This document shows positions 1-63,883 of a stretch of DNA of 63,883 nucleotides, one piece after another; within the stretch, counting starts at the first letter, position 1, and the number at the start of each line of letters is the position of its first letter. The notes beneath the pieces were generated by a model. It was given only the letters and a program-made list of their open reading frames with translations. It was not told the origin of the DNA and did no database searches. Source of the DNA: Clostridia bacterium (GTDB taxonomy: Bacteria; Bacillota; Clostridia; Oscillospirales; CAG-272); contig JAFWXZ010000032.1 in assembly GCA_017522795.1 (NCBI GenBank), positions 1-63,883 on the forward strand, read 5' to 3'. The position numbers and the translations under genes are program-made.

Positions 1-880
1 ATGCGGGTGTTGCAACCGCAGGGATAACCATAGGAATCTCGGCAACTGGAATTTCGGGCTCGTCTTCAAGTGCTGTTGCGGAAACAGTATTCTCAAAGAT
101 ATTTGCTTCGGTTGCAGGAATCTCGACAGGCTCCTCAACATTAGCAAACATATCTGCTACGGGATCGCTTGCAGGAGTTGCAACCGCGGGAATAACAACG
201 GGAATTTCTGCTACAGGAATTTCAGGCTCGTCTTCAAGTGCTGTTGCGGAAACAGTATTCTCGAAGATATTTGCTTCGGTTGTGGGAATCTCGACAGGCT
301 CCTCAACGTTAGCAAACATATTGACAACAGTTTCTGCCGCAGGTGTTGCAACCGCAGGGATAACCATAGGAATCTCGGCAACAGGAATCTCGGGTTCGTC
401 TTCAAGTGCTGTTGCAGAGACGGTGTTCTCAAAGATGTTTGCTTCGGTTGCAGGAATCTCCACAGGCTCCTCAACGTTAGCAAACATATCTGCCACAGGA
501 TCGGATGCAGGAGTTGCAACCGCAGAGATAACCATAGGAATCTCGGCAACTGGAATTTCAGGCTCGTCTTCAAGTGCTGTTGCGGAAACAGTATTCTCAA
601 AGATATTTGCCTCAGTTGCAGGAATCTCGACAGGCTCCTCAATGTTAGCAAACATATCTGCTACGGGATCGCTTGCAGGAGTTGCAACCGCAGGAATAAC
701 AACGGGAATTTCTGCTACAGGAATTTCAGGCTCGTCTTCAAGTGCTGTTGCGGAAACAGTATTCTCAAAGATATTTGCTTCGGTTGCAGGAATCTTGACA
801 GGTTCCTCAACATTTGCAAACATATTGACAACAGGTTCTGCCGCAGGTGTTGCAACTGCGGGAATGACCATAGGAATCTC
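1..880 (-). repeat. 168-bp in-frame tandem repeat array
   Basis: An anchor (ggaatct-gacagg-tcctca) recurs at 117, 285, 453, 621 and 789, exactly 168 bp apart, so each unit is 56 codons. Units are nearly identical at the DNA level, with variants alternating at a few places (SDPVADMFAN versus AE-VVNMFAN). The array runs off the left edge. Confidence 0.95.
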
Positions 881-1915
881 GGGAGCGGGTGCCATAGGCT
901 CGTCGCGAAGCTCGGTGGCTGTCACCTTGTTCTCGCAAATAGTGGCGTTGATCTGTACTACACCATCCTCGTCTGCGGAGGTGTAAATAGTGATTGGAAT
1001 ATCCTTAAGATAAGATACAGGATTGGAAAGAGGCGTGACTGCCTCATCGGGAGCCGCAGGAATAGGCTCTGCAACAGGGATAACAGTATCCTCGAGGGTA
1101 GCAGGCTTATAGCTGTTCTCATAAAGAGCTGCTGCGGGAGTCACAAAGGGAATAGCACCGGGAACGCCCGATGTAATAAATGTATACGGAGAAGCGATGG
1201 GAGTTGCGGCAGGCTCTATGGGTTGAGCCTCGGTAGCATCAGGAATATGAATATTGTCCTCAAGAACAGAAGAGGGGACGTTTTCATATACGAAGGAGTT
1301 TTCAGGCTGCTTGAGCGACTCGATAAATGGAGTATCTGTAGGCTCGGCAACGTCGAAGGCAGGCTCCTCAAAAGCATTAAGATCGGAAAGGGTTATGGGA
1401 TTTGCAGGAGTTGCCTCATAAACGGCATTGGAAATATCGTCCGCACGTCTGAAAGCATATGGATCTGCACCCATATTAATTGCCTTTACAGGCTCGATAG
1501 GCTCCTCGGTGATAATGAAGCCGTCAAGTCCGCGAATGGGCTTAACAGGCTCAAGCTCGCTAAGGATAGCCGCCGTTGGCTCAAGCGCATCTATGTAAAC
1601 CGAGTCAGGAGCATCCCACTTAGCATCGTCAAGATCCTCGTAAAGCTTGACCGTGCCCTCGCGTTCCTCATATTCGTGAATCTTATTTCTGTTTCTGATC
1701 GCCTGGAAAATAAGGAATGAACAGATCGCCAGCGATAAGAAGGCAACTACAAGGAAGACGAATTCAAAGAAGAGCGGATCGTCCCAATAGGACTTAGGCT
1801 CACTTCCCTCTCCTCCCGTAGCTTCGGCAAAGACGGTGACTGCCATAGACATTGTCATAATTAATGCCAATACCAAGGCTATTACAAGCTTTCTGTTCTT
1901 GAACAACTTTTTCAT
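1..1915 (-). CDS. Membrane-anchored protein with 56-residue acidic repeats (3' end outside window)
   Basis: The reading frame is open from the ATG at 1915 to the window edge, about 638 codons. Residues 1-30 look like a signal peptide (Lys/Arg-rich start, hydrophobic 10-29, end VFA). A second hydrophobic stretch at about 49-70 is followed by RNRNK, so the long C-terminal part may lie in the cytoplasm. Residues from about 75 are acidic and Pro/Ala/Val-rich. The last third in the window is a tandem array of 56-residue units containing motifs such as FANVEEPVEIP and NIFENTVSATALEDEP. A GGAGAG ribosome site precedes the start. I do not recognise the family; a structural or scaffolding envelope role is a guess. 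The repeats continue past the window, so total length is unknown. Confidence 0.85.
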   Translation of the reverse strand, partial: MKKLFKNRKLVIALVLALIMTMSMAVTVFAEATGGEGSEPKSYWDDPLFFEFVFLVVAFLSLAICSFLIFQAIRNRNKIHEYEEREGTVKLYEDLDDAKWDAPDSVYIDALEPTAAILSELEPVKPIRGLDGFIITEEPIEPVKAINMGADPYAFRRADDISNAVYEATPANPITLSDLNAFEEPAFDVAEPTDTPFIESLKQPENSFVYENVPSSVLEDNIHIPDATEAQPIEPAATPIASPYTFITSGVPGAIPFVTPAAALYENSYKPATLEDTVIPVAEPIPAAPDEAVTPLSNPVSYLKDIPITIYTSADEDGVVQINATICENKVTATELRDEPMAPAPEIPMVIPAVATPAAEPVVNMFANVEEPVKIPATEANIFENTVSATALEDEPEIPVAEIPVVIPAVATPASDPVADMFANIEEPVEIPATEANIFENTVSATALEDEPEIPVAEIPMVISAVATPASDPVADMFANVEEPVEIPATEANIFENTVSATALEDEPEIPVAEIPMVIPAVATPAAETVVNMFANVEEPVEIPTTEANIFENTVSATALEDEPEIPVAEIPVVIPAVATPASDPVADMFANVEEPVEIPATEANIFENTVSATALEDEPEIPVAEIPMVIPAVATPA

Positions 1916-2029
1916 ACTCTCTCCGTTTCATCACAAGCCGCACCCCATAATGCGACAAGTGAAACAATAATTATATATATTTCGCGTGAAATAATACGCG
2001 ACGCGCGCGAATATTTCTATACAGATATA

Positions 2030-2058
2030 ATTATAGCACTATCATCGCGTAAAATCAA
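2030..2058 (-). promoter_or_regulatory. SigA-type promoter of the repeat protein gene
   Basis: On the minus strand TTGATT is followed by 17 bp and TATAAT. This gives a leader of about 110 nt that contains the GC-rich near-palindrome around 1980-2010 (TTTCGCGTGAAA). Confidence 0.7.
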
Positions 2059-2082
2059 TAGTAAATTTAAAATAAATAAAAA

Positions 2083-2106
2083 AAGTGGAGACTTTCGTCC
2101 CCACTT
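2083..2106 (-). terminator. Terminator of the small lipoprotein gene
   Basis: AAGTGGAGAC and GTCCCCACTT pair over 10 bp with one mismatch. A run of A on the plus strand gives the U-tract of the minus-strand transcript. Confidence 0.8.
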
Positions 2107-2121
2107 CTTTATATGAAAAAA

Positions 2122-2463
2122 TTATTCAGCCTTGGTGTACTTCCAACCGTCAAGCTTGATGTACTCAACGCCGTCCTCTTCACCCTCGCTGTAATCGTAG
2201 GTGTTGTATTCCTCGTTGAAGGTAAGAGTGATCTTGTTGCCGTCTTCGTTGAACTTGTACTCACCCTCGATAGTCTCGCCCTTACCAAGAATGGGATTGG
2301 TGGTCTTGGTTACCTTGCCACCGATCTCGAACTTGTAGGTAACGTCACCGTTAAGAGTAGTACCGGTAAAGCTACCGGTGATGGACTTACCGCAAGAAAC
2401 AAGGGTAAGAAGAGAGCATACGAGAAGTACGCATACAAGGATTGCAGATACTGTCTTTTTCAT
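2122..2463 (-). CDS. Small secreted lipoprotein
   Basis: This 113-residue protein has a type II signal peptide with lipobox LVSC; the lipidated cysteine is residue 24. The mature part of about 90 residues alternates polar and beta-prone segments (SITGSFTGTT, TYKFEIGGKV, KITLTF), resembling the small beta-barrel lipoproteins common in Clostridia that report on a model parameter such as 'EGEYKFNEDGNKI'. The function is unknown. It has its own promoter, an AAGGAG ribosome site 8 nt before the ATG, and its own terminator, so it is monocistronic. Confidence 0.88.
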   Translation of the reverse strand: MKKTVSAILVCVLLVCSLLTLVSCGKSITGSFTGTTLNGDVTYKFEIGGKVTKTTNPILGKGETIEGEYKFNEDGNKITLTFNEEYNTYDYSEGEEDGVEYIKLDGWKYTKAE

Positions 2464-2513
2464 TGATAAATACTCCTTTTCAAATTTAGTCGGTGTTTTA
2501 CGACTTCAAATAT

Positions 2514-2542
2514 ATTTTATCATTATCTTATGCATTTGTCAA
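2514..2542 (-). promoter_or_regulatory. Promoter of the lipoprotein gene
   Basis: On the minus strand TTGACA, 17 bp and TAAAAT. It is back to back with the plus-strand promoter at 2588-2616. Confidence 0.8.
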
Positions 2543-2587
2543 CGATTTTTTAATTAAATTTTAATTATTTTTTTACATCAATTTTTG

Positions 2588-2616
2588 TTGACTTTCGGGA
2601 TAAGTTGTATTACAAT
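2588..2616 (+). promoter_or_regulatory. Promoter of the DUF5662-permease operon
   Basis: TTGACT, 17 bp and TACAAT, about 30 nt upstream of the ATG at 2646. Confidence 0.85.
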
Positions 2617-2645
2617 ATATGAAGTGAAAATAAAGAGGCGGTTTT

Positions 2646-3185
2646 ATGAGGATATCTAACTTTTTTAAGCATTTTGCTCTCGTTATGCGTCACAAGTGGC
2701 GAGTATTCGTAAATTGCGCCAAGTGCGGCATTGTCTGGCGAGGACTGGTACACGATCTCTCAAAGTTCTCACCAACCGAGTTCGTTGAAAGCGTGAAATA
2801 CTATCAAGGCAACCGTTCGCCCATAGGCGTATGCAGAAGAGAAAACGGCTACAGCCTTGCCTGGCTGCATCACAAGGGCAGAAACAAGCATCATATCGAA
2901 TATTGGACTGATGAGGAATGTACCGTTCAGCCGCTTATGCCCTACAAATATGCCGTTGAATGCGTGTGCGACAAGCTTGCCGCGACGAGAGTTTATGCAG
3001 GGCGTGGATATTCAACCGAGCTTCCCCTGCTCCACTGGAAAAAATACGGCAACAAGGTCGGGGGAAATCCTAAGACCATGGCGTTTGTCGAGCGGGTGTT
3101 CATTGACGTTCGCGATAACGGCGAGGACTTTGTTCTAAGTAAAAAATATATGAGAAAAACCTACGACGAAATATGCAAAAAATAA
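2646..3185 (+). CDS. DUF5662 family protein
   Basis: The 179-residue protein matches what I remember of the DUF5662 family. It has a His-rich set of conserved positions: H16, HDLSKFSP at 36-43, and an LHHKGRNKHHIEYW block at about 74-87. These could bind a metal in an HD-like fold, but no activity is established as far as I know. GAGGCG precedes the start. The next gene overlaps its 3' end by 13 bp, so the two are probably translated together. Confidence 0.8.
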   Translation: MRISNFFKHFALVMRHKWRVFVNCAKCGIVWRGLVHDLSKFSPTEFVESVKYYQGNRSPIGVCRRENGYSLAWLHHKGRNKHHIEYWTDEECTVQPLMPYKYAVECVCDKLAATRVYAGRGYSTELPLLHWKKYGNKVGGNPKTMAFVERVFIDVRDNGEDFVLSKKYMRKTYDEICKK

Positions 3186-4321
3186 GTGAAAAAATAATTA
3201 TTCCGCATACGGTAGCGGAGAAAATAAAGGGCTGGGTTAAGGATAACGTAGTACTGATAGTAGCATTTTTTGCTGCGGTCATAACCTCATTTATCGTTCC
3301 GCCCGACAGCGAGTATCTCGGATATTTCGATTTCAAGACTCTCGCCTGTCTTTTCTGCGTCCTGGCAGTTGTATGCGCCCTTAGAAATATCAGATTTTTC
3401 TACACCTTGGCTAAGGCTATAGTAAGAAAATTCAGAAATGCAAAAATAGCCATTCTCGTTCTGGTATACATAACTTTTATCGGCTCTATGCTGATAGCGA
3501 ACGATATGGCTCTGCTCACCTTTCTCCCTCTTGGCTACTTTATCCTGCATACCACGGGAAAGGAGAAATATCTATCGTTTGCATTTATAATGCAAAACAT
3601 TGCGGCAAATCTCGGCGGTATGCTTACTCCGTTCGGAAATCCGCAGAATCTCTACCTATATTCCAAATTTAATATTCCCGACGGCGAATTCGTTTCTATA
3701 ATGCTTCCTCCCTTTATCGTGGCGGTGATGCTTATCACCGTTTGCTGCCTTATCTTCGTCAAGAGCGAGCCTCTTGAAATACAGGAAAAAGCGGCAAATC
3801 TGCCCGTTGGCAGGGTAATTATCTACCTCGCCCTTTTCGCCGTGGCAATATCTATGGTATTCAGATTTATGCCATATCAGATAGGTCTTGTGGTAATTCC
3901 CGTTGCCCTACTCTTCCTTGACAGAGAGGCGCTTCGTCAGGTAGACTACGGTCTGCTGTTTACCTTTGTATTTTTCTTTATCTTTGCGGGAAATATGGGA
4001 AGAATAGCCATTGTGCGCGACTTCTTCTCCTACCTGCTTGACATCAATACGCTAGTGTTCTCGGCTATGAGCTGTCAGATAATCTCCAACGTGCCATCGG
4101 CGATACTGCTCTCCCAGTTCACCGACAACTATCGTGAGCTGCTGCTCGGTGTAAATATCGGTGGCGCGGGCACTCTGATCGCATCTCTCGCCAGCCTTAT
4201 CACCTTTAAGGAATACACAAAGCAGGACCCAAAGCACACGCTGTCATATATTCTCAAATTCAGTGCGTTTAACTTCGCGTTCCTGATCATACTGACCGTG
4301 TTCTGCTATTTACTTACATAA
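3173..4321 (+). CDS. SLC13/ArsB-like (ion transporter superfamily) permease
   Basis: The 382-residue integral membrane protein has about ten hydrophobic segments. Two signatures of the ion transporter superfamily (CitMHS, ArsB, NhaD, DASS) are visible: GSMLIANDMALLTFLP near residues 103-118, and the TPFGNPQNL re-entrant motif near 150. Such proteins move carboxylates, arsenite or Na+/H+; the substrate cannot be told from sequence. It overlaps the DUF5662 gene, so both come from the 2588 promoter. A strong hairpin terminator follows at once. Confidence 0.8.
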   Translation: MQKISEKIIIPHTVAEKIKGWVKDNVVLIVAFFAAVITSFIVPPDSEYLGYFDFKTLACLFCVLAVVCALRNIRFFYTLAKAIVRKFRNAKIAILVLVYITFIGSMLIANDMALLTFLPLGYFILHTTGKEKYLSFAFIMQNIAANLGGMLTPFGNPQNLYLYSKFNIPDGEFVSIMLPPFIVAVMLITVCCLIFVKSEPLEIQEKAANLPVGRVIIYLALFAVAISMVFRFMPYQIGLVVIPVALLFLDREALRQVDYGLLFTFVFFFIFAGNMGRIAIVRDFFSYLLDINTLVFSAMSCQIISNVPSAILLSQFTDNYRELLLGVNIGGAGTLIASLASLITFKEYTKQDPKHTLSYILKFSAFNFAFLIILTVFCYLLT

Positions 4322-4322
4322 C

Positions 4323-4370
4323 AAAAACAACCGTTTGATTCTTTTGCCGAAGCATCAAACGGTTGTTTTT
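4323..4370. terminator. Bidirectional terminator between permease and XRE genes
   Basis: A 17-bp perfect inverted repeat (AAAAACAACCGTTTGAT and its complement) with a 14-nt loop. It carries T-runs on both strands. The last codons and the stop of the opposing XRE gene lie inside the right arm. Confidence 0.9.
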
Positions 4371-4606
4371 GTTTCCTTATTACTTTTTGCAGAGGATCTA
4401 TTGATCTTCGGATTGTCGGTTCTGCCGAGAAGATAGTCCAATGAAACGTTAAAATAATCGGCGAACTTTATAAGGGTGTTGTAATCAGCCTCCCTCTCCA
4501 GATTTTCATATCGACTTATACTGTTTTGATTCATATTCAGATCGAGAGCAAGCTTTAGCTGCGATATTTTTTTCTTTTTTCGCAATTCCTTTAATCTAAA
4601 CTCCAA
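4355..4606 (-). CDS. XRE-family HTH transcriptional regulator
   Basis: The 83-residue protein is one helix-turn-helix domain of the Cro/CI type: KKKKISQLKLALDLNMNQNS is the scaffold and recognition region (about 10-29) and FNVSLDYLLGRTD the usual closing motif (about 52-64). It probably binds operators such as the TACCAT-A-ATGGTA dyad 60 bp upstream of its own start, controlling itself and the divergent transcript. Its final residues (KETKTTV) are encoded by the terminator hairpin. Base composition is AT-rich compared with flanking housekeeping genes. Confidence 0.88.
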   Translation of the reverse strand: MEFRLKELRKKKKISQLKLALDLNMNQNSISRYENLEREADYNTLIKFADYFNVSLDYLLGRTDNPKINRSSAKSNKETKTTV

Positions 4607-4925
4607 AAACTCACCTTCTTTTTTACTTTTTCCGACATTTTTTGAAAAACTTCTTGACTTTATTGTACCATAATGGTATAATTTTAATATCCCAAATTGG
4701 TATATATAGTGGTGCAGAAATGTTTTAAGATAAAGTTTTTCTAAAGCTAAGATTCAAAACTTCTTTATGAAGTGCAATAGTACACAATCATTTAATATAA
4801 TACAATTTCAAAACATAGTCATTTGGATGAAATTAGATAAAGGACTAGACTGGGGTTTGTTCTCAGCACTAATTGATTTTTTATGCTAATTTTTTATATT
4901 TAAAAATAATGATAGGAGACTAATT
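4607..4925. other. AT-rich divergent control region
   Basis: I see no gene in these 319 bp. They hold the XRE operators and a strong plus-strand promoter at 4654-4682. The ribosome site for the LRR gene (TAGGAG) is at the right end. The predicted plus-strand leader is over 200 nt, is AT-rich, and shows no riboswitch I recognise. Confidence 0.6.
4654..4682 (+). promoter_or_regulatory. SigA promoter with a dyad operator in its spacer
   Basis: TTGACT, 17 bp and a perfect TATAAT. The dyad TACCAT-A-ATGGTA (4666-4678) fills the spacer and touches the -10 box, and a looser copy (CCAAATTGG) lies about 15 bp downstream. The layout suits repression by the neighbouring XRE protein. Confidence 0.75.
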
Positions 4926-5702
4926 ATGAATTTTTTTGGAACTTTGATTAACGGCGTGCTTTATAATAAAGAAAAAAATGAAGTTGTTGTAACAAAAGCA
5001 ATATTTCCGCAGAAGAAATGTGTGATTGAATCCACCATTGATGAATTGCCTATTACAGTTATAAACCCTAAGGCATTCAAAAATTCTTCAGTAAAAGAAG
5101 TAGTTATTCCTGAAACTGTAAAGAACATTTTCAATGATACTTTTATGAATTGTAAAAATCTTAAATCTGTTTTTTTATCTAAGTAGCTAGAAACAATTTG
5201 GGGCAGATCTTTTGCCGAGTGCAAAAATCTTGAGAACATAAATTTAGAAGGGGTTAAAAAAATAGGAAATGCAGCATTTTACGGTTGCATCTCACTCGAA
5301 TATGCATTTTTAAATTCCGTATATTGCATAGATGCCGGGGGTTTTAATGAATGTGCTCGTTTGCAAACCGTTGTTATAGGAGACGATTGCACTAGAATCG
5401 ATAGCGGTGCATTTAGAAATTGCAAACAGTTAAAAACTGTAGTGCTATCCAAGAATATCGATAACATATGTGGTATTTTTGGAAAAATATATGGTAAGCT
5501 TGATCCCGTTAGAGACAATCCTTTTGCAGGATGTGATAATTTAAAATATCTGTTATATCACGGAACGCAGAATGAAATAAAGGAACATGTTCGCGATTTT
5601 TGGGTTGATGCGTGCAAAATGAACATCTATTACTATTCAACAGAGCCTAAAAAAGGCACATGGCGTTATGACGAAGGAAAAATAATCGTAACCCATGCAT
5701 AA
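4926..5702 (+). pseudogene. BspA-type LRR_5 protein interrupted by an in-frame TAG
   Basis: A single frame of 259 codons is broken only by TAG at 5184-5186 (codon 87). Both sides carry BspA-like leucine-rich repeats (LRR_5): before it AFKNSSVKEVVIPETVKNI and FMNCKNLKSVFLSK, after it FAECKNLENINLEGVKKIG, FNECARLQTVVIGDD and FRNCKQLKTVVLSKN. A good ribosome site (AGGAG) precedes 4926. The TAG is followed by CTA. This is either a recent nonsense mutation, a programmed readthrough site or a sequencing error; downstream coding is otherwise intact. There is no signal peptide, so the intact product would be cytoplasmic. The protein resembles the next gene's product. Confidence 0.8.
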
Positions 5703-5747
5703 TTATACCACTATAAAAACCAACATATTTAGAAAGGAAAATAAAAA

Positions 5748-6224
5748 ATGTATTGGGGCAAGGATCATTTAAAGAAAATGTGGAAGCAGGTGGACTTGGA
5801 GGGTGTAAGATACGGATTTGTAAAAAACAAAACTAACGGATTTATCTTTGCTGTAGTCGATAGTGTTCTTGACTTTGATATAGAGGAGATAGAGATTCCC
5901 GGAGTTGTTAATGACTGTCCTGTTATGGAAATAGGAAAATTTTCTTTTTCAAGTTGTCACGAGTTAAAAAAGGTCGAACTTCCTCAGTGCATTATGGTTA
6001 TCGGAACTTACGCTTTCTCGAGCTGTGAAAACCTAAGCGAAATAAACGTTCCTTCAATGCTTGAAAAAATACATTATGGTGCTTTTAAGGAATGCCGTTC
6101 CCTAAACAAGATTGATATAGGTCCTAACGTAAAAGTTGAGGAAGGCACCTTCATTGACTGTCCGTTAGATAAAAAGTATCAATTTCAAGGCAAATACACA
6201 AGTAGTCGTGATATGTATAAGTAA
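5748..6224 (+). CDS. BspA-type LRR_5 protein
   Basis: The 158-residue protein has a 45-residue unique N-terminus followed by about four LRR_5 units (FSFSSCHELKKVELPQCI, FSSCENLSEINVPSML, FKECRSLNKIDIGPNV). No signal peptide is seen. Such repeats mediate protein contacts. It follows the broken paralogue by 45 bp and has its own ribosome site (GAAAGGA), and 23 bp separate it from the next gene, so the three probably form an operon from the 4654 promoter. Confidence 0.82.
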   Translation: MYWGKDHLKKMWKQVDLEGVRYGFVKNKTNGFIFAVVDSVLDFDIEEIEIPGVVNDCPVMEIGKFSFSSCHELKKVELPQCIMVIGTYAFSSCENLSEINVPSMLEKIHYGAFKECRSLNKIDIGPNVKVEEGTFIDCPLDKKYQFQGKYTSSRDMYK

Positions 6225-6247
6225 TTTTTAAAAGGAGATATTATAAT

Positions 6248-7102
6248 ATGTTTTTCACCAAACTCAAAAACTTTATCGTTCAATGCTTGTTGCTACCGAT
6301 TTCTTTTTTGATTAATATGTGTAGCGTCGGACCTATTGTATTGGTAATATCCCTCCTTACAGAAGGAGAGAAACTGGCAAACCTTTCAATGACGATTATT
6401 TCAGTAGTCGTTATGCTCCCCCTTGCCCTTGGTCTATCAAAATTACTCGTAAGGATTAAGGGTAAGCAAACTGACGATTACGCTACTTCTTTAGTGTGGC
6501 GTCAGGATGAAGTGACTACTCAATTTACATATGACGGAGAGGTTATCGCGGAATCAAAATACACCACTCCCGAATACTTATCACGCGAAACGAGTCATTG
6601 GTTAACGGGATGGGGAATATTTGCAGTGATTACATCGGTAATCGCCTTCCCTCTCCGTTTAATCGCAGTAATAGTCGCTTTTGTTGGTCTTTTCGTAAGC
6701 GAAATTTATACAACTCACAGGCCCTTGCCCGATGATTCAGGAATTGGAACGGGAAACAGAATTTTACACACACTGTTTGACTTTATTATTCTTCCCTCAC
6801 ACGCAGAGCGTGGCGAATCCTCTCCTCTTGCGTTTGCTTTTATGGGCGGTGACATTATTCTTTGTGTTTTAACATTCTTCATTAATATGCTGGTTTCTTC
6901 TGCCGCGGGAGATAGCGGAATCTGGACTTTACTACTCGCATTCGTTATGCTTATTCCTGTGCTGATTTTATTAATCAGGGACACTGTTAAGCTTTACCGT
7001 AACTATGACCTTCGAACAGGAATAATCAACTCGGCAAAACTACTTTGCATTTCCCTAATTCCTACCCTTATTGCTGTTATACTGATGATATTCGGTATTT
7101 AA
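6248..7102 (+). CDS. Polytopic membrane protein of unknown function
   Basis: The 284-residue protein has hydrophobic segments at about 7-40, 45-66, 120-150, 195-212, 222-245 and 262-283. A soluble loop of about 55 residues (70-125) contains DEVTTQFTYDGEV. I do not recognise the family. AAAGGAG lies 9 nt before the start. It closes the LRR operon, so a membrane partner for the LRR proteins is possible but unproven. Confidence 0.75.
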   Translation: MFFTKLKNFIVQCLLLPISFLINMCSVGPIVLVISLLTEGEKLANLSMTIISVVVMLPLALGLSKLLVRIKGKQTDDYATSLVWRQDEVTTQFTYDGEVIAESKYTTPEYLSRETSHWLTGWGIFAVITSVIAFPLRLIAVIVAFVGLFVSEIYTTHRPLPDDSGIGTGNRILHTLFDFIILPSHAERGESSPLAFAFMGGDIILCVLTFFINMLVSSAAGDSGIWTLLLAFVMLIPVLILLIRDTVKLYRNYDLRTGIINSAKLLCISLIPTLIAVILMIFGI

Positions 7103-7109
7103 AACCTTC

Positions 7110-7134
7110 GCCCTCCTAATTGGAGGGCTTTTTC
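7110..7134 (+). terminator. Terminator of the LRR/membrane protein operon
   Basis: GCCCTCC-TAAT-GGAGGGC-type hairpin followed by TTTTTC. It sits between convergent genes. Confidence 0.85.
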
Positions 7135-7135
7135 T

Positions 7136-8038
7136 TTAAAAACCGCGGGGATATTCTCCGCTTTCGGTAAGGGTTGAGAGAAAGGCTGACAAGCCTTTTC
7201 GGTCGGCGCGGTAGGTTATTCCCTGCCAGATGCCCTCACAGGAAAGGACTTGAACGGTAGCGCTGCCCTCGCCTATAAGACGGGAGATAACGGTGGGTAG
7301 ATAAAACTCGCAGCACAGAGGATCTGAAGCTATATTTTCATCAAGAAAACGAGTAAAGCGGCGCTCACACTCGTCAATTATATTTGGGGTAAAGCCCCAT
7401 AAATTTACCGAAACGGTGGCGGCGGGATCAAGCATTATTCTGCCTGACGGGGTATCGCAGAATACGTCATTTCCCTCTCTGACGATTCCCGTCCTCTCGC
7501 ATATTTCGGTGAGAAAGCCCTCCTTTATATTACATACTCCACGAGAGACCTTGCCGTTTTTGCTGAGGGTATTTTCCAGTCGATAGCCAACCATAGCGCA
7601 AGGCTGCCCTGCCCTATTCTGTGACAAAAAACTGAAAATGCTTGAAAGCGCCTCTCTGCCATAGAAATCATCGGCATTTATCAGCGCAAAGGGTGTGTTT
7701 ACTATCCCTTTCAAGCAGGCAACCGCGTGGGCGGTTCCCCAAGGCTTTATGCGCCCCGCGGGACAGGTGAAGCCATCGGGAAGTATGTCTATCTCCTGAT
7801 AGGCATAGTCAACCGAGATGCCGTATTTTTCGGGATAGGTATCGCTGACCTTGCGAAAATCTGCCTCTATCTCCCGATTTATTACGAAAACCACGCGGTC
7901 AAAGCCTACCCGCGCCGCATCATATACCGAGTAGTCTATTATTCTATGTCCGTAGCTGTCAACAGGCTCCAGCTGCTTCAGTCCTCCAAAGCGGCTTCCC
8001 CTCCCTGCCGCCATAATAACAAGAGCTAAATTTTCCAT
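7136..8038 (-). CDS. Nucleotidyltransferase (NTP_transferase family)
   Basis: Starting at the ATG at 8038 (GGAGG 6 nt upstream; the longer frame has no ribosome site) gives 300 residues. The N-terminus carries the nucleotide-binding signature AAGRGSRFGGLKQ (about 9-21), and ALINADDFYG near residue 121 supplies the metal-binding Asp pair. These are hallmarks of sugar-phosphate nucleotidyltransferases (GT-A fold), which make NDP-sugars from NTP and sugar-1-phosphate. The substrate is not identifiable. It is transcribed away from upp. Confidence 0.82.
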   Translation of the reverse strand: MENLALVIMAAGRGSRFGGLKQLEPVDSYGHRIIDYSVYDAARVGFDRVVFVINREIEADFRKVSDTYPEKYGISVDYAYQEIDILPDGFTCPAGRIKPWGTAHAVACLKGIVNTPFALINADDFYGREALSSIFSFLSQNRAGQPCAMVGYRLENTLSKNGKVSRGVCNIKEGFLTEICERTGIVREGNDVFCDTPSGRIMLDPAATVSVNLWGFTPNIIDECERRFTRFLDENIASDPLCCEFYLPTVISRLIGEGSATVQVLSCEGIWQGITYRADRKGLSAFLSTLTESGEYPRGF

Positions 8039-8086
8039 AAAACCTCCGTTTTCAAGGTATTCCTTAATAATTTTATGCAAGAATAC

Positions 8087-8115
8087 TTGAAAAAAATGGC
8101 GGATAGAGGTATAAT
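8087..8115 (+). promoter_or_regulatory. Promoter of upp-rluD
   Basis: TTGAAA, 17 bp and TATAAT, 30 nt before the upp start. Confidence 0.8.
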
Positions 8116-8144
8116 AAAAGAAAAAACCGAAAGGAACTTTACTT

Positions 8145-8774
8145 ATGAGCAAATTCCAGGTTATTGAGCATCCCCTGATTCAGCACAAGCTGACTATTAT
8201 GCGTGAAAAGGACACCCCCACGAGCGAGTTCAAGCAGCTGCTTGACGAGATATCCATGCTTATGGGTTATGAGATCACAAGAAATCTCCCCACCGAGGAC
8301 GTGGAGATCGAAACTCCCATCTGCAAGACCGTGCAGAAGAAGATCTCGGGCAAGAAGCTTGCTATCGTTCCCATCCTCCGCGCAGGTCTTGGTATGGTGG
8401 ACGGTCTGCTTCGTCTCGTTCCCGTAGCGAGAGTCGGACATATCGGTCTTTACCGCGATCCCGAAACCCATCTCCCTGTTGAATATTACTGCAAGATGCC
8501 CCCCGAGCTTGAGGAGAGAACGGTTATTATCGTTGATCCTATGCTTGCGACAGGCGGATCTGCCAGCGATGCTATCACTATGGTAAAGAACAAGGGCGCA
8601 AAGCACATTATGCTTATGTGCCTCGTTGCCGCCCCCGAGGGAGTTAAGAAGGTGCAGGAGAGCCACCCCGACGTTGACATCTATGCGGCGGCTCTTGACG
8701 AGTATCTTAACGACCACGCGTATATCGTTCCCGGCCTTGGCGACGCGGGCGACAGAATTTTTGGAACAAAATAA
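8145..8774 (+). CDS. upp: Uracil phosphoribosyltransferase
   Basis: This salvage enzyme makes UMP and PPi from uracil and PRPP. The 209-residue length is typical. The PRPP-binding loop [10 protein letters not shown] is at 130-139, ILRAGLGM at 77-84, and the uracil-binding tail near [12 protein letters not shown] is intact. The gene has its own promoter and AAAGGAAC ribosome site. It is followed after 37 bp by a pseudouridine synthase gene, a sensible pyrimidine/RNA pairing. Confidence 0.97.
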
Positions 8775-8811
8775 GCAAAGAAAGAAAACTGCGTGAAAGG
8801 AGGTATTGTCG

Positions 8812-9771
8812 GTGCGTGAACTGATTATTGGCAAAAACGACGCGGGACAGAGGCTCGATAAATTTATCACCAAGGCACTTGATCTGCCTATGAGCCTGCT
8901 GTACAAGTCTATCCGCTTAAAGAAAATCAAGGTCAACCGCAAGAGAGCCGAGAATAATACTATTCTCTCCGAGGGCGATAGGATACAATGCTTCCTTGCC
9001 GAGGAATTTTTTGAAAAAAAGGCGGACAAACACTCCTTTGAGAGCATATCGGTCAAGCTGGATATAGTATATGAGGACGAGAATATTATGCTCCTTAACA
9101 AGCGCCCTGGTGTATCAGTACACGAGGACGAGGACGGCTCGACTAATACGCTGATCACGCACATCCAGGCATATCTCTATCAAAAAGGTGAATATCGCCC
9201 CGAGGACGAGCAGTCCTTTGCCCCTGCCCTATGCAATCGAATAGACCGAAACACAGGCGGAATAGTTATAGCGGCAAAGAACGCCGAGGCTCTGCGCGTG
9301 ATGAATGAAAAGATAAAGCGCAGAGAGATTGATAAATTCTATCTTGCGGCGGTTCACGGAATTCCTAAGCCCGAAAGCGCGACTATAAAGGGCTGGCTGC
9401 TGAAGGACGATAAGAAAAATATCGTAAGGGTATACGACAAAAATCCCCCTCGCTCAGCGAAGGAGATCATAACCAAATATAAGGTTGTGGCAAATAGCGG
9501 TGACAGCGCGCTAATTGAAGTGGAACTGCTGACGGGACGAACTCACCAGATCCGCGCACATATGGCTCATATCGGTCACCCGCTTATCGGTGACGGAAAG
9601 TACGGCATTAACAAGGGAGACAGAGCGAAGGGCTACAAGTATCAGGCTCTCTACTCCTACCGTCTGCGTTTCTCATTTGACGAGAGTGAGCCCAGCTGCC
9701 TCGATTACCTAAACGGTAAGGAATTTAAGATTCCAAAGAAGGATATTTACTTCACTAAGGAGTATTTCTAA
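8812..9771 (+). CDS. RluA-family 23S rRNA pseudouridine synthase
   Basis: I chose GTG at 8812 because AAAGGAGG ends 8 nt before it; TTG at 8806 would be only 2 nt away. The 319-residue protein has an N-terminal S4 RNA-binding domain (GQRLDKFITKALDLP) and a catalytic domain with NRIDRNTGG, where Asp145 is the nucleophile (family consensus HRLDxxTSG). LLTGRTHQIRAHM is the second family signature. It probably modifies 23S rRNA uridines like RluC or RluD; the exact site is unknown. Confidence 0.9.
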   Translation: MRELIIGKNDAGQRLDKFITKALDLPMSLLYKSIRLKKIKVNRKRAENNTILSEGDRIQCFLAEEFFEKKADKHSFESISVKLDIVYEDENIMLLNKRPGVSVHEDEDGSTNTLITHIQAYLYQKGEYRPEDEQSFAPALCNRIDRNTGGIVIAAKNAEALRVMNEKIKRREIDKFYLAAVHGIPKPESATIKGWLLKDDKKNIVRVYDKNPPRSAKEIITKYKVVANSGDSALIEVELLTGRTHQIRAHMAHIGHPLIGDGKYGINKGDRAKGYKYQALYSYRLRFSFDESEPSCLDYLNGKEFKIPKKDIYFTKEYF

Positions 9772-9773
9772 AC

Positions 9774-9805
9774 AAAAAAAGCACGCAGAAAATGCGTGCT
9801 TTTTT
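9774..9805 (+). terminator. Terminator of upp-rluD
   Basis: GCACGCA-GAAAA-TGCGTGC followed by TTTTTT, with an A-run before it. Confidence 0.92.
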
Positions 9806-9855
9806 GTGCTTTTTAGCGAATAATGTTTGAAAAATACCAGAATTCGCGGTATTTT

Positions 9856-10917
9856 TTACTTTTCCTCAGTGAAATTCTCTTTTCTTGGATTATACGTATC
9901 CTTCTGGCTACAGCCTGCTCTGCCGCCACCCGCACAGGCGCAGGCACAAGCACAGGCACAGGCGCATCCACCGCCGTGAGCGCCCCTATAGCCAGAGCCC
10001 GAATGACCTCCGCTGGACGCCATATGCTTCTCCTGAGCGTCCCTATAATGTCTGTTAGGTCTGCCGTAGATATACATAGGATGACCGTAGCCGTAGATAA
10101 AGCCTCTGCCCCTGTGGTAAGAAACCACGGTATCAAAGCAGAATATCTCGAAGACGAACAACACAATAATTATAATGATAAAGATCGCGATGAACGCCGC
10201 TCTGTCCGACTCTAAATCGTTGTAAACACTACCGTCATAGAAGGGCTTATATTCAACTGTCGGGGCATCGAAGCTATCGTAGCTGACCGTCAGGGTGCGG
10301 TATTCCCCTGCTTCCATCGAGCCGCGCCAGATATGCCAGCCGTCCAAGGTTTCGGTCGAGTTGTTGGATACTTCGTTTGGCAGCTCCTTCCAATAAAAAG
10401 CATAGCTGGTAATGGGGGTTGCATTAAACCAGCAGGGTACGAATTCATAGAAATACTCTCCGTCTCTCTCGCAGAGCATACTCTGCTGATTGATAGAGAA
10501 GCTGAATTCAAGAGTATCTCCCCTGTAATAATCTCTGTCAAGGTAAAGGTCTATATGACACTCGCCCTCATAGTCGTCGTAGCGCTCTGCGCTGACTATA
10601 TTGGTGGAGTAATTCAACAGGCTATAGTCGGGATTTGCAATTCCAACGTAAACGAAGGTCAAAGGCTCGTCGATATCAAGGGGTGTCCACTTGAATTTAT
10701 ATTCGATATCAAGCGTTCCGTCGCTCTTTGGAGTGACGTAGATCTCGTATTTATCAATAACGTCCTGAGGTGACGGCTCGTAGTTGACTATAGCAACTAC
10801 GCAAAGAACCTGCAAAAGTATAAGAACGGTAAGCAGAATTGCTCTTCCCACAGGGAATTTTCTACGTTTCCTTACAGTTTCCTCGGAAAAATCGTAATCA
10901 ACTTTCTTTTTAGCCAT
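9856..10917 (-). CDS. Membrane protein with a C-terminal (Cys-Ala)6 tail, putative radical SAM substrate
   Basis: The ATG at 10917 has GGGAGG 7 nt upstream and overlaps the radical SAM stop by 8 bp (ATGGCTAA), giving 353 residues. Segments: cytoplasmic start, TM1 about 25-45, an extracytoplasmic domain of about 190 residues with aromatic-rich beta segments, TM2 about 240-261, then a cytoplasmic tail rich in Gly, His and Tyr. Residues 318-329 are six exact Cys-Ala pairs, flanked by GGG on both sides and followed by RAGCS (Cys336). The layout recalls DUF2207 proteins (extracellular domain, TM, Gly-rich tail). The tail faces the compartment where the upstream enzyme acts, so I infer it is modified by that enzyme. 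The function is unknown. Confidence 0.85.
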   Translation of the reverse strand: MAKKKVDYDFSEETVRKRRKFPVGRAILLTVLILLQVLCVVAIVNYEPSPQDVIDKYEIYVTPKSDGTLDIEYKFKWTPLDIDEPLTFVYVGIANPDYSLLNYSTNIVSAERYDDYEGECHIDLYLDRDYYRGDTLEFSFSINQQSMLCERDGEYFYEFVPCWFNATPITSYAFYWKELPNEVSNNSTETLDGWHIWRGSMEAGEYRTLTVSYDSFDAPTVEYKPFYDGSVYNDLESDRAAFIAIFIIIIIVLFVFEIFCFDTVVSYHRGRGFIYGYGHPMYIYGRPNRHYRDAQEKHMASSGGHSGSGYRGAHGGGCACACACACACAGGGRAGCSQKDTYNPRKENFTEEK

Positions 10918-12286
10918 TTTTGCCTCCCTTTCTGAAGGGACAGCATCTCGCTTCCTTCTCATTCATATTACGAAGCGCACGGCACTTGTCATTTTTCCAT
11001 ATGGATTTAAAGCTATCGGTGAGAATGTTTCCAAGCGCGCCGTCGGCGGTGAGCCAGCTCTGGCAAGGGATAACAGTGCCGTCGGGGGCTATGGCCATAT
11101 TGGAAAGACAAGCTCCGCACATAGGAGCGTTCATATTAAGCTCTTCGAGCTTGGAGTCGTCGATAAGTCCCGGAGAAGTGAAATCTATCTCCATTCCGTT
11201 TTCATTACAGAACCTCTTGGCTTCCTTTACTATCTCATAAAGCTCATCGCCCGTAAGATCATACTCGCCATGCCTGTTCTCTGCCATACCTGTGCAAATA
11301 AGGCCGCTGATGGTGACGAAACGGACACCGAGAGATTTGATAAAGCAGAGAGTTTCAAGATAGTCGGCATTTTTTCTGCACAACGGGGTGTTTATGCTGA
11401 CGTCAAGACCTGCTTTAACCGCGTTTTTAATACCTGCGACCGTCTTTTCAAAACAAGACGCACCCACAAGAGAATTATGTATCTCCTCATTATGAGAATA
11501 AAGAGTGATCTGCAAACTGTCAAGACTTGCCCTGCAAAGTCCGTCGCACAGCTCCTCGGTAAGAAGCACGCCGTTGGTATTAAGACGGGTGACGAACCAT
11601 TTTGAGTAATCAATAAGCCGGCAGAGATCCTCTCTCTGCGTAGGCTCACCGCCCGTAAAGGTAAGCATAGGAACACCTGCAGACCTCAGCCTGTCGATAG
11701 CGCGCATCCACTCGCTTGTAGAAAGCTCTTTCGTACCAGAGAGCTTCTCTCCTGCAGCATAGCAGAAAAGGCACTTCTGATTGCACTTCCATCTGCCGTC
11801 AAAGTCGGTCATTGCGCTGATCATAAGATCCATTCGATGAGGCGCATACATATTCTTTGCGTATGAGCGGATGGACAGTTTTTCAATATCCGCATCGGTT
11901 CCTTCGCCTCTCGCCACGGCAAAAATAACCTCCAGCATATAAGAGAGATCCTCTCTTATCTCATCCTTAGAGGTGAGAGGATAGACCCTGAGAGTGCTTT
12001 TCACCGTCTTGTCGAAAATAGCATCGTAATCGATGTCGGAGATCTCTCTGCCGTCAAATTTATTGGTCTCGGCAATAAATGCCGAGAGCATTATTGCCCA
12101 GGAATATCCCAGGGGCAGAAGATAATATCCGTTAAGTATACATATGTAGCTTGAATTTTCAAGCAATCTAAACCTTGGCGGAATCAAATGAATACGCACG
12201 ACACCAGGACCGCTCGGGTTAAAGGTGCAGTGCTTAACACCGCTTCTCGATTCTCTGTACTGAGCAATTTTATTTAAAATTCCCAT
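10910..12286 (-). CDS. Radical SAM/SPASM protein, putative peptide maturase
   Basis: The 458-residue enzyme has the SAM-cluster motif CNQKCLFC (Cys168, 172, 175) and GGEP at 212-215. Its SPASM-type C-terminus holds Cys390, 393, 408, 435, 448 and 449, which would bind auxiliary Fe-S clusters. The roughly 150 residues before the barrel (Leu/Ile-rich from 45, DIDYDAIFDK near 85) could be a PqqD-like peptide-recognition domain, though I cannot confirm this. SPASM enzymes mature peptides (thioether, epimer or C-C links) or serve as anSMEs. Translational coupling with the (Cys-Ala)6 protein points to it as substrate. The ribosome site is weak (AAAGAG). Confidence 0.88.
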   Translation of the reverse strand: MGILNKIAQYRESRSGVKHCTFNPSGPGVVRIHLIPPRFRLLENSSYICILNGYYLLPLGYSWAIMLSAFIAETNKFDGREISDIDYDAIFDKTVKSTLRVYPLTSKDEIREDLSYMLEVIFAVARGEGTDADIEKLSIRSYAKNMYAPHRMDLMISAMTDFDGRWKCNQKCLFCYAAGEKLSGTKELSTSEWMRAIDRLRSAGVPMLTFTGGEPTQREDLCRLIDYSKWFVTRLNTNGVLLTEELCDGLCRASLDSLQITLYSHNEEIHNSLVGASCFEKTVAGIKNAVKAGLDVSINTPLCRKNADYLETLCFIKSLGVRFVTISGLICTGMAENRHGEYDLTGDELYEIVKEAKRFCNENGMEIDFTSPGLIDDSKLEELNMNAPMCGACLSNMAIAPDGTVIPCQSWLTADGALGNILTDSFKSIWKNDKCRALRNMNEKEARCCPFRKGGKNG

Positions 12287-12339
12287 AGTTTATGTACTCT
12301 TTTGTCAATATTTGTAAATAAATGTAGACATTTTCTAAT

Positions 12340-12442
12340 TTTGAGGAGTTTTTGATGCATAATGCGGCTTTTAGCACCGAATGCGTAGTGACCTACGTCG
12401 AGTATGTGAGAAAAGGCGCATCAGGCGCAAAAGATTCCAAAA
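12340..12442. repeat. Degenerate intergenic element 3' of dut
   Basis: A non-coding stretch with CGTAG-TGAC-CTACG, then CTACGTCGAG and CAAAAGATTCCAAAATTA. Related words occur downstream of yebC (23060-23117) and aspS (58110-58198), always just after the 3' end of a minus-strand gene. Confidence 0.45.
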
Positions 12443-12877
12443 TTATTTGCCTGTGCTACCGAAGCCGCCTGATCCGCGGACAGTATCGGACAGATCATCA
12501 GCCTCCTCAAATTCTGCCTTTAAGAAAGGCACTATAGCAAGCTGAGCGATGCGCTCGCCTGGGTAAACGATCTGGCTTCTCCCGCTATGATTATGCAGGG
12601 TGACCATAATCTCGCCGCGGTAATCGGCATCAATTACGCCCACCTTGTTTGCGGGAGCAAGTCCGCGCTTCGCTCCCATACTGGATCGGGCAAATACAAG
12701 ACCGCAATAGCCCTCGGGAATCTCTAACGATATACCTGTATGCACAAAATTAGTTTCGTGAGGCAAAATCTCTACGGGCTCGTCAAGGAGAGCGTAAAGG
12801 TCTGCGCCTGCGGAATACTCAGTGCCGTAGGTGGGAATTATTGCTTTTTCGTCAAGTCTTTTAATTTTAACTGTCAT
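12443..12877 (-). CDS. dut: dUTP diphosphatase
   Basis: This enzyme hydrolyses dUTP to dUMP and PPi, keeping uracil out of DNA and feeding dTMP synthesis. All five trimeric dUTPase motifs are present in 144 residues: AGADLYA, RSSMGAKRG, VIDADYRGEI, GERIAQLAI and the C-terminal RGSGGFGSTGK arm. It lies 28 bp after nrdG and probably shares the uvrBA-nrdG transcript, joining dNTP pool genes to repair genes. Confidence 0.97.
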   Translation of the reverse strand: MTVKIKRLDEKAIIPTYGTEYSAGADLYALLDEPVEILPHETNFVHTGISLEIPEGYCGLVFARSSMGAKRGLAPANKVGVIDADYRGEIMVTLHNHSGRSQIVYPGERIAQLAIVPFLKAEFEEADDLSDTVRGSGGFGSTGK

Positions 12878-12905
12878 AGTATTCTCCTGAATGTGAGTTA
12901 TTAAT

Positions 12906-13454
12906 TCAAAAGCTTCTGTCCAGCTTGCAACCCTCCCATATCATCACTTTTTTATGATGGCGGGTCAGGTTCATATCAATTATACGCTGATTTTTCGAGC
13001 CGCGGAATCTGAGTCCGAGGCTTTTTTCTTCTTCAACGTACGCGCCGTCAACCAGCACGTCCACGAGAGAGAGCAGTTCTGCCGTATGCTCGGTATGGGT
13101 GCGATGCCCTGCTATCTCACCGATCTGCTCCTCGTAGAGATTGCCTGTATACAGCCAAACCGTTTTCTCGGGAAAGCGTACTTTGAATTCACGCAAAAGA
13201 AGCAAAAGCTCACGTTGATTTTCGGGCTCCATAGGCTCGCCGCCCAGAATGGTGAGTCCTCTTACCGAGGGGTTATCCACCGCCGAAAATATCTCCTCGG
13301 CGGCAGTATTGTCAAACAATTTACCGTAGGTAAAATCCCATGTTTCAGGCTGGAAGCAGCCCTTACATCTGTTGCGGCAGCCGCTGACGAAGAGAGAAAC
13401 TCTTATTCCCTCGCCGTTTGCGATATCGCATTTTTTTATTGATCCGTAATGCAT
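12906..13454 (-). CDS. nrdG: Anaerobic ribonucleoside-triphosphate reductase activating protein
   Basis: NrdG is the radical SAM activase that installs the glycyl radical on NrdD. I prefer ATG 13454 (MHYGSIKKCD, the usual family start) over the in-frame ATG at 13466 because GAGGTG lies 6 nt upstream; the product has 182 residues. Cys26, Cys30 and Cys33 form the CRNRCKGC cluster motif, and GGEPM is intact. NrdD is not in the window. The ribosome site lies in the REP-like element shared with the end of uvrA. Its presence supports an anaerobic life. Confidence 0.93.
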   Translation of the reverse strand: MHYGSIKKCDIANGEGIRVSLFVSGCRNRCKGCFQPETWDFTYGKLFDNTAAEEIFSAVDNPSVRGLTILGGEPMEPENQRELLLLLREFKVRFPEKTVWLYTGNLYEEQIGEIAGHRTHTEHTAELLSLVDVLVDGAYVEEEKSLGLRFRGSKNQRIIDMNLTRHHKKVMIWEGCKLDRSF

Positions 13455-13460
13455 CTGACA

Positions 13461-13507
13461 CCTCATCCGTCACCTACGGTGACACCTTCCCCTCAAGGGG
13501 AAGGCTT
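13461..13507. repeat. REP-like element between nrdG and uvrA
   Basis: CCTCATCCGTCA, then a small dyad (CACC-TACG-GTG) and the palindrome CCTTCCCC-TCAA-GGGGAAGG. A second copy lies at 38483-38537. Here it supplies the last ten uvrA codons and stop on the minus strand, and the nrdG ribosome site. Confidence 0.8.
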
Positions 13508-16326
13508 AATTTATCTCTGAGGAATGCGCCCGTATAGGATGCCTCGCAGGCGGCAACCTGCTCGGGAGTACCCGTCACAACCACGGTGCCGCCGCCCTCG
13601 CCGCCCTCGGGGCCAAGGTCGATTATATGATCCGCAGTCTTGATAAGTTCAAGATTATGCTCGATAACCACAACGGTATTGCCACCGTCAGCAAGACGCT
13701 GAAGAATTCCGATAAGTTTCGACACGTCCTCAGTGTGAAGTCCAGTGGTAGGCTCGTCGAGAATATAGATGGTCTTGCCCGTTGAGCGCTTTGCAAGCTC
13801 GGTTGCAAGCTTTACTCTCTGCGCCTCACCGCCCGATAGCGTTGTGGAGGACTGACCGATCTTGATATATCCAAGGCCGACGTCAAAGAGGGTTGTCAGC
13901 TTTCGCTGCAGTGCGGGAAGTCCGTCGAAGAAGGATATTCCCTCCTCTACCGACATCTCAAGCACATCGTAAATGCTCTTGCCCTTGTATTTTACTTCAA
14001 GAGTATCACGGTTATAGCGCTTGCCCTTACATACGTCGCACTTTACGTAGACATCAGGCAGAAAGTTCATCTCAATGCACTTTACACCGTCACCCTCGCA
14101 GGCCTCACAGCGACCGCCGCGAACGTTGAAGGAAAATCTGCCGGGACCGTAACCTTTTGCCTTTGCATCTCTGGTCTGAGCAAACAGGTTGCGTATATCG
14201 GAGAAAAGTCCTGTATAGGTGGCGGGGTTGGATCGGGGAGTTCTGCCGATGGGGCTCTGGTCAATGGAGATGACCTTATCAAGATGCTCCATACCCTCTA
14301 TCCGCTCCACCTTACCCGGATAGGTTATAGCGCGATTAAGGTCGCGCGCCAACGTCCTATAAAGGATTGAATTGATAAGCGAGGATTTTCCACTGCCCGA
14401 AACACCCGTCACAGCGGTAAAGGTGCCGAGAGGAATATCCACGTTAATTTTCTTAAGATTATTCTCCTCTGCGCCTATAATGCGGAGGAATTTGCCGTTT
14501 CCAGCTCTGCGAGAGGTGGGAACGGCTATACTTCGTCTGCCCGAGAGATAATCGCCCGTGATAGATCTCTCACACTCCGCAACTTGCTCTGGTGTACCCG
14601 TGGCAACGATCTCGCCACCGTGTATACCCGCGCCGGGTCCCACGTCAACGATAAAGTCCGCCTCGCGCATAGTGTCCTCATCGTGCTCAACAACTATAAC
14701 GCTGTTTCCGAGGTCACGAAGTCTTTTCAGCGTACCGATAAGCTTGCCGTTATCCCTCTGATGCAAGCCGATGCTGGGCTCGTCGAGAATATAGAGAACT
14801 CCCGTAAGAGACGAGCCGATCTGGGTTGCAAGACGAATTCTCTGCGCCTCACCGCCCGATAGCGTGCCTGCAGTTCTGGCAAGATTAAGATAATCAAGTC
14901 CTACGCTGATAAGGAAGTTGAGACGAGCCTTTATCTCCTTTAAAATCTCCTTTGCAATCTTGCTCTGTTCATCGCCAAAGGTCAGATTGTCAACAAAAGC
15001 ATACATTTTATCAATAGAAAGGCGGCAGATCTCGTCAATATTAAGTCCGCCGACGGTGACACCAAGCACCATATCCGAAAGGCGTCTGCCCTTGCATCTC
15101 GGGCAATCGACCTCCTCGACGAACTCCTGATAATAGTCGCCTCCCATCATTTTCATACGCTTTTCGATTATACCTACTATGCCGTCAAAGGTTGTATACT
15201 GATCTCTGCCAACACCTCCGAAGTATCTTGTAACGCTGTATTTTTTCGCGCCGGTGCCGTACATAAGGACATTCATTGCCTGCTCGGAATATTCCGAAAG
15301 AGGAGTGTCAAGGGTAAAGCCGTAGTCCTCGCCCACCCTTGCAAGCAGCGGGCCTGTCCAGGAGTCCTCGGTCATAGTCTTGAAGCCGTTGACTGCAATA
15401 CCGCCATCACGAAGCGAGAGATTCTTATGAGGAATAAGCTTTTTCACCGAGATGCGCTGCATATTTCCGATACCCGCGCACTCGGGGCAAGCTCCCATTG
15501 GATTATTGAAGGAGAACATACGGGGCTCAAGCTCGGGGAATGAGATTCCGTGCTCCTCGCAGGCGTATTTCTGGGAGAACTCCAGCTCCTCCCCCTCCTT
15601 GCCGTCACGGTCAACCACGAGTATGCTTACTCTGCCGTCGGCTACTCTTATAGCAGACTCTACCGAATCCGAAAGACGAGGACGGATATCGGGGCGCAGA
15701 ACAAGCCTGTCAAGGACGATATCTATAGTGTGCTTTATATTTTTATCAAGGCTTATCTGCTCGGAGAGGTCGTACATTATTCCGTCGATACGCACTCTCG
15801 CAAAGCCGCCCTTTCGCGCATCGGCAAGCACCTTTTCGTGCATACCCTTCTGCGCTCTGACAACGGGGGACAGCACCATAAAGCGAGTGCCCTCGGACAA
15901 AGACATAATGCGATCTACTATCTGATCAAGACTCTGCTGTGTTATCTCCTTGCCACAGACGGGACAATGGGGAGTTCCCACCCTCGCGTATAAAAGGCGC
16001 AAATAATCGTATATCTCGGTGACCGTTCCGACGGTGGAACGGGGGTTTTTCGAGGTGGTTTTCTGATCTATGGAAATAGAAGGCGAAAGTCCTTCGATAA
16101 GATCAACGTCGGGCTTATCCATCTGTCCGATAAACATTCGGGCATAGGAGGAAAGGCTCTCAACGAAGCGCCTGTGTCCCTCGGCATAGAGGGTGTCAAA
16201 GGCGAGAGAGGACTTTCCACTACCAGAAAGACCTGTCAGAACGACAAGCTTATCTCTCGGAATAGTGACCGAAACGTCCTTTAAATTATTAACTTTTGCC
16301 CCTTTAATGACAATATTTCTTGACAT
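13474..16326 (-). CDS. uvrA: UvrABC system protein A
   Basis: UvrA is the damage-recognising ATPase of nucleotide excision repair. The 950 residues contain two ABC modules: Walker [10 protein letters not shown] near residue 32 and GVSGSGKSS near 640, with LSGGEAQR signatures in both. Zinc-binding cysteines appear in CPVCGKE, CPECAG and CEACEGDG...CDVCKG. The natural end would be near FLRDKL; the final [10 protein letters not shown] and TAG stop come from the REP-like element. It follows uvrB by 18 bp in one operon. Confidence 0.98.
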
Positions 16327-16344
16327 TTTGTGCTATTTTTCCTT

Positions 16345-18306
16345 TTATTTGTTGTTTTTTAACTCTTTTATTCGGTCACGGATATATGCCGCCTTCTCAA
16401 ATTCAAGAGCTCTGGCTGCCTCGCGCATCTCTAAGGTAAGCTGCTCTATCATCTTCTCGCGTTGGAGTTTTGACAGCTTCTTATCCCGCTCGGGCTTTGC
16501 CTTCTTGCCGATCTCGATAACGTCAGCCACAGCCTTTCTTACGCTCTCGGGTGTGATTCCATGCTGCTCGTTATATTTCATCTGAATACCACGGCGGCGC
16601 TCGGTTTCGTCAATAGCCGCCCTCATCGAGCCTGTGATACGGTCGGCGTACATAATAACGTGGCCGTTTACGTTTCTCGCTGCGCGTCCAACGGTCTGTA
16701 TCAGCGAAGTCTCGCTGCGGAGGAATCCCTCCTTGTCGGCATCGAGAATAGCTACGAGAGAAACCTCGGGAATATCAAGTCCCTCACGAAGCAGGTTTAT
16801 TCCCACGAGAACGTCGAACTCGCCAAGACGAAGATCGCGGATTATCTCCATACGCTCAAGGGTTTCAACCTGGTGGTGAATATACTTTACCTTTATGCCG
16901 TGGGTGGAGAGATATTCGGTCAGATCCTCCGCCATATTCTTTGTCATCGTGGTCACAAGCACCTTTTCACCCCTTGCGGTGGTGGCGCGGATCTCGCCGA
17001 TAAGATCGTCTACCTGTCCCTCAATAGGACGGACGTCGATCTTAGGATCAATAAGTCCCGTGGGGCGGATAAGCTGCTCTGCCACGGAGGAGCTTTCCTG
17101 CTTTTCATAAGGCCCGGGAGTTGCGCTGACAAATATGGTCTGGCCTATCTTTTCCTCAAACTCCTCAAAGAACAGAGGTCTGTTATCGAATGCGGAGGGT
17201 AGACGGAAGCCAAAGTCAACGAGATTCTTCTTACGGGCATAGTCACCGCCCGACATACCTCTCACCTGTGGGAGAGTGACGTGGCTCTCGTCAATAAAGG
17301 TGACGAAATCCTTCGGAAAATAGTCAAGGAGTGTATGAGGCGTAGAGCCTGCAGGTCTGCCCGCGAGAACACGGGAATAGTTCTCAACGCCAGAGCAGAA
17401 GCCTACCTCGCGAAGCATTTCAAGATCGTACTTGGTGCGCTCCTCAATGCGCTGTGCCTCGATAAGCTTGTTCTGCGACTTGAAGTACTCTACTCTCTCC
17501 CGCATTTCCGCCTCAATCTCGAGAAGCGCCGCCTCACGCCTGTCATCGGACACAGCGTAGTGTGTAGCGGGAAATATGGCTGCATAAGAGAGATGCTCAG
17601 TTATCTCGCCCGTCAAGGGATTGACACGGGAGATGCGGTCGATCTCGTCACCGAAGAACTCTATACGAATGGCACTGTCACGCCAGGCGGCAGGAAATAC
17701 CTCGACGGTATCACCACGGATACGGAATTTATTACGTACGAAGTTGACGTCGTTTCTCTCGTAGCTTATAGACACAAGGCGGCGCACAAGCTCATCGCGG
17801 GACATCTCCTGACCTACTCTTACGGATACGAGAAGGCTCTGGTATTCCATAGGATCACCGAGGGTATATATACAGGAGACCGAGGCGACGATAATAACGT
17901 CACGCCTCTCAAACAGCGCGCTTGTGGCACTGTGGCGGAGCATATCTATCTCCTCGTTTACCATAGCGTCCTTTTCAATATAAACGTCCTTGCCGGGAAT
18001 ATAAGCCTCGGGCTGATAATAATCGTAGTAAGAAACGAAATATTCCACTGCATTCTCGGGGAAAAAGGCGCGGAACTCGGTGCAGAGCTGCGCCGCGAGA
18101 GTCTTGTTATGGGCAAGCACAAGCGTAGGTCTGTTAAGATTGGCAATAACGTTTGCCATAGTAAAGGTCTTACCCGATCCGGTCACACCAAGCAGTGTCT
18201 GCGCGCGCTCGCCTGCAAGAATTCCGTCAGTCAGGGAGCGAATAGCCTCGGGCTGATCACCCGTGGGTAAAAAGTCGCTCTTCAGCTTGAATTTTCCGTC
18301 GGTCAT
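16345..18306 (-). CDS. uvrB: UvrABC system protein B
   Basis: UvrB is the helicase-like core of excision repair, loading on DNA with UvrA and recruiting UvrC. I start at 18306 because GGAGG lies 6 nt before; this gives 653 residues. GVTGSGKT is Walker A, the beta-hairpin region [10 protein letters not shown] is intact, QTVGRAARN is motif VI, and the UVR domain ([19 protein letters not shown]) closes the protein. It is first in the uvrB-uvrA-nrdG-dut operon. Confidence 0.98.
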
Positions 18307-18346
18307 AGCCTGCCTCCTCTCTTTTTTCATATATTTTCACATATAT

Positions 18347-18375
18347 ATTTTACCACAAAATATTATTAATGTAAA
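18347..18375 (-). promoter_or_regulatory. Promoter of uvrBA-nrdG-dut
   Basis: On the minus strand TTTACA, 17 bp and TAAAAT. It is back to back with the psiE-like promoter, the two -35 boxes being 18 bp apart. I see no clear LexA box. Confidence 0.75.
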
Positions 18376-18393
18376 GAGAAAATAAAAATATGG

Positions 18394-18422
18394 TTGACAA
18401 ATTCCGACTTTTGTTGTACAAT
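18394..18422 (+). promoter_or_regulatory. Promoter of the PsiE-like gene
   Basis: TTGACA, 17 bp and TACAAT, 32 nt before the ATG. Confidence 0.85.
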
Positions 18423-18453
18423 CTGTATTGTATAAAAAACAAGGAGAATTAAT

Positions 18454-18876
18454 ATGTTAAAAAAGACAGAAAAGGTTCTACACTACATAGTAGAAGTTGT
18501 CGAGATCATTATTGCAATTATTACTCTTTGTGCTATGCTTTATTTACTCTTTACCGAGGTAGCGAAGATATTCGCGCCCGATTTTGCTGTAAACGAGCAT
18601 CTTGCCGACAGCAAGCACTTCCTTGAGAGTATACTCGGTATAGTAATAGGTCTTGAGTTTGTAAGCATGCTTGTAGACTTTACTCCCGCAAACGTCCTGG
18701 AGGTTCTCGTTCTTGCAATTTCAAGACACGTTATTATCAACCACACAGATCCCGTAAGCACCATCGTCTGCGTTGTATGCATTGCAGGTCTGTTCGCGGT
18801 GAAGAGATTCCTTATTCCAAAGGAAGACTTGAAAAAGGTTATTTCAAGCAATCTCAAGCACCAAGAGAAACAATAA
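18454..18876 (+). CDS. PsiE-like small membrane protein
   Basis: The 140-residue protein has four predicted TM segments (about 12-34, 58-75, 82-96, 105-122). The order LEFVSMLVDF, then AISRHVIINHTDP, resembles the E. coli PsiE pattern (FEFIALIVKY, then IVRLIIVDHKSP), so I place it in or near the phosphate-starvation-inducible PsiE family. Its function is not known. It is monocistronic, with AAGGAG and its own promoter and terminator. Confidence 0.65.
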   Translation: MLKKTEKVLHYIVEVVEIIIAIITLCAMLYLLFTEVAKIFAPDFAVNEHLADSKHFLESILGIVIGLEFVSMLVDFTPANVLEVLVLAISRHVIINHTDPVSTIVCVVCIAGLFAVKRFLIPKEDLKKVISSNLKHQEKQ

Positions 18877-18891
18877 ATGAATGAATAAAAA

Positions 18892-18924
18892 AAGACACAA
18901 GGTTGAAGCCTTGTGTCTTTTTTT
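18892..18924 (+). terminator. Terminator, copy 1 of a duplicated hairpin
   Basis: AAGACACAAGG-TTGAAG-CCTTGTGTCTT followed by T8. The same sequence recurs at 22785-22819. It is convergent with the gene ending at 18932 and probably serves both strands. Confidence 0.93.
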
Positions 18925-18931
18925 TGTTCAG

Positions 18932-21900
18932 TTATTTTGTATTAACCAAAATCAGACCGTAACCGCCTGGAGTATAAAGGACTATATCTCCATTGCAGAA
19001 AGCAAATCCTTCCTCGGCATAGTAGTCAATAACTGTTGTGTCGGAGCCTGCACTCGCAAGCGCCACTGAAATATCACCTTCAGTATCAAGAATAAGTGCT
19101 GCTCTGCCATTTCCCGATGCAAAGATCGGCTGAACCTCCAAGCTGCGATCAAAAGTCAACTTCTGCCATATGGGCTCGGGACGACTGACGGTCTCGTTCA
19201 TATTTATATCAAAATAAACGTAGGTATCATCAGAGCTTGCTCCATTGCCATGTGTATAATAGGCATACATATATCCACGATTAAGTAAATCATTTTTAGA
19301 AACAGACACCATATAAACCGACTTTCTCACCGTACCATTTAAGGTGCTGTACGCCAAAATTCTATTATTCACCCAATCGGTGGTTATGATAGTGTGATTA
19401 TCTCTGAAGAAGAATATTTCCTCGTGACCTATGAGCCAGTCTATTTTCTCACATTCATTACCGGGAACAAAGCTATACAGTCCTTCTTCGGTTGTATCAA
19501 CGCAATCGGCAACGAAAATCACCCGATCACCGTCGACGTATAAGTGATCAAAAGTACATTCATATTTCTTAAATTCAAGGAAGGACAGCTTGCCACTCTC
19601 AATATCATAGAAATAAATAATGCTTAGTGATGCAGAGCCCATTGCCAAAAGTCCGCCGTCAGAATCCATTATCGAAATAACGTCGGAAATCTCTACGGTA
19701 GACTTCACCTGCCCGTCGGGAGCGAGGAATCTGATAACAGTTCGATTTTCGCCAACCTCGGCAACAGAAATAGTATCGGTAAGAGCGTCATATGCGGCAA
19801 GCGATACAAGTCCGTCATAAATAAGCTCTACCTTTTCGTTTGACGCGGAAAGATTCTCAGCCACACTTATATCTTCCGTCAAGTCCTTCTTGCTATCAAG
19901 CTGATAACCGAGCTTTCCTGTATCTATGCAGGCTTGCATAATTGAAAGATCATCAACCCCATCGGGAAGGAAGATCACATTAACATCTGCCCACTCTGTT
20001 TCATATCCGTTAAGCTTAACAAGCTTCCATTCATCCTCAGTACCCTCATAGAAAATGGTATGAAGATTACTTTCGGTATAGAAAGCACCGTCCTCTATCT
20101 CTTTTATGCTATTAGGAAGAGCTATTACCTGAAGATTGGTTGCAGGAGCAAAGTCTCCCTTCGCGATAACCTGACGTCCTTCAGGAACACGAATTGAAAG
20201 CAATAACGGTACTCCGTTATTATAAAGCTTCAAATCCTGCAGAGCATAACGCTTATACAACTCCTCAGGGAAAATAAGGTGCTTCATATCACCGTTGGGG
20301 CTAACAATACTAGATGTATGGAAGGATATATACGCACTAAAGTTTGAATCCATATATTCCTGGTCATAGTCGATAGCCTGAATTTCTCCGCATCTGCTGC
20401 AAAAAGAATAATGCGCATCATAGTCGGTTTTTCCAACATCATAGGTAAACTCTATTTTCTCCCAGACAATATTATGCATAAGGGCGGATTCTCTGTCACT
20501 TATATATTCATCGTGGCATAGGCTACACTCCCATTTCTTATATCCGCCGGTAGAACAGTCGGCAACCTTAGTCTCAACAAGCACATATGTATGTACCGCA
20601 AGCTCGCCGTTAACAATTGTCGCCGGATGATATACTTTTAATAAATCATTGTTGGGATTGTAATAATAGTTTACATCAACCTTTCCACCAGAATATGATG
20701 CAAATAAGTAAACATCACTTGATTCTAAATAGATATAGATTTTAGATACAAAATGATAGGAGTAATAAGTACAGTTTTTGCGGTAATTCTGGTATAACGT
20801 ATCCATCAGACCTGCGATTTGTAAAGCGGCAGGATCCATAACCATTATTCCCTCCTCGGAAATCGGCATATACTGACCTGTAATTTCTTTATAGATTTCT
20901 GCCAGCTTCTCAGTGGGAAGATTATCGTTAAGTGCTTTTACCTCCTCCGCGGTCATAGAAAGAAGATTATCTCCATCGGGACAGGTGATGTCCTTGGCAT
21001 CGGGGTTTTCCTTTAAGCTAAGGCTGAAGATCGTATCATCGTCATCCGAAGCATTCTTCCCCTCGTCAGTGAAGCCATCGACAGTAAATGAAAGTCCGCT
21101 GTGCTTTTCATATTTTTCAAAGCTTCCATAGATACCTACGCAAGACTCTGTATCTTCTATGTACGTAATAAACTCAACAATGTATTCTCCGCTATCCTTA
21201 TCATAGTTAACGGTTGTTCTACTATTATGCTCGTCAGAGTCATGATTCTTCAAAGAGATATCTATTGAAATCTCAGTAAGCGAATCCTCGAACTTCTTGT
21301 TATATTTGATCTCAAGGTTATCCTCTACCCTTCCCTCTTCCGTCGTAACATCAGAGTGGCAGCTTACAGTTGCAAAGCAGCCGTCTTTACGGGACTCTAT
21401 ATCAACGGTAACATCAAGAACCTCATCATACTCACCGTTTTTAGTCTTGATAACCATATGAACAAATGATATTGAGCCATGCTTAATAATGTAGGTATAC
21501 GTTATCTCGGCGTCGCGAAATTCATCCTTCAGCTTATCACCAAGCTCGGTAATATCAATTTGAGCCTCCTCCAAAATGGCACAAACACGTTCGTTGTTGC
21601 ATATTTCCTCGACAGTAATATCAATTATCTCGGCGATAGCCTCGCTGTCAAGGGTACACACATCCCTTCTTTCGAGAGCAAATTCACCCTCGACAAAGCG
21701 GAAGCCTGTCTCTGTATCAATATGCTCTGCGCTTCTCTTACGAATGCTTTTGAAAACCTCATTGATTTCCTCATCGATAGACTCACCACCATCCTCAAAA
21801 ATCGCGCAGAGCGCATCATAGTTCTCCTGATCAAGAGCATGCTCCGAGCCGCTTTCGGGATGGAATACAGAGTTATCAAGAGCATCAATAACATTTTTCC

Positions 21901-22339
21901 TCGGAAAAAGAATATTCTTGTCCGAATTATCAGAGCCGATACCCTCGATAGCAATAATATTTTCGTCATAAAAAATGCCGAAGGTATGGTTTAAATCAGG
22001 AGTACCAAAGGTAATATCTATATCCGCAACTTCCTCATCACCCGAGCCGTAGCCCGAAAAGTTCGAGTCCACGTATATATCATCAATTAAACCTGTCAAC
22101 TCATTCGGAAAATTGACGGTCATATCAGCATCGTATCCGTTTTTGGCAAGATTACGTTCCACGTTGGAGAGCCAATTCACATCTCCAAAAAGCAACTCAG
22201 CGGTGTTATCAACGGCATTTATTCCTATCGCAGGTACAAAAAGATATGCCGTCACGCCCAAAGCGGTCGCGGAAACCAGAGCAATAATAATGATTATCAA
22301 TAATCCTTTTGTCGACAAGCATCCACTATAAGTCCTCAT
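18932..22339 (-). CDS. Giant membrane-anchored surface protein
   Basis: The 1135-residue protein has one N-terminal TM at about 13-34 and is otherwise extracytoplasmic. Residues from about 50 to 530 are acidic and beta-rich without a family I know. Around 600-660 are paired cysteines in a zinc-ribbon-like context (WECSLCHDEY, FCSRCGEI). Near 710-760 lies a BspA-type LRR fragment (LQVIALPNSIKEIEDGAF, HTIFYEGTEDEW). The last 350 residues have repeating beta strands (GGLLAMGSASLS, DGDRVIFVADC) that could be a beta-propeller. GGAGG precedes the start. A surface sensor or adhesin role is a guess. Confidence 0.8.
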   Translation of the reverse strand: MRTYSGCLSTKGLLIIIIIALVSATALGVTAYLFVPAIGINAVDNTAELLFGDVNWLSNVERNLAKNGYDADMTVNFPNELTGLIDDIYVDSNFSGYGSGDEEVADIDITFGTPDLNHTFGIFYDENIIAIEGIGSDNSDKNILFPRKNVIDALDNSVFHPESGSEHALDQENYDALCAIFEDGGESIDEEINEVFKSIRKRSAEHIDTETGFRFVEGEFALERRDVCTLDSEAIAEIIDITVEEICNNERVCAILEEAQIDITELGDKLKDEFRDAEITYTYIIKHGSISFVHMVIKTKNGEYDEVLDVTVDIESRKDGCFATVSCHSDVTTEEGRVEDNLEIKYNKKFEDSLTEISIDISLKNHDSDEHNSRTTVNYDKDSGEYIVEFITYIEDTESCVGIYGSFEKYEKHSGLSFTVDGFTDEGKNASDDDDTIFSLSLKENPDAKDITCPDGDNLLSMTAEEVKALNDNLPTEKLAEIYKEITGQYMPISEEGIMVMDPAALQIAGLMDTLYQNYRKNCTYYSYHFVSKIYIYLESSDVYLFASYSGGKVDVNYYYNPNNDLLKVYHPATIVNGELAVHTYVLVETKVADCSTGGYKKWECSLCHDEYISDRESALMHNIVWEKIEFTYDVGKTDYDAHYSFCSRCGEIQAIDYDQEYMDSNFSAYISFHTSSIVSPNGDMKHLIFPEELYKRYALQDLKLYNNGVPLLLSIRVPEGRQVIAKGDFAPATNLQVIALPNSIKEIEDGAFYTESNLHTIFYEGTEDEWKLVKLNGYETEWADVNVIFLPDGVDDLSIMQACIDTGKLGYQLDSKKDLTEDISVAENLSASNEKVELIYDGLVSLAAYDALTDTISVAEVGENRTVIRFLAPDGQVKSTVEISDVISIMDSDGGLLAMGSASLSIIYFYDIESGKLSFLEFKKYECTFDHLYVDGDRVIFVADCVDTTEEGLYSFVPGNECEKIDWLIGHEEIFFFRDNHTIITTDWVNNRILAYSTLNGTVRKSVYMVSVSKNDLLNRGYMYAYYTHGNGASSDDTYVYFDINMNETVSRPEPIWQKLTFDRSLEVQPIFASGNGRAALILDTEGDISVALASAGSDTTVIDYYAEEGFAFCNGDIVLYTPGGYGLILVNTK

Positions 22340-22377
22340 AAATACGTCCTCCTTTTATAAATATATGCTTCAATTTC

Positions 22378-22406
22378 AGTATATCATATATTTTTTATCA
22401 TTTCAA
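22378..22406 (-). promoter_or_regulatory. Promoter of the giant surface protein gene
   Basis: On the minus strand TTGAAA, 17 bp and TATACT. Confidence 0.7.
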
Positions 22407-22454
22407 GCATTCTCAAAAAATGGTTAATAAATGAAAAAATATCATAATTCTTAT

Positions 22455-22489
22455 CTTTAACACAATTATATCAATAAAATATGTTAAAG
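22455..22489. promoter_or_regulatory. Inverted repeat upstream of the XRE gene
   Basis: CTTTAACA and its exact complement TGTTAAAG are separated by 19 bp, about two helical turns between half-site centres. A further TTAACAC-like word lies at 22509. It may be the operator of the adjacent XRE regulator. Confidence 0.45.
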
Positions 22490-22531
22490 TCAAGTAAATT
22501 CTTAATATTAACACAAAATTTGGAGTATAAA

Positions 22532-22774
22532 ATGAAAATTTATGACTTTAACGGAAAGAAAAATATATGTGGAGAAAGAGTTAAGGCGTCAAGAAAGAGG
22601 TTGGGATTATCACAGTCGGATTTAGCAGCCAAATTACAAATTGCAGGGATGATTATAGAACGTGATAGCATAAGCAGAATTGAAATTGGAACTCGTTTTG
22701 TCGCAGATTACGAACTGCTTGTATTAAGCCAAATTCTTAACGTTACCCCCGCATATCTTCTCGGAATTGAATAA
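22532..22774 (+). CDS. XRE-family HTH regulator
   Basis: I start at 22532 because TTTGGAG lies 8 nt before this ATG; the upstream in-frame ATG lacks a ribosome site. The 80-residue protein is an HTH_3 domain: RVKASRKRLGLSQSDLAAKL (helices 1-2), DSISRIEIGTRFV (recognition region) and ILNVTPAYLLGIE (C-terminal signature). It is divergent from the giant surface protein gene and is the obvious candidate to control it. Confidence 0.85.
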   Translation: MKIYDFNGKKNICGERVKASRKRLGLSQSDLAAKLQIAGMIIERDSISRIEIGTRFVADYELLVLSQILNVTPAYLLGIE

Positions 22775-22784
22775 AACAAGATGA

Positions 22785-22819
22785 AAAAGACACAAGGTTG
22801 AAGCCTTGTGTCTTTTTTT
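22785..22819 (+). terminator. Terminator, copy 2 of the duplicated hairpin
   Basis: Same stem and loop as 18892-18924, with a T10 tract. Confidence 0.93.
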
Positions 22820-23117
22820 TTTGAAAAAAACCTCATCCGCCGTTTCAAGCAAGGAGAGCTTGGATTAAACGAGAGAATTTTAAAATAGAATGATCGAGTG
22901 CGCCCCGAAGGCGTAGTTTCCCAATCACACACCCTAATCGTGAAAATTTTGATGAAGTGCGAAGATTTTTTAGCGCAAGCCGTAGTTTCTCGCTACGGCT
23001 CGGTCACCTTCGAGGGAAAACAGTTATCAACTGTTTTCTAACACTCTCAGGCCGCTTAGCTACCTACGTCGAGTTTGGTCGGAAGCGACGGTTTTAACCA
23101 AAATATACCGCTAAAAA
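22820..23117. other. Non-coding region with small dyads, 3' of yebC
   Basis: I find no credible gene here. The stretch begins with CCTCATCCG, the opening of the REP-like element. It holds the dyads GCCGTAG-TTTCTCG-CTACGGC (about 22979-22999) and AAACAGTT-ATC-AACTGTTT (about 23019-23037). It ends with the CTACCTACGTCGAG word shared with the gap after dut. Confidence 0.5.
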
Positions 23118-23843
23118 TTAGTTATCCCAGTTGTGGTAGACGGCGTTCACATCATCATCCTCGTTGAACTTATCAAGCATTTTTTCCATATTTGCAATAT
23201 CCTCTTCGCTTGTAAGCTCTACGTAAGTGGAGGGAACCTTTGCAAGATCGGCAGTGCTGATCTGATAGCCGAGGGAGATTATTGCATCGCGAACGCTGTC
23301 AAGATCTGCAGGATCGGTGTAGATCTGGTACTCGCCCTCATCGGACTTGATATCCTCTGCTCCACACTCGAGAGCATCCTCCATGATCTTATCCTCATCG
23401 ATCTCCTCGTCCTCGTCAACGATGGTGATAACACCCTTCTCCTCAAAGAGATAGCCTACGCAGCCGTTCTGGCCGAGATTTCCGCCGTACTTAGAGAAAG
23501 CGGCGCGAACATTGCCTGCAGTACGGTTGCGGTTGTCGGTCTGAGTTTCAACGATGATAGCAACGCCAGAGGGACCGTAACCCTCATAGGTGATCTCCTC
23601 AAAGTTGATGTCACCGTTGTCGGTGAACTTCTTGATGGTACGCTGAATGTTATCGTTAGGCACGTTGTTTGCCTTCGCCTTTGCGATAAGATCGCGAAGC
23701 TTAGAGTTATTGTTAGGATCGGGGCCGCCCGCCTTGATAGCAACCGCCATCTCCTTACCTATCTTAGTAAAGATCTTCGCCTTGGCAGCATCCGCCTTTT
23801 CCTTCTTGTGCTTGATATTATTCCATTTAGAATGTCCTGACAT
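23118..23843 (-). CDS. yebC: YebC/PmpR family translation or transcription regulator
   Basis: The 241-residue protein begins with the family signature MSGHSKWNNIKHKK and contains GGPDPNNNSKLR and YEGYGPSGVAIIVE. It is highly conserved across bacteria; members have been described as DNA-binding regulators and, more recently, as factors relieving ribosome stalling on proline-rich stretches. It follows argS by 43 bp and probably shares its transcript. The 3' flank is repeat-like non-coding DNA. Confidence 0.96.
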   Translation of the reverse strand: MSGHSKWNNIKHKKEKADAAKAKIFTKIGKEMAVAIKAGGPDPNNNSKLRDLIAKAKANNVPNDNIQRTIKKFTDNGDINFEEITYEGYGPSGVAIIVETQTDNRNRTAGNVRAAFSKYGGNLGQNGCVGYLFEEKGVITIVDEDEEIDEDKIMEDALECGAEDIKSDEGEYQIYTDPADLDSVRDAIISLGYQISTADLAKVPSTYVELTSEEDIANMEKMLDKFNEDDDVNAVYHNWDN

Positions 23844-23885
23844 ATATTTCTCCTATGAATGCATTATGCAGAATTGTAATTAATT

Positions 23886-25622
23886 TTATATTTTTTCGGG
23901 GCTCTGTAAGCAGATGAGATGCAGAGCTGTTTTAAGGATCTGATTGGTGGCTCTGGTAAGAGCGATACGGCTCTCACGAAGTCCGCAGTCATCACAGTTC
24001 ACTATGCTGCACTCGTGATAGAAGCGGTTGAACGCCGCACAAAGATCAAGAATGTATCTTGTCACAACCGAGGGCTCGTAGTCTGCGATTGCCGCATTCA
24101 CGCGTTCGGGGAAGATAGACAAAGTCTTTGCAAGCTCAACCTCGAGCTCGGAAAGAGGAGCTTCGGTCATAGCACGACCTGCCTCGCCTGCCTTCTCAAG
24201 AATGGAGCAGGTACGGGCATAGGTGTACTGTGCGTAGGGACCTGTATTTCCGTCAAAGGAAAGGGCGTCCTCCATAACGAAATTGATGTCACGCATACGG
24301 TTATTGGAGAGATAGTGGAATACCACCGCGCCAACGCCGACCTTCTCTGCGATAGCCTGACACTCCTCCTCGTCGGGATGCTTATCCTTAGCGATCTCCT
24401 TAACCCTTGCGATAGCCTCGGCAAAGAGGTCCTTCAGGAGAATAACGTTACCCGTTCTGGTAGCAAGCTTCGCGCCGTTTACGGATACTGTGCCGTAGGG
24501 AACGTGAACGAGCTGATCGTACCAATCGTAGCCCATAAGCTCAACCACCTTGAACCACTGTGCAAAGTGAAGCGACTGCTGCGCGGCGGTAACGTAGATA
24601 GCCTTATCGAAGTTATACTCGCCCTTGCGGTATACGGCGGCGGCAATATCACGGGTGGGATAGAGAGTGGATCCGTCGCGCTTTAAGATAAGGCAAACAG
24701 GCATATTCCACTGATCGAGATTAACGATGGATGCACCGTCGTCGATCTCAAGAAGTCCCATATCGCGAAGCTTCTGCACCTGGGCAGGCATCTTGTCGGT
24801 ATAGAAGGACTCGCCCTTATAGGAGTCGAACTCTATGCCGAGAAGCTTATAGGTTCTCTGATATTCCTCAAGGCTGACGTCAACGAACCAGCGCCAGAGG
24901 GCGATGTTCTCCTCGTCAAACTCCTCGAGCTTTTTAAACTCGGCGCGGGACTGGTCTGCAAGAGGGGATTTCTTATCCTCGCTCGCGTCCTCCTCCGCCT
25001 TTATCTCATTATTAATACGAACGTAAAGCTTTACAAGCTCGTCAACACCGCCCTGCTCTATGGTAGCCTTATCTCCCCACTTCTTGTAGGCAACGATAAG
25101 CTTACCAAACTGAGTTCCCCAGTCGCCGAGATAGTTGATACCAACGCACTTATAACCAGCGAACTCGTGAAGAAGCTTCAGCGAGTGGCCGATAACGGTG
25201 GTACCGAGGTGGCCGATATGGAAGGGCTTTGCAACGTTGGGAGAGGAGTAGTCGAGAACTACGGTCTTACCCTCACCGTTTCGGGGTGAGCCGTACATAT
25301 CACCGAGAGAAAGAACCTCTGTGGCAACTCTGCGGGAGAAGGCTGTGCCGTCGATCTTGAAATTAAGATAGCCGTTTACCGCGGTGATGGAGGAGAACTC
25401 CTCGCACTTGATAGCATCGGCAAGCAGCTGCGCGATCTGCACGGGAGAGCGACGCAGGCTCTTTGACAGGCGGAAGCAAGGAAGCGCAATATCTCCCATC
25501 GTCCTGTCGGGCGGATATTCAAGCATAGCGAATATTTCCTCGGCAGAGAGAAGCCCCTCGCCGAATCCGCTCGCAACGGCATCTGCAATAAGCGATGCTG
25601 TGTTTTTCTTTAAAGTAAGCAT
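23886..25622 (-). CDS. argS: Arginyl-tRNA synthetase
   Basis: A class Ia synthetase charging tRNA-Arg. The 578 residues show the additional N-terminal Arg-S domain, the HIGH motif at 135-138 (KPFHIGHLGTT), the Arg-binding SSPNVAKP just before, and a DALR anticodon-binding domain at the end (FNRFYHECSI). A canonical KMSK is replaced by a divergent loop, as is usual for ArgRS. It lies between yebC and a kinase gene in a tight minus-strand cluster. Confidence 0.97.
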   Translation of the reverse strand: MLTLKKNTASLIADAVASGFGEGLLSAEEIFAMLEYPPDRTMGDIALPCFRLSKSLRRSPVQIAQLLADAIKCEEFSSITAVNGYLNFKIDGTAFSRRVATEVLSLGDMYGSPRNGEGKTVVLDYSSPNVAKPFHIGHLGTTVIGHSLKLLHEFAGYKCVGINYLGDWGTQFGKLIVAYKKWGDKATIEQGGVDELVKLYVRINNEIKAEEDASEDKKSPLADQSRAEFKKLEEFDEENIALWRWFVDVSLEEYQRTYKLLGIEFDSYKGESFYTDKMPAQVQKLRDMGLLEIDDGASIVNLDQWNMPVCLILKRDGSTLYPTRDIAAAVYRKGEYNFDKAIYVTAAQQSLHFAQWFKVVELMGYDWYDQLVHVPYGTVSVNGAKLATRTGNVILLKDLFAEAIARVKEIAKDKHPDEEECQAIAEKVGVGAVVFHYLSNNRMRDINFVMEDALSFDGNTGPYAQYTYARTCSILEKAGEAGRAMTEAPLSELEVELAKTLSIFPERVNAAIADYEPSVVTRYILDLCAAFNRFYHECSIVNCDDCGLRESRIALTRATNQILKTALHLICLQSPEKI

Positions 25623-25646
25623 ATATATTTACCTTTCAACTGATAA

Positions 25647-26465
25647 TCAAAGCGAATTTCTCATTCTCACGTACTCACCCTTAGGCTCTGCCTTAACGAG
25701 TGTGGCGGGAATGAAGGTGGAGAAGCTGAACACGTATGCCATAGCAGCCTCAAAGCCGTCTACAAGATAAAACTCACCGTCCCTCTCGCACACGGTAATG
25801 CCCGAAAGCTCCTCGCCGCATTCAAGGCGGGAGGCAAGTGCGGAAAGCTTATCGCCCTCAAGCTCGTGCTCGGGGAAATGAAGTCGCTCGGGGGAAATAA
25901 ACACGCGGCTATAGGACTTGTCCTGCTGCCAAATGGCAAAGGACGTGGCGATACGCTCGGCGATCTGATCGGGAGTGGCAACGGTGGTATCCACGATAAG
26001 CGAATAGTTGGAGAGATCCTTGATGTCAACGCCGTACTGCTCGGTATAGCGCTTTTTCTCGCTCTCGCGACGGGCACGCGTGCAATCAATAGTTTCCTCA
26101 AGGGTTGTGGAATGCTCGCCTGCTCTGTTTGCATTCATAATGCGAAGAGCGCTGGTCTCTATATCTGCGGAGAGATAAACCTTGAAGGTGCCCTTGGTAA
26201 AGTGCCATGCCATGCGGGAGTCGATAATAAGAAATCTCTCGTCATTAGAAAGAGCGGCAATTCCCGCATCTATTTCGTGGTCGATCTCAGGATGAGTTTC
26301 CATATACTTATTAAGCTCGCCGACGGTCATACCGCGCTGGGCGGCGATAGAGCGCACGATAGCTCCAGTGCAGTAGTATTCCGCACCAAGACGCTTGATA
26401 AGTATGTCCGCAACGGTGCTTTTACCGCTGCCAAGATCGCCCGCAAGTGAAATTTTATCCTGCAT
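25647..26465 (-). CDS. Cytidylate kinase-like protein fused to a ParB/Srx-like domain
   Basis: Residues 1 to about 185 form a P-loop kinase of the Cmk-like family: GDLGSGKST at 9-17, YYCTGAIVRSIA, LIIDSRMAW and RARRESEKKRYTEQYGVD, a typical lid and NMP-binding order. Residues from about 190 to 265 resemble a ParB/sulfiredoxin-like fold (FISPERLHFPEH, ECGEELSGITVCERDGEFYL, VDGFEAAMAY), ending in a short tail. This fusion is unusual to me. Candidate roles are NMP phosphorylation or a related small-molecule kinase. It precedes argS by 24 bp. Confidence 0.75.
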   Translation of the reverse strand: MQDKISLAGDLGSGKSTVADILIKRLGAEYYCTGAIVRSIAAQRGMTVGELNKYMETHPEIDHEIDAGIAALSNDERFLIIDSRMAWHFTKGTFKVYLSADIETSALRIMNANRAGEHSTTLEETIDCTRARRESEKKRYTEQYGVDIKDLSNYSLIVDTTVATPDQIAERIATSFAIWQQDKSYSRVFISPERLHFPEHELEGDKLSALASRLECGEELSGITVCERDGEFYLVDGFEAAMAYVFSFSTFIPATLVKAEPKGEYVRMRNSL

Positions 26466-26587
26466 ACTCTATCCTCCCGAAAAACGTGTAGTATAGTTTA
26501 ATTAAATAATTATAATATATTTTGTCTAAATTGTCAATACCCTTTTATTCTGTATTTGCTTTTTACCAAAGTTATTTTTCCTTTTGC

Positions 26588-26616
26588 GAATAATTTTTCT
26601 TTTGCTGGTAAGAATA
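26588..26616 (+). promoter_or_regulatory. Possible SigF-type promoter of spoIIQ
   Basis: GGTAAGAATA fits the forespore sigma factor -10 pattern (GG--A-A-T), and GAATA lies 14 bp before it as a -35-like word. I see no good SigA promoter in the gap. This is pattern matching only. Confidence 0.4.
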
Positions 26617-26648
26617 GGTGTAGCATCGAAATAGGAAAGGAAATTAAG

Positions 26649-27350
26649 ATGGATAAAAAAATCAAATTCAGCGATCAGCCAAGAAGAGTTAAAATTATTT
26701 ACGCGGCGGTGATCGGAGTGCTATGCATCACTGCGGTGGTGGTAGGTATTTTCTCGGCGGCGTCAAGAAACAACGAGCCCCCCGAGGACGATCCCACAGT
26801 AAATCAGCCCCCTGCCGATGACGGCAACAATGACGGTGACGGTGGAAATGAAAATGAAAACGGAAATCAGCCCGATGACGAGGGTGACAAAAAGCCCGAC
26901 AAGCTTACTATGGTATCTCCCGTGGTTGGTGAGATAACAAAGCATCATAGCATTGATACACCCGTATTCTCCACCACCCTCAATGAATGGAGAGTTCACA
27001 CGGGAATTGACATTTCTACTGAGGATGGAGCGGAAGTCTTTGCGGCGGCAGACGGAAAGGTCAGCCGCGTGTACAATGATGCGCGCTTCGGCAAGACTGT
27101 GGAGATAACCCACGATGGCGGTATCGTCAGCGTATACTCCAACCTTGCCTCCACCGATATTGCGGTAAAGGAAGGCGACGAGGTCAAATCGGGGGCGCTT
27201 ATCGGTCTTGTTGGTGACACCTCGCTATCCGAGCTTGCCGAGGAGCCTCACCTGCACTTTGGTGTAAAGGTGGATGGTGTTAGCGTAAATCCCCTCGACT
27301 ATATCTCGGAGGAGTCAAAGCAGGCGTCCCTCGGTATTACCGAGGTTTAA
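26649..27350 (+). CDS. spoIIQ: SpoIIQ-like M23 peptidase-domain protein
   Basis: Starting at 26649 gives 233 residues: cytoplasmic start, one TM at 16-36, an acidic Asn/Asp/Pro-rich linker (about 42-84) and an M23 LytM domain (about 88-220). The zinc ligands are complete: His117 and Asp121 in HTGID, His201 and His203 in HLHF. The phrase STTLNEWRVHTGID is typical of SpoIIQ, the forespore half of the SpoIIQ-SpoIIIAH channel of engulfment. Clostridial SpoIIQ usually keeps a working metal site, as here. A generic cell-wall endopeptidase is the alternative. Confidence 0.75.
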   Translation: MDKKIKFSDQPRRVKIIYAAVIGVLCITAVVVGIFSAASRNNEPPEDDPTVNQPPADDGNNDGDGGNENENGNQPDDEGDKKPDKLTMVSPVVGEITKHHSIDTPVFSTTLNEWRVHTGIDISTEDGAEVFAAADGKVSRVYNDARFGKTVEITHDGGIVSVYSNLASTDIAVKEGDEVKSGALIGLVGDTSLSELAEEPHLHFGVKVDGVSVNPLDYISEESKQASLGITEV

Positions 27351-27393
27351 TGTTGACTCAAAACGGCGGATAATACCAATTTATTTTTTGAAC

Positions 27394-27422
27394 TTGACAA
27401 GAAATGGCGATTATGGTATAAT
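27394..27422 (+). promoter_or_regulatory. Consensus SigA promoter of hom
   Basis: A perfect TTGACA, 17 bp and TATAAT. Transcription should begin near 27429. Confidence 0.92.
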
Positions 27423-27432
27423 TTTCTTGTCT

Positions 27433-27474
27433 GTCGGGGCTTCGTCCACGAAGCTCCGACTTATTTTTTATTTT
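27433..27474 (+). promoter_or_regulatory. Terminator-like hairpin in the hom leader
   Basis: GTCGGGGCTTCGT and ACGAAGCTCCGAC pair over 13 positions (one G-U) with only CC between them, followed by TTATTTTTTATTTT. It starts a few nucleotides after the predicted transcript start and ends just before the GAGG ribosome site. It could be an attenuator or a 5' stabilising stem. Confidence 0.7.
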
Positions 27475-27484
27475 GAGGTTATTT

Positions 27485-28693
27485 ATGACTAATATTGCAA
27501 TACTCGGCTTTGGCGTCGTTGGTGGCGGCGTTGCCGATCTGATTACAAACAATTCCTATCAGGTGGCAAGACTTGGCGGTGACGATATCAGAATCAAGTA
27601 TATACTTGACCTGAGGGATTTTCCCGACTCTCCCTTTGCCGACAGAGTGGTTCACGATTTTGATATTATTCTCTCAGACAATGAGGTTGACTGCGTTATC
27701 GAGGCTATGGGTGGCTCTCACCCCGCCTATGAATACACGGTGGCGGCTCTTAAAGCGGGCAAGAGCGTTATCACCTCCAACAAGGAGGTCGTGGCAAGGT
27801 TCGGCGACGAGTTCCTTGCGCTTGCACGAGAGAATGGAGTTTGCTATCGCTTTGAGGCGGCAGTTGGCGGCGGAATTCCCGTCATTTCACCTATGATAAG
27901 CTGTGTCGGTCAGAATAAGATCCGCGAGGTGCGCGGTATTCTTAACGGCACTACCAACTATATACTTACGAAGATGTTTTCCTTTGGCGCTTCATTTGAG
28001 GAGTCGCTTAAGGACGCGCAGGACAAGGGCTATGCCGAGAGAAATCCCGACGCGGACGTACTTGGAATCGACGCCTGCCGTAAGATCGCAATATTAACCG
28101 CGCTGGTCAGCGGAGAGCTTCTCCCCACTGATAGAATTCACACCGAGGGCATTACCTCCATTCGCAAGGAGGACGTACTGAATGCCGCAAAGGTAGGTCT
28201 GTCCATCAAGCTGCTTGGCAGATGCGTGATCGGTGATAAGGGTATGCAGGTTATGGTTGCGCCCTTTATGCTCGGAAGTGATTCTCCCCTGTCGAGTGTC
28301 AGCGGAGTTTACAACGCGGTAGAGATTATCGGCGAGCCTATCGGAAACGTTATGTTCTACGGTCAGGGCGCAGGCGCAGGTGCTACAGCATCTGCCGTGG
28401 TCGGTGACCTTATGCAGATCATGCGCTCTGGCAGAAGCTATGCCGAGCCCGTATGGACAAGAGGTACCGATGGTATTTGCAACTTTGCGGACTTTGAGGC
28501 AAGGCAGTATATTGCTATATGCGGCGCTGACAGAGGTGCTGTGGAGAAGGTGTTTGGCTCTGCTCAGGTGATAAGCGAGGGCGAGGAGACGGCATTCATC
28601 ACAGGCATCATCAGCGAGAAAACTGCTCAGGAAGGCATCAAGTCGCTCGAAAGACTCGGCGCGACGGTAAAATCGAGAATAAGACTTATATAA
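27485..28693 (+). CDS. hom: Homoserine dehydrogenase
   Basis: Reduces aspartate semialdehyde to homoserine for Thr and Met synthesis. The ATG at 27485 has GAGG 7 nt upstream; the product has 402 residues. GFGVVGGGV is the NAD(P) loop, SNKEVVA the conserved Lys motif, and NGTTNYILTKM with ADVLGIDACRK the catalytic region. The last 65 residues (YIAICGADRGAVEKVF onward) look like a C-terminal ACT domain, suggesting feedback by threonine. The gene is monocistronic. Confidence 0.95.
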   Translation: MTNIAILGFGVVGGGVADLITNNSYQVARLGGDDIRIKYILDLRDFPDSPFADRVVHDFDIILSDNEVDCVIEAMGGSHPAYEYTVAALKAGKSVITSNKEVVARFGDEFLALARENGVCYRFEAAVGGGIPVISPMISCVGQNKIREVRGILNGTTNYILTKMFSFGASFEESLKDAQDKGYAERNPDADVLGIDACRKIAILTALVSGELLPTDRIHTEGITSIRKEDVLNAAKVGLSIKLLGRCVIGDKGMQVMVAPFMLGSDSPLSSVSGVYNAVEIIGEPIGNVMFYGQGAGAGATASAVVGDLMQIMRSGRSYAEPVWTRGTDGICNFADFEARQYIAICGADRGAVEKVFGSAQVISEGEETAFITGIISEKTAQEGIKSLERLGATVKSRIRLI

Positions 28694-28697
28694 AGCG

Positions 28698-28730
28698 AAA
28701 AATCCCGAGGTTCACTCGGGATTTTTCTTT
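28698..28730. terminator. Bidirectional terminator between hom and the AGCS gene
   Basis: AAAAATCCCGAG-GTTCA-CTCGGGATTTTT, followed by CTTTTTT. The opposing gene's last codons and stop are inside it. Confidence 0.93.
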
Positions 28731-29971
28731 TTTGAAAGGCAAAGCTCGGCAATCCGTGGAGTTTTTTTCAGGATTGCAGAGAGTGTCATAAGTGACATCA
28801 GAAGAAGCAGAAGGTCGGTAAAAAAAAGCAGAAAGCTCGGTGGCAGAAGGCCCGAAGTGAGAACTGCCGCGACGAATAAAGGCGGATATATCCAAGATAT
28901 TTTGCCGAAATAAAGGCGCGAGCATTCCATACCGTAGTAATACCAGCATATTATGGTGGAGTATGCAAAGGCGAGGATAAGCAAAGTAAGAAGATAAGAC
29001 ACGGGCGCGCCGAGGGCCGAGCAAAAGGCAGCATTCACAAGTGACATCGGTGTATTGAAGGCTGAGATATCAGGAACCGATACAAGCACCGCAAAACCTG
29101 TGAGAATACATAGGAGCGAGCTGTCAAAAACCACCTCGCACATAGCGAAAAGTCCTGCCACGTGGGGACTGCGCCCTTGAGATCGGGAGTGAGCCATAGC
29201 AGACGTGCCAACCCCCGCCTCGTTTGAGAGAATTCCGCGGGCAAAGCCCTCGCGCACAGCGAGAAACATCACACCTCCACCAATCGCGGATTTAAAGTTA
29301 AACGCCGAAGATATTACATCAACTATTACGTCGTCCAGACGGTGAAAATTGACGAAAATAGTAGCAAAGCACAGGGATATGTAAATTATTGTTGTCAAAG
29401 GTATAACAATTTCTGTAATGCTCTCGATTTTCTTTGCGCCGCCAAGCAAGCAAGGCAGGAGCAGGATTATCAGAATTAAGGCGGTTAAAATTGGGCTTAT
29501 ACCAAGGGATTTTTCTGTCACGTCGGTAAGAGCGGCAGACTGCATTGACGCCCCCATAAAGAAAGCGAGCAGCACGGTCAGCGCGGAGTAAATGGGTGCA
29601 AGGAGCCTGCCCGATCGGCTGAAAACGCGAGTGAGAACTGTGGCTGTTCCTCCCTGCTCTGCCCCCACGTCAAAGACGAGAAGCGTCTCTGAATATTTGA
29701 TTATCATAGCGAAAAGCGAGGAGACAAACAGCCAGAAAAGGCTGCCCGCGCCGCCTATCATCAGTCCTGCCGAAACCCCGAAAATATTACCGACTCCGAG
29801 AGTGCCTGCAAGGGCGAGAAAAAAGGCTCTGCGCGCATCTCTGTCACCAAGCGCGGACAGAAACTCTCGCGCTGTTCTTATCGGGTGAGCTATAAAGAAA
29901 AAACGAAGACGTATCAGAAGATACAGTCCAACTACAGTGACGATTATCGGCAGAACAAAAGAAAAATCCAT
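28712..29971 (-). CDS. Sodium:alanine/glycine symporter (AGCS family)
   Basis: The ATG at 29971 follows GGAGG by about 9 nt and gives 419 residues; the longer frame would need a TTG start. The family features are clear: GTLGVGNIFGVSAGL near residue 60, and SNEAGVGTSAMAHS near 250. About ten TM segments are seen. AGCS carriers import alanine or glycine with Na+. It follows sdaA and two small genes in the same direction, which fits use of small amino acids. The C-terminus is encoded by the shared terminator. Confidence 0.92.
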   Translation of the reverse strand: MDFSFVLPIIVTVVGLYLLIRLRFFFIAHPIRTAREFLSALGDRDARRAFFLALAGTLGVGNIFGVSAGLMIGGAGSLFWLFVSSLFAMIIKYSETLLVFDVGAEQGGTATVLTRVFSRSGRLLAPIYSALTVLLAFFMGASMQSAALTDVTEKSLGISPILTALILIILLLPCLLGGAKKIESITEIVIPLTTIIYISLCFATIFVNFHRLDDVIVDVISSAFNFKSAIGGGVMFLAVREGFARGILSNEAGVGTSAMAHSRSQGRSPHVAGLFAMCEVVFDSSLLCILTGFAVLVSVPDISAFNTPMSLVNAAFCSALGAPVSYLLTLLILAFAYSTIICWYYYGMECSRLYFGKISWIYPPLFVAAVLTSGLLPPSFLLFFTDLLLLLMSLMTLSAILKKTPRIAELCLSKKKNPE

Positions 29972-29972
29972 A

Positions 29973-30012
29973 AAAAAAGCCCCTCCGCACAAGCATATGC
30001 AGCGAGGCTTTT
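29973..30012 (-). terminator. Hairpin containing the AGCS ribosome site
   Basis: On the minus strand AAAAGCC-TCGC pairs imperfectly with GCGGAGGGGCTTTTTTT around a 13-nt loop. It looks like a terminator for the zinc-ribbon gene, yet its right arm holds the GGAGGGG of the next gene. Confidence 0.6.
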
Positions 30013-30030
30013 ATTTAATTACAAAAGTTA

Positions 30031-30546
30031 TCAGGCATTAAAGAACTGAGAAAAATCAACTCCGAATGCCTCAAGTACCTTCCAAGCGATAAACAAACCG
30101 AGGGCAATACAAGCGCCGATAAGAGTGTAATTGTAGAACTCATCAAACTTCTTGTTTTTCTCCTCGTCGCGTCTGTCCTTTTCTCTATCTTCCTCGGTCT
30201 CAAGCAGCTCCTCGGGAATTTCCTCAAAGCCTTCATCCGCCTGCTCTTCTCCGTCAAGTGAGAAGTCATAGCTACCGTCCTTGATAGCCTTCGCCCTGTC
30301 GGATGCAGCGACCATAAGCTCGCTTACGATAGAATATGTGACGCCATCAGGGTTTCCGTCAGCCATAAGATTACCGATTCTTTCCATAGCCACCTTTATG
30401 TCCTCGATATTTTTTCCGAGGGTGGCGGTATCAAGAAGCGCCGCGCATTCGTCACAAAGGAGTCTCGGATTACCTGCCACACCCATAGCGAGAACAGGGG
30501 CGTCCTCTCTCTCGATATGTCTTCCGCACATACAGCATTTATCCAT
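30031..30546 (-). CDS. Zinc-ribbon membrane protein of unknown function
   Basis: The 171-residue protein starts with a four-cysteine ribbon (CCMCGRHIE and LLCDECAALL, Cys pairs about 25 residues apart). A helical region follows, then a strongly charged segment rich in Glu, Asp and Lys (about 100-142). A single TM lies at about 147-167. I do not recognise the family. It overlaps the upstream YnzC-like gene by 8 bp (ATGGATAA), so the two are translationally coupled. Confidence 0.78.
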   Translation of the reverse strand: MDKCCMCGRHIEREDAPVLAMGVAGNPRLLCDECAALLDTATLGKNIEDIKVAMERIGNLMADGNPDGVTYSIVSELMVAASDRAKAIKDGSYDFSLDGEEQADEGFEEIPEELLETEEDREKDRRDEEKNKKFDEFYNYTLIGACIALGLFIAWKVLEAFGVDFSQFFNA

Positions 30547-30706
30547 TTTTGTTTCCCTCCTCCTTTATTCCGCGCAGCTCTGCGCGAACATACGCAAGAT
30601 ACTCGTTTCTGAGGGCGGCTCTTTCCTGCTGCTCCTCGAAGGTAAGCTCGCGCTGCTTTGCAATTCTGCCAAGCTCGTTTATTCTGTCTATCTTTGCCTT
30701 ATCCAT
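30539..30706 (-). CDS. DUF896 (YnzC-like) protein
   Basis: The start at 30706 has CGGAGG 8 nt upstream and gives 55 residues. KIDRINELGRIAKQRELTF and EEQQERAALRNEYLAYVR match the DUF896 family of small helical cytoplasmic proteins found across Firmicutes (B. subtilis YnzC); their function is unclear. It overlaps sdaA and the next gene by 8 bp each, with the same ATGGATAA junction at both ends. Confidence 0.9.
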   Translation of the reverse strand: MDKAKIDRINELGRIAKQRELTFEEQQERAALRNEYLAYVRAELRGIKEEGNKNG

Positions 30707-31910
30707 CTTTTCTTCCTCCGTAGAGCTTTGCAAGGCCGCCCGTGGAGGTCTCGCGGTAGTGATGAGAAAGGTCCTTACCCGTCTCGTACATAGTTTTTAT
30801 TACCATATCGAGCGAGATTTTTCTTGAGCCCGAGAGGAAGTTTGCAAGATTGACCGCGTTGATCGCTCTCATGGCCGCAACCGCATTACGCTCGATACAA
30901 GGGATCTGCACAAGTCCGCAGATGGGATCGCAGGTAAGACCAAGATGATGCTCAAAGGCGATCTCGGCAGCGTATTCTATCTGATCAATGCCCATTTCAA
31001 AGAGCTCGCCAAGGGCGGCAGACGCCATAGAACAAGCCGTGCCAACCTCTGCCTGACAGCCGCACTCTGCGCCGCTGATAGATGCATTGGTCTTTGTAAG
31101 CGCGCCGATAAGTCCAGCAACCGCAAGGGCGCGGATGATCTGCTCGTCACTGAAGCGATGCTTTTCCTGCATATATCTGAGAACCGAGGGAAGCACCGCG
31201 CAGGCTCCACAGGTGGGGGCTGTGACAATGGTGCCGTTATCGGCATTCTGCTCGCTGACTGCATAGGCATAGGCGCAAACGATGCGGTTCTCTCTCGTCA
31301 CCTCGCGCTCGTCGATGTGGCGCTGGTTATAGAGATACTGTGCCTTTCGCTCAACCTCAAGTCCGCCGGGTAGAATGCCCGAGGTAGTAAGTCCCTCGTG
31401 GATAGCGTTCTTCATAGTAGTCCACACGATATAGAGAAAATCTCTGATATCCTCTCCCTCGCGGAGCAGGACATAATCAGAAAGGCGAATTCCCTCTCTC
31501 TTACAGAGAGCCGAAATCTCGGCAAAGGTAGTCTCGGGATAAACGAGAGTTGCTCCCTCGCCCTCTCTGCCCTCTATCTCAATATCGCCGCCGCCAACGC
31601 TCATAACGCGCATTTTATCCTGCGCCACGCCGCCGACTACAGAGTATATATCCATAGTGTTCTCGTGGGGAAGCTCTCGGTCGGTGGTATTAAAGACTAT
31701 CTCAACCGCCTTTTCGGTAGCGGCGGAAATAGCCTTATCCGTTCCGTGTCCCTCGCCCGTGTCGGCAAGGCTGCCATAAAGGATAACCTTATAGCTCTCT
31801 GCCTCGGGATGCTCGGACACGTATATGCCCATAGCCTTTGCAGGTCCCATAGTGTGCGATGATGAGGGTCCCTTTCCTATTTTGTATATATCTCTGATAG
31901 ATTTCATCAT
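30699..31910 (-). CDS. sdaA: L-serine ammonia-lyase, single-chain iron-sulfur type
   Basis: Converts L-serine to pyruvate and ammonia with a 4Fe-4S cluster. The 403-residue chain carries beta and alpha domains in one protein. SSSHTMGP (about 16-23) is the beta-domain signature. APTCGACAVLP, ECGCQAEVGTACSM and LTCDPICGLVQIPC hold the cluster and active-site cysteines. It has its own promoter and leads the operon with two small genes, probably extending to the AGCS symporter. Confidence 0.95.
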   Translation of the reverse strand: MMKSIRDIYKIGKGPSSSHTMGPAKAMGIYVSEHPEAESYKVILYGSLADTGEGHGTDKAISAATEKAVEIVFNTTDRELPHENTMDIYSVVGGVAQDKMRVMSVGGGDIEIEGREGEGATLVYPETTFAEISALCKREGIRLSDYVLLREGEDIRDFLYIVWTTMKNAIHEGLTTSGILPGGLEVERKAQYLYNQRHIDEREVTRENRIVCAYAYAVSEQNADNGTIVTAPTCGACAVLPSVLRYMQEKHRFSDEQIIRALAVAGLIGALTKTNASISGAECGCQAEVGTACSMASAALGELFEMGIDQIEYAAEIAFEHHLGLTCDPICGLVQIPCIERNAVAAMRAINAVNLANFLSGSRKISLDMVIKTMYETGKDLSHHYRETSTGGLAKLYGGRKDG

Positions 31911-31954
31911 AGCGGTTTTCTCCTAATGGAAAATTTGCATAATTTAACACATAC

Positions 31955-31983
31955 ATTTTATCACTATTTTTAATGACTGTCAA
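31955..31983 (-). promoter_or_regulatory. Promoter of sdaA
   Basis: On the minus strand TTGACA, 17 bp and TAAAAT. Confidence 0.82.
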
Positions 31984-32033
31984 GGATTTATTTTCAAGGT
32001 TCATTTTTAAATGTTAATTTTCATCACGCTCAC

Positions 32034-32062
32034 TTGAAATAACATCGATAGAGTGATATAAT
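32034..32062 (+). promoter_or_regulatory. Promoter of the membrane protein at 32095
   Basis: TTGAAA, 17 bp and TATAAT, 32 nt before the ATG. Confidence 0.8.
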
Positions 32063-32094
32063 TAAAATGAAATTAAATCATTTTGGAGTTGGTT

Positions 32095-33813
32095 ATGAAA
32101 AAGAACAATGCAAAGACTCAGAATAAAATCGTGATGCTATTAAAAGAAAAACTGTCGTCTCTTGCAGACAAGGATACTAAAATTAAAATCACTCTGTCAA
32201 TTATTCTGGGAGCATTAGTTGCGTTTATCGGCTTTTATTTCTTCCTTCCGCCGATCAATCTTATGTCAGAGCGCTTTTGGCTTTACATTCTTGCTATAAC
32301 GGTAGGAGCTTGTCTTCCATTCATCAGCATCAGTCCTGCACATATAAGTATAAAATCCAAGAACGGTGTAACCGTAAAAAGATATTCCGGACCTATAAGC
32401 AATAACAAATTCATTATTATCGCGATAGCCATTCCATTATCCGTGCTTATCCTTGGAAATATAATATCATCCACAGTATTTAACGCTAGAGCATACGCCG
32501 CGATAATCAAAGTGGAGGAGTCGGATTTTACAGAGGATCTGCCCGAAACTACCGAGATCACTAACATTGCACTTATGGACACCGAATCGGCAAAAATTCT
32601 GGGAAATAGAACGCTTGGCTCTTTGTCTCACGTGGTTTCTCAGTACACCGTAAGTGACATATATACCCAGATAAACTACAAGAATACTCCTAAAAAAGTA
32701 TCCAATCTTGAATATGACGGATTCTTCAAATGGATGGGCAACAGACAAAACGGTATTCCCGGTGTGGTAATCGTAGATCCTGTTAAAAGCAGTGCGGAAT
32801 ATATGGAGCTTAAAGCTCCTATGCAATATGCAGAAAGCGCATTTTTCGGTGACGATCTTATGCGAAAGGTGCGGTTTGATTACCCTACTAAAATTTTTGA
32901 CGAGGATGCAATAAGCTTTGAGCTTGACGATGACGGAAATCCCTATTACATTATTTCCTGCTTTGAACCGCAGGTAATGCTTTTTGGAGCGAAGGATGTT
33001 GTTGAGGTCATTATTTTTGATCCTACAAACGGTTCAAGTGAAATATACGGCATTGATGAAACTCCCGCGTGGGTGGATATAGTCTATGACGGATATTTAG
33101 CAAGCGAAAAGTATAATTGGCACGGTACACTTTCAGGTGGATTTATCAATAGCATTATCGGCAACGTTGGCTGCAAGATGGCAACCGATGACTTTGGATA
33201 CGTGGTTCTCGGCGATGACGTGTGGTATTTCACCGGTGTCACATCTGCTGTCTCCAACGACAAATCAAACATTGGTTTTATTCTCACCAATGCGCGTACC
33301 GGCGAATACAAGTTCTACCCTGTTATCGGCGCAGAGGAGCATTCAGCTATGGCTGCCGCCGAGGGAGAGGTTCAGGAAAAGGGATATATCGCATCCTTTC
33401 CTTCTCTTATCAACGTTTCAGGACAGCCTACATATATTATGGTGCTTAAAAACGATGCGGGCATAGTCGAGCTTTACGCGCTTGTTAACGTGGAAAACTA
33501 TAGTCTGGTTGCCACGGGAACAACACAGGCTGATGCTATGAGTGCATATAAGAAGCTGCTGAGGCAGAACGATATTGACATCGGTGACAGCTCAGAAAGC
33601 ATCCAGATAACCGTAGATGACGTAAGGATCGCTATGATATCCAACGTGGCAACAGCCTACATCACCGCAGATGACGGTTCTGTTTACAAGGGATATCTTG
33701 AAGCTGACGAAGCGCTTATCCTTATCCAAAAGGGCGATAAGCTTAGGATAAACTATCTTCCCACAGATATAGAGAAAATTTACAATATATCCTCTTGGGA
33801 ATTTGTTGAATAA
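32095..33813 (+). CDS. Large membrane protein, possible Tat-signal/CvpA-annotated type
   Basis: With the ATG at 32095 (GGAG 6 nt upstream) the protein has 572 residues. Three TM segments lie in the N-terminal 130 residues (about 32-52, 60-80, 105-127). The rest, about 440 residues, is soluble and probably outside. It has beta-rich phrases such as GNPYYIISCFEPQVML and GEYKFYPVIGAEEHSAM. Similar proteins are often annotated by database transfer as CvpA or Tat-signal proteins, but I see neither feature clearly. The function is unknown. Confidence 0.75.
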   Translation: MKKNNAKTQNKIVMLLKEKLSSLADKDTKIKITLSIILGALVAFIGFYFFLPPINLMSERFWLYILAITVGACLPFISISPAHISIKSKNGVTVKRYSGPISNNKFIIIAIAIPLSVLILGNIISSTVFNARAYAAIIKVEESDFTEDLPETTEITNIALMDTESAKILGNRTLGSLSHVVSQYTVSDIYTQINYKNTPKKVSNLEYDGFFKWMGNRQNGIPGVVIVDPVKSSAEYMELKAPMQYAESAFFGDDLMRKVRFDYPTKIFDEDAISFELDDDGNPYYIISCFEPQVMLFGAKDVVEVIIFDPTNGSSEIYGIDETPAWVDIVYDGYLASEKYNWHGTLSGGFINSIIGNVGCKMATDDFGYVVLGDDVWYFTGVTSAVSNDKSNIGFILTNARTGEYKFYPVIGAEEHSAMAAAEGEVQEKGYIASFPSLINVSGQPTYIMVLKNDAGIVELYALVNVENYSLVATGTTQADAMSAYKKLLRQNDIDIGDSSESIQITVDDVRIAMISNVATAYITADDGSVYKGYLEADEALILIQKGDKLRINYLPTDIEKIYNISSWEFVE

Positions 33814-33829
33814 ATATGTATTAATAAAG

Positions 33830-33858
33830 AAGCCACGGCTCGTATTGAGCCGTGGCTT
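33830..33858. terminator. Terminator between convergent genes
   Basis: AAGCCACGGCTC-GTATT-GAGCCGTGGCTT, a 12-bp perfect stem. The U-tract is short on both strands. Confidence 0.85.
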
Positions 33859-33893
33859 TCTGCTATTATTTTATCTGCTAGACAACTTGGAAT

Positions 33894-34229
33894 TTATTTA
33901 ACTTTAACTTCTATCCCTACCACACCATACTTTGCAATCTTTTCCACACTGTAATAAACAAGCATATCATTCGGATTCGCAATTTCCTCGTCTGAATAAC
34001 CAATCGATACTTTGTCATGATGCTTGTATAGTTCATCAAAACTACCATACTTAAACAAATTGGTAACTTCGCAATCTAATATTTCATCAGTGCTTGTATT
34101 GGTAAACTCAATACTATCCCCAATAGAAATAATTGAACGCTTTTCATCACACAATCTCATCTCAATCGTTTTGGTTTTATTTTTAACTTTTAGAAAAGAT
34201 TCATTCCAAAGATTCATTTTATGTATCAT
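33894..34229 (-). CDS. ASCH domain protein
   Basis: The 111-residue protein fits the ASCH (ASC-1 homology) beta-barrel: a start MNLWNESFLKVKNKTKTIEMRL, which contains the Lys-Glu pattern of the RNA-binding cleft, then GDSIEFTN and VTNLFKYGSFDELY. ASCH proteins bind RNA or modified nucleosides; one subgroup is amidohydrolases. The gene is AT-rich against its nfn neighbours and sits behind a terminator-promoter junction of the type found in the cotJC array, so it may be acquired. Confidence 0.8.
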   Translation of the reverse strand: MIHKMNLWNESFLKVKNKTKTIEMRLCDEKRSIISIGDSIEFTNTSTDEILDCEVTNLFKYGSFDELYKHHDKVSIGYSDEEIANPNDMLVYYSVEKIAKYGVVGIEVKVK

Positions 34230-34280
34230 ATTAATACCCCGTCAAATTCAAGTTTATCGATTAGACACCTAACTAAGATA

Positions 34281-34344
34281 ATTATATTATAAAAATTCCC
34301 AAAAGTAAATAGGGCGGCTTGGTTTTTTACCTAAACCGCCCTAT
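34281..34344 (-). promoter_or_regulatory. Terminator-promoter junction between nfnB and the ASCH gene
   Basis: On the minus strand the hairpin ATAGGGCGG...CCGCCCTAT (34309-34344, with an inner GGT/ACC step) is followed directly by TTTACT, 17 bp and TATAAT (34281-34309). The -35 box is part of the terminator's T-rich tail. Five related sites lie at 37.3-39.8 kb. Confidence 0.8.
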
Positions 34345-34380
34345 ATGGTCTATAAACCTTTATAGTTTCACTATAGCGTA

Positions 34381-35799
34381 TTACTTATTTTTTAAGTACT
34401 CATCAATCGCTTTTGCGGCTACCTTGCCGGCGCCCATGGCGGAGATTACGGTTGCGGCGCCTGTGACGGCGTCGCCGCCTGCGTACACGCCTGCCTTGGT
34501 GGTGGCTCCGTCCTCGGTGACGATAATACCGCCCCAGCGGTTGACCTCAAGTCCCTCGGTGGTGGACTTGATAAGGGGGTTAGGTGAGGTGCCGATAGCC
34601 ATAATAACGGCATCAACGTCGAGGGTGAACTCGCTACCCGCTACCTCTACGGGACGGCGTCTGCCGCGCTCGTCGGGCTCGCCGAGCTCCATACGGATGC
34701 ACCTGATCGCCTGAACGCTGCCGTTTCGCTCGTCGCGGGGGTTGTCGGGATTATTATATCCAAGGATCTCGATAGGATTGCAAAGCAGGCGGAACTCAAT
34801 TCCCTCCTCCTCTGCGTGCTCGACCTCCTCGCGCCTTGCGGGAAGCTCGGTCATCGAGCGACGGTAAACGATGTAAACCTTTTCTGCGCCGAGGCGGAGT
34901 GCGGTACGCGCCGCATCCATAGCAACGTTTCCGCCGCCGACAACGGCAACCTTGCCGCCCTTCATAATAGGCGTTTCGGGATTATCAAGATATGCCTTCA
35001 TAAGATTGGATCGGGTGAGATACTCGTTTGCGGAATATACTCCTTTAAGTCCCTCGCCGGGAATACCCATAAAGTTGGGAAGTCCTGCGCCAGAGCCGAT
35101 GAACACAGCCTCATAGCCCATATCAAACAGCTCGTCCACGGTGAGAGTTTTGCCGATAATAACGTTTGTCACAAGCTTGACGCCCATTTTCTCAAGGGTA
35201 TCGACTTCCTTTTTAACGATTGCCTTGGGCAGACGGAACTCGGGGATTCCGTACACAAGCACACCGCCCGCGGTATGCAGAGCCTCGTAGACGGTGACAG
35301 AATAGCCAAGCTTTGCAAGGTCGCCCGCGCAGGTAAGTCCCGAGGGACCAGAGCCGACAACAGCTACCTTATGACCGTTAGGAGCGGCACACTCGGGAAG
35401 CTCGTCGCTGTGGGAGTTGTGCCAATCGGCAACGAATCTCTCAAGTCTGCCGATGCCGACCGGCTCGCCCTTGATGCCTCTTACACAAAGCTGCTCGCAC
35501 TGGGTTTCCTGGGGGCAAACTCTGCCGCAAACGGCAGGGAGAGTGGAGCTTTTCGCGATTATCTGATAAGCCGCCTCAAAGTCGCCCTCCTTAATTTTGG
35601 AGATAAACTCGGGGATATGGATATTTACGGGACAGCCACTTACGCAGGGCATATTCTTACAGTTCAGACAGCGAAGCGCCTCGTCCATAGCGGTAGCCTC
35701 ATCGTAGCCGAGAGCAACCTCGCCAAAATTACGCGCGCGAACAAGGGCGTCCTGTGTGGGCATCGCGTTCTTTGTGGGGTTCATATTGAATTTTGCCAT
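34381..35799 (-). CDS. nfnB: NADPH-dependent ferredoxin:NAD+ oxidoreductase large subunit / GltA-like
   Basis: The 472-residue flavoprotein has N-terminal cysteines for two 4Fe-4S clusters (CLNCKNMPCVSGCP and CGRVCPQETQCEQLC). Two Rossmann sites follow (VGSGPSGLTCAGDLA for FAD, VGGGNVAMDAART for NADPH). By itself it looks like the glutamate synthase small subunit. The adjacent NfnA-type gene makes the electron-bifurcating Nfn (transhydrogenase) complex much likelier. That complex couples NADPH, NAD+ and ferredoxin in anaerobes. The ATG at 35799 follows AGGGGG. Confidence 0.9.
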   Translation of the reverse strand: MAKFNMNPTKNAMPTQDALVRARNFGEVALGYDEATAMDEALRCLNCKNMPCVSGCPVNIHIPEFISKIKEGDFEAAYQIIAKSSTLPAVCGRVCPQETQCEQLCVRGIKGEPVGIGRLERFVADWHNSHSDELPECAAPNGHKVAVVGSGPSGLTCAGDLAKLGYSVTVYEALHTAGGVLVYGIPEFRLPKAIVKKEVDTLEKMGVKLVTNVIIGKTLTVDELFDMGYEAVFIGSGAGLPNFMGIPGEGLKGVYSANEYLTRSNLMKAYLDNPETPIMKGGKVAVVGGGNVAMDAARTALRLGAEKVYIVYRRSMTELPARREEVEHAEEEGIEFRLLCNPIEILGYNNPDNPRDERNGSVQAIRCIRMELGEPDERGRRRPVEVAGSEFTLDVDAVIMAIGTSPNPLIKSTTEGLEVNRWGGIIVTEDGATTKAGVYAGGDAVTGAATVISAMGAGKVAAKAIDEYLKNK

Positions 35800-35800
35800 T

Positions 35801-36652
35801 TTAGTTTTCCCCCTTCTTGAAGAGATTGCAGGTTGCTTCATAGGCGTGGCGCTCAAAGGATCTGTACGCGCCGCCGCGCATCATAGCCTCGTCGAAGTCC
35901 ACCTGATAGCCATTGAAATCGGGACCGTCAACGCAGGCAAATTTGGTCACGCGCTTACCGTCTACATTGAGAGTAAGTCGGCAGCCACCGCACATACCCG
36001 TGCCGTCTATCATAATGGGGTTCATAGACACATCGCAGGGGATGCCCGTGGGGCGCACTGCCTCAACAATGAATTTCATCATAATAAGCGGACCGATAGT
36101 GATAACCTTATCGAATTTGCGCTCGGCGAGCATCTCCTTCAGGGGCAGGGTCACGTTGCCCTGTCTGCCGTATGAGCCGTCATCGGTCATAACCACAAGC
36201 TCGTCCGAGCAGGCGCGGAATTCGTCCTCTAAAATCACGAGATCCGAGCTTCTGAAGCCGATAATTGAGGTCACACGAGCGCCCTTTTCTTTAAGAGCCT
36301 GCGCCACGGGAAGCGCGATAGCGCATCCAACGCCACCGCCAACGATGCATACGTTTTCAAGACCGTCCAGATGTGTGGGTACACCCAGAGGGCCTGCAAA
36401 GTCCTGAATGTACTCGCCCTTCTGCTTTTCGGAAAGCTTTTTCGTGGTAGCGCCGACTATCTGGAAGATAATTTTTACCGTTCCCGCATTTCTGTCGTAT
36501 CCCGCTACGGTAAGGGGGATTCTCTCTCCCTCTTCGTCCACACGGAGAATGATAAACTGTCCCGCCTGCGCCTTTTTCGCAACGAGGGGAGCTTCAATAT
36601 CCATCATTACGACGGTGGGATTAAGCTGTTTTTTGTAAACTATTCTATACAT
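35801..36652 (-). CDS. nfnA: NfnA-type FAD/NAD-binding subunit with 2Fe-2S site
   Basis: Starting at 36652 (GAGG 6 nt upstream) gives 283 residues. The FAD domain (FIILRVDEEGERIPLTV) and NAD domain (VCIVGGGVGCAIALPVA) match the ferredoxin reductase-like family that includes PyrK and SudB. The C-terminus MCGGCRLTLNVDG plus FACVDGP carries cysteines for a 2Fe-2S cluster. One base separates its stop from the nfnB start, so the two subunits are coupled. It is the natural partner of the next subunit for electron bifurcation. Confidence 0.92.
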   Translation of the reverse strand: MYRIVYKKQLNPTVVMMDIEAPLVAKKAQAGQFIILRVDEEGERIPLTVAGYDRNAGTVKIIFQIVGATTKKLSEKQKGEYIQDFAGPLGVPTHLDGLENVCIVGGGVGCAIALPVAQALKEKGARVTSIIGFRSSDLVILEDEFRACSDELVVMTDDGSYGRQGNVTLPLKEMLAERKFDKVITIGPLIMMKFIVEAVRPTGIPCDVSMNPIMIDGTGMCGGCRLTLNVDGKRVTKFACVDGPDFNGYQVDFDEAMMRGGAYRSFERHAYEATCNLFKKGEN

Positions 36653-36733
36653 ATTGCCTCTTTCTCGCCCGTTTTTAGTCAGAACGCGCGATTTGTCAAA
36701 TAAAATACTCGTATGTTTTTTTACATCCTTTAT

Positions 36734-36762
36734 ATTATACAACGAAACTTTGTTTTTTGCAA
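36734..36762 (-). promoter_or_regulatory. Promoter of nfnAB
   Basis: On the minus strand TTGCAA, 17 bp and TATAAT. Confidence 0.75.
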
Positions 36763-36801
36763 CAGGTTATAGGATTTTTATTCATTTAATTATAAAAATA
36801 A

Positions 36802-36824
36802 AAAAGCGGAACGAGTCCGCTTTT
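36802..36824 (-). terminator. Terminator of the gene at 36832
   Basis: AAAAGCGGA-CTCGT-TCCGCTTTT on the minus strand, then a mixed A/T tail. Confidence 0.8.
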
Positions 36825-36831
36825 AGTTATC

Positions 36832-37332
36832 TTACAAATCCACAGAGGAATTGTTGTCCGAAAAGGATATGTGCGCTAGTGACAGCGCTCCTCGATAGAA
36901 GGTGACCGATGCCTTGACACCGTCGGGAAGTCTAAGCTCTATAACTCGCTCGTGGAAAAGTCTGTCAGCTTCATCGCCATTCAGATAAACGATACAACGA
37001 AGCATACCTCGATAGACGGTTATGTAATTCCCGTTTACCTCCGCGGTAGCAAATCTTGAAAAAGCAAGATCCAAAAGCAAAATAACGGGAGTCATCACAG
37101 CGCACCAAACGCCGATCACCACTCCAAAAACATAATCATTGTTATATGTGACGGTCTCGTAGGTAAAGATTCCGCTGCCGTGTACTGTCACCTCACGGCT
37201 CGCCTCTCTGAGAGAATGAAAAACGATAGCGATAGTCGCAAACACGACGATCAGGGCAGCCATAATTACTCTGCGGATTATTAAATTTTTTCTGAGGTTT
37301 TTCTCGAGTGCCTCAACCTTTTCTCTGTTCAT
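36832..37332 (-). CDS. Small membrane protein with a PH-like C-terminus
   Basis: The 166-residue protein has two TM segments (about 17-40 and 68-90) and a 75-residue soluble end whose strands (GNYITVYRGMLRCIVYLNG, RVIELRLPDGVKASVTFYRG) resemble small PH-like membrane-associated domains; this is a weak impression. Its promoter is of the same TTTACT type as those of the cotJC array, but the gene is less AT-rich than the array genes and may be original to the locus. Confidence 0.7.
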   Translation of the reverse strand: MNREKVEALEKNLRKNLIIRRVIMAALIVVFATIAIVFHSLREASREVTVHGSGIFTYETVTYNNDYVFGVVIGVWCAVMTPVILLLDLAFSRFATAEVNGNYITVYRGMLRCIVYLNGDEADRLFHERVIELRLPDGVKASVTFYRGALSLAHISFSDNNSSVDL

Positions 37333-37358
37333 AACGGTTCCTTTGAAGTTTTTTATAT

Positions 37359-37387
37359 ATTATAACACGGCAAAAATAAAAAGTAAA
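37359..37387 (-). promoter_or_regulatory. Promoter of the gene at 36832
   Basis: On the minus strand TTTACT, 17 bp and TATAAT. Confidence 0.8.
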
Positions 37388-37428
37388 TATAGTTATAAAA
37401 ATTTACATAATTATAAAAGGATTATAAA

Positions 37429-37458
37429 AGGACGACTCGGATTTCTGAGCCGCCCTGT
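37429..37458 (-). terminator. Array terminator E
   Basis: On the minus strand AGGGCGGCTC...GAGTCGTCCT, a 10-bp stem using two G-U pairs around an AGAAATCC loop. It belongs to the same family as the four hairpins at 37884-39775 and follows the last array gene. Confidence 0.8.
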
Positions 37459-37473
37459 TTTATGATGTTTGGC

Positions 37474-37824
37474 TCAACTATACTTACTATGTAACACCTT
37501 TATAACATTAATTAAAGTATTATATACTTGATCACTGCTACTCAAAGGATAGGTCATTCTATCATGATTACAGGAATCATACGAAATGACAAATTTATCG
37601 GGATAAATCTCTACGTCAACGCGATACGCCTGATATTTACCATGTACTCTTATGTATTTGTCGTTATCAGAACAATTAGTACGGATAGATATGACTCTTA
37701 TTTTTTCACTTTTAAATTCGCTTTTTAATTTGCCGCTTAAATAATCGAGTAGTAAATAGTCAAAAGCATTTTTATTTTTGTCTACTTTTCTCAAATACGA
37801 TCTAATTTTGCTTTTTTCAAACAT
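37474..37824 (-). CDS. Array gene 4: small soluble protein
   Basis: The 116-residue protein has no TM segment or signal. A charged helical start (KSKIRSYLRKVDKNKNAFDY) precedes several strands (KIRVISIRTN, YRVDVEIYPDKFVISYDS). I do not recognise it. The gene is clearly AT-rich. It is the last of four small genes behind cotJC and has its own TTGACT-17-TATAAT promoter fused to hairpin D. An orphan immunity or accessory function is possible but unproven. Confidence 0.65.
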   Translation of the reverse strand: MFEKSKIRSYLRKVDKNKNAFDYLLLDYLSGKLKSEFKSEKIRVISIRTNCSDNDKYIRVHGKYQAYRVDVEIYPDKFVISYDSCNHDRMTYPLSSSDQVYNTLINVIKVLHSKYS

Positions 37825-37855
37825 ATGAACTCTTCCTTAAATAATTGGTAAATTG

Positions 37856-37911
37856 ATTATATCATAGCGAAATGCAAAAGTCAAGGACGGCTCGATTTCT
37901 CGGGCCGCCCT
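37856..37911 (-). promoter_or_regulatory. Terminator-promoter junction D
   Basis: On the minus strand the hairpin AGGGCGGCCCGA-GAAA-TCGAGCCGTCCT (37884-37911) runs directly into TTGACT, 17 bp and TATAAT (37856-37884). Compared with hairpins B and C the upper stem has changed on both sides (TTTGA/TCAAA to CCCGA/TCGAG), so pairing is kept. Confidence 0.85.
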
Positions 37912-37923
37912 GTTTTTATTTAG

Positions 37924-37979
37924 TTAGAATTTCTTGTCACGCAGGATGTTAATTGTTTCGTGAGTACAGTCAAACTGAA
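37924..37979 (-). repeat. cotJC tail fragment D
   Basis: Downstream of the gene at 37989, the minus strand reads as the end of a CotJC-like protein: QFDCTHETINILRDKKF and a TAA. It then continues into the same CTAAATAAAAACAGGGCGG spacer that follows the real cotJC. Confidence 0.85.
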
Positions 37980-37988
37980 GTATTGCTA

Positions 37989-38393
37989 TCATCTGGCTTT
38001 CTTAAAAAGTGTTTTCTTTAGATAAGCTCGGATGCGTTTCCAATATATTATAACAAGTATTGAACCTATTTCTAATATGATTGCAATTATCAAAAGTAAA
38101 AATCCTATTGTATTTATGAAGAACATATGATAGGCTAGTATGAGAGAAATTCCCTGCACTCCTACCCACTCCATAAGTATACCGCCTGCTGAGAAATCAT
38201 TTAAATTAACATCTCTCATTATCTTATTTACACCTAATAATGCCATCGGAATAGACGCAATACTAGCAAATATGATTATGTTAATATCCTTAGATTCTAT
38301 ATACAAGAAAATGAATGCAATCCAACCATTGATTAACAAAAAAATCCATCCTAAAATTTTAAGAAGCAAGTTCGTGGTTAATCTTGTTTTCAT
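37989..38393 (-). CDS. Array gene 3: four-TM membrane protein
   Basis: The 134-residue protein has four predicted TM segments (about 10-30, 36-55, 68-88, 92-115) and a basic C-terminal tail (KRIRAYLKKTLFKKAR), so both ends are probably cytoplasmic. I do not recognise it. It is AT-rich, has a GGGAGGTG ribosome site and its own promoter at junction C. Tail fragment D follows its stop. Confidence 0.7.
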   Translation of the reverse strand: MKTRLTTNLLLKILGWIFLLINGWIAFIFLYIESKDINIIIFASIASIPMALLGVNKIMRDVNLNDFSAGGILMEWVGVQGISLILAYHMFFINTIGFLLLIIAIILEIGSILVIIYWKRIRAYLKKTLFKKAR

Positions 38394-38418
38394 TTGTGAA
38401 CACCTCCCATTTTTCTAT

Positions 38419-38474
38419 ATTATACCACACCCCACATAAAAAAGCAAGGACGATTTGATCTCTCAAACCGCCCT
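38419..38474 (-). promoter_or_regulatory. Terminator-promoter junction C
   Basis: On the minus strand hairpin AGGGCGGTTTGA-GAGA-TCAAATCGTCCT (38447-38474) is followed by TTGCTT, 17 bp and TATAAT (38419-38447). Confidence 0.85.
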
Positions 38475-38482
38475 GTTTTTTT

Positions 38483-38537
38483 CCTCATCCGTCATACTCG
38501 CAATGCTCGTATGCCTCCTTCCCCAACAGGGAAGGCT
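38483..38537. repeat. REP-like element inside tail unit C
   Basis: CCTCATCCGTCAT, a dyad (ATACTCGCAATGCTCGTAT) and CCTTCCC-CAACA-GGGAAGG, the same family as 13461-13507. It interrupts the conserved spacer between cotJC tail C and hairpin C, which is continuous in units B and D. Confidence 0.85.
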
Positions 38538-38540
38538 TAT

Positions 38541-38596
38541 TTAGAATTTCTTGTCACTTAGGATATTCATAGCTTCGCCAATACAGTCAACATGAG
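38541..38596 (-). repeat. cotJC tail fragment C
   Basis: On the minus strand it reads HVDCIGEAMNILSDKKF and TAA in the CotJC frame. Most differences from fragment B are synonymous (ATC/ATT, GCA/GCT, AAC/AAT, TTG/CTA). Confidence 0.85.
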
Positions 38597-38604
38597 GTGT
38601 TTTA

Positions 38605-39105
38605 TCATTTCTTCACATTTACGTAAGTGATCTCTACACTACTACATCCAAAATGGTTTATCATTAATTTATACAGCTTCCCCTCTCTTGTCATTGGTTT
38701 AGGTTTTTTTCTAATTTTACCTATTATCCATTCTATAAAACTAAAAAGCTTAATCAAACAAAAAAGCGGAAAGAAAATAATTGTAAACAGTACTTCTATT
38801 ACTTTATCTCTCACCTTGGCTTTCGAATCTCTAGTATCTTCCGGACCAATATATTGAATCGTTCCAACGAGCTCTATTCTGTCATCGAACTCCCAAATAT
38901 CAGGAATAAACCAATATCCCCCACTATGTCCCGCACGTTCAATACCAAATCCTATTTTGTTATCAATAGTGCTTATTATATAGTTTTCAATTTGAAAATC
39001 CCCTTTAGGATTAATACTTATCCTTTTGTCAGGAGAACCGTAACGGCAGTGATTTATAAACATTTCTTTTGTTCCATTGTAACAAAATCTGTATTCTTTA
39101 TCCAT
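38605..39105 (-). CDS. Array gene 2: protein with one C-terminal TM region
   Basis: The 166-residue protein has a soluble N-terminal domain of about 105 residues, aromatic and strand-rich (YRFCYNGTKEMFINHCR, GGYWFIPDIWEFDDRIEL). A TM region lies at about 106-130, followed by a basic tail. I do not recognise it. AT-rich, with an AAGGAG ribosome site and promoter at junction B. Tail fragment C follows the stop after 8 bp. Confidence 0.7.
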   Translation of the reverse strand: MDKEYRFCYNGTKEMFINHCRYGSPDKRISINPKGDFQIENYIISTIDNKIGFGIERAGHSGGYWFIPDIWEFDDRIELVGTIQYIGPEDTRDSKAKVRDKVIEVLFTIIFFPLFCLIKLFSFIEWIIGKIRKKPKPMTREGKLYKLMINHFGCSSVEITYVNVKK

Positions 39106-39130
39106 ATACTTTCTCCTTGTTTTTTCTTAT

Positions 39131-39188
39131 ATTATACCACACCAAAGCGAAAAAGTAAATAGGACGATTTGATTTCTCAAACCGCCCT
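39131..39188 (-). promoter_or_regulatory. Terminator-promoter junction B
   Basis: On the minus strand hairpin AGGGCGGTTTGA-GAAA-TCAAATCGTCCT (39161-39188) is followed by TTTACT, 17 bp and TATAAT (39131-39159). The G-U pairs make the stem perfect only on the minus strand. Confidence 0.87.
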
Positions 39189-39200
39189 GTTTTTATTTAG

Positions 39201-39257
39201 TTAGAATTTCTTGTCTCGCAAGATGTTCATTGCTTCGCCGATACAGTCAATATGAAG
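39201..39257 (-). repeat. cotJC tail fragment B
   Basis: On the minus strand it reads HIDCIGEAMNILRDKKF and TAA. The true CotJC ends HFQRFGEAMNILRDKNF. An in-frame TAG just upstream shows the fragment is not itself part of a longer gene. Confidence 0.87.
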
Positions 39258-39276
39258 TAATGTTGTTCGCTAAAAA

Positions 39277-39684
39277 TCATTTATACCTTTTATCAAATCT
39301 ATAAATTCTATATGAGTTTTGCTGTAGCCTTAAATAGATTCCTAATACAAGTTTTATTAATCCAAACAAAACCAACAAAATAGTGACTGCCTTGATTGAA
39401 AAAACGTTAGTTATTACTAAAATAGCATATTGAATAGGGAGAGTAATCAAAAATACAAGGTATAAATTATAAAAGAATTTATACTCCTTGGGATATACAG
39501 TATGTTCATTTATGTAATCAAAAGTGAATCGATCAAAAAATGACTTCGAACTATGTATCTTTTTAGCACTTTTCCTATTTCTTTTTGACAATAAGAAGCT
39601 AAAAAGCAGACCACGAAAATCCACGAATATGATTATATCTAAAAGAACTAAAAGTATATATAAAACGAGGATTATTTCATTCAT
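39277..39684 (-). CDS. Array gene 1: small membrane protein
   Basis: The ATG at 39684 has AAAGGAGC 9 nt upstream; an upstream ATG lies before this ribosome site. The 135-residue protein has TM segments at about 3-30, 72-92 and 98-118, with a basic loop (LSKRNRKSAKKIHSSKS) between the first two. I do not recognise it. It is AT-rich. It is the first gene after cotJC and uses the promoter at junction A. Confidence 0.7.
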   Translation of the reverse strand: MNEIILVLYILLVLLDIIIFVDFRGLLFSFLLSKRNRKSAKKIHSSKSFFDRFTFDYINEHTVYPKEYKFFYNLYLVFLITLPIQYAILVITNVFSIKAVTILLVLFGLIKLVLGIYLRLQQNSYRIYRFDKRYK

Positions 39685-39719
39685 TGATAAATTGCTCCTT
39701 TCCATTCATTTTCAATTAT

Positions 39720-39775
39720 ATTATACCACACCATAACGAAAAAGTAAAGAGCGATTTGATTTCTCAAACCGCCCT
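39720..39775 (-). promoter_or_regulatory. Terminator-promoter junction A (after cotJC)
   Basis: On the minus strand hairpin AGGGCGGTTTGA-GAAA-TCAAATCGCTCT (39748-39775) ends the cotJABC operon and runs into TTTACT, 17 bp and TATAAT (39720-39748). Confidence 0.87.
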
Positions 39776-39787
39776 GTTTTTATTTAG

Positions 39788-40345
39788 TTAGAAATTCTTA
39801 TCTCTCAGGATGTTCATCGCTTCTCCGAAGCGCTGGAAGTGGACGATCTCGCGCTGGCGGAGAAATTTGATGGCGTCGTTGACGTCGGGATCATCGGAGA
39901 GGCGGAGAATGTTATCGTACATTGCTCTTGCCTTCTGCTCTGCCGCAAGGTCCTCGTGGATCGAGGCGAGGGCGTCCTCCTTAGAGGCTATAGATGCCGC
40001 ATTAAAGGGCATTCCCGATGCGGATGCGGGGAATATGCCTGCGCCGTGGTCGACGTAATACTTATCAAATCCGCCTGCGATAATCTCGTCGGGAGTGAGA
40101 TTTCGTGTAAGCTGATAAACAATGCTGGCTACCATCTCCTGATGGCCCATTTCTTCTGTTCCGACATCGGTCAGGATGCCCACTACTTTTCCGTCGGGCA
40201 TAGTGTAGCGCTGGTTAAGATAGCGCATTGCCGCGCCCGTTTCACCGTCGGGACCGCCGAGTGCAGTAATTATAATGCTCGCAAGACGAGGATTAGGACG
40301 CTCGATCTTTACGGGATGCTGAAGCTGCTTCTGATATATCCACAT
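39788..40345 (-). CDS. cotJC: Spore coat protein CotJC, manganese catalase-like
   Basis: The 185-residue protein belongs to the di-manganese catalase fold. It has the family opening (QKQLQHPVKIERPNPRLASI), GGPDGETGAAMRYLNQRYTMP, and the metal-binding Glu/His set in TDVGTEEMGHQEMV. A second Glu pair lies in HEDLAAEQKARAMYD, and REIVHFQRFGEAMN ends the bundle. CotJC is incorporated in the coat and may remove peroxide. It closes the cotJABC operon. Its 3' end is the sequence repeated three times downstream. Confidence 0.95.
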   Translation of the reverse strand: MWIYQKQLQHPVKIERPNPRLASIIITALGGPDGETGAAMRYLNQRYTMPDGKVVGILTDVGTEEMGHQEMVASIVYQLTRNLTPDEIIAGGFDKYYVDHGAGIFPASASGMPFNAASIASKEDALASIHEDLAAEQKARAMYDNILRLSDDPDVNDAIKFLRQREIVHFQRFGEAMNILRDKNF

Positions 40346-40346
40346 A

Positions 40347-40799
40347 CTATCTGTCCCCCTCTCTCATAAAGTCGCCTGCCTGCTGCCAGGGCCAGGGGCC
40401 GTCTACCCAATGCCACTGATCGGTGCTGACGTTGCCCATAGCGGTCAGAGGTCCTACGGTGTTCTCGTACTCCTCGGTGAGCCTTTTCAGCTCCTCGACG
40501 GTCTGATAATAGTAATCAAGCGCCGTGCGGCATCTGGGGTGGGTATCAAGATAAAGCTCAAGCTCTACCTTTACGAAGCAGAGCGCACGGATCTGCTCGG
40601 CAAGACTGCCCGAAAGAGCCGCGCCGTTTGCATTTCTGCCACCTCTGCCGTTTCCATTCGGGGCGGTATAGCCGCCGTTCATATTGGTGCCGTTATAGTT
40701 GGTACCGTTCATGTCGGTGCGACCGCCTGTGCCGTTGTTTGTAACACCGCCAACGCGACCGTTCATATTGTTCATACCATTATTTCTCGCTCTATTCAC
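40347..40799 (-). CDS. cotJB: Spore coat protein CotJB with Asn/Gly-rich N-terminal extension
   Basis: I start at GTG 40799, which overlaps the cotJA stop (GTGAATAG) and has GGAGG 9 nt upstream; the product has 150 residues. The last 85 residues are the CotJB domain (IRALCFVKVELELYLDTHP, ALDYYYQTVEELKRL, then HWVDGPWPWQ). The first 60 or so are low-complexity Asn, Gly and Thr with VGGVTNNGTGG, echoing the CotJA N-terminus. B. subtilis CotJB lacks such an extension. Coat cross-linking or packing is a possible role. Confidence 0.9.
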   Translation of the reverse strand: MNRARNNGMNNMNGRVGGVTNNGTGGRTDMNGTNYNGTNMNGGYTAPNGNGRGGRNANGAALSGSLAEQIRALCFVKVELELYLDTHPRCRTALDYYYQTVEELKRLTEEYENTVGPLTAMGNVSTDQWHWVDGPWPWQQAGDFMREGDR

Positions 40800-41130
40800 G
40801 ACCGTACACCTCCATAGGCTTATACAGCTCCTCAAAGAGCGTGCCGTGCCTTAACGCATCGTTTGCCGAATAGAGCATACGAAAGACCTGGTCGGGAGCG
40901 TAGACGTAGGCGAGAGGCATTCTGTCAAGGCAGGTTCCTGTGCCGCCGCAGGCGTGGTTTCCCTGAACACCGCCGACAGTGCCGTTATTGCCACCGCAGC
41001 CGCCCATACCGTTGTTTCCTCCGCAACCGTTGCCACAGCCGTTTCCGCAACCGCCGTCGCCCGTGTTGCCGCCCATATCGGTCACGCCGCCAACAGAGCC
41101 GTTCGGATATCCGTTTTCATTTTTATCCAT
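40792..41130 (-). CDS. cotJA: Spore coat associated protein CotJA with Gly/Cys-rich extension
   Basis: The C-terminal 45 residues (PLAYVYAPDQVFRMLY, ALRHGTLFEELYKPMEVY) are the CotJA domain. The N-terminal 65 residues are Gly, Asn and Cys-rich (GCGNGCGNGCGG) and share VGGVTDMGG with the CotJB extension. CotJA is needed for CotJC assembly in Bacillus. AAGGAAA precedes the start. The gene ends in TAG and overlaps cotJB. Transcription would be by mother-cell SigE by analogy; I could not identify a convincing SigE promoter in the 80-bp gap. Confidence 0.9.
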   Translation of the reverse strand: MDKNENGYPNGSVGGVTDMGGNTGDGGCGNGCGNGCGGNNGMGGCGGNNGTVGGVQGNHACGGTGTCLDRMPLAYVYAPDQVFRMLYSANDALRHGTLFEELYKPMEVYGRE

Positions 41131-41212
41131 TTTTTACTGTTTTCCTTGTTGTTTTTGCGGTCAATTATTAAACAAACCGCTATAAGCATTATACGGTTTT
41201 CGCCAAAATTTG

Positions 41213-41848
41213 CTACTCTGAGATACCCCGCCGCATAAGGCTGAATGAGAGAAAAAGGATAATTGAAAACACGGAAAAACCGCATAGGAGAATTGCCCTG
41301 CCTGTCAGAACGGAGTTTGCGCCAAGCAAAGCAAAAACCGAGTACTGCAGATTGAAAACGGACATAAGCGAGGTGGACAAAGAGATGCTGCGCGCGGTGA
41401 AATAAAGGTGATTCTCACCGTCGCGGTGGCGGCGCAGGTCCATGAACGATCGGGTGACCGAATATACGGTAAACGCGAGAAAGCCAAGCAAGATCAGCCC
41501 CGAATAGCTGGCGTAGCTACCGCGGCGAATGGAATACAGCATTATAGAGGCAGATGCAAGGTCGAGAAGCAGAAGCAAAATACCTACGCGAAGGCAGATA
41601 CGCCGTCCGTTTGCTTCATCCGCGCGGGTGCGTCCTACAGTGAGCAGATATAGTCTGATGATTATCAGCATAAGGTGATAAACCGTCAGTGTTGCAGACC
41701 AGATGCTGTGATAGAGGATAGCTGATGCGGCATTGGTGGCAATGTATAGGAAATTCATAAAAGAACCGCCGAGAAGAACGATAATGATTCTGGCAGTAGG
41801 ATTTTCTATGAAAAGATTAAAACAACTCAATAATTTATCTTTTTTCAT
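41213..41848 (-). CDS. Polytopic membrane protein of unknown function
   Basis: The 211-residue protein has six or so TM segments (about 18-40, 48-68, 84-104, 112-132, 152-175, 180-203) and basic loops (RHRDGENH). I do not recognise the family. It is upstream of cotJA in the same direction, with 82 bp between them, and could be co-expressed during sporulation, but nothing in its sequence proves it. Confidence 0.72.
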   Translation of the reverse strand: MKKDKLLSCFNLFIENPTARIIIVLLGGSFMNFLYIATNAASAILYHSIWSATLTVYHLMLIIIRLYLLTVGRTRADEANGRRICLRVGILLLLLDLASASIMLYSIRRGSYASYSGLILLGFLAFTVYSVTRSFMDLRRHRDGENHLYFTARSISLSTSLMSVFNLQYSVFALLGANSVLTGRAILLCGFSVFSIILFLSFSLMRRGISE

Positions 41849-41898
41849 AGGATTATTTTGCCCGTAGATAAAATTATTATTTACATCGCGGCTTTTTC

Positions 41899-41927
41899 TT
41901 GACTTAAAGGATAAAATATATTATAAT
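41899..41927 (+). promoter_or_regulatory. Promoter of DUF4416-glyA
   Basis: TTGACT, 17 bp and TATAAT, 22 nt before the ATG at 41950. An ATG at 41926 lies inside the -10 box and cannot be the start. Confidence 0.85.
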
Positions 41928-41949
41928 GTATAAGAAAGGCGGTGAAGCT

Positions 41950-42492
41950 ATGGGCGCGGTATATGAATTTGAAAAGGAAAAAATGATAATAGGCGTGATC
42001 TATCACGACAGAGCCCTGCTTCAACGCGCGATAGAGATACTTACCGCGGAGTTTGGCGAGATCGAGGCGGAGAGCGAGGAGTTTTCTTTTTCGAAGGAGT
42101 TCTCCACCTACTACGACAAGGAGCTGGGTGGCGAGGGTCTACGAAGGATCCTAAGCTTCAAGGAGCTTATAGATCCCGCAAGGCAGTCGGAGATCAAGCT
42201 TCGCACAAATGCCATTGAGCTTGAGCTTTCTCCCGAGGGAAGCAGGGTAATCAATCTTGACCCGGGCTTTATAAACCACGGCAGACTTATGCTTGCTACC
42301 ACGAAGGAAACAGGCTTTCGCGTTCCGCTGACAGACGGAATATATACCGAGCTGACGCTGTTCTGGGCAAGGGGCGGATGGCAGAAATTTCCCTGGACGT
42401 ACAGGGATTATCAGTCCGAGCGAGTGCAGAATTTTATCACTGAGGTAAGACGCACTTATTTAGCTCAAAGACGCGAAAAATCAGGCAAATAA
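41950..42492 (+). CDS. DUF4416 family protein
   Basis: The 180-residue protein resembles the DUF4416 family: SEEFSFSKEFSTYYDKELG near 47-65, RTNAIELELS, NLDPGFINHGRLMLATTK and RGGWQKFPWTYRDYQ near the end. Members occur in anaerobic Firmicutes and deltaproteobacteria, and their function is unknown. It precedes glyA by 59 bp in one transcript. Confidence 0.88.
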   Translation: MGAVYEFEKEKMIIGVIYHDRALLQRAIEILTAEFGEIEAESEEFSFSKEFSTYYDKELGGEGLRRILSFKELIDPARQSEIKLRTNAIELELSPEGSRVINLDPGFINHGRLMLATTKETGFRVPLTDGIYTELTLFWARGGWQKFPWTYRDYQSERVQNFITEVRRTYLAQRREKSGK

Positions 42493-42551
42493 TATAACAA
42501 AACAATGATAAACCGCGATTTTTGTCGCAAAAAACAGGAGAAAACAAAGAA

Positions 42552-43796
42552 ATGAGAGATTACGGTCTTATAAGAGAAAACGACCCCCGTCTGTTCGATG
42601 CTATCACCAAGGAGACCGATAGGCAGAGAAATAAAATAGAGCTTATCGCTTCGGAGAATTTTGTTTCCGAGGTGGTGATGGAGGCGAACGGCACTACCCT
42701 TACCAACAAGTATGCCGAGGGTTATCCAGGCAGAAGATACTACGGCGGCTGTGAGCACGTGGACACCGTTGAATCAATTGCTATAGAGCGCGCGAAGGAG
42801 CTTTTCGGCGCGGGGTATGCCAACGTACAGCCACACTCGGGAGCGCAGGCAAATATGGCTGTGTTCTTTGCACTGCTTGAGCCCGGCGATACTATTCTTT
42901 CCATGAACCTTGCCCACGGCGGTCATCTCAGCCACGGCTCACCCGTAAACATTTCGGGAAAATACTGGAAGATCGTGCCCTACGGTGTCACACGCGAGGG
43001 TGGAGTGATAGATTACGACGAGGTTAGACGTCTTGCACTTGAAAGCAAGCCTAAAATGATCCTTGCAGGTGCTTCTGCATACCCGAGAGTGATAGATTTT
43101 AAGAAATTCCGTGAAATTGCCGACGAGGTAGGCGCATATTTAATGGTTGATATGGCTCATATCGCAGGTTTAGTTGCCGCGGGAGAGCATCCGTCGCCTA
43201 TTCCCTATGCTCACGTGACAACAACTACCACTCATAAGACTCTCAGAGGCCCGAGAGGAGGTCTGATTTTGTCAAATGATGAGGAAATCGCTAAAAAAAT
43301 CGATAAATCTATCTTCCCGGGTACTCAAGGCGGCCCACTTATGCACACAATAGCGGCAAAAGCTGTCTGCTTCGGCGAGGCTTTGAAGCCTGAATTCAAG
43401 ATTTATGCGAAAAATGTGATTAAGAACTGCTCAGCACTTGCCGACGAGCTTGTAAAGGAAGGCTTCAAGCTTGTCTCGGGCGGCACGGACAATCATCTGC
43501 TGCTTCTTGACCTGACGGGAATGACTGTGGATACTGGTAAGGAAGCCGAGCATCTTCTTGACGAGGTAGGAATAACCTGCAACAAAAATGCGATTCCCTT
43601 CGATACGCAGAAGCCCTTTGTCACCAGCGGCTTGCGCCTTGGCTCTGCGGCTGTGACCACAAGAGGCTTTGTGGAAGAGGATATGCGCGAGGTAGCAAGG
43701 ATAATCGCCATAACATTAAAGGACTATGAAAACAAGTCTGAGGAAGCAAAGATGCGTGTAAACGCCCTCTGCAAAAAGTATCCTCTGTACGAGTAA
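42552..43796 (+). CDS. glyA: Serine hydroxymethyltransferase
   Basis: A PLP enzyme that interconverts serine and glycine with tetrahydrofolate, feeding one-carbon units to purines, dTMP and formyl-Met. The start at 42552 has CAGGAG 9 nt upstream; 414 residues is the usual size. [11 protein letters not shown] opens the active site, [14 protein letters not shown] is the PLP-contact helix, and Lys229 in [14 protein letters not shown] forms the Schiff base. A strong terminator follows. Confidence 0.98.
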
Positions 43797-43844
43797 TTTT
43801 GGCATCAATAAAATTAAGATTGGCATTTAAATAAAAAGAAAACC

Positions 43845-43880
43845 AAAAAGCTATCCGATATAGTTTCGGATAGCTTTTTC
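43845..43880 (+). terminator. Terminator of glyA
   Basis: AAAAAGCTATCCGA-TATAGTT-TCGGATAGCTTTTT, a 14-bp perfect stem. Confidence 0.93.
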
Positions 43881-44448
43881 TTATAAAAACAATAATAAAT
43901 GAGGTGGAAAATCGAGTTAAAATGGTGGATACCACTCTAAAAAACACCGTTTTAAGCGCTGAATCAGCCCTAAAAACAGCCTTAAAGACTTGAATTAACG
44001 GAAAAATTAAGTTTTCCATACTTTTATATTATTTTGAAAACCTTTTTACTTGTTTTTTTGAAATTTCTGCGAGTTTTATAATTTTTTCGCTTATTTTTGC
44101 CCAAAATTTCAATTTTTATTCGGTTTTTCAAGATTTTTTCGTTAAAAAACAAATTTTGATCGAAAATTACGCGGTTTTTGCAAACTTTTTATGTAAACAA
44201 AAGTTAGGGTTTTAAGCGATTTTGAGGGTTAATTCGAGGCAAAATCCTTTATTTGCGACTTTCGCCGTAGCTTGATGAAATTTCGCTATGCTATCAGTTC
44301 AAAAGGCTGCGCGGAAAACCAAATCTTACTCATTTTCATCATCTTAATTATTTTGATGTGATTTATGATATAATATGATAAAAGATTTGCGAGTTTTTTG
44401 CCCTATCCGCAATAAATATACACATATAAATTCAATTAAGAATATAAA
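43881..44448. other. Gene-free, strand-asymmetric AT-rich region
   Basis: I see no credible gene in about 570 bp. The plus strand has many short T-runs (TTTTT about every 15-20 bp between 44030 and 44170). A weak SigA-like TATAAT lies near 44371 on the plus strand. The part around 44260-44300 has GCCGTAG and CGCTATG words like other non-coding gaps here. Confidence 0.5.
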
Positions 44449-44481
44449 AAAATGGGTGACCAGCAGGTGGTCACCCATTTT
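44449..44481 (-). terminator. Terminator of rplJL
   Basis: On the minus strand AAAATGGGTGACCA-CCTGC-TGGTCACCCATTTT, then TTTATATT. It stops the transcript directly after rplL. Confidence 0.93.
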
Positions 44482-44497
44482 CTCTATGAAGATGAAA

Positions 44498-44869
44498 TTA
44501 CTTAACCTCAACCTCTGCGCCTGCAGCCTTGAGCTGCTCAGCGATCTTCTCAGCCTCGTCCTTTGCGATGCCTTCCTTGATGGTCTTAGGAGCTGCCTCA
44601 ACGAGGTCCTTAGCGTCCTTAAGGCCAAGACCGGTAAGCTCACGAACAACCTTGATAACGTTGAGCTTGGAAGCGCCTGCTGCCTTAAGTACAACGTCAA
44701 ACTCGGTCTTCTCCTCAACGGGAGCTGCTGCTGCGCCGGGAGCTGCTGCTACTGCTACGGGAGCTGCGGATACACCGAACTCCTCCTCAAGTGCCTTTAC
44801 GAGATCTGCGAGTTCAAGAATGGTAAGACCCTTTACGATTTCAAGGATCTGAGTAGACTTTTCGTTCAT
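44498..44869 (-). CDS. rplL: 50S ribosomal protein L7/L12
   Basis: The 123-residue stalk protein has an N-terminal dimerisation domain ([20 protein letters not shown]) and an Ala-rich hinge (about 38-55). The C-terminal factor-binding domain carries [24 protein letters not shown] and ends EVEVK. It recruits GTPase translation factors. It follows rplJ by 55 bp. A terminator comes next, so rpoBC is not linked here. Confidence 0.98.
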
Positions 44870-44924
44870 TTTAAAATCCTCCGTTATTTAAGAAATTTTA
44901 TACTGTGTAAATGTGTTGCAGAAA

Positions 44925-45470
44925 TTAAGCCTCTGCAGGAGCTTCCTCGGTAGCTGCTTCCTCAGCGGGAGCTGCCTCACCGTCTTTGTCGATAATTGCC
45001 TGAAGTACGTATGCAAAGCTGTAAAGGGACGACTGAAGGCTGCCCATCATACGACCAATGAGTACTTCCTTAGAGGGAGTCTCTGCAAGGTCAATAACGC
45101 CTGCCTGATCAAGTAAACCACCGTCAACGAAACCAGCCTTGATCTCGAAGCCCTTAACCTTATCGGCATACTGCTTCATAATCTTTGCTGCTGCGATGGG
45201 ATCGTCCTGGCTGATTGCGATTGCGGTCATACCGTTAAGGTGCTGCTTCATATCACCGTAACCTGCGATGTCGCAAGCACGACCGGTGAGGGTGTTCTTC
45301 ATAACGGTGTATTCTACACCAGCCTTACGAAGAGCCGCACGAAGCTCGGTATCCTCAGCCACTGTAATGCCTTCATACTTCACGAGAACGCCTGCTGCAG
45401 CGGACTGGAGCTTAGCGGCAAGTGCTTCAACGACCTGCTTCTTCTCTTCAAGAATCTTATTACTTGGCAT
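44925..45470 (-). CDS. rplJ: 50S ribosomal protein L10
   Basis: L10 anchors the L7/L12 dimers on the ribosome and represses its own operon through the leader. The ATG at 45470 with GGAGGTG 5 nt upstream gives 181 residues. KILEEKKQVVEALAAKL opens the RNA-binding domain, and TVMKNTLTGRACDIAG is conserved. The Ala/Glu-rich tail carries the L7/L12-binding helix (SSLYSFAYVLQAI). Confidence 0.97.
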   Translation of the reverse strand: MPSNKILEEKKQVVEALAAKLQSAAAGVLVKYEGITVAEDTELRAALRKAGVEYTVMKNTLTGRACDIAGYGDMKQHLNGMTAIAISQDDPIAAAKIMKQYADKVKGFEIKAGFVDGGLLDQAGVIDLAETPSKEVLIGRMMGSLQSSLYSFAYVLQAIIDKDGEAAPAEEAATEEAPAEA

Positions 45471-45499
45471 TTTTTCACCTCCATAAAAATTCAATAAAA

Positions 45500-45625
45500 A
45501 ATATCCTTTTCCGAGCTTGGCGCAAACCACCCCCGAGAAAAGGACAACAATAATACAAATATTAAAGTTTACTTACCTCGGCAGGAAAGCTGACGCTTTT
45601 ACCGGAACCTGCTGTCTTCGGACTT
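45500..45625 (-). ncRNA. L10 leader (autoregulatory r-protein leader)
   Basis: The minus strand contains CCGAAGACAGCAGGTTCCGG, then AGCTTTCCTGCCGAGGTAA, the hallmark of the L10 leader (Rfam L10_leader, kink-turn and bulge region). A second stem (CCTTTTCTCGGGGG with CCAAGCTCGGAAAAGG) follows near 45507-45540. L10, or L10 with L7/L12, would bind here to repress the operon. Confidence 0.9.
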
Positions 45626-45629
45626 AGTT

Positions 45630-45658
45630 ATTATACAATATTATTTATTATTTGTCAA
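45630..45658 (-). promoter_or_regulatory. Consensus promoter of rplJL
   Basis: On the minus strand a perfect TTGACA, 17 bp and TATAAT. Confidence 0.93.
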
Positions 45659-45752
45659 TAGGTTTATGAAAAGTTTTTTAAAATTATTTATGCATAAGAG
45701 TATAATCTGTCGCGGCAGAGTTTACCGTGCCACCTCACCTTACGTAAGGATG

Positions 45753-45959
45753 CTAATTTTTATCCTTAGTATATACCATAACGTCCTCAACTCTGCAATC
45801 AAGAATTGTGCAAAGATCATTAAGAGTGACCGTAGTTATAGGTCTGTTATGCTTGAGTCTGTCGATAAGACCGCGACTGATATTATATTTGTTAATAAGA
45901 GTATAGGTAGTTATACCTTTCTCTTTCATCGTCTTGTATAAAGGCTCGTAAGAAATCAT
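45753..45959 (-). CDS. Small XRE-family (HTH_26) regulator
   Basis: The 68-residue protein is a compact Cro/CI-like domain of the YozG type: LYKTMKEKGITTYTLINKYN, then the recognition helix ISRGLIDRLKHNRPITT, and LNDLCTILDCRVEDVMVY. Such proteins control nearby genes or small mobile elements, but none is evident here. It lies downstream of rsgA on the same strand, 27 bp after its stop. It may therefore be read through from the housekeeping operon. Confidence 0.85.
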   Translation of the reverse strand: MISYEPLYKTMKEKGITTYTLINKYNISRGLIDRLKHNRPITTVTLNDLCTILDCRVEDVMVYTKDKN

Positions 45960-45986
45960 ATTTTTGTTGTAATATTATAGCATTTT

Positions 45987-46922
45987 TTAATATGTCGATT
46001 TATTCTTCAAAACTCTGTAAATAGCACGATAGCTCTCAAGACGGGTGGGCGCGATTTTACCCTCGGCAGCGGCTGCCGCGACGGCACATTCATCCACTCC
46101 CTCGCCAACGTGGGCGCAGTCGGCATAGCGACACTTACCTAAGTAGGGCAAAAGCTCGGGGAATGTGGGAAGAAGCTCCTCAAGCGAGAAGAAGTCAAAG
46201 CGGGCAAAATCAATAAGCGAGAAGCCCGGTGTATCGGCAAGGAAGCCCGTTTCGACGCTATTTTCAATATCAAAGATCTCAACGTGGCGGGTGGTATGTC
46301 TGCCGCGCTCGATCTTGCGTGAGATCTCTGCGGTGGCAAGAGTAAGGCTGGGGAAAAGGGTGTTCATCAGAGTGGATTTACCTACGCCCGACGCACCTGC
46401 AAAGGCAGAGGTCTTGCCCGATATCACGTTCTCCTTAATGTATGCGGCAAGCTCGGCGGTACCAATGCCAGCCTCGGAGGAGGTGACGAAGGTGGGAATC
46501 CCCACAAGACGATATATAGCCGCGTACTCCTCTGCCGCCTCCGACTGAAGATCCGACTTTGTGATAACGACGACGGGGGTAATGGAGTTATAATTTGCGA
46601 TAGCGATAAGCTTGTCCACCGTTTCAATGACGGGCGAGGGCTTTGCCGCCGCAAAAACTATGAAAAGATAATCAAGATTGGCAAGTGGGGGACGGATAAG
46701 CGAATTTTTGCGAGGGTGAATAGCCGAGATAACAATGCCGTCGGGAGTTGAATCGTCAACAGTGACGGTGACGTTATCACCTATAAGCACCTTTGCTTCA
46801 TCGCGCTTCAAAACACCCTTGGCGCGACAGGCAAGACGGTCAATCTTACCGCCCTCGTCTATTCTGACCTCGTACAGACCGCCAAGTCCCTTGACGACCT
46901 TGCCTCTTTTTTCTGTAATCAA
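45987..46922 (-). CDS. rsgA: Ribosome biogenesis GTPase RsgA
   Basis: A circularly permuted GTPase that checks late 30S maturation. TTG at 46922 is the start: AAGGAAG lies 9 nt upstream and one base separates it from the rlmN stop. The 311 residues hold an OB fold, then the G motifs in permuted order (TKSDL as G4, GASGVGKSTLMN as G1, DTPGF as G3), and a zinc knuckle (CRYADCAHVGEGVDEC). It ends the nrdR-to-rsgA cluster. Confidence 0.96.
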   Translation of the reverse strand: MITEKRGKVVKGLGGLYEVRIDEGGKIDRLACRAKGVLKRDEAKVLIGDNVTVTVDDSTPDGIVISAIHPRKNSLIRPPLANLDYLFIVFAAAKPSPVIETVDKLIAIANYNSITPVVVITKSDLQSEAAEEYAAIYRLVGIPTFVTSSEAGIGTAELAAYIKENVISGKTSAFAGASGVGKSTLMNTLFPSLTLATAEISRKIERGRHTTRHVEIFDIENSVETGFLADTPGFSLIDFARFDFFSLEELLPTFPELLPYLGKCRYADCAHVGEGVDECAVAAAAAEGKIAPTRLESYRAIYRVLKNKSTY

Positions 46923-46923
46923 A

Positions 46924-47985
46924 TTAATTTTCTTCCTTATTTAATAAATTAGAGCGTCGAAGCTGACCGCATGCGGCGTTTACATCGCTGCCAAGTCTAC
47001 GTCTTACAGTTGCGGTTATTCCACGCCTTTCAAGCGTTTTCGCAAAGGCGTTGACCGATTCGACAGTTCCCTTCTTAAAGCCTGTTTCCTTAACCTCGTT
47101 TACGCGGATAAGATTGACGTGGATAGGTGCGCCCGAGGAACGGAATGCGCCGAGCAAAACATTTGCAAGCTCGGTGGCATCTGCCTCGCTGTCATTTTTC
47201 CCCGAGATGAGCGTGTACTCAAAGGAAATACGTCTGCCCGTCTTCTTGTAATAAGAAAGGCAGGCGGAAAGGAGGTCTGACACACCCCATTTGTTGTTTA
47301 TAGGCATAATCTCCGAGCGGCGCGTATCATTTGCCGCGTGGAGAGAAATGGACAGGGTTATTGGCAGATTTTCCTCTGCCAGCTTATTTATACCGTCAAC
47401 GACACCGCAGGTGGAAAGAGATATATGGCGGTAGCCGATATTAAGTCCGTCGGGGTGGTTGACAAGCTGAAGGAATTTAATAACGTTATCATAATTATCA
47501 AGAGGCTCGCCAATGCCCATCATAACTATGTTGGAGATGCGCTCTCCGCTATCGCGCTCGGCGGCGATAACCTGACCGAGAAGCTCGGACGGAAGGAGAT
47601 CGCGGACTCTGCCACCAATAGTAGAAGCGCAGAATTTGCAGCCCATACGGCAGCCTACCTGGCTGGAGATGCAAAGGGTATTGCCGTGCTTATAGCGCAT
47701 AAAAACACTCTCTATACAGGCTCCGTCGTACAGGCGGAAGAGGTATTTCACCATGCCGTCGATTTTGGAAACATGCTTTTCCTCCACATTAGGCAGGGTG
47801 TCAAGAGTTTCTGCCACAAGGCGCTCCCTGAGTGCCTTGGACAAATTAGTGATATCTGCTATTCGCTCACCCTTGTGAAGTCTTACAAAAACCTGCTTTG
47901 CGCGGAATTTCGGCTCACCAATCGAGAGAAAATAATCCTCAAGCTCGTGGGGCAAAAGCGAATATAAGTCAACTTTAGTTGTCAT
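46924..47985 (-). CDS. rlmN: Dual-specificity 23S rRNA/tRNA adenine C2-methyltransferase RlmN
   Basis: A radical SAM enzyme that methylates A2503 of 23S rRNA and A37 of some tRNAs. The 353 residues contain CRMGCKFCAS (cluster cysteines), GIGEPLDNYDNV, and the C-terminal Cys in AACGQL that completes the two-cysteine mechanism. It sits 3 bp after rsmB, as in the B. subtilis operon. Confidence 0.97.
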   Translation of the reverse strand: MTTKVDLYSLLPHELEDYFLSIGEPKFRAKQVFVRLHKGERIADITNLSKALRERLVAETLDTLPNVEEKHVSKIDGMVKYLFRLYDGACIESVFMRYKHGNTLCISSQVGCRMGCKFCASTIGGRVRDLLPSELLGQVIAAERDSGERISNIVMMGIGEPLDNYDNVIKFLQLVNHPDGLNIGYRHISLSTCGVVDGINKLAEENLPITLSISLHAANDTRRSEIMPINNKWGVSDLLSACLSYYKKTGRRISFEYTLISGKNDSEADATELANVLLGAFRSSGAPIHVNLIRVNEVKETGFKKGTVESVNAFAKTLERRGITATVRRRLGSDVNAACGQLRRSNLLNKEEN

Positions 47986-47988
47986 TTT

Positions 47989-49299
47989 TTACATTTTCCT
48001 TTTAATTTTCGCCATAAAGAAGCCGTCCGTTCTATGTACGTGAGGCAGAAGTGTCAGCATACCGTTATCGCAGGAGATATCTCCTACGGTAAAGGGGACA
48101 AGGGTAAAATCGGGGTTGGCGGTGATAAAGGTTCTGACCACGTCCTCATTTTCCTCGGGGTTAAGGGTACAGGTGGAGTAAACCAGCTCGCCATCCTCCT
48201 TCAGATACCTTGCAGAAGCGGTAAGTATATCAAGCTGAACTGCAGGGAGAGATGATGCATTCGATATATCCTTATAGCGCAGGTCAGGCTTTTTGCCAAG
48301 GACACCGAGTCCTGAGCAGGGCGCGTCGCAGATAACCTTATCAGCCGTGCCGATAAGCTTTCTGTCGGGATCAATGGCATTTCTGCCAAGGGCGGTTATA
48401 CAGTCAAAGCCGAGACGGGATGCACCTGAGCTTACAAGCGAAAGCTTGCTCTCGTGAAGGTCGAAGGCGCGAATGTCGCACTTTCCGCCCGTAAGAATTG
48501 CCGCGCCGAAGCTCTTACCACCAGGGGCGGCACAAACGTCGATGATAAGGTCGTTTTCGCTGGGCGCAAGAACCTCGGAGCATACCGCAGACGCCCTGTC
48601 CTGAACGAAGAAATATCCCTCATCAAAGCCTGGAAGCCACTCGGGATTCACCGATATAGGAATACGCAGAGAATTTGGCGCGAGCGTATTGCTCTCCACG
48701 GGATAGCCGTCTGCCACAAGCATATCAGCGTATTCCAAAACCGATACTTTACTCGTGTTTACCGTAATATCGGTGTATTTTTCATTATTAAAGAAATCAA
48801 GTATTTGCTCGGTTGCCTCTCTGCCGAAAAGAGTGTCAAAATGCTTTACGGTTGCCAAGGGGAAGGAGTGCTTCACCGACAGATATCGGCGGTAATTCTT
48901 CTCCTCAGGAGGCATAGGCAGATCGTTCTTTCGCCTTGCGACAGCGCGAAGCACACCGTTGACGAATGAACGCTCACCGGGATTTTTTGACAAGCTGACG
49001 GTCTCGTTTACCGCCGCGTAGTCGGGTATAGATCTCATATCAATAAGCTGACAGAGACCAAGACGGAGGATATTCTTGGTATGGGTATCAATGCTGCTCT
49101 CCGAGCGCTCTGAAATGGCGCAGATATAGTAATCGTAGGTAAGCTTTCGCTCCACGGTGGTATATAAAAGCGCAGTCAAAGCCGCCTTATCCTCACGGGA
49201 CAAATTATCTGTCAGGTGAGAGGAAAGCGAGAGATTTACAAATTTGCCGCCCGCCTCGTATTCCTCAAGCAGACGAAGAGCTATTTGTCTTAGGTTCAT
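47989..49299 (-). CDS. rsmB: 16S rRNA (cytosine967-C5)-methyltransferase RsmB
   Basis: The 436-residue protein has an N-terminal NusB-like RNA-binding domain (LRQIALRLLEEYEAGG to FVNGVLRAVAR) and a C-terminal SAM domain. DVCAAPGGKSFGAA is the SAM loop, CDAPCSGLGVLGKKPD holds one catalytic Cys, and YSTCTLNPEENEDVV holds the nucleophile. I start at ATG 49299; AAGGAG is 12 nt away, slightly far. A palindromic element separates it from fmt. Confidence 0.95.
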   Translation of the reverse strand: MNLRQIALRLLEEYEAGGKFVNLSLSSHLTDNLSREDKAALTALLYTTVERKLTYDYYICAISERSESSIDTHTKNILRLGLCQLIDMRSIPDYAAVNETVSLSKNPGERSFVNGVLRAVARRKNDLPMPPEEKNYRRYLSVKHSFPLATVKHFDTLFGREATEQILDFFNNEKYTDITVNTSKVSVLEYADMLVADGYPVESNTLAPNSLRIPISVNPEWLPGFDEGYFFVQDRASAVCSEVLAPSENDLIIDVCAAPGGKSFGAAILTGGKCDIRAFDLHESKLSLVSSGASRLGFDCITALGRNAIDPDRKLIGTADKVICDAPCSGLGVLGKKPDLRYKDISNASSLPAVQLDILTASARYLKEDGELVYSTCTLNPEENEDVVRTFITANPDFTLVPFTVGDISCDNGMLTLLPHVHRTDGFFMAKIKRKM

Positions 49300-49324
49300 A
49301 GATATAACCACTCCTTTCGTTAGT

Positions 49325-49420
49325 GCGGTCGTTTGTCTTCGGTTTTCGGAAGAAAATTCGTTTCATCCTCTACGAAACGAAAGACACAAACGACGGTTTG
49401 AAAATTATATTTTCAAACAT
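49325..49420. repeat. Nested palindromic element between rsmB and fmt
   Basis: Outer arms GTCGTTTGTCTT and AAGACACAAACGAC (2-nt insertion) enclose TTCGTTTC...GAAACGAA. Beside it lies a second palindrome, GTTTGAAAA-TTATA-TTTTCAAAC (49396-49418). No T-tract follows, so these are not ordinary terminators. The element lies within an operon. Confidence 0.8.
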
Positions 49421-49457
49421 CCTACCTCCGTTTTTTAAAATTACTAAAGGTATCAGA

Positions 49458-50393
49458 TTACTCAAGAATATCGCCAAGAGCTATCTTTCTGCCGCGGACG
49501 AATGCGCCAGCACTCATTTTGCCCTTGCCCTCGGGAATAAGAAGGGTTATCTTCAGCGCCCCCTCGCCACAGGCTACGGTGACAAATCCGTCCCCCTTGT
49601 CGCTGAGGTCAATGACCTCGCCGGGTCTTCCCTTTCCCGATACCACCGTTGCTTTATTAATCTTCAGCATTTTGCCGTTAAGATAGGCAAACGCGCCGGG
49701 GATCGGAGTGACACCGCGAATGATGCAGTCGAGCCTTGCCGCAGGCAGAGTAAAGTCCACCTTGCAATCCTCCTTCTCCACCTTCTTCGCATAGCAGGCA
49801 AGAGAGTCGTCCTGCTTGATTCTGTCAGCTGTACCAAGATAAATTTTCTCAATAGTTTCGGAAAGAAGTTTGCCGCCCACCTCTGCCGAGCGATCGTGAA
49901 TAGCCTCAAAATCATCCTCGGGAAGTATGGGGAATTTCTCGACCGAGATAATATCTCCCGTGTCAAGTCCCTCTGCCATATACATTACTGTGACGCCCGT
50001 CTCCTGCTCTCCCTCCATAATAGCCCGCTGCATAGGTGCGGCGCCACGATACTTGGGAAGAAGGGATACGTGTAGATTTACACAGCCGTATTTTGGGTAT
50101 TCAATTACGTTAAGAGGCAGGATCTTGCCGTAAGCAACCACAACGATTATCTCGGGCTTATACGTATCAAGAAGAGCTGCAAACGCCTCGTCACGAAGGG
50201 TAGCGGGGGTGTGAACGGGAATACCGTGCTCCATCGCTAAAGTCTTTACCGGCGTGGGGGTCATAACGTTTCCTCTGCCGCGAGGCTTGTCCTCACGGGT
50301 GATTACAGCGCATATGCCGTGACCGTCCTCAATAAGACGGCTAAGACAGGTAGCCGATATTTCGGGCGTACCCATAAACATAATATTTTTCAT
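49458..50393 (-). CDS. fmt: Methionyl-tRNA formyltransferase
   Basis: Formylates Met-tRNAi using 10-formyl-THF. The 311 residues show the formyl-transferase fold: NIMFMGTPEISATCL start, VVVAYGKILPLNVI, HVSLLPKYRGAAPMQRAI (catalytic Asn/His region) and GVTVMYMAEGLDTGDI. The C-terminal tRNA-binding domain closes the protein. It follows def by 15 bp, the usual pair for formylation and deformylation. Confidence 0.98.
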   Translation of the reverse strand: MKNIMFMGTPEISATCLSRLIEDGHGICAVITREDKPRGRGNVMTPTPVKTLAMEHGIPVHTPATLRDEAFAALLDTYKPEIIVVVAYGKILPLNVIEYPKYGCVNLHVSLLPKYRGAAPMQRAIMEGEQETGVTVMYMAEGLDTGDIISVEKFPILPEDDFEAIHDRSAEVGGKLLSETIEKIYLGTADRIKQDDSLACYAKKVEKEDCKVDFTLPAARLDCIIRGVTPIPGAFAYLNGKMLKINKATVVSGKGRPGEVIDLSDKGDGFVTVACGEGALKITLLIPEGKGKMSAGAFVRGRKIALGDILE

Positions 50394-50408
50394 TAGATAA
50401 AATCCTTA

Positions 50409-50864
50409 CTAATCAGTCAGCTTTTTGATCTGAACGTCAATATAGAGCTTGCCGTCCAGGTGATCGCACTCGTGGCAGATGGCGCGGGCAAGCAGATCTG
50501 TACCGCTGAGCTCAAACTCCTCGCCGTGACGGTCTGTCGCTCTTACAGTGACAGCCTTCGGGCGCTTGGTGATGCCGTACTCACCTGGGTTGGAGAGGCA
50601 TCCCTCCTGCTCGTTCTGCTCACCCGAGAAGGCGATGATCTTGGGGTTGATAAGCTCGATTACGTTGCCATCCTCGACCTCAATAACGACTATACGGCGA
50701 AGAACGCCGACCTGCACGGCTGCAAGTCCGCATCCGCCTGCCTCACGCATAGTCTCAACCATATCGTCAAGCAGTGTGAGTATTCTGGGGGTGATCTCCG
50801 TCACGGGTCTTGAAACCTTGCGAAGCATAGGATCGCCAAATTTTACTATCTTTAATTTTGCCAT
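50409..50864 (-). CDS. def: Peptide deformylase
   Basis: Removes the formyl group from nascent chains. In 151 residues the three metalloprotease motifs are present: GCGLAAVQVG, EGCLSNPG (metal Cys) and HECDHLDG (metal His pair with catalytic Glu). The stop is TAG. It lies between priA and fmt. Confidence 0.98.
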   Translation of the reverse strand: MAKLKIVKFGDPMLRKVSRPVTEITPRILTLLDDMVETMREAGGCGLAAVQVGVLRRIVVIEVEDGNVIELINPKIIAFSGEQNEQEGCLSNPGEYGITKRPKAVTVRATDRHGEEFELSGTDLLARAICHECDHLDGKLYIDVQIKKLTD

Positions 50865-50873
50865 ATTTTCTCC

Positions 50874-53114
50874 TTAAACGGTCATAGGGTTCATATCCAC
50901 TGCAAGAGTCACCTTACGGGAGGTGGAGAACTCGCAGAGCAGCTCGTGGAAAAGTCCGCGTGACTGCTTATTTAGCTTACATTTTACGACCATTCTCATT
51001 CTGTATTTTTCATTTATTTTATAAACCTGTGCCTCAAAAGGACCGAATACGATAAAGGGCAGCTTGCCAAGCTCTCCGCTAAGCTTACTAAGAAGCGTAT
51101 CGGACAGATGCTTTGACTCGCGAAGCAGCTCCTCCTCATCCTCCGAGGTCAAGGTAAGATTTACTATATCACAGAAGGGCGGGTATGAAAGCTCGCGACG
51201 GAGCGCGATCTCGCCCTCATAAAACTTCTCATAATCCTGAAGACAGGCAAGCCTGATAACCTCATTCTTCGGCGCGTAGGTCTGGATAACGGCGATGCCT
51301 CCGTCGGTGGCTCTGCCCGCTCTGCCGATCACCTGCGTAAGAAGCGAAAAGGTCTTTTCCGCCGCGCGAAAATCGCTGACGTAAAGGGAGGTATCCGCAA
51401 GAGCAACGCCGACTAGAGTCACCCTCGGGAAATCGTGTCCCTTTGCAACCATCTGGGTACCGAGAAGTATATCGTGGCGTCCCTCTCGGAAGTCCTCAAG
51501 CATTCTGTCATAGGACATTTTCGTGCCCGTGATGTCTGCATCCATACGGAGAACAGACATATCGGGAATGTATTTGTTAAGCTCTGCCTCCAGCTTCTGC
51601 GTGCCGTAGCCCAGGAAGGATAGCTTGTCCGCCAAGCAGGATGGACATACCTTCGGCACTCGCTCGCTGTATCCGCACATATGGCAAAGCAGCTTACCGC
51701 CGTCCTTGCCGTTGTGATAGGTAAGCGACACCGAGCATCTGGGACAGGAAAGCACCTCTCCGCACTCCTTACAGCTTATCTGCGTGGAATAGCCACGACG
51801 GTTGAGGAAGAGGATCGCCTGATTTTCATTCTCGTAAACCGAGTTCAGCGACTTCAGCAGTCGGTCGCTTATGGGAGAGGTATTACCGAGGCGAAGCTCC
51901 TCACGCATATCAACGATGATCGCATCGGGAAGCCTTACACCGCCGTATCTCTCACGCAGAGGAACGAGGGTATAAACACCCGTTTTTGCCTTATAAAAGC
52001 TCTCAAGTGAGGGGGTTGCCGAGGCGAGAAGCATCAATGCCTTATTCTTGCCGCAACGATATGCGGCTATATCACGGGCGTGGTACTTAGGATCCGACTC
52101 GGACTTATAGGTATGCTCGTGCTCCTCGTCAATAACTATCATACCGATATTGTCAAGGGGAGCAAATATTGCCGAACGGGTGCCTATTACAAGGTCCACC
52201 TCGCCCCGCTTGATTCTGCGCCAGGCGTCAAAGCGCTCGCCCTGAGAGAGAGAGGAATGTATTACCGCAACCCGCTCGCCGTATCTGCGGCAAAAGATGT
52301 TGACTGTCTGTGGTGTCAGCGCGATTTCGGGTACTAGCATTATTACCCGTCTGCCCTCTGATAGCGTCTTGTCAATGGCTTTCATTATGACCTTTGTCTT
52401 GCCGCTGCCCGTTACTCCAAAGAGCAGCGCCGCACGAGCCTCATCGGAAAGCAGCTCCGACTCGATAGTATCGTATGCGGTCTGTTGGGCGGAACTCAGG
52501 ACTATCTCGGAGTTGTCCTTTATCCTGGCATATTCAGCATAAGGATTACGGATGCTCTCCGACTGAATTATTTTGATTATGCCCTTGTCCGCAAGGGCGG
52601 AAATGTTTGCGTAGGACACGCCGGGGGTGGCTCTGATAAGCTCAATATCAGCGATACCTATGCTCTTGAGATACTCGACAACAAGCCTCTGTCCCTCACT
52701 GCGAAGCCCTGCCCTGCCCTTTGCCGCAAGGAGAGCGTCAGCTTCCTCGGGTGAGAGTGTCAGCACGCAGGTCTTTTTCACCTTGACGCTAGGGATATCC
52801 GAAAGCGCCGCAGGAGGTATAACCGACCGTGCCGCCTCGCCAAAGCTGCAGAGAGTGTGCCCTTTCATAAACAGACAGAGTCCAAGCATCTCTTCACTCA
52901 ATGAATAACGGGTGTCAAGCCGTGAGTGAACCGACTTGATTCTCTCCCCTTCACAGGCATCCTTTACCCGAGTGACGACCGCAAGGCGCAGAGAGTTAGC
53001 TCTGCCAAAGGGAACCTTTACGATATCGCCCGCGCGAATATCGTCCTCGCATAAATAGTCAAAGGGGCGGTCTATATGATATGGAGCATCAAAAAGATAT
53101 ACTTCACAATACAT
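50874..53114 (-). CDS. priA: Primosomal protein N' (PriA helicase)
   Basis: PriA restarts stalled replication forks. ATG 53114 with GAGG 8 nt upstream gives 746 residues. The N-terminal DNA-binding domain begins with the usual [27 protein letters not shown] is Walker A, VIDEEHEHTYKSE is motif II, and the helicase-embedded zinc sites are C--C, CPRC, CHMC and CPSC. QVIGRAGRA is motif VI. It lies between rpoZ and def, as in Bacillus but without coaBC. Confidence 0.97.
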   Translation of the reverse strand: MYCEVYLFDAPYHIDRPFDYLCEDDIRAGDIVKVPFGRANSLRLAVVTRVKDACEGERIKSVHSRLDTRYSLSEEMLGLCLFMKGHTLCSFGEAARSVIPPAALSDIPSVKVKKTCVLTLSPEEADALLAAKGRAGLRSEGQRLVVEYLKSIGIADIELIRATPGVSYANISALADKGIIKIIQSESIRNPYAEYARIKDNSEIVLSSAQQTAYDTIESELLSDEARAALLFGVTGSGKTKVIMKAIDKTLSEGRRVIMLVPEIALTPQTVNIFCRRYGERVAVIHSSLSQGERFDAWRRIKRGEVDLVIGTRSAIFAPLDNIGMIVIDEEHEHTYKSESDPKYHARDIAAYRCGKNKALMLLASATPSLESFYKAKTGVYTLVPLRERYGGVRLPDAIIVDMREELRLGNTSPISDRLLKSLNSVYENENQAILFLNRRGYSTQISCKECGEVLSCPRCSVSLTYHNGKDGGKLLCHMCGYSERVPKVCPSCLADKLSFLGYGTQKLEAELNKYIPDMSVLRMDADITGTKMSYDRMLEDFREGRHDILLGTQMVAKGHDFPRVTLVGVALADTSLYVSDFRAAEKTFSLLTQVIGRAGRATDGGIAVIQTYAPKNEVIRLACLQDYEKFYEGEIALRRELSYPPFCDIVNLTLTSEDEEELLRESKHLSDTLLSKLSGELGKLPFIVFGPFEAQVYKINEKYRMRMVVKCKLNKQSRGLFHELLCEFSTSRKVTLAVDMNPMTV

Positions 53115-53249
53115 ACAGTCCACCTCTTTTCCCTTTTTGTTTGGTTTTTAATTAAGATATGTGTTTTTTGAGATAAAATTGTCGCTTGTGACCGATGGCG
53201 CAGATATCTGCGGCGAGAGTTCAGCAACGGCAATTATAGTCAAAAAACA

Positions 53250-53513
53250 TTAGTTTTCAGGATGTCTAAGCTTAAAGCGACCTGTCTCAAGCTTTGCAAT
53301 GGCGATCTTAACCGCCTTTTTGTCCTTATATTCAGGATCGATAAGAGCCGCAAGGGGCTTCTCGGTCTCGTGGTTGTCGATCATCTTCTGCGCCTTTGCT
53401 CTCATCTCAATATACTCGTCGGTGACGATGCGAGCGCACTTTGCCACGCCGATAACAAGCTCGTAGCGGTTGAACTCGTCATTTGTAAGCTGTTTCACTG
53501 TAGGATAAATCAT
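53250..53513 (-). CDS. rpoZ: DNA-directed RNA polymerase omega subunit
   Basis: The 87-residue subunit assists beta-prime folding. NRYELVIGVAKCARIV is the conserved core, followed by KKAVKIAIAKLETGRF. The ribosome site GGAGAA is 5 nt from the ATG. It follows remA by 57 bp; gmk, which lies here in B. subtilis, is absent. The 3' gap of about 135 bp before priA holds only repeat-like words. Confidence 0.95.
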   Translation of the reverse strand: MIYPTVKQLTNDEFNRYELVIGVAKCARIVTDEYIEMRAKAQKMIDNHETEKPLAALIDPEYKDKKAVKIAIAKLETGRFKLRHPEN

Positions 53514-53570
53514 TTTTATTCTCCATTCTGCCTCTTGGGCCTCATAAATTAACTGTTTTTTTGAGGAAAA

Positions 53571-53837
53571 CTATTCCTCTTCCTCCTCACCGTCGTCAAC
53601 GGTATCATCGGAAAGACGGTTTGTAATAGTCTCTGTCTGTATTGCAGAGAGAATAACGTGCTCGGAGTCGGTGATGATAACCGATCTTGTACGTCTGCCG
53701 CAGGAAACGTCAATAACTCTGCCATCCTCCTTTGCATCGCGAACAAGCCTCTTGATAGGCTCGGAGTCGGGAGATGCAATAGCGACGATACGACCCGCGG
53801 AAACCATATTGCCAAATCCTATGTTGATGAATTTCAT
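53571..53837 (-). CDS. remA: RemA-like extracellular matrix regulator (DUF370)
   Basis: The 88-residue protein begins [30 protein letters not shown], split here as [14 protein letters not shown] and [15 protein letters not shown], the highly conserved RemA signature. [11 protein letters not shown]-like text ([12 protein letters not shown]) forms the DNA-binding edge. RemA activates matrix genes in B. subtilis; in Clostridia the targets are unknown. The Glu-rich C-terminus is typical. It sits between yicC and rpoZ. Confidence 0.95.
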
Positions 53838-53849
53838 AACCGACCTCTC

Positions 53850-54737
53850 TTATTCAACGTTCTGAATTTGTTCTCTAATATTTTCCAATTCGCCCTTCAT
53901 ATTTACAACTATGCGGGCTATTTTTGCATTATTTGCCTTTGAGCCTATGGTATTGGTCTCGCGGTTAAGCTCCTGCATAAGAAAGTCGAGCTTTCTACCC
54001 GAGGGCTCGTTTGCAGCACAGATATCATAGAATGCGCCGAAGTGAGATCTGAGCCTTACAAGCTCCTCGTCAATGGCGATCTTATCTGCCCAGATAGCGC
54101 ACTCGGTAAGTAGGCGGTTCTCGTCGGGAGTGATCTTGGCATCCTCAAGGAAGCTTCTGATCTTTGCCTCCAGCTTATCGCGATAACCTACGGTGTCCTC
54201 AAGCGAGATCTTCTCAACCTCGTCGGCATAGGAGCGGACGAGCTCGATCTTAGCCTTGATGTCGGTCTCTGCCTTAGCGCCCTCACGCTCGCGCATTTCA
54301 TTATATCCTGCGATCGCCTCGTCAAGCACCGAGCGGAACAACTCCCACTCTGCCTCAAGATCCTCCTCAGGCTTATCATAGGTGAATATCTCCTGATTTC
54401 TGGCAACCGTCATAACGCTGATATCATCGCGAAGACCGAACTCCTCGGAAAGACGGCGCAGAGCCGAAAGATAGCTCTCAAGATATGCCGTGTCAAGACC
54501 TACGTTGCCAACGCCTGAGGTATGATTGTCAACGGTGACGAAGACGTCAACCTTTGCTCTGGCAACCGCTGTCTTACGGATATGCTCCTTTATACGCTCC
54601 TCAAGGAAAACGTATGCTCTCGGAAGCTTTACGTTGCAGTCAAAGAAGCGGGAGTTTACACTCTTTATTTCAATGGTAATATCCTTGGCTTCGCCCTGGC
54701 GCTTTGCTCTGCCAAAGGCAGTCATACTTTTAATCAT
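53850..54737 (-). CDS. yicC: YicC/YloC family endoribonuclease
   Basis: The 295-residue protein has the YicC N-terminal domain (KSMTAFGRAK start, EIKSVNSRFFD) and DUF1732 C-terminal domain (EKISLEDTVGYRDKLEAKI, MQELNRETNTIGSKAN). Family members are reported RNases acting on small RNAs in E. coli. Its start overlaps the nrdR stop by one base (TAATG), with GGGAGG upstream. It is the usual first gene before remA in Firmicutes. Confidence 0.95.
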   Translation of the reverse strand: MIKSMTAFGRAKRQGEAKDITIEIKSVNSRFFDCNVKLPRAYVFLEERIKEHIRKTAVARAKVDVFVTVDNHTSGVGNVGLDTAYLESYLSALRRLSEEFGLRDDISVMTVARNQEIFTYDKPEEDLEAEWELFRSVLDEAIAGYNEMREREGAKAETDIKAKIELVRSYADEVEKISLEDTVGYRDKLEAKIRSFLEDAKITPDENRLLTECAIWADKIAIDEELVRLRSHFGAFYDICAANEPSGRKLDFLMQELNRETNTIGSKANNAKIARIVVNMKGELENIREQIQNVE

Positions 54738-55216
54738 TACTTTTCCTCCCGGTTTGTAGGAAGCTTTTTCTTAGGCTTTTTTGAAAGAGCCTTCAGCTCA
54801 GCAGTAAAGGAATCTATGTCCTTGAAATCTCTGTATATAGAAGCGAAGCGAATGTATGCGACGATGTCACACTCCTTTAATCTGGTGAGAACCATCTCGC
54901 CGATATCGGTAGAGGTGATCTCGGTGATAATAGCATTCATAAGCTCCTGCTCTATGGAGAGAGCAATTGCGTCGGCATCCACCGCGCGCTTCTGGCAAGC
55001 GATCTTAATACCGCGGGCAAGCTTATGCTTATCAAAGAACTCACGTCTGCCGTCACGCTTGATAACCGCGATCGGAACGGTATCAACAACCTCGTAGGTG
55101 TTAAACCTCTTACCGCAGGAGATGCACTCGCGTCTACGCTTTATACTGGTGCCTTCCTGGGTAGGTCTGGAGTCAAGCACTCTGGAGTCGGGATAGCTAC
55201 ATAAGGGACATTTCAT
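54737..55216 (-). CDS. nrdR: Transcriptional repressor NrdR
   Basis: NrdR senses ATP/dATP and represses ribonucleotide reductase genes. The 159 residues have the N-terminal zinc ribbon (CPLCSYPDSRVLDSR and CISCGKRF) and an ATP-cone (VIKRDGRREFFDKHKL). The nrdD/nrdG operon is a plausible target, but I found no NrdR box near nrdG here. It leads the operon running to rsgA. Confidence 0.97.
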   Translation of the reverse strand: MKCPLCSYPDSRVLDSRPTQEGTSIKRRRECISCGKRFNTYEVVDTVPIAVIKRDGRREFFDKHKLARGIKIACQKRAVDADAIALSIEQELMNAIITEITSTDIGEMVLTRLKECDIVAYIRFASIYRDFKDIDSFTAELKALSKKPKKKLPTNREEK

Positions 55217-55279
55217 CTGTTCTTCGCCTTTCTAAGCAAAATACATACTTTTAAAAAATAAAACATATTTAATCAGTAT

Positions 55280-55308
55280 ATTATAACATAAATATCTAAA
55301 AAAGTAAA
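55280..55308 (-). promoter_or_regulatory. Promoter of the nrdR-rsgA cluster
   Basis: On the minus strand TTTACT, 17 bp and TATAAT. Confidence 0.85.
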
Positions 55309-55324
55309 GTATTTTTATAAAAAA

Positions 55325-55347
55325 AGGCTCGGCGGTATGCCGAGCCT
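55325..55347 (-). terminator. Terminator of the PAP2 gene
   Basis: AGGCTCGGC-ATACC-GCCGAGCCT followed by TTTTTT on the minus strand. Confidence 0.93.
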
Positions 55348-55360
55348 GAGTATGTTACTG

Positions 55361-56371
55361 TTATTTTGCCTTTTTGAGAGAGGCAAGCTTGCCTGCTACC
55401 CAAGCGGAGAATTTCTCCATAAAGCCGATGCGAAGCTTTGCAAACCACTTGAAGGTAAGAGGCCATACGCTGCCCGCAAAAAGAACGATAAGGAAATAGC
55501 GAACCGCGCGTGCCACCATCTCATTTCCAAAGAGAGCGGTAAGAGGTGAACTAAGTCCTGCCTTAATGGCAAGAACTCCAAGGAGTCCGAGAACAAGCTT
55601 AATTATCTGCGCGTACCAACGGCCCTTCGTCTCAAATTTAATAACAGTGCGGTCGAGTATGTATACGGGAATAAGACCGAGGGTGCATCCGAAGAGGGTG
55701 CAGACGTTTTTAAGTCCGCTGTTATAGTTGTGAGGATCAAGAGTAGTGTCAGCCGAGATTGCGAGAACATAGCCGAGGAATCCAAGAGAAAGAAGCACGG
55801 ATACGCCAACGATCCAGGGCATAAACCTATTCATTCTCTCATCGGTCTTGAACATGGGGCGAACAAGAAGAATAAGTGCCAGAGCTACGAGCAGAGAAAC
55901 TACTACGTCAAGGGGTGTATGAACACCAAGATACATTCTGGAAAAAGCGACCAGAGCGATAACGGTGACGCAGATGGCGGTTTTCCACTTTTTAGGCTCA
56001 AAAGCACAGATCGAACCAAAGGTTCCTGCAATATTCTGCGTGTGTCCTGAGGGGAAGGAATAGCCTGTAGCCTCTTCGACAGCAGAATCAACAACATCAA
56101 ATTCAGGATCGATTATCCAAGGACGAGGCACGCGGAAGAAGAGCTTTGCGATCTGGTTGACAACGGTACCTGCAAGTCCTGTAATAAGAACGAAGTAGCC
56201 TTCCCTCTTATTGATACACCAGAAAACAACAATAGCAACAACAAGAAAATATGTTTCCTCGCCAAGATGAGTGATGGTTGAGAAGAACCAATCAAACACA
56301 GGATTTCTTATACTTTCAAGAAAATGGAGAAATGGCATACAAGCCACAGCAAGATTTTCCATAAAAGCCAT
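55361..56371 (-). CDS. PAP2-family lipid phosphatase
   Basis: The 336-residue membrane protein has the three catalytic motifs of the PAP2/haloperoxidase superfamily: KLFFRVPRP, PSGHTQ and SRMYLGVHTPLD. The His in PSGH and the His in the last motif are both present. Eight or more TM segments are seen, the C-terminal half being an extra membrane domain. Such enzymes dephosphorylate phosphatidate or undecaprenyl-PP. GGGAGG precedes the start. It follows the hemolysin III-like gene by 27 bp. Confidence 0.92.
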   Translation of the reverse strand: MAFMENLAVACMPFLHFLESIRNPVFDWFFSTITHLGEETYFLVVAIVVFWCINKREGYFVLITGLAGTVVNQIAKLFFRVPRPWIIDPEFDVVDSAVEEATGYSFPSGHTQNIAGTFGSICAFEPKKWKTAICVTVIALVAFSRMYLGVHTPLDVVVSLLVALALILLVRPMFKTDERMNRFMPWIVGVSVLLSLGFLGYVLAISADTTLDPHNYNSGLKNVCTLFGCTLGLIPVYILDRTVIKFETKGRWYAQIIKLVLGLLGVLAIKAGLSSPLTALFGNEMVARAVRYFLIVLFAGSVWPLTFKWFAKLRIGFMEKFSAWVAGKLASLKKAK

Positions 56372-56398
56372 ATTTAAACCTCCCGTCTATAATAAGAC

Positions 56399-57208
56399 TT
56401 AATTTTTAAACAAATAAAGATATATTCCGATCCACTGAACCACTGCGCCCGCAAGCACGAAGAAATGCCAGATAAAATGACTGACGCGATTGCGGATCAG
56501 GAACGGTATAATACCAAGAGTATAAAGTATTCCGCCGCCAAGAATCCAAAGGGCGAGCGAAACGTTAGAAGCAAACATCTCGGGAAGAAGCATCAGCGCG
56601 CTCCAACCGAGCAAAACGTATATGGGAATATGCAAGAAGCTAAGCTTTGATGGTCCAAAAACACCGACAAGGCTTATTCCGGCGGCAATAACAGCCCATT
56701 GAACAGCAAAGAAAATAAAGCCAAAGAGATTGCCGAAGAAGCATAGAAGAACCGGAGCAAAGGTAGCACCGATCAGAAGATAGATCGAGCAATAATCGAA
56801 TCGATGGAAGAGCCTTTTTACAGCACTGCCGTGAGCAAATGCGTGATAAAGGCAGCTTGAAATAAAGAGGATAAACAGTCCTACAAAATATATTGCCGCG
56901 GAAACGTACTCAAGAGACGTGTCAGCCTCAACAAGCATCAATCCAAAGGCGATAATCGCAAACACAGCTCCAAGACCGTGAGTAATAGAATTTCCTATTT
57001 CCTCAAGGATGGGACGCTTCGGTGGGTTTACAGGCTGCTTCTTCCCTACTGCAGCATAATACTCTGACAGGGCAAGGTCGTATTCGCGCTCGGCAAGATC
57101 AAGCTCCTCGTGATATTTTTCTTCGGCTGCGGTAAGCAGCTTCCTATACTTCAACCTTGCATCTTTTTTGATTTTTTTGAAATTACTTTTTATTTCTTTT
57201 TTCGTCAT
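56399..57208 (-). CDS. Hemolysin III / YqfA-like (PAQR superfamily) protein with coiled-coil start
   Basis: The 269-residue protein has a charged helical extension of about 60 residues (KKIKKDARLKYRKLL, EEKYHEELDLAEREYD), then seven TM segments of the HlyIII family. The family metal-site residues are present: NSITHGLGA, SSCLYHAF and HFIWHFFVLAGA. Despite the name, most bacterial members are not proven hemolysins. No clear ribosome site precedes the ATG. It is in an operon with the PAP2 gene. Confidence 0.9.
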   Translation of the reverse strand: MTKKEIKSNFKKIKKDARLKYRKLLTAAEEKYHEELDLAEREYDLALSEYYAAVGKKQPVNPPKRPILEEIGNSITHGLGAVFAIIAFGLMLVEADTSLEYVSAAIYFVGLFILFISSCLYHAFAHGSAVKRLFHRFDYCSIYLLIGATFAPVLLCFFGNLFGFIFFAVQWAVIAAGISLVGVFGPSKLSFLHIPIYVLLGWSALMLLPEMFASNVSLALWILGGGILYTLGIIPFLIRNRVSHFIWHFFVLAGAVVQWIGIYLYLFKN

Positions 57209-57259
57209 TTTTCGATAAAAAGTGCAAATATGTTAACAAGACTTGACTTATTTAGACAA

Positions 57260-57308
57260 AATTCGGCGCAAAACTTCATTTAAAATATCAAGTGATGCGC
57301 CGAAAATG
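57260..57308 (-). terminator. Hairpin downstream of the RpiB-like gene
   Basis: On the minus strand TTTCGGCGC and GCGCCGAAT pair around an AT-rich 28-nt loop with an inner ACTT/AAGT step. TTTTGTC follows. This is a likely but unusual terminator. Confidence 0.6.
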
Positions 57309-57349
57309 TGATGAAAAGATTATTATTTTATCTTGAAATATTAGAGTAA

Positions 57350-57991
57350 TTACGCCTCAAGAAGGCCTCTTACGCACTCTGCTATTCTCTCATCCTTGCA
57401 ATTAGCAAAGAAGTATTCCTTAAACCTTTTGCCCGATAGTGCTCCCACGGTAAGATCGCGGTCAAGATGCTCGAGAATATAAACAAGGTCATTGTGAGTA
57501 ACCTTCTTTACCTCGTCAAGAATTCTCTTATTTCTCTGCTCGGGAATGGCTCTCTCACGAGGATAACCAAGTCCCCACTCAGAAACGAAGAGCTTCTCAA
57601 ATACATACTGAAGATTTAGCTCGCAGCCCCAGCCCCAGCCCTTTGCAAAGGGCATAGAGATCGCGTTGCCGTTATTTACCTGGGTGAACTGATATGCGTC
57701 TGTGGGGTCTACAACGTGGCCACAGAGCACACCGGGAAATGCATTGCAAGCAAGCATAGCGCCCTCGCCTGTGCCGCAACCTGTAATTACAAGATCGCAA
57801 GCACCCGAGTTGAGGAGTACAGCAGACAGAATGCCGATCTGCACATAGGTAAGCTGCTCCTTATCCTCGGCAGAATACATACCATGATTAAAAACCTCGT
57901 GACCGAGAGGCTCAACTACAGAGCGAAGAGTAGACTCAATCAAGGCGTTCTTAGCCGCCTGGCTGTTCTCATTTATAAGAGCTATTTTCAT
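57350..57991 (-). CDS. RpiB/LacA/LacB-family sugar-phosphate isomerase
   Basis: The 213-residue protein belongs to the RpiB/LacAB fold: VVEPLGHEVFNHGMYS, then GACDLVITGCGTGEGAMLACNA, where the Cys is the family's catalytic base, and NNGNAISMP. The length exceeds classical RpiB (about 150) because of a C-terminal extension seen in a Firmicutes subgroup. The substrate (ribose-5-P, allose-6-P or another) cannot be decided. Confidence 0.88.
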   Translation of the reverse strand: MKIALINENSQAAKNALIESTLRSVVEPLGHEVFNHGMYSAEDKEQLTYVQIGILSAVLLNSGACDLVITGCGTGEGAMLACNAFPGVLCGHVVDPTDAYQFTQVNNGNAISMPFAKGWGWGCELNLQYVFEKLFVSEWGLGYPRERAIPEQRNKRILDEVKKVTHNDLVYILEHLDRDLTVGALSGKRFKEYFFANCKDERIAECVRGLLEA

Positions 57992-58019
57992 TGGAAATCT
58001 CCTAAAAGTTTGTAAATAA

Positions 58020-58198
58020 TGAAGGCGTAGATTACTACGGCGATTTAAGTGCGTCGCCCGACAACAAGAATCATATGAAATTATGGTGTTCCGACAAACT
58101 TAATTTTGCGTCAGACGAGGCACACCGAGAAGCGCAGGCGACGGTGCAGTTACCTACTCCGAGCCGAGCATCACAGGTGAACAAAAGATTACACAAAA
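58020..58198. repeat. Non-coding element 3' of aspS
   Basis: No gene is visible. The right part (CAGTTACCTACTCCGAG, ATCACAGGTGAACAAAAGATTACACAAAATTA) aligns loosely with the gap 3' of dut. GCGTAG-ATTA-CTACGGC near 58025 is a small dyad. Confidence 0.45.
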
Positions 58199-59491
58199 TT
58201 AAGGAGTCAGGCGGTTAGGGCCACGGAACAGGAACTCTGCCTCCTTGATCGAAAGTCCAAGGAAGAGCATAGTAAGACGGTCGATACCAAGACCGAAGCC
58301 GCCGTGAGGAGGACAGCCGTACTTGAAGAATTCAAGATAGAACTTAACGTCCTCTGCAAGCCCCTTTTCTTCAGCCTGAGCCTTGAGAATATCATATCTG
58401 TGCTCACGCTGTGCGCCTGTGGTGATCTCAACTCCGCGCCAGATAAGGTCATAACCCTGGGGAATTCCCTGCTCGTCTCTCATATGATAGAAGGCTCTTT
58501 CCTTCGCATCATAGTCGGTGATAAAGAGGAATTCATGGCCGAACATATCACGGCAAAGCTGCTTTGTCATACGCTCTGCCTCGGTTGTAAGGTCGCCGTG
58601 AAGCTCCGCAGGAACGGTATAGCCATATCTCTTCTCAAGCTCTGCATAAACGTCAGCAAGCTTCATTCTCGGGAAAGGAAGAGTGGGAACGATAACCTCA
58701 TACTCGGGACCGTAAAGCTCAACGATTTTATCTCCGTGCTTCTCTTTTACCTCTGCGAGAGCATAGGTGAGAAGCTCCTCCTCCATCTTCATAACATCGT
58801 CAAAGGAGTCGATATAAGAGAACTCAAGGTCAAAGCCTGTGAACTCGGTAGCGTGCTTGTTGGTATAGGATTTCTCTGCTCTGAACACAGGACCGGTCTC
58901 AAAGATTCGCTCAAGTCCTGATGCCATAGCCATCTGCTTATAGAACTGAGGGGACTGTGCAAGATATGCAAGTCCGTCAAAATACTTAACCTCGAAAACG
59001 TCAGAGCCAGACTCGCTTGCGGCAGCAATAAGCTTGGGAGTATGGATCTCAACGAAGTTGCGATCCACAAGGAACTTACGCATAGCGTTGGTAAGAGTGG
59101 TCTGCATCTCATACATAAGGTGATTCTTGTCGCGGCGAAGATCGATCCATCTGTAGTCCATACGAACATCGATGTCAGAGTCGTCCTTGATAGGAAGAGC
59201 ATCTGCAATAGATTCGATCTTCATAGTGGTGGGATACATCTCCTTGCCACCCATTTTAACATATTCGCTTGCTACAACCTCACCCTCAAAGGTAACGACG
59301 GAGTGTATAGTAAGCTTATCAAGCATCTCTGCAAACTCGGGATGCTTTTCCTTTTCGATAGTGATCTGAAGCTTGCCTGTAATATCCTTAACAACGATGA
59401 ACGCCATAGTTCTCTTGTTACGGAAATTCTCAACGAAGCCACTTACTCGGCAAAAGCCGGGAGTTACGTCTTTAATGTAGGTTCTTTCCAT
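58199..59491 (-). CDS. aspS: Aspartyl-tRNA synthetase, archaeal-type (possibly non-discriminating)
   Basis: The class IIb synthetase has 430 residues, without the bacterial GAD insertion (bacterial AspRS is about 590). The N-terminal OB fold (VTPGFCRVSGFVENFRNKRT) binds the anticodon. Motif 2 (VFRAEKSYTNKHATEFT) and motif 3 (GGFGLGIDRLTM) are clear. The short type is often non-discriminating, making Asp-tRNA-Asn for GatCAB; I cannot decide from sequence. AAGGAATAG is its ribosome site. Confidence 0.93.
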   Translation of the reverse strand: MERTYIKDVTPGFCRVSGFVENFRNKRTMAFIVVKDITGKLQITIEKEKHPEFAEMLDKLTIHSVVTFEGEVVASEYVKMGGKEMYPTTMKIESIADALPIKDDSDIDVRMDYRWIDLRRDKNHLMYEMQTTLTNAMRKFLVDRNFVEIHTPKLIAAASESGSDVFEVKYFDGLAYLAQSPQFYKQMAMASGLERIFETGPVFRAEKSYTNKHATEFTGFDLEFSYIDSFDDVMKMEEELLTYALAEVKEKHGDKIVELYGPEYEVIVPTLPFPRMKLADVYAELEKRYGYTVPAELHGDLTTEAERMTKQLCRDMFGHEFLFITDYDAKERAFYHMRDEQGIPQGYDLIWRGVEITTGAQREHRYDILKAQAEEKGLAEDVKFYLEFFKYGCPPHGGFGLGIDRLTMLFLGLSIKEAEFLFRGPNRLTP

Positions 59492-59559
59492 TTTTCTATT
59501 CCTTTTTATATGAATTAATTTGTTTTATTATAAAAATCGACATATTTTTTCACATTAAT

Positions 59560-59588
59560 ATTATACCATTAATTAATAGAAAATGCAA
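59560..59588 (-). promoter_or_regulatory. Promoter of aspS
   Basis: On the minus strand TTGCAT, 17 bp and TATAAT. The 70-nt leader shows no T-box. Confidence 0.75.
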
Positions 59589-59670
59589 TAGATTTAACCT
59601 ATTTTAGACCATTTTTCTTTTCCTATATATTAAAAAAGACAAATTCCTTTAAAACTTTATATAAATAGAG

Positions 59671-59700
59671 AAAACCGCCTGTTTTTTACAGGCGGTTTTT
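59671..59700. terminator. Terminator between the Cys-rich protein gene and aspS
   Basis: AAAACCGCCTGT-TTTT-ACAGGCGGTTTT with A/T runs on both sides. It ends the minus-strand transcript of the gene at 59766. Confidence 0.9.
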
Positions 59701-59765
59701 CTGCTGATAATTCAATTTTATCGGATAACCGATACTCGAATAATAGGACATTTAAAACTGAATCA

Positions 59766-60869
59766 TCAGTCCAGTCCGTTTTCATTTGTTTGAGGATATA
59801 AATATGTATCGTAGTCAGGATTATAGACGTTTACGATGAAACGATGATTTGTTGCAAGTGTCTCACCGGTGAATTTATCATACCACTCCTTACAAGCGCT
59901 ACAATTCATCTCAGCACAAGCGGTACACTTGAAGTAACCACGAGCAAAGCCATATTCATCGTAGATCTCATCAGTAAGTTCAACAATACCGAGAACCTCG
60001 CTGAGATCATAATAAAGCTTGCCTGTTCTCTGATCAACCTTAGCATCAGGAAGCTCCTTGATGATAGGATTATCGGGGTTATAGCTATCCTTATCGGGAT
60101 GATATACAGCAGTATGATTCTTATCCGCCTCAAAATCGATGTACGCAAGATAGGTCTTGGTGCCGATCTTAACCTGACCAATATATCTGACAAGACAGCA
60201 GGAGGAAACGGAAGCATCGCGAGTTACCACAAGGCCGTTAGTCTCAGTATATGTAACAGTACTGCCGTCTTCATCACATACATCTTTACATTCGCCAATC
60301 ATTGCATAGCCCGTAGATGCATCATAGGTCATCTTCCAGTCGTAATCGTGGCCCTTAGGGTCAACTACCTTAATTTCCATCAAATCGGTAAGAACCTCAT
60401 TACAAACCTTACAGGTAGGAATGTGCTCGTATGTACCGAATTCAGTACAGGTAGACTCCTTTACGTTTTCATCCGACCAAACAATCTCGGGTGTGTGCTC
60501 ACCGTTTATGTATACCTTTTCTCTTGAAGCTTCAGCCTTGCATACTGTGCAATACTTAACCTCGTCATAAGAGCCGCCCTCGGTAAGAGTGTGAGCTTTT
60601 TCATTTTCTTTTACGGCTGCACCAGCCTTGTGACCGGTTGCAGGAATAATCTGTTGATCGAACTGTTCACCGCATTCGGTGCATACTCTGCACTTCAAGC
60701 CATCCTCAGTACAGGTGGCGGGAGTTAAAGTTATCCACGCATTATCGGGAGCGGTGTGTTCGAGCGGCGCCTTGATGAACTGATTGTAAATAAATAGTCC
60801 GAGAATTACCAAAATGATAAACAATACTATTCTCAAAACGGTATAATCGTGATATTTAGCGGTTCTCAT
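59766..60869 (-). CDS. Membrane-anchored Cys-rich surface protein
   Basis: The ATG at 60869 has GGAGG 7 nt upstream; the longer frame has no ribosome site. The 367 residues start with a TM (about 12-34). The extracellular part has several Cys-pair modules of the form TPATCTEDGLKCRVCTECG, ending in PATGHK. Others are KYCTVCKAEASRE, STCTEFGTYEHIPTCKVCNE and FKCTACAEMNCSACKEW. These zinc-ribbon-like modules are common in Firmicutes surface proteins. It shares them with the next two large surface proteins in this window, which suggests a related envelope role. Confidence 0.82.
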   Translation of the reverse strand: MRTAKYHDYTVLRIVLFIILVILGLFIYNQFIKAPLEHTAPDNAWITLTPATCTEDGLKCRVCTECGEQFDQQIIPATGHKAGAAVKENEKAHTLTEGGSYDEVKYCTVCKAEASREKVYINGEHTPEIVWSDENVKESTCTEFGTYEHIPTCKVCNEVLTDLMEIKVVDPKGHDYDWKMTYDASTGYAMIGECKDVCDEDGSTVTYTETNGLVVTRDASVSSCCLVRYIGQVKIGTKTYLAYIDFEADKNHTAVYHPDKDSYNPDNPIIKELPDAKVDQRTGKLYYDLSEVLGIVELTDEIYDEYGFARGYFKCTACAEMNCSACKEWYDKFTGETLATNHRFIVNVYNPDYDTYLYPQTNENGLD

Positions 60870-61027
60870 TATAATCCTCCTACTAAATTTACCTTGCCAG
60901 CAAGGTGCGTTTGATCTCCAATATTTTTTTGGCGAAGGCGGCTGCACAAGGCAACCGCCCTGCCTTTATTTAGTAATCATTGGAGAAAGATTACTTGGTT
61001 TTTTTGTTTTAATTATTTGGTTTTAAA

Positions 61028-62530
61028 TTAAACCTTAGGCTCGTAGTAAGCAACGATCCAGTTACCGCACTGAGAGCACTTGTATACGTAGTAGATCTTG
61101 TCTACGCCCTCTGCTCTATGGCAGTCTTCCTTAGCGGGCTTCTCATCGTGAACGTAACCGCCGTTGATAGCGAAGTTAACAACTATTGCACCGGAAACTT
61201 CCTCATTCTTATCAGTAAGAACGATGGTGTACTCATCATAAGGATCTACGCAATCACCGTAAACGATGGTGTAAACCTTACCGATGTACATAGGATCAAG
61301 AGCAGGAATTGCAAGCTCAAGAGTAGTATCGCACTCTGCGCAGTTAACCTTAACAACACCCTCGGACTCAGCGGTGGGAAGAGTGGTTACGGAGTAAGTG
61401 CAGGTGTCATCTACGCTGTGGCCGTGAGCGGGAAGAACAACGTTAACCTTAACGGTAGTGCCATCGGTGTAGGTGTAAACGTAGTTAGCCTTACCGTCAG
61501 TGGTACAGGTATCGGGAATCTCAACAGTGTAAACGTAATCAGCAGAAGTAGGATCAAGAGCAGGAAGCACAAGCTTCTCAACGCCCTCAGCGTGCTCAAG
61601 ACCGCAATCGTTACATACGCGAACAGCCTCACCAGCTGCGTCAACAGTGGGAGCAGTAGTGATGGACCAGGGACCCCAGCTGTGGCCCTTGGGAGAACCA
61701 ATCTCACGAGACTCGAAGCAGGTCTCGTGCTTGCACGCTGTGCACTCACGGATCTCAACGGGAACCCAAGTACAGGGATTGTAACCGGGAGTAGGAATGG
61801 TGGGCTCCCATGCGCCGTAAACGTGACCTACAGCAGTACCAACCTCAAGCTTCTCCTCGCCGCAGCCGTTAAGGCACTGAGCAGAGTATACGCGCTCCCA
61901 CTCACAATCACAGATAGTGGTGTCGTTAGCACAAAGGGTCCACTCATCAGAGCCTTCAACGAAGGTAGGATAAGAGTGACCTGTTGCAGGAGCAGTCTCA
62001 GTGATAGAAACAGGCTCGCCGCAGCCAGCGCACTCTACGGTAGTGATCTCGGGAGTAGTGCAAGTAGCGGGAGTTACAACAGGAGTCTTAAGAATGTTGT
62101 GTGCACAAGCGATCTCAGCCCAACCGCAAGCGGTACATGCTCTAAGAGCATAGTGAGAACCGTTAAGGTCGGAAACCTTAATCTCAGTCCAGGTGTGAGC
62201 GTCACAAACAGCACCCTCAACTCTACCAAGAGTCTCGGAAGTACCGTCGGTGTATGTAAGAACGAGTTCGCCGTTCTCGTTGATAACAGCGGAAGCAATG
62301 CCACGGCCGTCTTCGCCAGCATCACCCTTGTCGCCCTTATCACCCTTGTCACCCTTGTCGCCCTGAGCACCGGTTTCACCCTTTTCGCCCTGAACGCCCT
62401 GGATGCCCTGTTCGCCCTTATCGCCTTTATCACCCTTGGGGCCAGTCTCGCCCGCGCAAGCAACAAGAACGCCACAGATCATGAAGCACATTACGAAAAT
62501 TGCGATCAATTTAAGAATGTTCTTGTTCAT
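61028..62530 (-). CDS. Collagen-like lipoprotein with Cys-rich modules
   Basis: The 500-residue lipoprotein has lipobox LVAC (Cys25). Immediately after come about 17 Gly-X-Y triplets (residues about 29-76: GPKGDKGDKGEQ, four GDK in a row, GDAGEDGRG). The rest carries at least five Cys-pair modules (LRACTACGWAEI, TVECAGCGEP, RECTACKHET, RVCNDCGLEH, KVNCAECDTT) and ends in YKCSQCGNWIV. Short triple-helical stalks of this kind lift domains off the surface. The Cys modules match the neighbour at 59766. Confidence 0.88.
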   Translation of the reverse strand: MNKNILKLIAIFVMCFMICGVLVACAGETGPKGDKGDKGEQGIQGVQGEKGETGAQGDKGDKGDKGDKGDAGEDGRGIASAVINENGELVLTYTDGTSETLGRVEGAVCDAHTWTEIKVSDLNGSHYALRACTACGWAEIACAHNILKTPVVTPATCTTPEITTVECAGCGEPVSITETAPATGHSYPTFVEGSDEWTLCANDTTICDCEWERVYSAQCLNGCGEEKLEVGTAVGHVYGAWEPTIPTPGYNPCTWVPVEIRECTACKHETCFESREIGSPKGHSWGPWSITTAPTVDAAGEAVRVCNDCGLEHAEGVEKLVLPALDPTSADYVYTVEIPDTCTTDGKANYVYTYTDGTTVKVNVVLPAHGHSVDDTCTYSVTTLPTAESEGVVKVNCAECDTTLELAIPALDPMYIGKVYTIVYGDCVDPYDEYTIVLTDKNEEVSGAIVVNFAINGGYVHDEKPAKEDCHRAEGVDKIYYVYKCSQCGNWIVAYYEPKV

Positions 62531-62690
62531 AGTAAATTTTTCTCCTTTAATTAATTTATATTTTCTTTATGGAAAACACATGCCTGCCTTCTGCCTCCGA
62601 ACGACAAAATCAAAACCGTTGGGCGAGTGGTTTATAACGATTTATGTCATTTTTCGGCAAAAGGGCAAACTAATGCACTTTCTTGTAATG

Positions 62691-62719
62691 ATTATACAAC
62701 TTCTTGTCTAATAAGTCAA
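62691..62719 (-). promoter_or_regulatory. Promoter of the collagen-like lipoprotein gene
   Basis: On the minus strand TTGACT, 17 bp and TATAAT. The leader is about 150 nt long. Confidence 0.82.
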
Positions 62720-62885
62720 TAGTTTTTTTGAAAAAAAATCTTTTTTAATACTTTTTATTAAATTTAATTATTATAAAGCATATGCGCGAGATAAAAATAT
62801 GCGATTTTTCACAAAACCCATGGAGCAAAATCGCGATTGTGTGACACTCTCACATATACCAAGTCCGTAGGACTTTCGGCAAAAT

Positions 62886-62914
62886 CGGCAATCGGAAAAT
62901 CGATTGCCGTTTTT
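62886..62914. terminator. Terminator of pnp
   Basis: CGGCAATCG-GAAAAT-CGATTGCCG with TTTTT on the plus strand and ATTTTGCC on the minus strand. Confidence 0.75.
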
Positions 62915-62934
62915 GTCATTATTTGTTGATAATA

Positions 62935-63883
62935 TTACTCAGCCTTGGGAGCAGCGTCACGCATCGAAAGGTTCTGTCTGCCCTTCTCATCGGTGCCGAG
63001 ATACTTAACGCGAACGGTGTCGCCGACTGCTACAACGTCCTCTACCTTCTCGGTTCTCTGCTGCTGAAGCTTGGAGATGTGAACCATACCCTCCTTGCCG
63101 GGAGCGAACTCAACGAACGCGCCGATAGGAATAATTCTAGTGACGGTACCCTCATAGGTCTCGCCTACCTCGGGCTCGAATACGATAGCGTCGATGATAG
63201 CCTTCGCCATATCAGCGCTGTCGCGGTTAACCGCTGCGATAAATACAGTACCGTCGTCGTTGATATCAACCTTTGCGCCGGTATCAGCAACGATCTTCTG
63301 AATTACAGAGCCGCCCTTGCCGATAACCTCACGGATCTTATCGGGGTTGATGGTCATAGAGATCATCTTGGGAGCGTATGCAGATACCTCTGCTCTGGGC
63401 TCAGCGATTGCGGGAAGTATTACCTTGTCAATGATCTCGTTTCTACCCTGGTGAGTAGTTTCAAGAGCCTGCTTAATGATTTCGGGAGTAAGGCCGTCTA
63501 CTTTAAGGTCCATTTGAATGGAGGTGATACCCTTGTGAGTACCTGCGACCTTAAAGTCCATATCGCCATAGAAGTCTTCAAGACCCTGAATGTCGATCAT
63601 GGTATCCCAAGAGCCGTCCTCTGCAGTGATAAGACCGCAGGAAATACCTGCAACGGGAGCCTTAATCGGAACACCTGCGTCCATAAGAGCAAGAGTAGAG
63701 CCGCAAACGGAACCCTGAGAGGTAGAGCCGTTAGAGCTTACAACCTCGGATACAAGACGGATTGCGTAGGGGAATTCTTCTTCCGAAGGAAGAACGGGAA
63801 CGAGAGAACGCTCTGCAAGAGCACCGTGTCCGATCTCACGACGTCCGGGAGAACGAAGTGCCTTTGCCTCACCGGTGGAGTAA
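62935..63883 (-). CDS. pnp: Polyribonucleotide nucleotidyltransferase (C-terminal part; 5' end outside window)
   Basis: PNPase degrades RNA phosphorolytically. The frame is open from the right edge (STGEAKALRSPGRREIGHG, the second catalytic core) and runs about 315 codons to a TAA. SSNGSTSQGSVCGSTLALMDAG is split here as NGSTSQGSVCGSTLAL and MDAGVPIKAPVAG, with the catalytic DFKVAGTHKGIT region after it. A KH domain follows (REVIGKGGSVIQKI), then an S1 domain (GTVTRIIPIGAFVEF, GKEGMVHISKL). The end is short, without a long tail. Confidence 0.97.
   Translation of the reverse strand, partial: YSTGEAKALRSPGRREIGHGALAERSLVPVLPSEEEFPYAIRLVSEVVSSNGSTSQGSVCGSTLALMDAGVPIKAPVAGISCGLITAEDGSWDTMIDIQGLEDFYGDMDFKVAGTHKGITSIQMDLKVDGLTPEIIKQALETTHQGRNEIIDKVILPAIAEPRAEVSAYAPKMISMTINPDKIREVIGKGGSVIQKIVADTGAKVDINDDGTVFIAAVNRDSADMAKAIIDAIVFEPEVGETYEGTVTRIIPIGAFVEFAPGKEGMVHISKLQQQRTEKVEDVVAVGDTVRVKYLGTDEKGRQNLSMRDAAPKAE

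Follow-up and report, generated by a model that had tools for sequence, protein, structure and literature searches.

Gene-by-gene collection of cassettes is mainly known from integrons (IntI, attI, attC), where it rests on a tyrosine recombinase, and both integrons and integrase-less cassette arrays encode small proteins, mostly of no assigned function. At the 3' ends of genes, tandem accretion and CIMEs place att-flanked non-autonomous elements beside an autonomous one. In SCC/ECC, CcrAB recombinases of the LSR type act at the 3' end of rlmH, with multiple attR sites and inverted repeats in the att site of the circle, and ECC elements average 42 kb (excerpts of PMC6222049). LSR elements are also found in sporulation genes, including skin in sigK, SPbeta in spsM and gin in gerE (excerpts of PMC5595907, PMC5025042 and PMC4191935); cotJC is absent from the text of PMC5595907.

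Here we describe an array of small genes behind the spore-coat gene cotJC in a Clostridia bacterium, with a layout that looks like an integron and a chemistry that looks SCC-like, so that the enzyme would be of a different class. Like integron cassettes, the inserts share one target and one orientation, mostly contain one ORF each and have a site behind most genes; their proteins are small and mostly without known family, and related cassettes occur in different species. Unlike an integron, the system shows no IntI over the cut-off, no attC-like folding and the signature of a serine rather than a tyrosine recombinase, most cassettes have their own promoter and terminator, and insertion is at the end of a protein-coding gene. 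As with CIMEs, non-autonomous att-flanked elements are stacked beside an autonomous one, whereas the CIME cases rely on tyrosine integrases, and their elements are many kilobases long. With SCC/ECC, as described in excerpts of PMC6222049, the system shares an LSR, a conserved gene whose 3' end contains the target, multiple attR sites and inverted repeats in the att site, but that target is cotJC with GGCGA/GA instead of rlmH with TATCATAA, and each cassette is one small gene without a recombinase, forming a promoter-terminator unit. Similar to skin, SPbeta and gin, the LSR elements target a sporulation gene; those elements interrupt it and leave by excision during sporulation, whereas at cotJC the C-terminus can still be read and each insert is a single gene. 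We did not find such a cassette array described in the open-licence PubMed Central literature.

Organization of the array

The window is the whole stretch of DNA analysed, 63,883 nucleotides of contig JAFWXZ010000032.1. Behind cotJC its minus strand repeats one module, which consists of a terminator hairpin, a promoter, a small AT-rich gene and, after three of the four genes, a junction ending in the last ~11 cotJC codons and a spacer (Table 1). Direct reading and scans confirmed this module as an earlier note had described it, including fragments B, C and D (HIDCIGEAMNILRDKKF, HVDCIGEAMNILSDKKF and QFDCTHETINILRDKKF); the C-terminus of the true CotJC in the window reads HFQRFGEAMNILRDKNF. The array reaches to 37429, at the fifth hairpin, and its final gene, D, is not followed by a tail.

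Table 1 Features of the array behind cotJC in the window.
Feature	Position	Strand	Basis and remarks
cotJC	39788..40345	-	185 aa; ORF; Pfam Mn_catalase 3.7e-51; 3' end is putative attachment target
GA of Glu175 codon	39822..39823	-	putative crossover point / attB core
Right half BR: cotJC C-terminal codons and stop	39788..39821	-	direct reading, tail comparison
AAAACAGGGCGG sites	37450, 37905, 38468, 39182, 39769	-	exact
Terminator hairpin, module A	39748..39775	-	consensus scan
Promoter, module A	39720..39748	-	consensus scan; TTTACT-17-TATAAT, extended -10
Cassette gene A	39277..39684	-	ORF; small membrane-like protein (by eye); no Pfam match
Junction B, left half PL and GA core	39235..39261	-	junction alignment; 39232-39257 in pattern search
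Junction B, cotJC tail (BR)	39201..39234	-	direct reading, tail comparison
Terminator hairpin, module B	39161..39188	-	consensus scan
Promoter, module B	39131..39159	-	consensus scan
Cassette gene B	38605..39105	-	166 aa; protein homology; GIERGGHSGGYW-like motif
Junction C, PL and GA core	38575..38601	-	pattern search, junction alignment
Junction C, cotJC tail (BR)	38541..38574	-	direct reading, tail comparison
Terminator hairpin, module C	38447..38474	-	consensus scan
Cassette gene C	37989..38393	-	134 aa; ORF; membrane-like (by eye); no Pfam match
Junction D, PL and GA core	37958..37984	-	junction alignment; diverged
Junction D, cotJC tail (BR)	37924..37957	-	motif scan, tail comparison
Terminator hairpin, module D	37884..37911	-	aligned repeats
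Promoter, module D	37856..37884	-	consensus scan; TTGACT-17-TATAAT
Gene D, last in array	37474..37824	-	116 aa; direct reading, ORF; no junction behind
Fifth terminator hairpin, array end	37429..37456	-	motif and consensus scan

Repeat alignment of the window recovered the aligned repeats of the array. The consensus scan predicted a terminator in modules A, B and C as well as at the fifth hairpin, and its promoters fall in A, B and D and behind the fifth hairpin; the hairpin and promoter of modules C and D were also seen. When up to one mismatch was allowed, AAAACAGGGCGG had five matches in the window, all of them exact, on the minus strand and in the array, against a chance expectation of 0.33. 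GACAAGAAATTCTAA occurs exactly at 37924, 38541 and 39201 and with two mismatches in cotJC itself, and with three mismatches allowed its total of six is not above chance. A 151-base junction query searched against the genome gave five strong matches, all in the array, and three weak ones elsewhere (E 0.06-0.12).

The cargo genes are small, AT-rich and mostly without a known family. The start of gene A was picked by its ribosome-binding site. The gene B family, with its GIERGGHSGGYW-like motif, is common to genomes G006, G369, G292 and G410; the AlphaFold model of gene B (pLDDT 69, 5-row alignment) had no match at E <= 0.001 in a PDB fold search, and no relative of the gene was found in IMG/VR. 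Defence models gave two near-threshold matches among 45 proteins.

Arrays in related genomes

The same architecture with different genes was found in 12 of 70 genomes of the genus, in ten of them behind cotJC on its contig, and also in other genera. A pattern search counted 27 junction sites in these 12 genomes, and in the fetched arrays every junction has the same orientation. The earlier note had claimed repeated insertion of small genes at one site, and the arrays with different genes in relatives support this: the same hairpin and tail flank different genes there, and relatives without an array exist (six were fetched, none with a junction). Homologous cassettes recur in other order, in other hosts and in other genera. 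The closest cassette pair between genera is 85% identical in amino acids and 87% in nucleotides, with CotJC at 66%; of the 13 chosen pairs for which both figures exist, only seven have cassettes more alike than their CotJC proteins. The dN/dS values are 0.12-0.40 in eight chosen pairs, and the cassette genes are, by this sequence-based measure, under purifying selection. Pattern matches in G155, G366 and G159 were dropped for want of a tail or cotJC context, and a plasmid collection gave three records with weak matches within cotJC only.

Junctions are hybrids of two half-sites

Forty junction rows were collected, and two (G012 17948 and G014 4662) were dropped as not cotJC-like. Alignment of the junctions with cotJC revealed that they are alike to the right of GA and unlike to the left. 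Each tail is a hybrid, with cotJC sequence of the host's own or a foreign allele on the right and a conserved stretch, CTTCATGTTGACTGTATTGGC, on the left. This stretch matches a single arm of the inverted repeat that makes up the attachment site of LSR elements inserting at the GGCGA of cotJC. Where the earlier note saw the last 17 CotJC codons, about 11 codons right of GA stand, and the left part (HIDCI/HVDCI) is instead a conserved half-site, present at 38 junctions of 17 genomes. This left part agrees with the cotJC bases left of GA at 52% in register and at no more than 32% at other shifts. The half-site, PL, has 25 of 26 positions conserved at >=70% across genera in 33 junctions, which were selected with at most three mismatches. 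GA is present in every junction row because the row filter required it; junctions G052 1996 and G001 3694 lie outside this filter, and the latter has AA in place of GA.

The cassette left half-site matches the attP arm of the LSR elements, with a boundary at the core that is resolved to a few bases. In cassettes shared between genomes (G006/G292, G006/G369 and G018/G039), the homology extends through PL and stops at GA or a few bases to its right. Two-arm symmetry averages 7.45/26 over the 40 junction rows and 6.5/26 in intact cotJC; compared with the inverted repeat in LSR elements, this indicates that only the left half of the junctions is P-type. The complete attP, with both arms P-type, that is expected of a circular cassette form was not found in the junctions. 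All four joint types were seen, namely BL.BR, BL.PR, PL.BR and PL.PR (G444). As to the donor origin that the earlier note assigned to the tails, eight junction rows have clearly foreign tails (best match >=0.83 and >=0.10 above the host's own cotJC), while in ten rows the host's own cotJC is the best match (>=0.83), and for the three junctions of the window this test gives no decision.

LSR elements at cotJC

The search for a recombinase suggested by the earlier note led to other genera, where LSR elements lie at this sequence. In two genomes of another genus, G369 and G245, cassettes are immediately preceded by an LSR element. G369 encodes a 504-aa LSR with Resolvase, Recombinase and zinc-ribbon domains by Pfam, whose stop codon lies 2 bp before PL and ~23 bp before GA and the cotJC tail; a cassette and another junction come next. 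The LSR of G245 is truncated to 313 residues, over which identity is 94%, and behind it come tail, hairpin, promoter, cassette and tail. The element ends form an inverted repeat in G369 and G245 (19/26 and 20/26, 0 of 20,000 shuffles), and in G411 (15/26, p 0.0015). The G369 LSR adjoins one att site, and in G369, G245 and G411 an inverted-repeat attP surrounds the crossover, at which cotJC is split. Of 19 LSR loci, L159 included, 11 show cotJC 3' sequence no more than 70 nt away from the end of the LSR, with a break near residue 175, and seven have no adjoining cotJC sequence (three ~50% and four ~34% identical).

The element ends narrow the crossover to GGCGA around the CotJC FGE/FGD codon, with GA probably being the core dinucleotide. 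Full LSR elements leave cotJC truncated or altered, and in array genomes cotJC is readable through to its stop, without the interruption typical of gene-intervening elements. cotJC stands out as an attachment gene, probably with two LSR targets.

In attB the zinc-domain motif is expected 5 bp closer to the core than in attP. Such a shift was suggested by ACTTC, located 17 nt before the core in the junction and 12 nt in cotJC, and this reading was dropped because similarity peaks at shift 0 over 35 cotJC sequences; in addition, the attB arm lies in coding sequence. LSRs that have been studied recombine attP with attB, and cassette junctions are attR-type hybrids, the kind reported as unused without a directionality factor (excerpts of PMC3783163).

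How the cassettes may be gained and lost

We favor the interpretation, at a probability of roughly two in three, that non-autonomous mobile cassettes of one gene each have accumulated at the 3' end of cotJC by way of LSR half-sites and now form the stacked array. A gene and its promoter would be closed by PL, a left half-site of ~22-26 bp belonging to the attachment site of an LSR family, and the LSR elements themselves insert at the GGCGA bracket. Every recombinant would retain the right half, which in cassettes comprises the cotJC tail, spacer and terminator (BR). Since this right half is the cotJC tail, the CotJC C-terminus would stay intact and the target, cotJC left half plus BR, would be restored for the next insertion. 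Passing elements may provide an LSR in trans that inserts and removes cassettes by the reaction BL.R x PL.R' -> BL.R' + cassette + PL.R, and the genes may be shuffled further by homologous exchange within the tail, terminator and promoter. Speaking against this reading are the LSR clade's absence from the genus, the attR-type junctions, the missing 5-bp shift, the cassette pairs no closer than CotJC and the seven LSR loci without cotJC sequence; nor was a circle or strain-level variation seen.

The main alternative, which we consider rather unlikely, is that an old LSR element left PL scars and that the array has since changed only by RecA-dependent homologous recombination in the tail-terminator-promoter stretch, through natural transformation or unequal crossing over. 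It would agree with the lack of the LSR clade in all 70 genomes of the genus of the window (array genomes 56-88% complete); any LSR domain is absent from six of the 12 array genomes, all 12 being incomplete. It would also agree with the left edge of shared cassettes, which falls in the terminator-promoter with different tails and hairpins upstream in different hosts, and with hairpins that are slightly more alike within a host (0.88) than between hosts (0.84), a weak effect (141/5000 shuffles, 28 of 43 rows). However, genera with a common cassette at 85% aa have only a short stretch in common, with partial identity; conservation of PL across genera would not be needed for exchange alone; and in G369 and G245 an LSR element lies beside the cassettes.

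It is improbable that the cassettes are moved by an integron proper or by some other tyrosine recombinase of the Xer/dif-like kind, with the LSR elements as mere neighbours. One array in one orientation, with one gene per cassette and a site behind most genes, would suit it, and tyrosine recombinases seemingly occur in 14 of 17 genomes, although these are sub-threshold matches found also in all 14 control genomes. No integron integrase exceeded the TIGR02249 cut-off in the 17 genomes, which are incomplete, the three junctions of the window fold no better than shuffles on either strand (z -1.65 to 0.54), and the half-site matches that of the LSR elements. Still less credible is local tandem duplication of a cotJC-tail module, after which the gene between the copies would have diverged or been replaced: the modules are in tandem on one strand with similar hairpins, but the genes within one array have no mutual homology at E 1e-5 and have homologues in other species, and the eight foreign tails are closer to another species' cotJC than to their own. 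Chance or an assembly artefact hardly deserves consideration, as separate assemblies share the architecture, the 94% complete G245 of another genus has an array and the reversed control pattern had no match in the 70 genus genomes, even though the genus contributes 12 array genomes that are all incomplete and 22 high-quality ones without the site.

If cassettes accrete through LSR half-sites, the system could, as a tentative extension, be a serine-recombinase counterpart of the integron, with the cotJC 3' end as platform and PL.GA.BR as cassette site, reversible and operating between genera, and with no need for the LSR to be encoded within the array. Because cassettes carry the cotJC tail as their right half, every insertion would recreate the platform and the reaction between platform and cassette site would be reversible; therefore genes could be stacked, lost and passed between genera. 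If true, cassette capture would have evolved more than once, and the spread of small genes of no assigned function among these gut Clostridia would be explained. It also raises the question of whether an LSR can recombine two hybrid attR-type sites that have one half in common.

The hairpin and the host gene

The repeated hairpin may be cotJC's own terminator, as the earlier note had it. A similar hairpin, with no promoter close behind, follows cotJC in two of the six array-free relatives (G054 and G016), so that it may not be a cassette-only part; none was found behind cotJC in 14 more distant genomes of the genus by a stricter pattern. In G001 the 5' part of cotJC is missing, from a cause unrelated to the array.

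The cotJC array of the window

Four small AT-rich genes (A-D, GC content 27-32%) lie downstream of cotJC on the minus strand of the window. Each cassette gene is preceded by a hairpin of the AGGGCGG...CGTCCT type, and the T-rich stretch after the hairpin overlaps or abuts the promoter -35 element. Copies of this hairpin occur in the window above the count expected by chance. Behind each of the first three genes lies a fragment similar to the C-terminal end of CotJC, here called a junction. Strong junction copies are confined to this array, according to a search of the 1.65-Mb genome (78% complete). Short hairpin repeats of the CCTTCCCC...GGGGAAGG...GGATGAGG type are also present in the window and in fetched loci L011, L013 and L071, located in several spacers, in the interval between tail and terminator.

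Coordinates of features in the window and in related genomes (G, genome; C, contig; L, fetched locus)
Feature	Location	Position	Strand	Remark
cotJC	window	39788-40345	-	manganese-catalase family
short hairpin repeats	window	38480-38541
transposase gene	L072 (G022)	2558-3524		IS30-like by eye
two-gene array	L069 (G058)	3250-4900
second LSR gene	L164 (G279)	5985-7832
cotJC split	G002:C21			same contig
cotJC split	G031:C25			same contig
cotJC split	G036:C30			same contig
cotJC split	G030:C19			same contig
cotJC split	G008:C15			same contig
cotJC split	G017			different contigs
cotJC split	G048			different contigs

Distribution of arrays among relatives

CotJC has a match in 55 of 61 sampled genomes of the genus. 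The junction pattern, allowing up to three mismatches, was found at 27 sites in 12 of 70 genus genomes, and the reversed control pattern at none in the same 70. We fetched 3.5-20 kb around the sites of the 11 other array genomes and around cotJC of six site-free relatives. Junctions are co-oriented within array genomes and number one to five per array; in the cotJC regions of the six array-free relatives, none was found at up to six mismatches. The array stands behind cotJC on the same contig in 10 of the 12 array genomes. The cotJC gene of G001 lacks its 5' part, and in G052 array and cotJC are on separate contigs, with cotJC close to a contig end. In G022 a transposase gene separates the two, directly behind cotJC and ahead of the cassettes. 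No cotJC was found in the G058 genome, where the array adjoins other genes and would either occupy a secondary site or have been translocated; a partial tail, GCCGAAGCTATGGAGATT, lies in front of it.

In the wider family, a similar pattern (at most two mismatches) matches nine of 395 genomes, six of them real by context; four of these six belong to other genera and carry GAC or GAT, matching an Asp in CotJC. Among 84,980 species genomes, an exact scan returned 10 stretches from seven named Clostridia/Oscillospiraceae MAGs, five of which bear a goat colon, yak rectum or roe deer cecum label. A scan of IMG/VR returned one contig with the pattern.

Junction anatomy

Seventeen genomes yielded 40 junction rows, of which we retained 38. 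The consensus left of a GA dinucleotide is AAATACTTCATGTTGACTGTATTGGC, and among the 33 rows with at most three mismatches, 25 of its 26 positions reach 70% or above; to the right follow the cotJC tail, stop codon and spacer. In cassettes common to several arrays, homology extends through the gene and on through the left half; it stops at GA or a few bases to its right, where tails are alike in any case, and at the opposite edge it fades within the terminator-promoter region. Therefore, the right boundary is sharp and the left one is not. A hairpin like those of the arrays is found behind cotJC in two of the six array-free relatives, so that tail, spacer and terminator together may be the old cotJC end.

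Across 36 nt, we compared the junction tails with 35 cotJC ends. The host's own cotJC was the best match for 10 tails (for example G006 100%, G014 97%, G292 97%). Eight tails are clearly nearer the cotJC of another species (four in G039, two each in G006 and G018); the G006 junction at 4002 is 94% identical to G063 and 42% to its own cotJC. For the three junctions of the window, neither own nor foreign cotJC has a decisive lead.

Large serine recombinase elements at cotJC

In G369, from another genus than the window's, an 8-kb element follows cotJC and encodes a 504-residue large serine recombinase (LSR), whose stop codon is 2 bp ahead of a half-site of the junction's left type; a gene B-family cassette and a second junction come next. 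G245, of the same genus, retains a remnant element whose LSR is 94% identical to that of G369 over 313 residues; behind it come, in order, a junction, a hairpin, a promoter, a cassette, a second junction and hairpin, and a gene. Arrays real by context occur in three of 30 genomes of that genus.

LSR relatives at E <= 1e-60 were found in 17 of 395 family genomes. Among 19 LSR loci examined (18 from family genomes and one IMG/VR contig), cotJC 3' sequence lies no more than 70 nt from the end of the LSR in 11 and 1.4 kb away in one; seven have none beside the LSR. For three elements both ends are available. In each, the cotJC reading frame is cut short or changed just past the GE/GD codon (FGDTKQSG, FGETKQSG and FGEAQQSKWN...), and the two ends make up an inverted repeat centred on GA (19/26, 20/26 and 15/26 matches). 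We identify this repeat as an LSR attP; its left arm corresponds to the left half found in cassettes. Both ends of all three elements share GGCGA, whereas the window cotJC reads GGAGA at this place, which makes GA the likely crossover core. The cassette junctions are asymmetric (7.45/26 matches) and are thus hybrids of the left attP half (PL) and the cotJC tail (BR). G444, an IMG/VR contig of 26,429 bases classed as viral, is an LSR element at cotJC, in which the cotJC left half (BL) faces an LSR 57% identical to that of G369; a further joint of PL and the right attP half (PR) 25 kb on, with weak symmetry (12/26, p 0.048), would be arranged as in tandem elements.

Proposed mechanism and relation to known systems

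All joints follow one rule: at cotJC the left half is BL and at other places PL, and the right half is BR or PR. A PL.BR circle inserted at BL.BR would give BL.BR-cassette-PL.BR. Because both partners would be recreated, such insertion could account for the stacking, the tail alleles and the intact cotJC end. Studied LSRs do not recombine hybrid sites without a directionality factor (PMC3783163), and the use of hybrid sites is not explained by textbook LSR behaviour. Since this LSR clade was not seen in the 70 genus genomes, the arrays there may be mobilised in trans, be relics, or now be shuffled by homologous recombination.

The arrays resemble SCC/ECC in chemistry and target type (PMC6222049), and integrons in layout. 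No integron integrase above the cut-off was found in a search of the array genomes, nor a folding (attC-like) site at the three junctions of the window. We therefore class the cotJC arrays with LSR integrative systems, as a new variant with an integron-like design.

Cassette genes

Few of the 45 array proteins could be assigned to Pfam families: SF0329, DUF2310 and DUF2691 (two each), one leucine-rich repeat protein, DUF3885 and a weak Imm32 match. Three have strong PHROG matches, to families of unknown function. Cassette homologues are found in other arrays, with other neighbours and in other genera: gene B has homologues in G006, G369, G292 and G410, and a lipoprotein-like gene is common to G052, G001, G058 and G292. 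A cassette common to G006 and G292, which belong to different genera, is 85% identical in amino acids and 87% in nucleotides, although their CotJC are 66% identical; for G018 and G039 a shared cassette is 92% and CotJC 73% identical. Both values are available for 13 chosen pairs; cassette identity exceeds that of CotJC in seven and falls below it in six (for example G014/G039, 68% vs 86%; gene B of the window and G006, 45% vs 73%). Because the proteins differ in constraint, these identities support transfer for the best pairs but not for every pair. The dN/dS of 0.12-0.40 in eight chosen pairs argues that these cassettes are working genes.

A probable second target site inside cotJC

In some genomes, inserts of 8-27 kb interrupt cotJC at residue ~135, with both halves on the same strand. 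In all five same-contig splits the insert contains a CotJC-like gene (32-34% identical) on the opposite strand, as if the insert had brought its own CotJC substitute; comparable paralogues also occur in genomes without split cotJC. In G279, a second, different LSR gene ends beside a cotJC fragment starting at residue ~133 (AEQKA). This LSR is probably of the type responsible for the mid-gene splits, which would give cotJC two target sites for LSRs.
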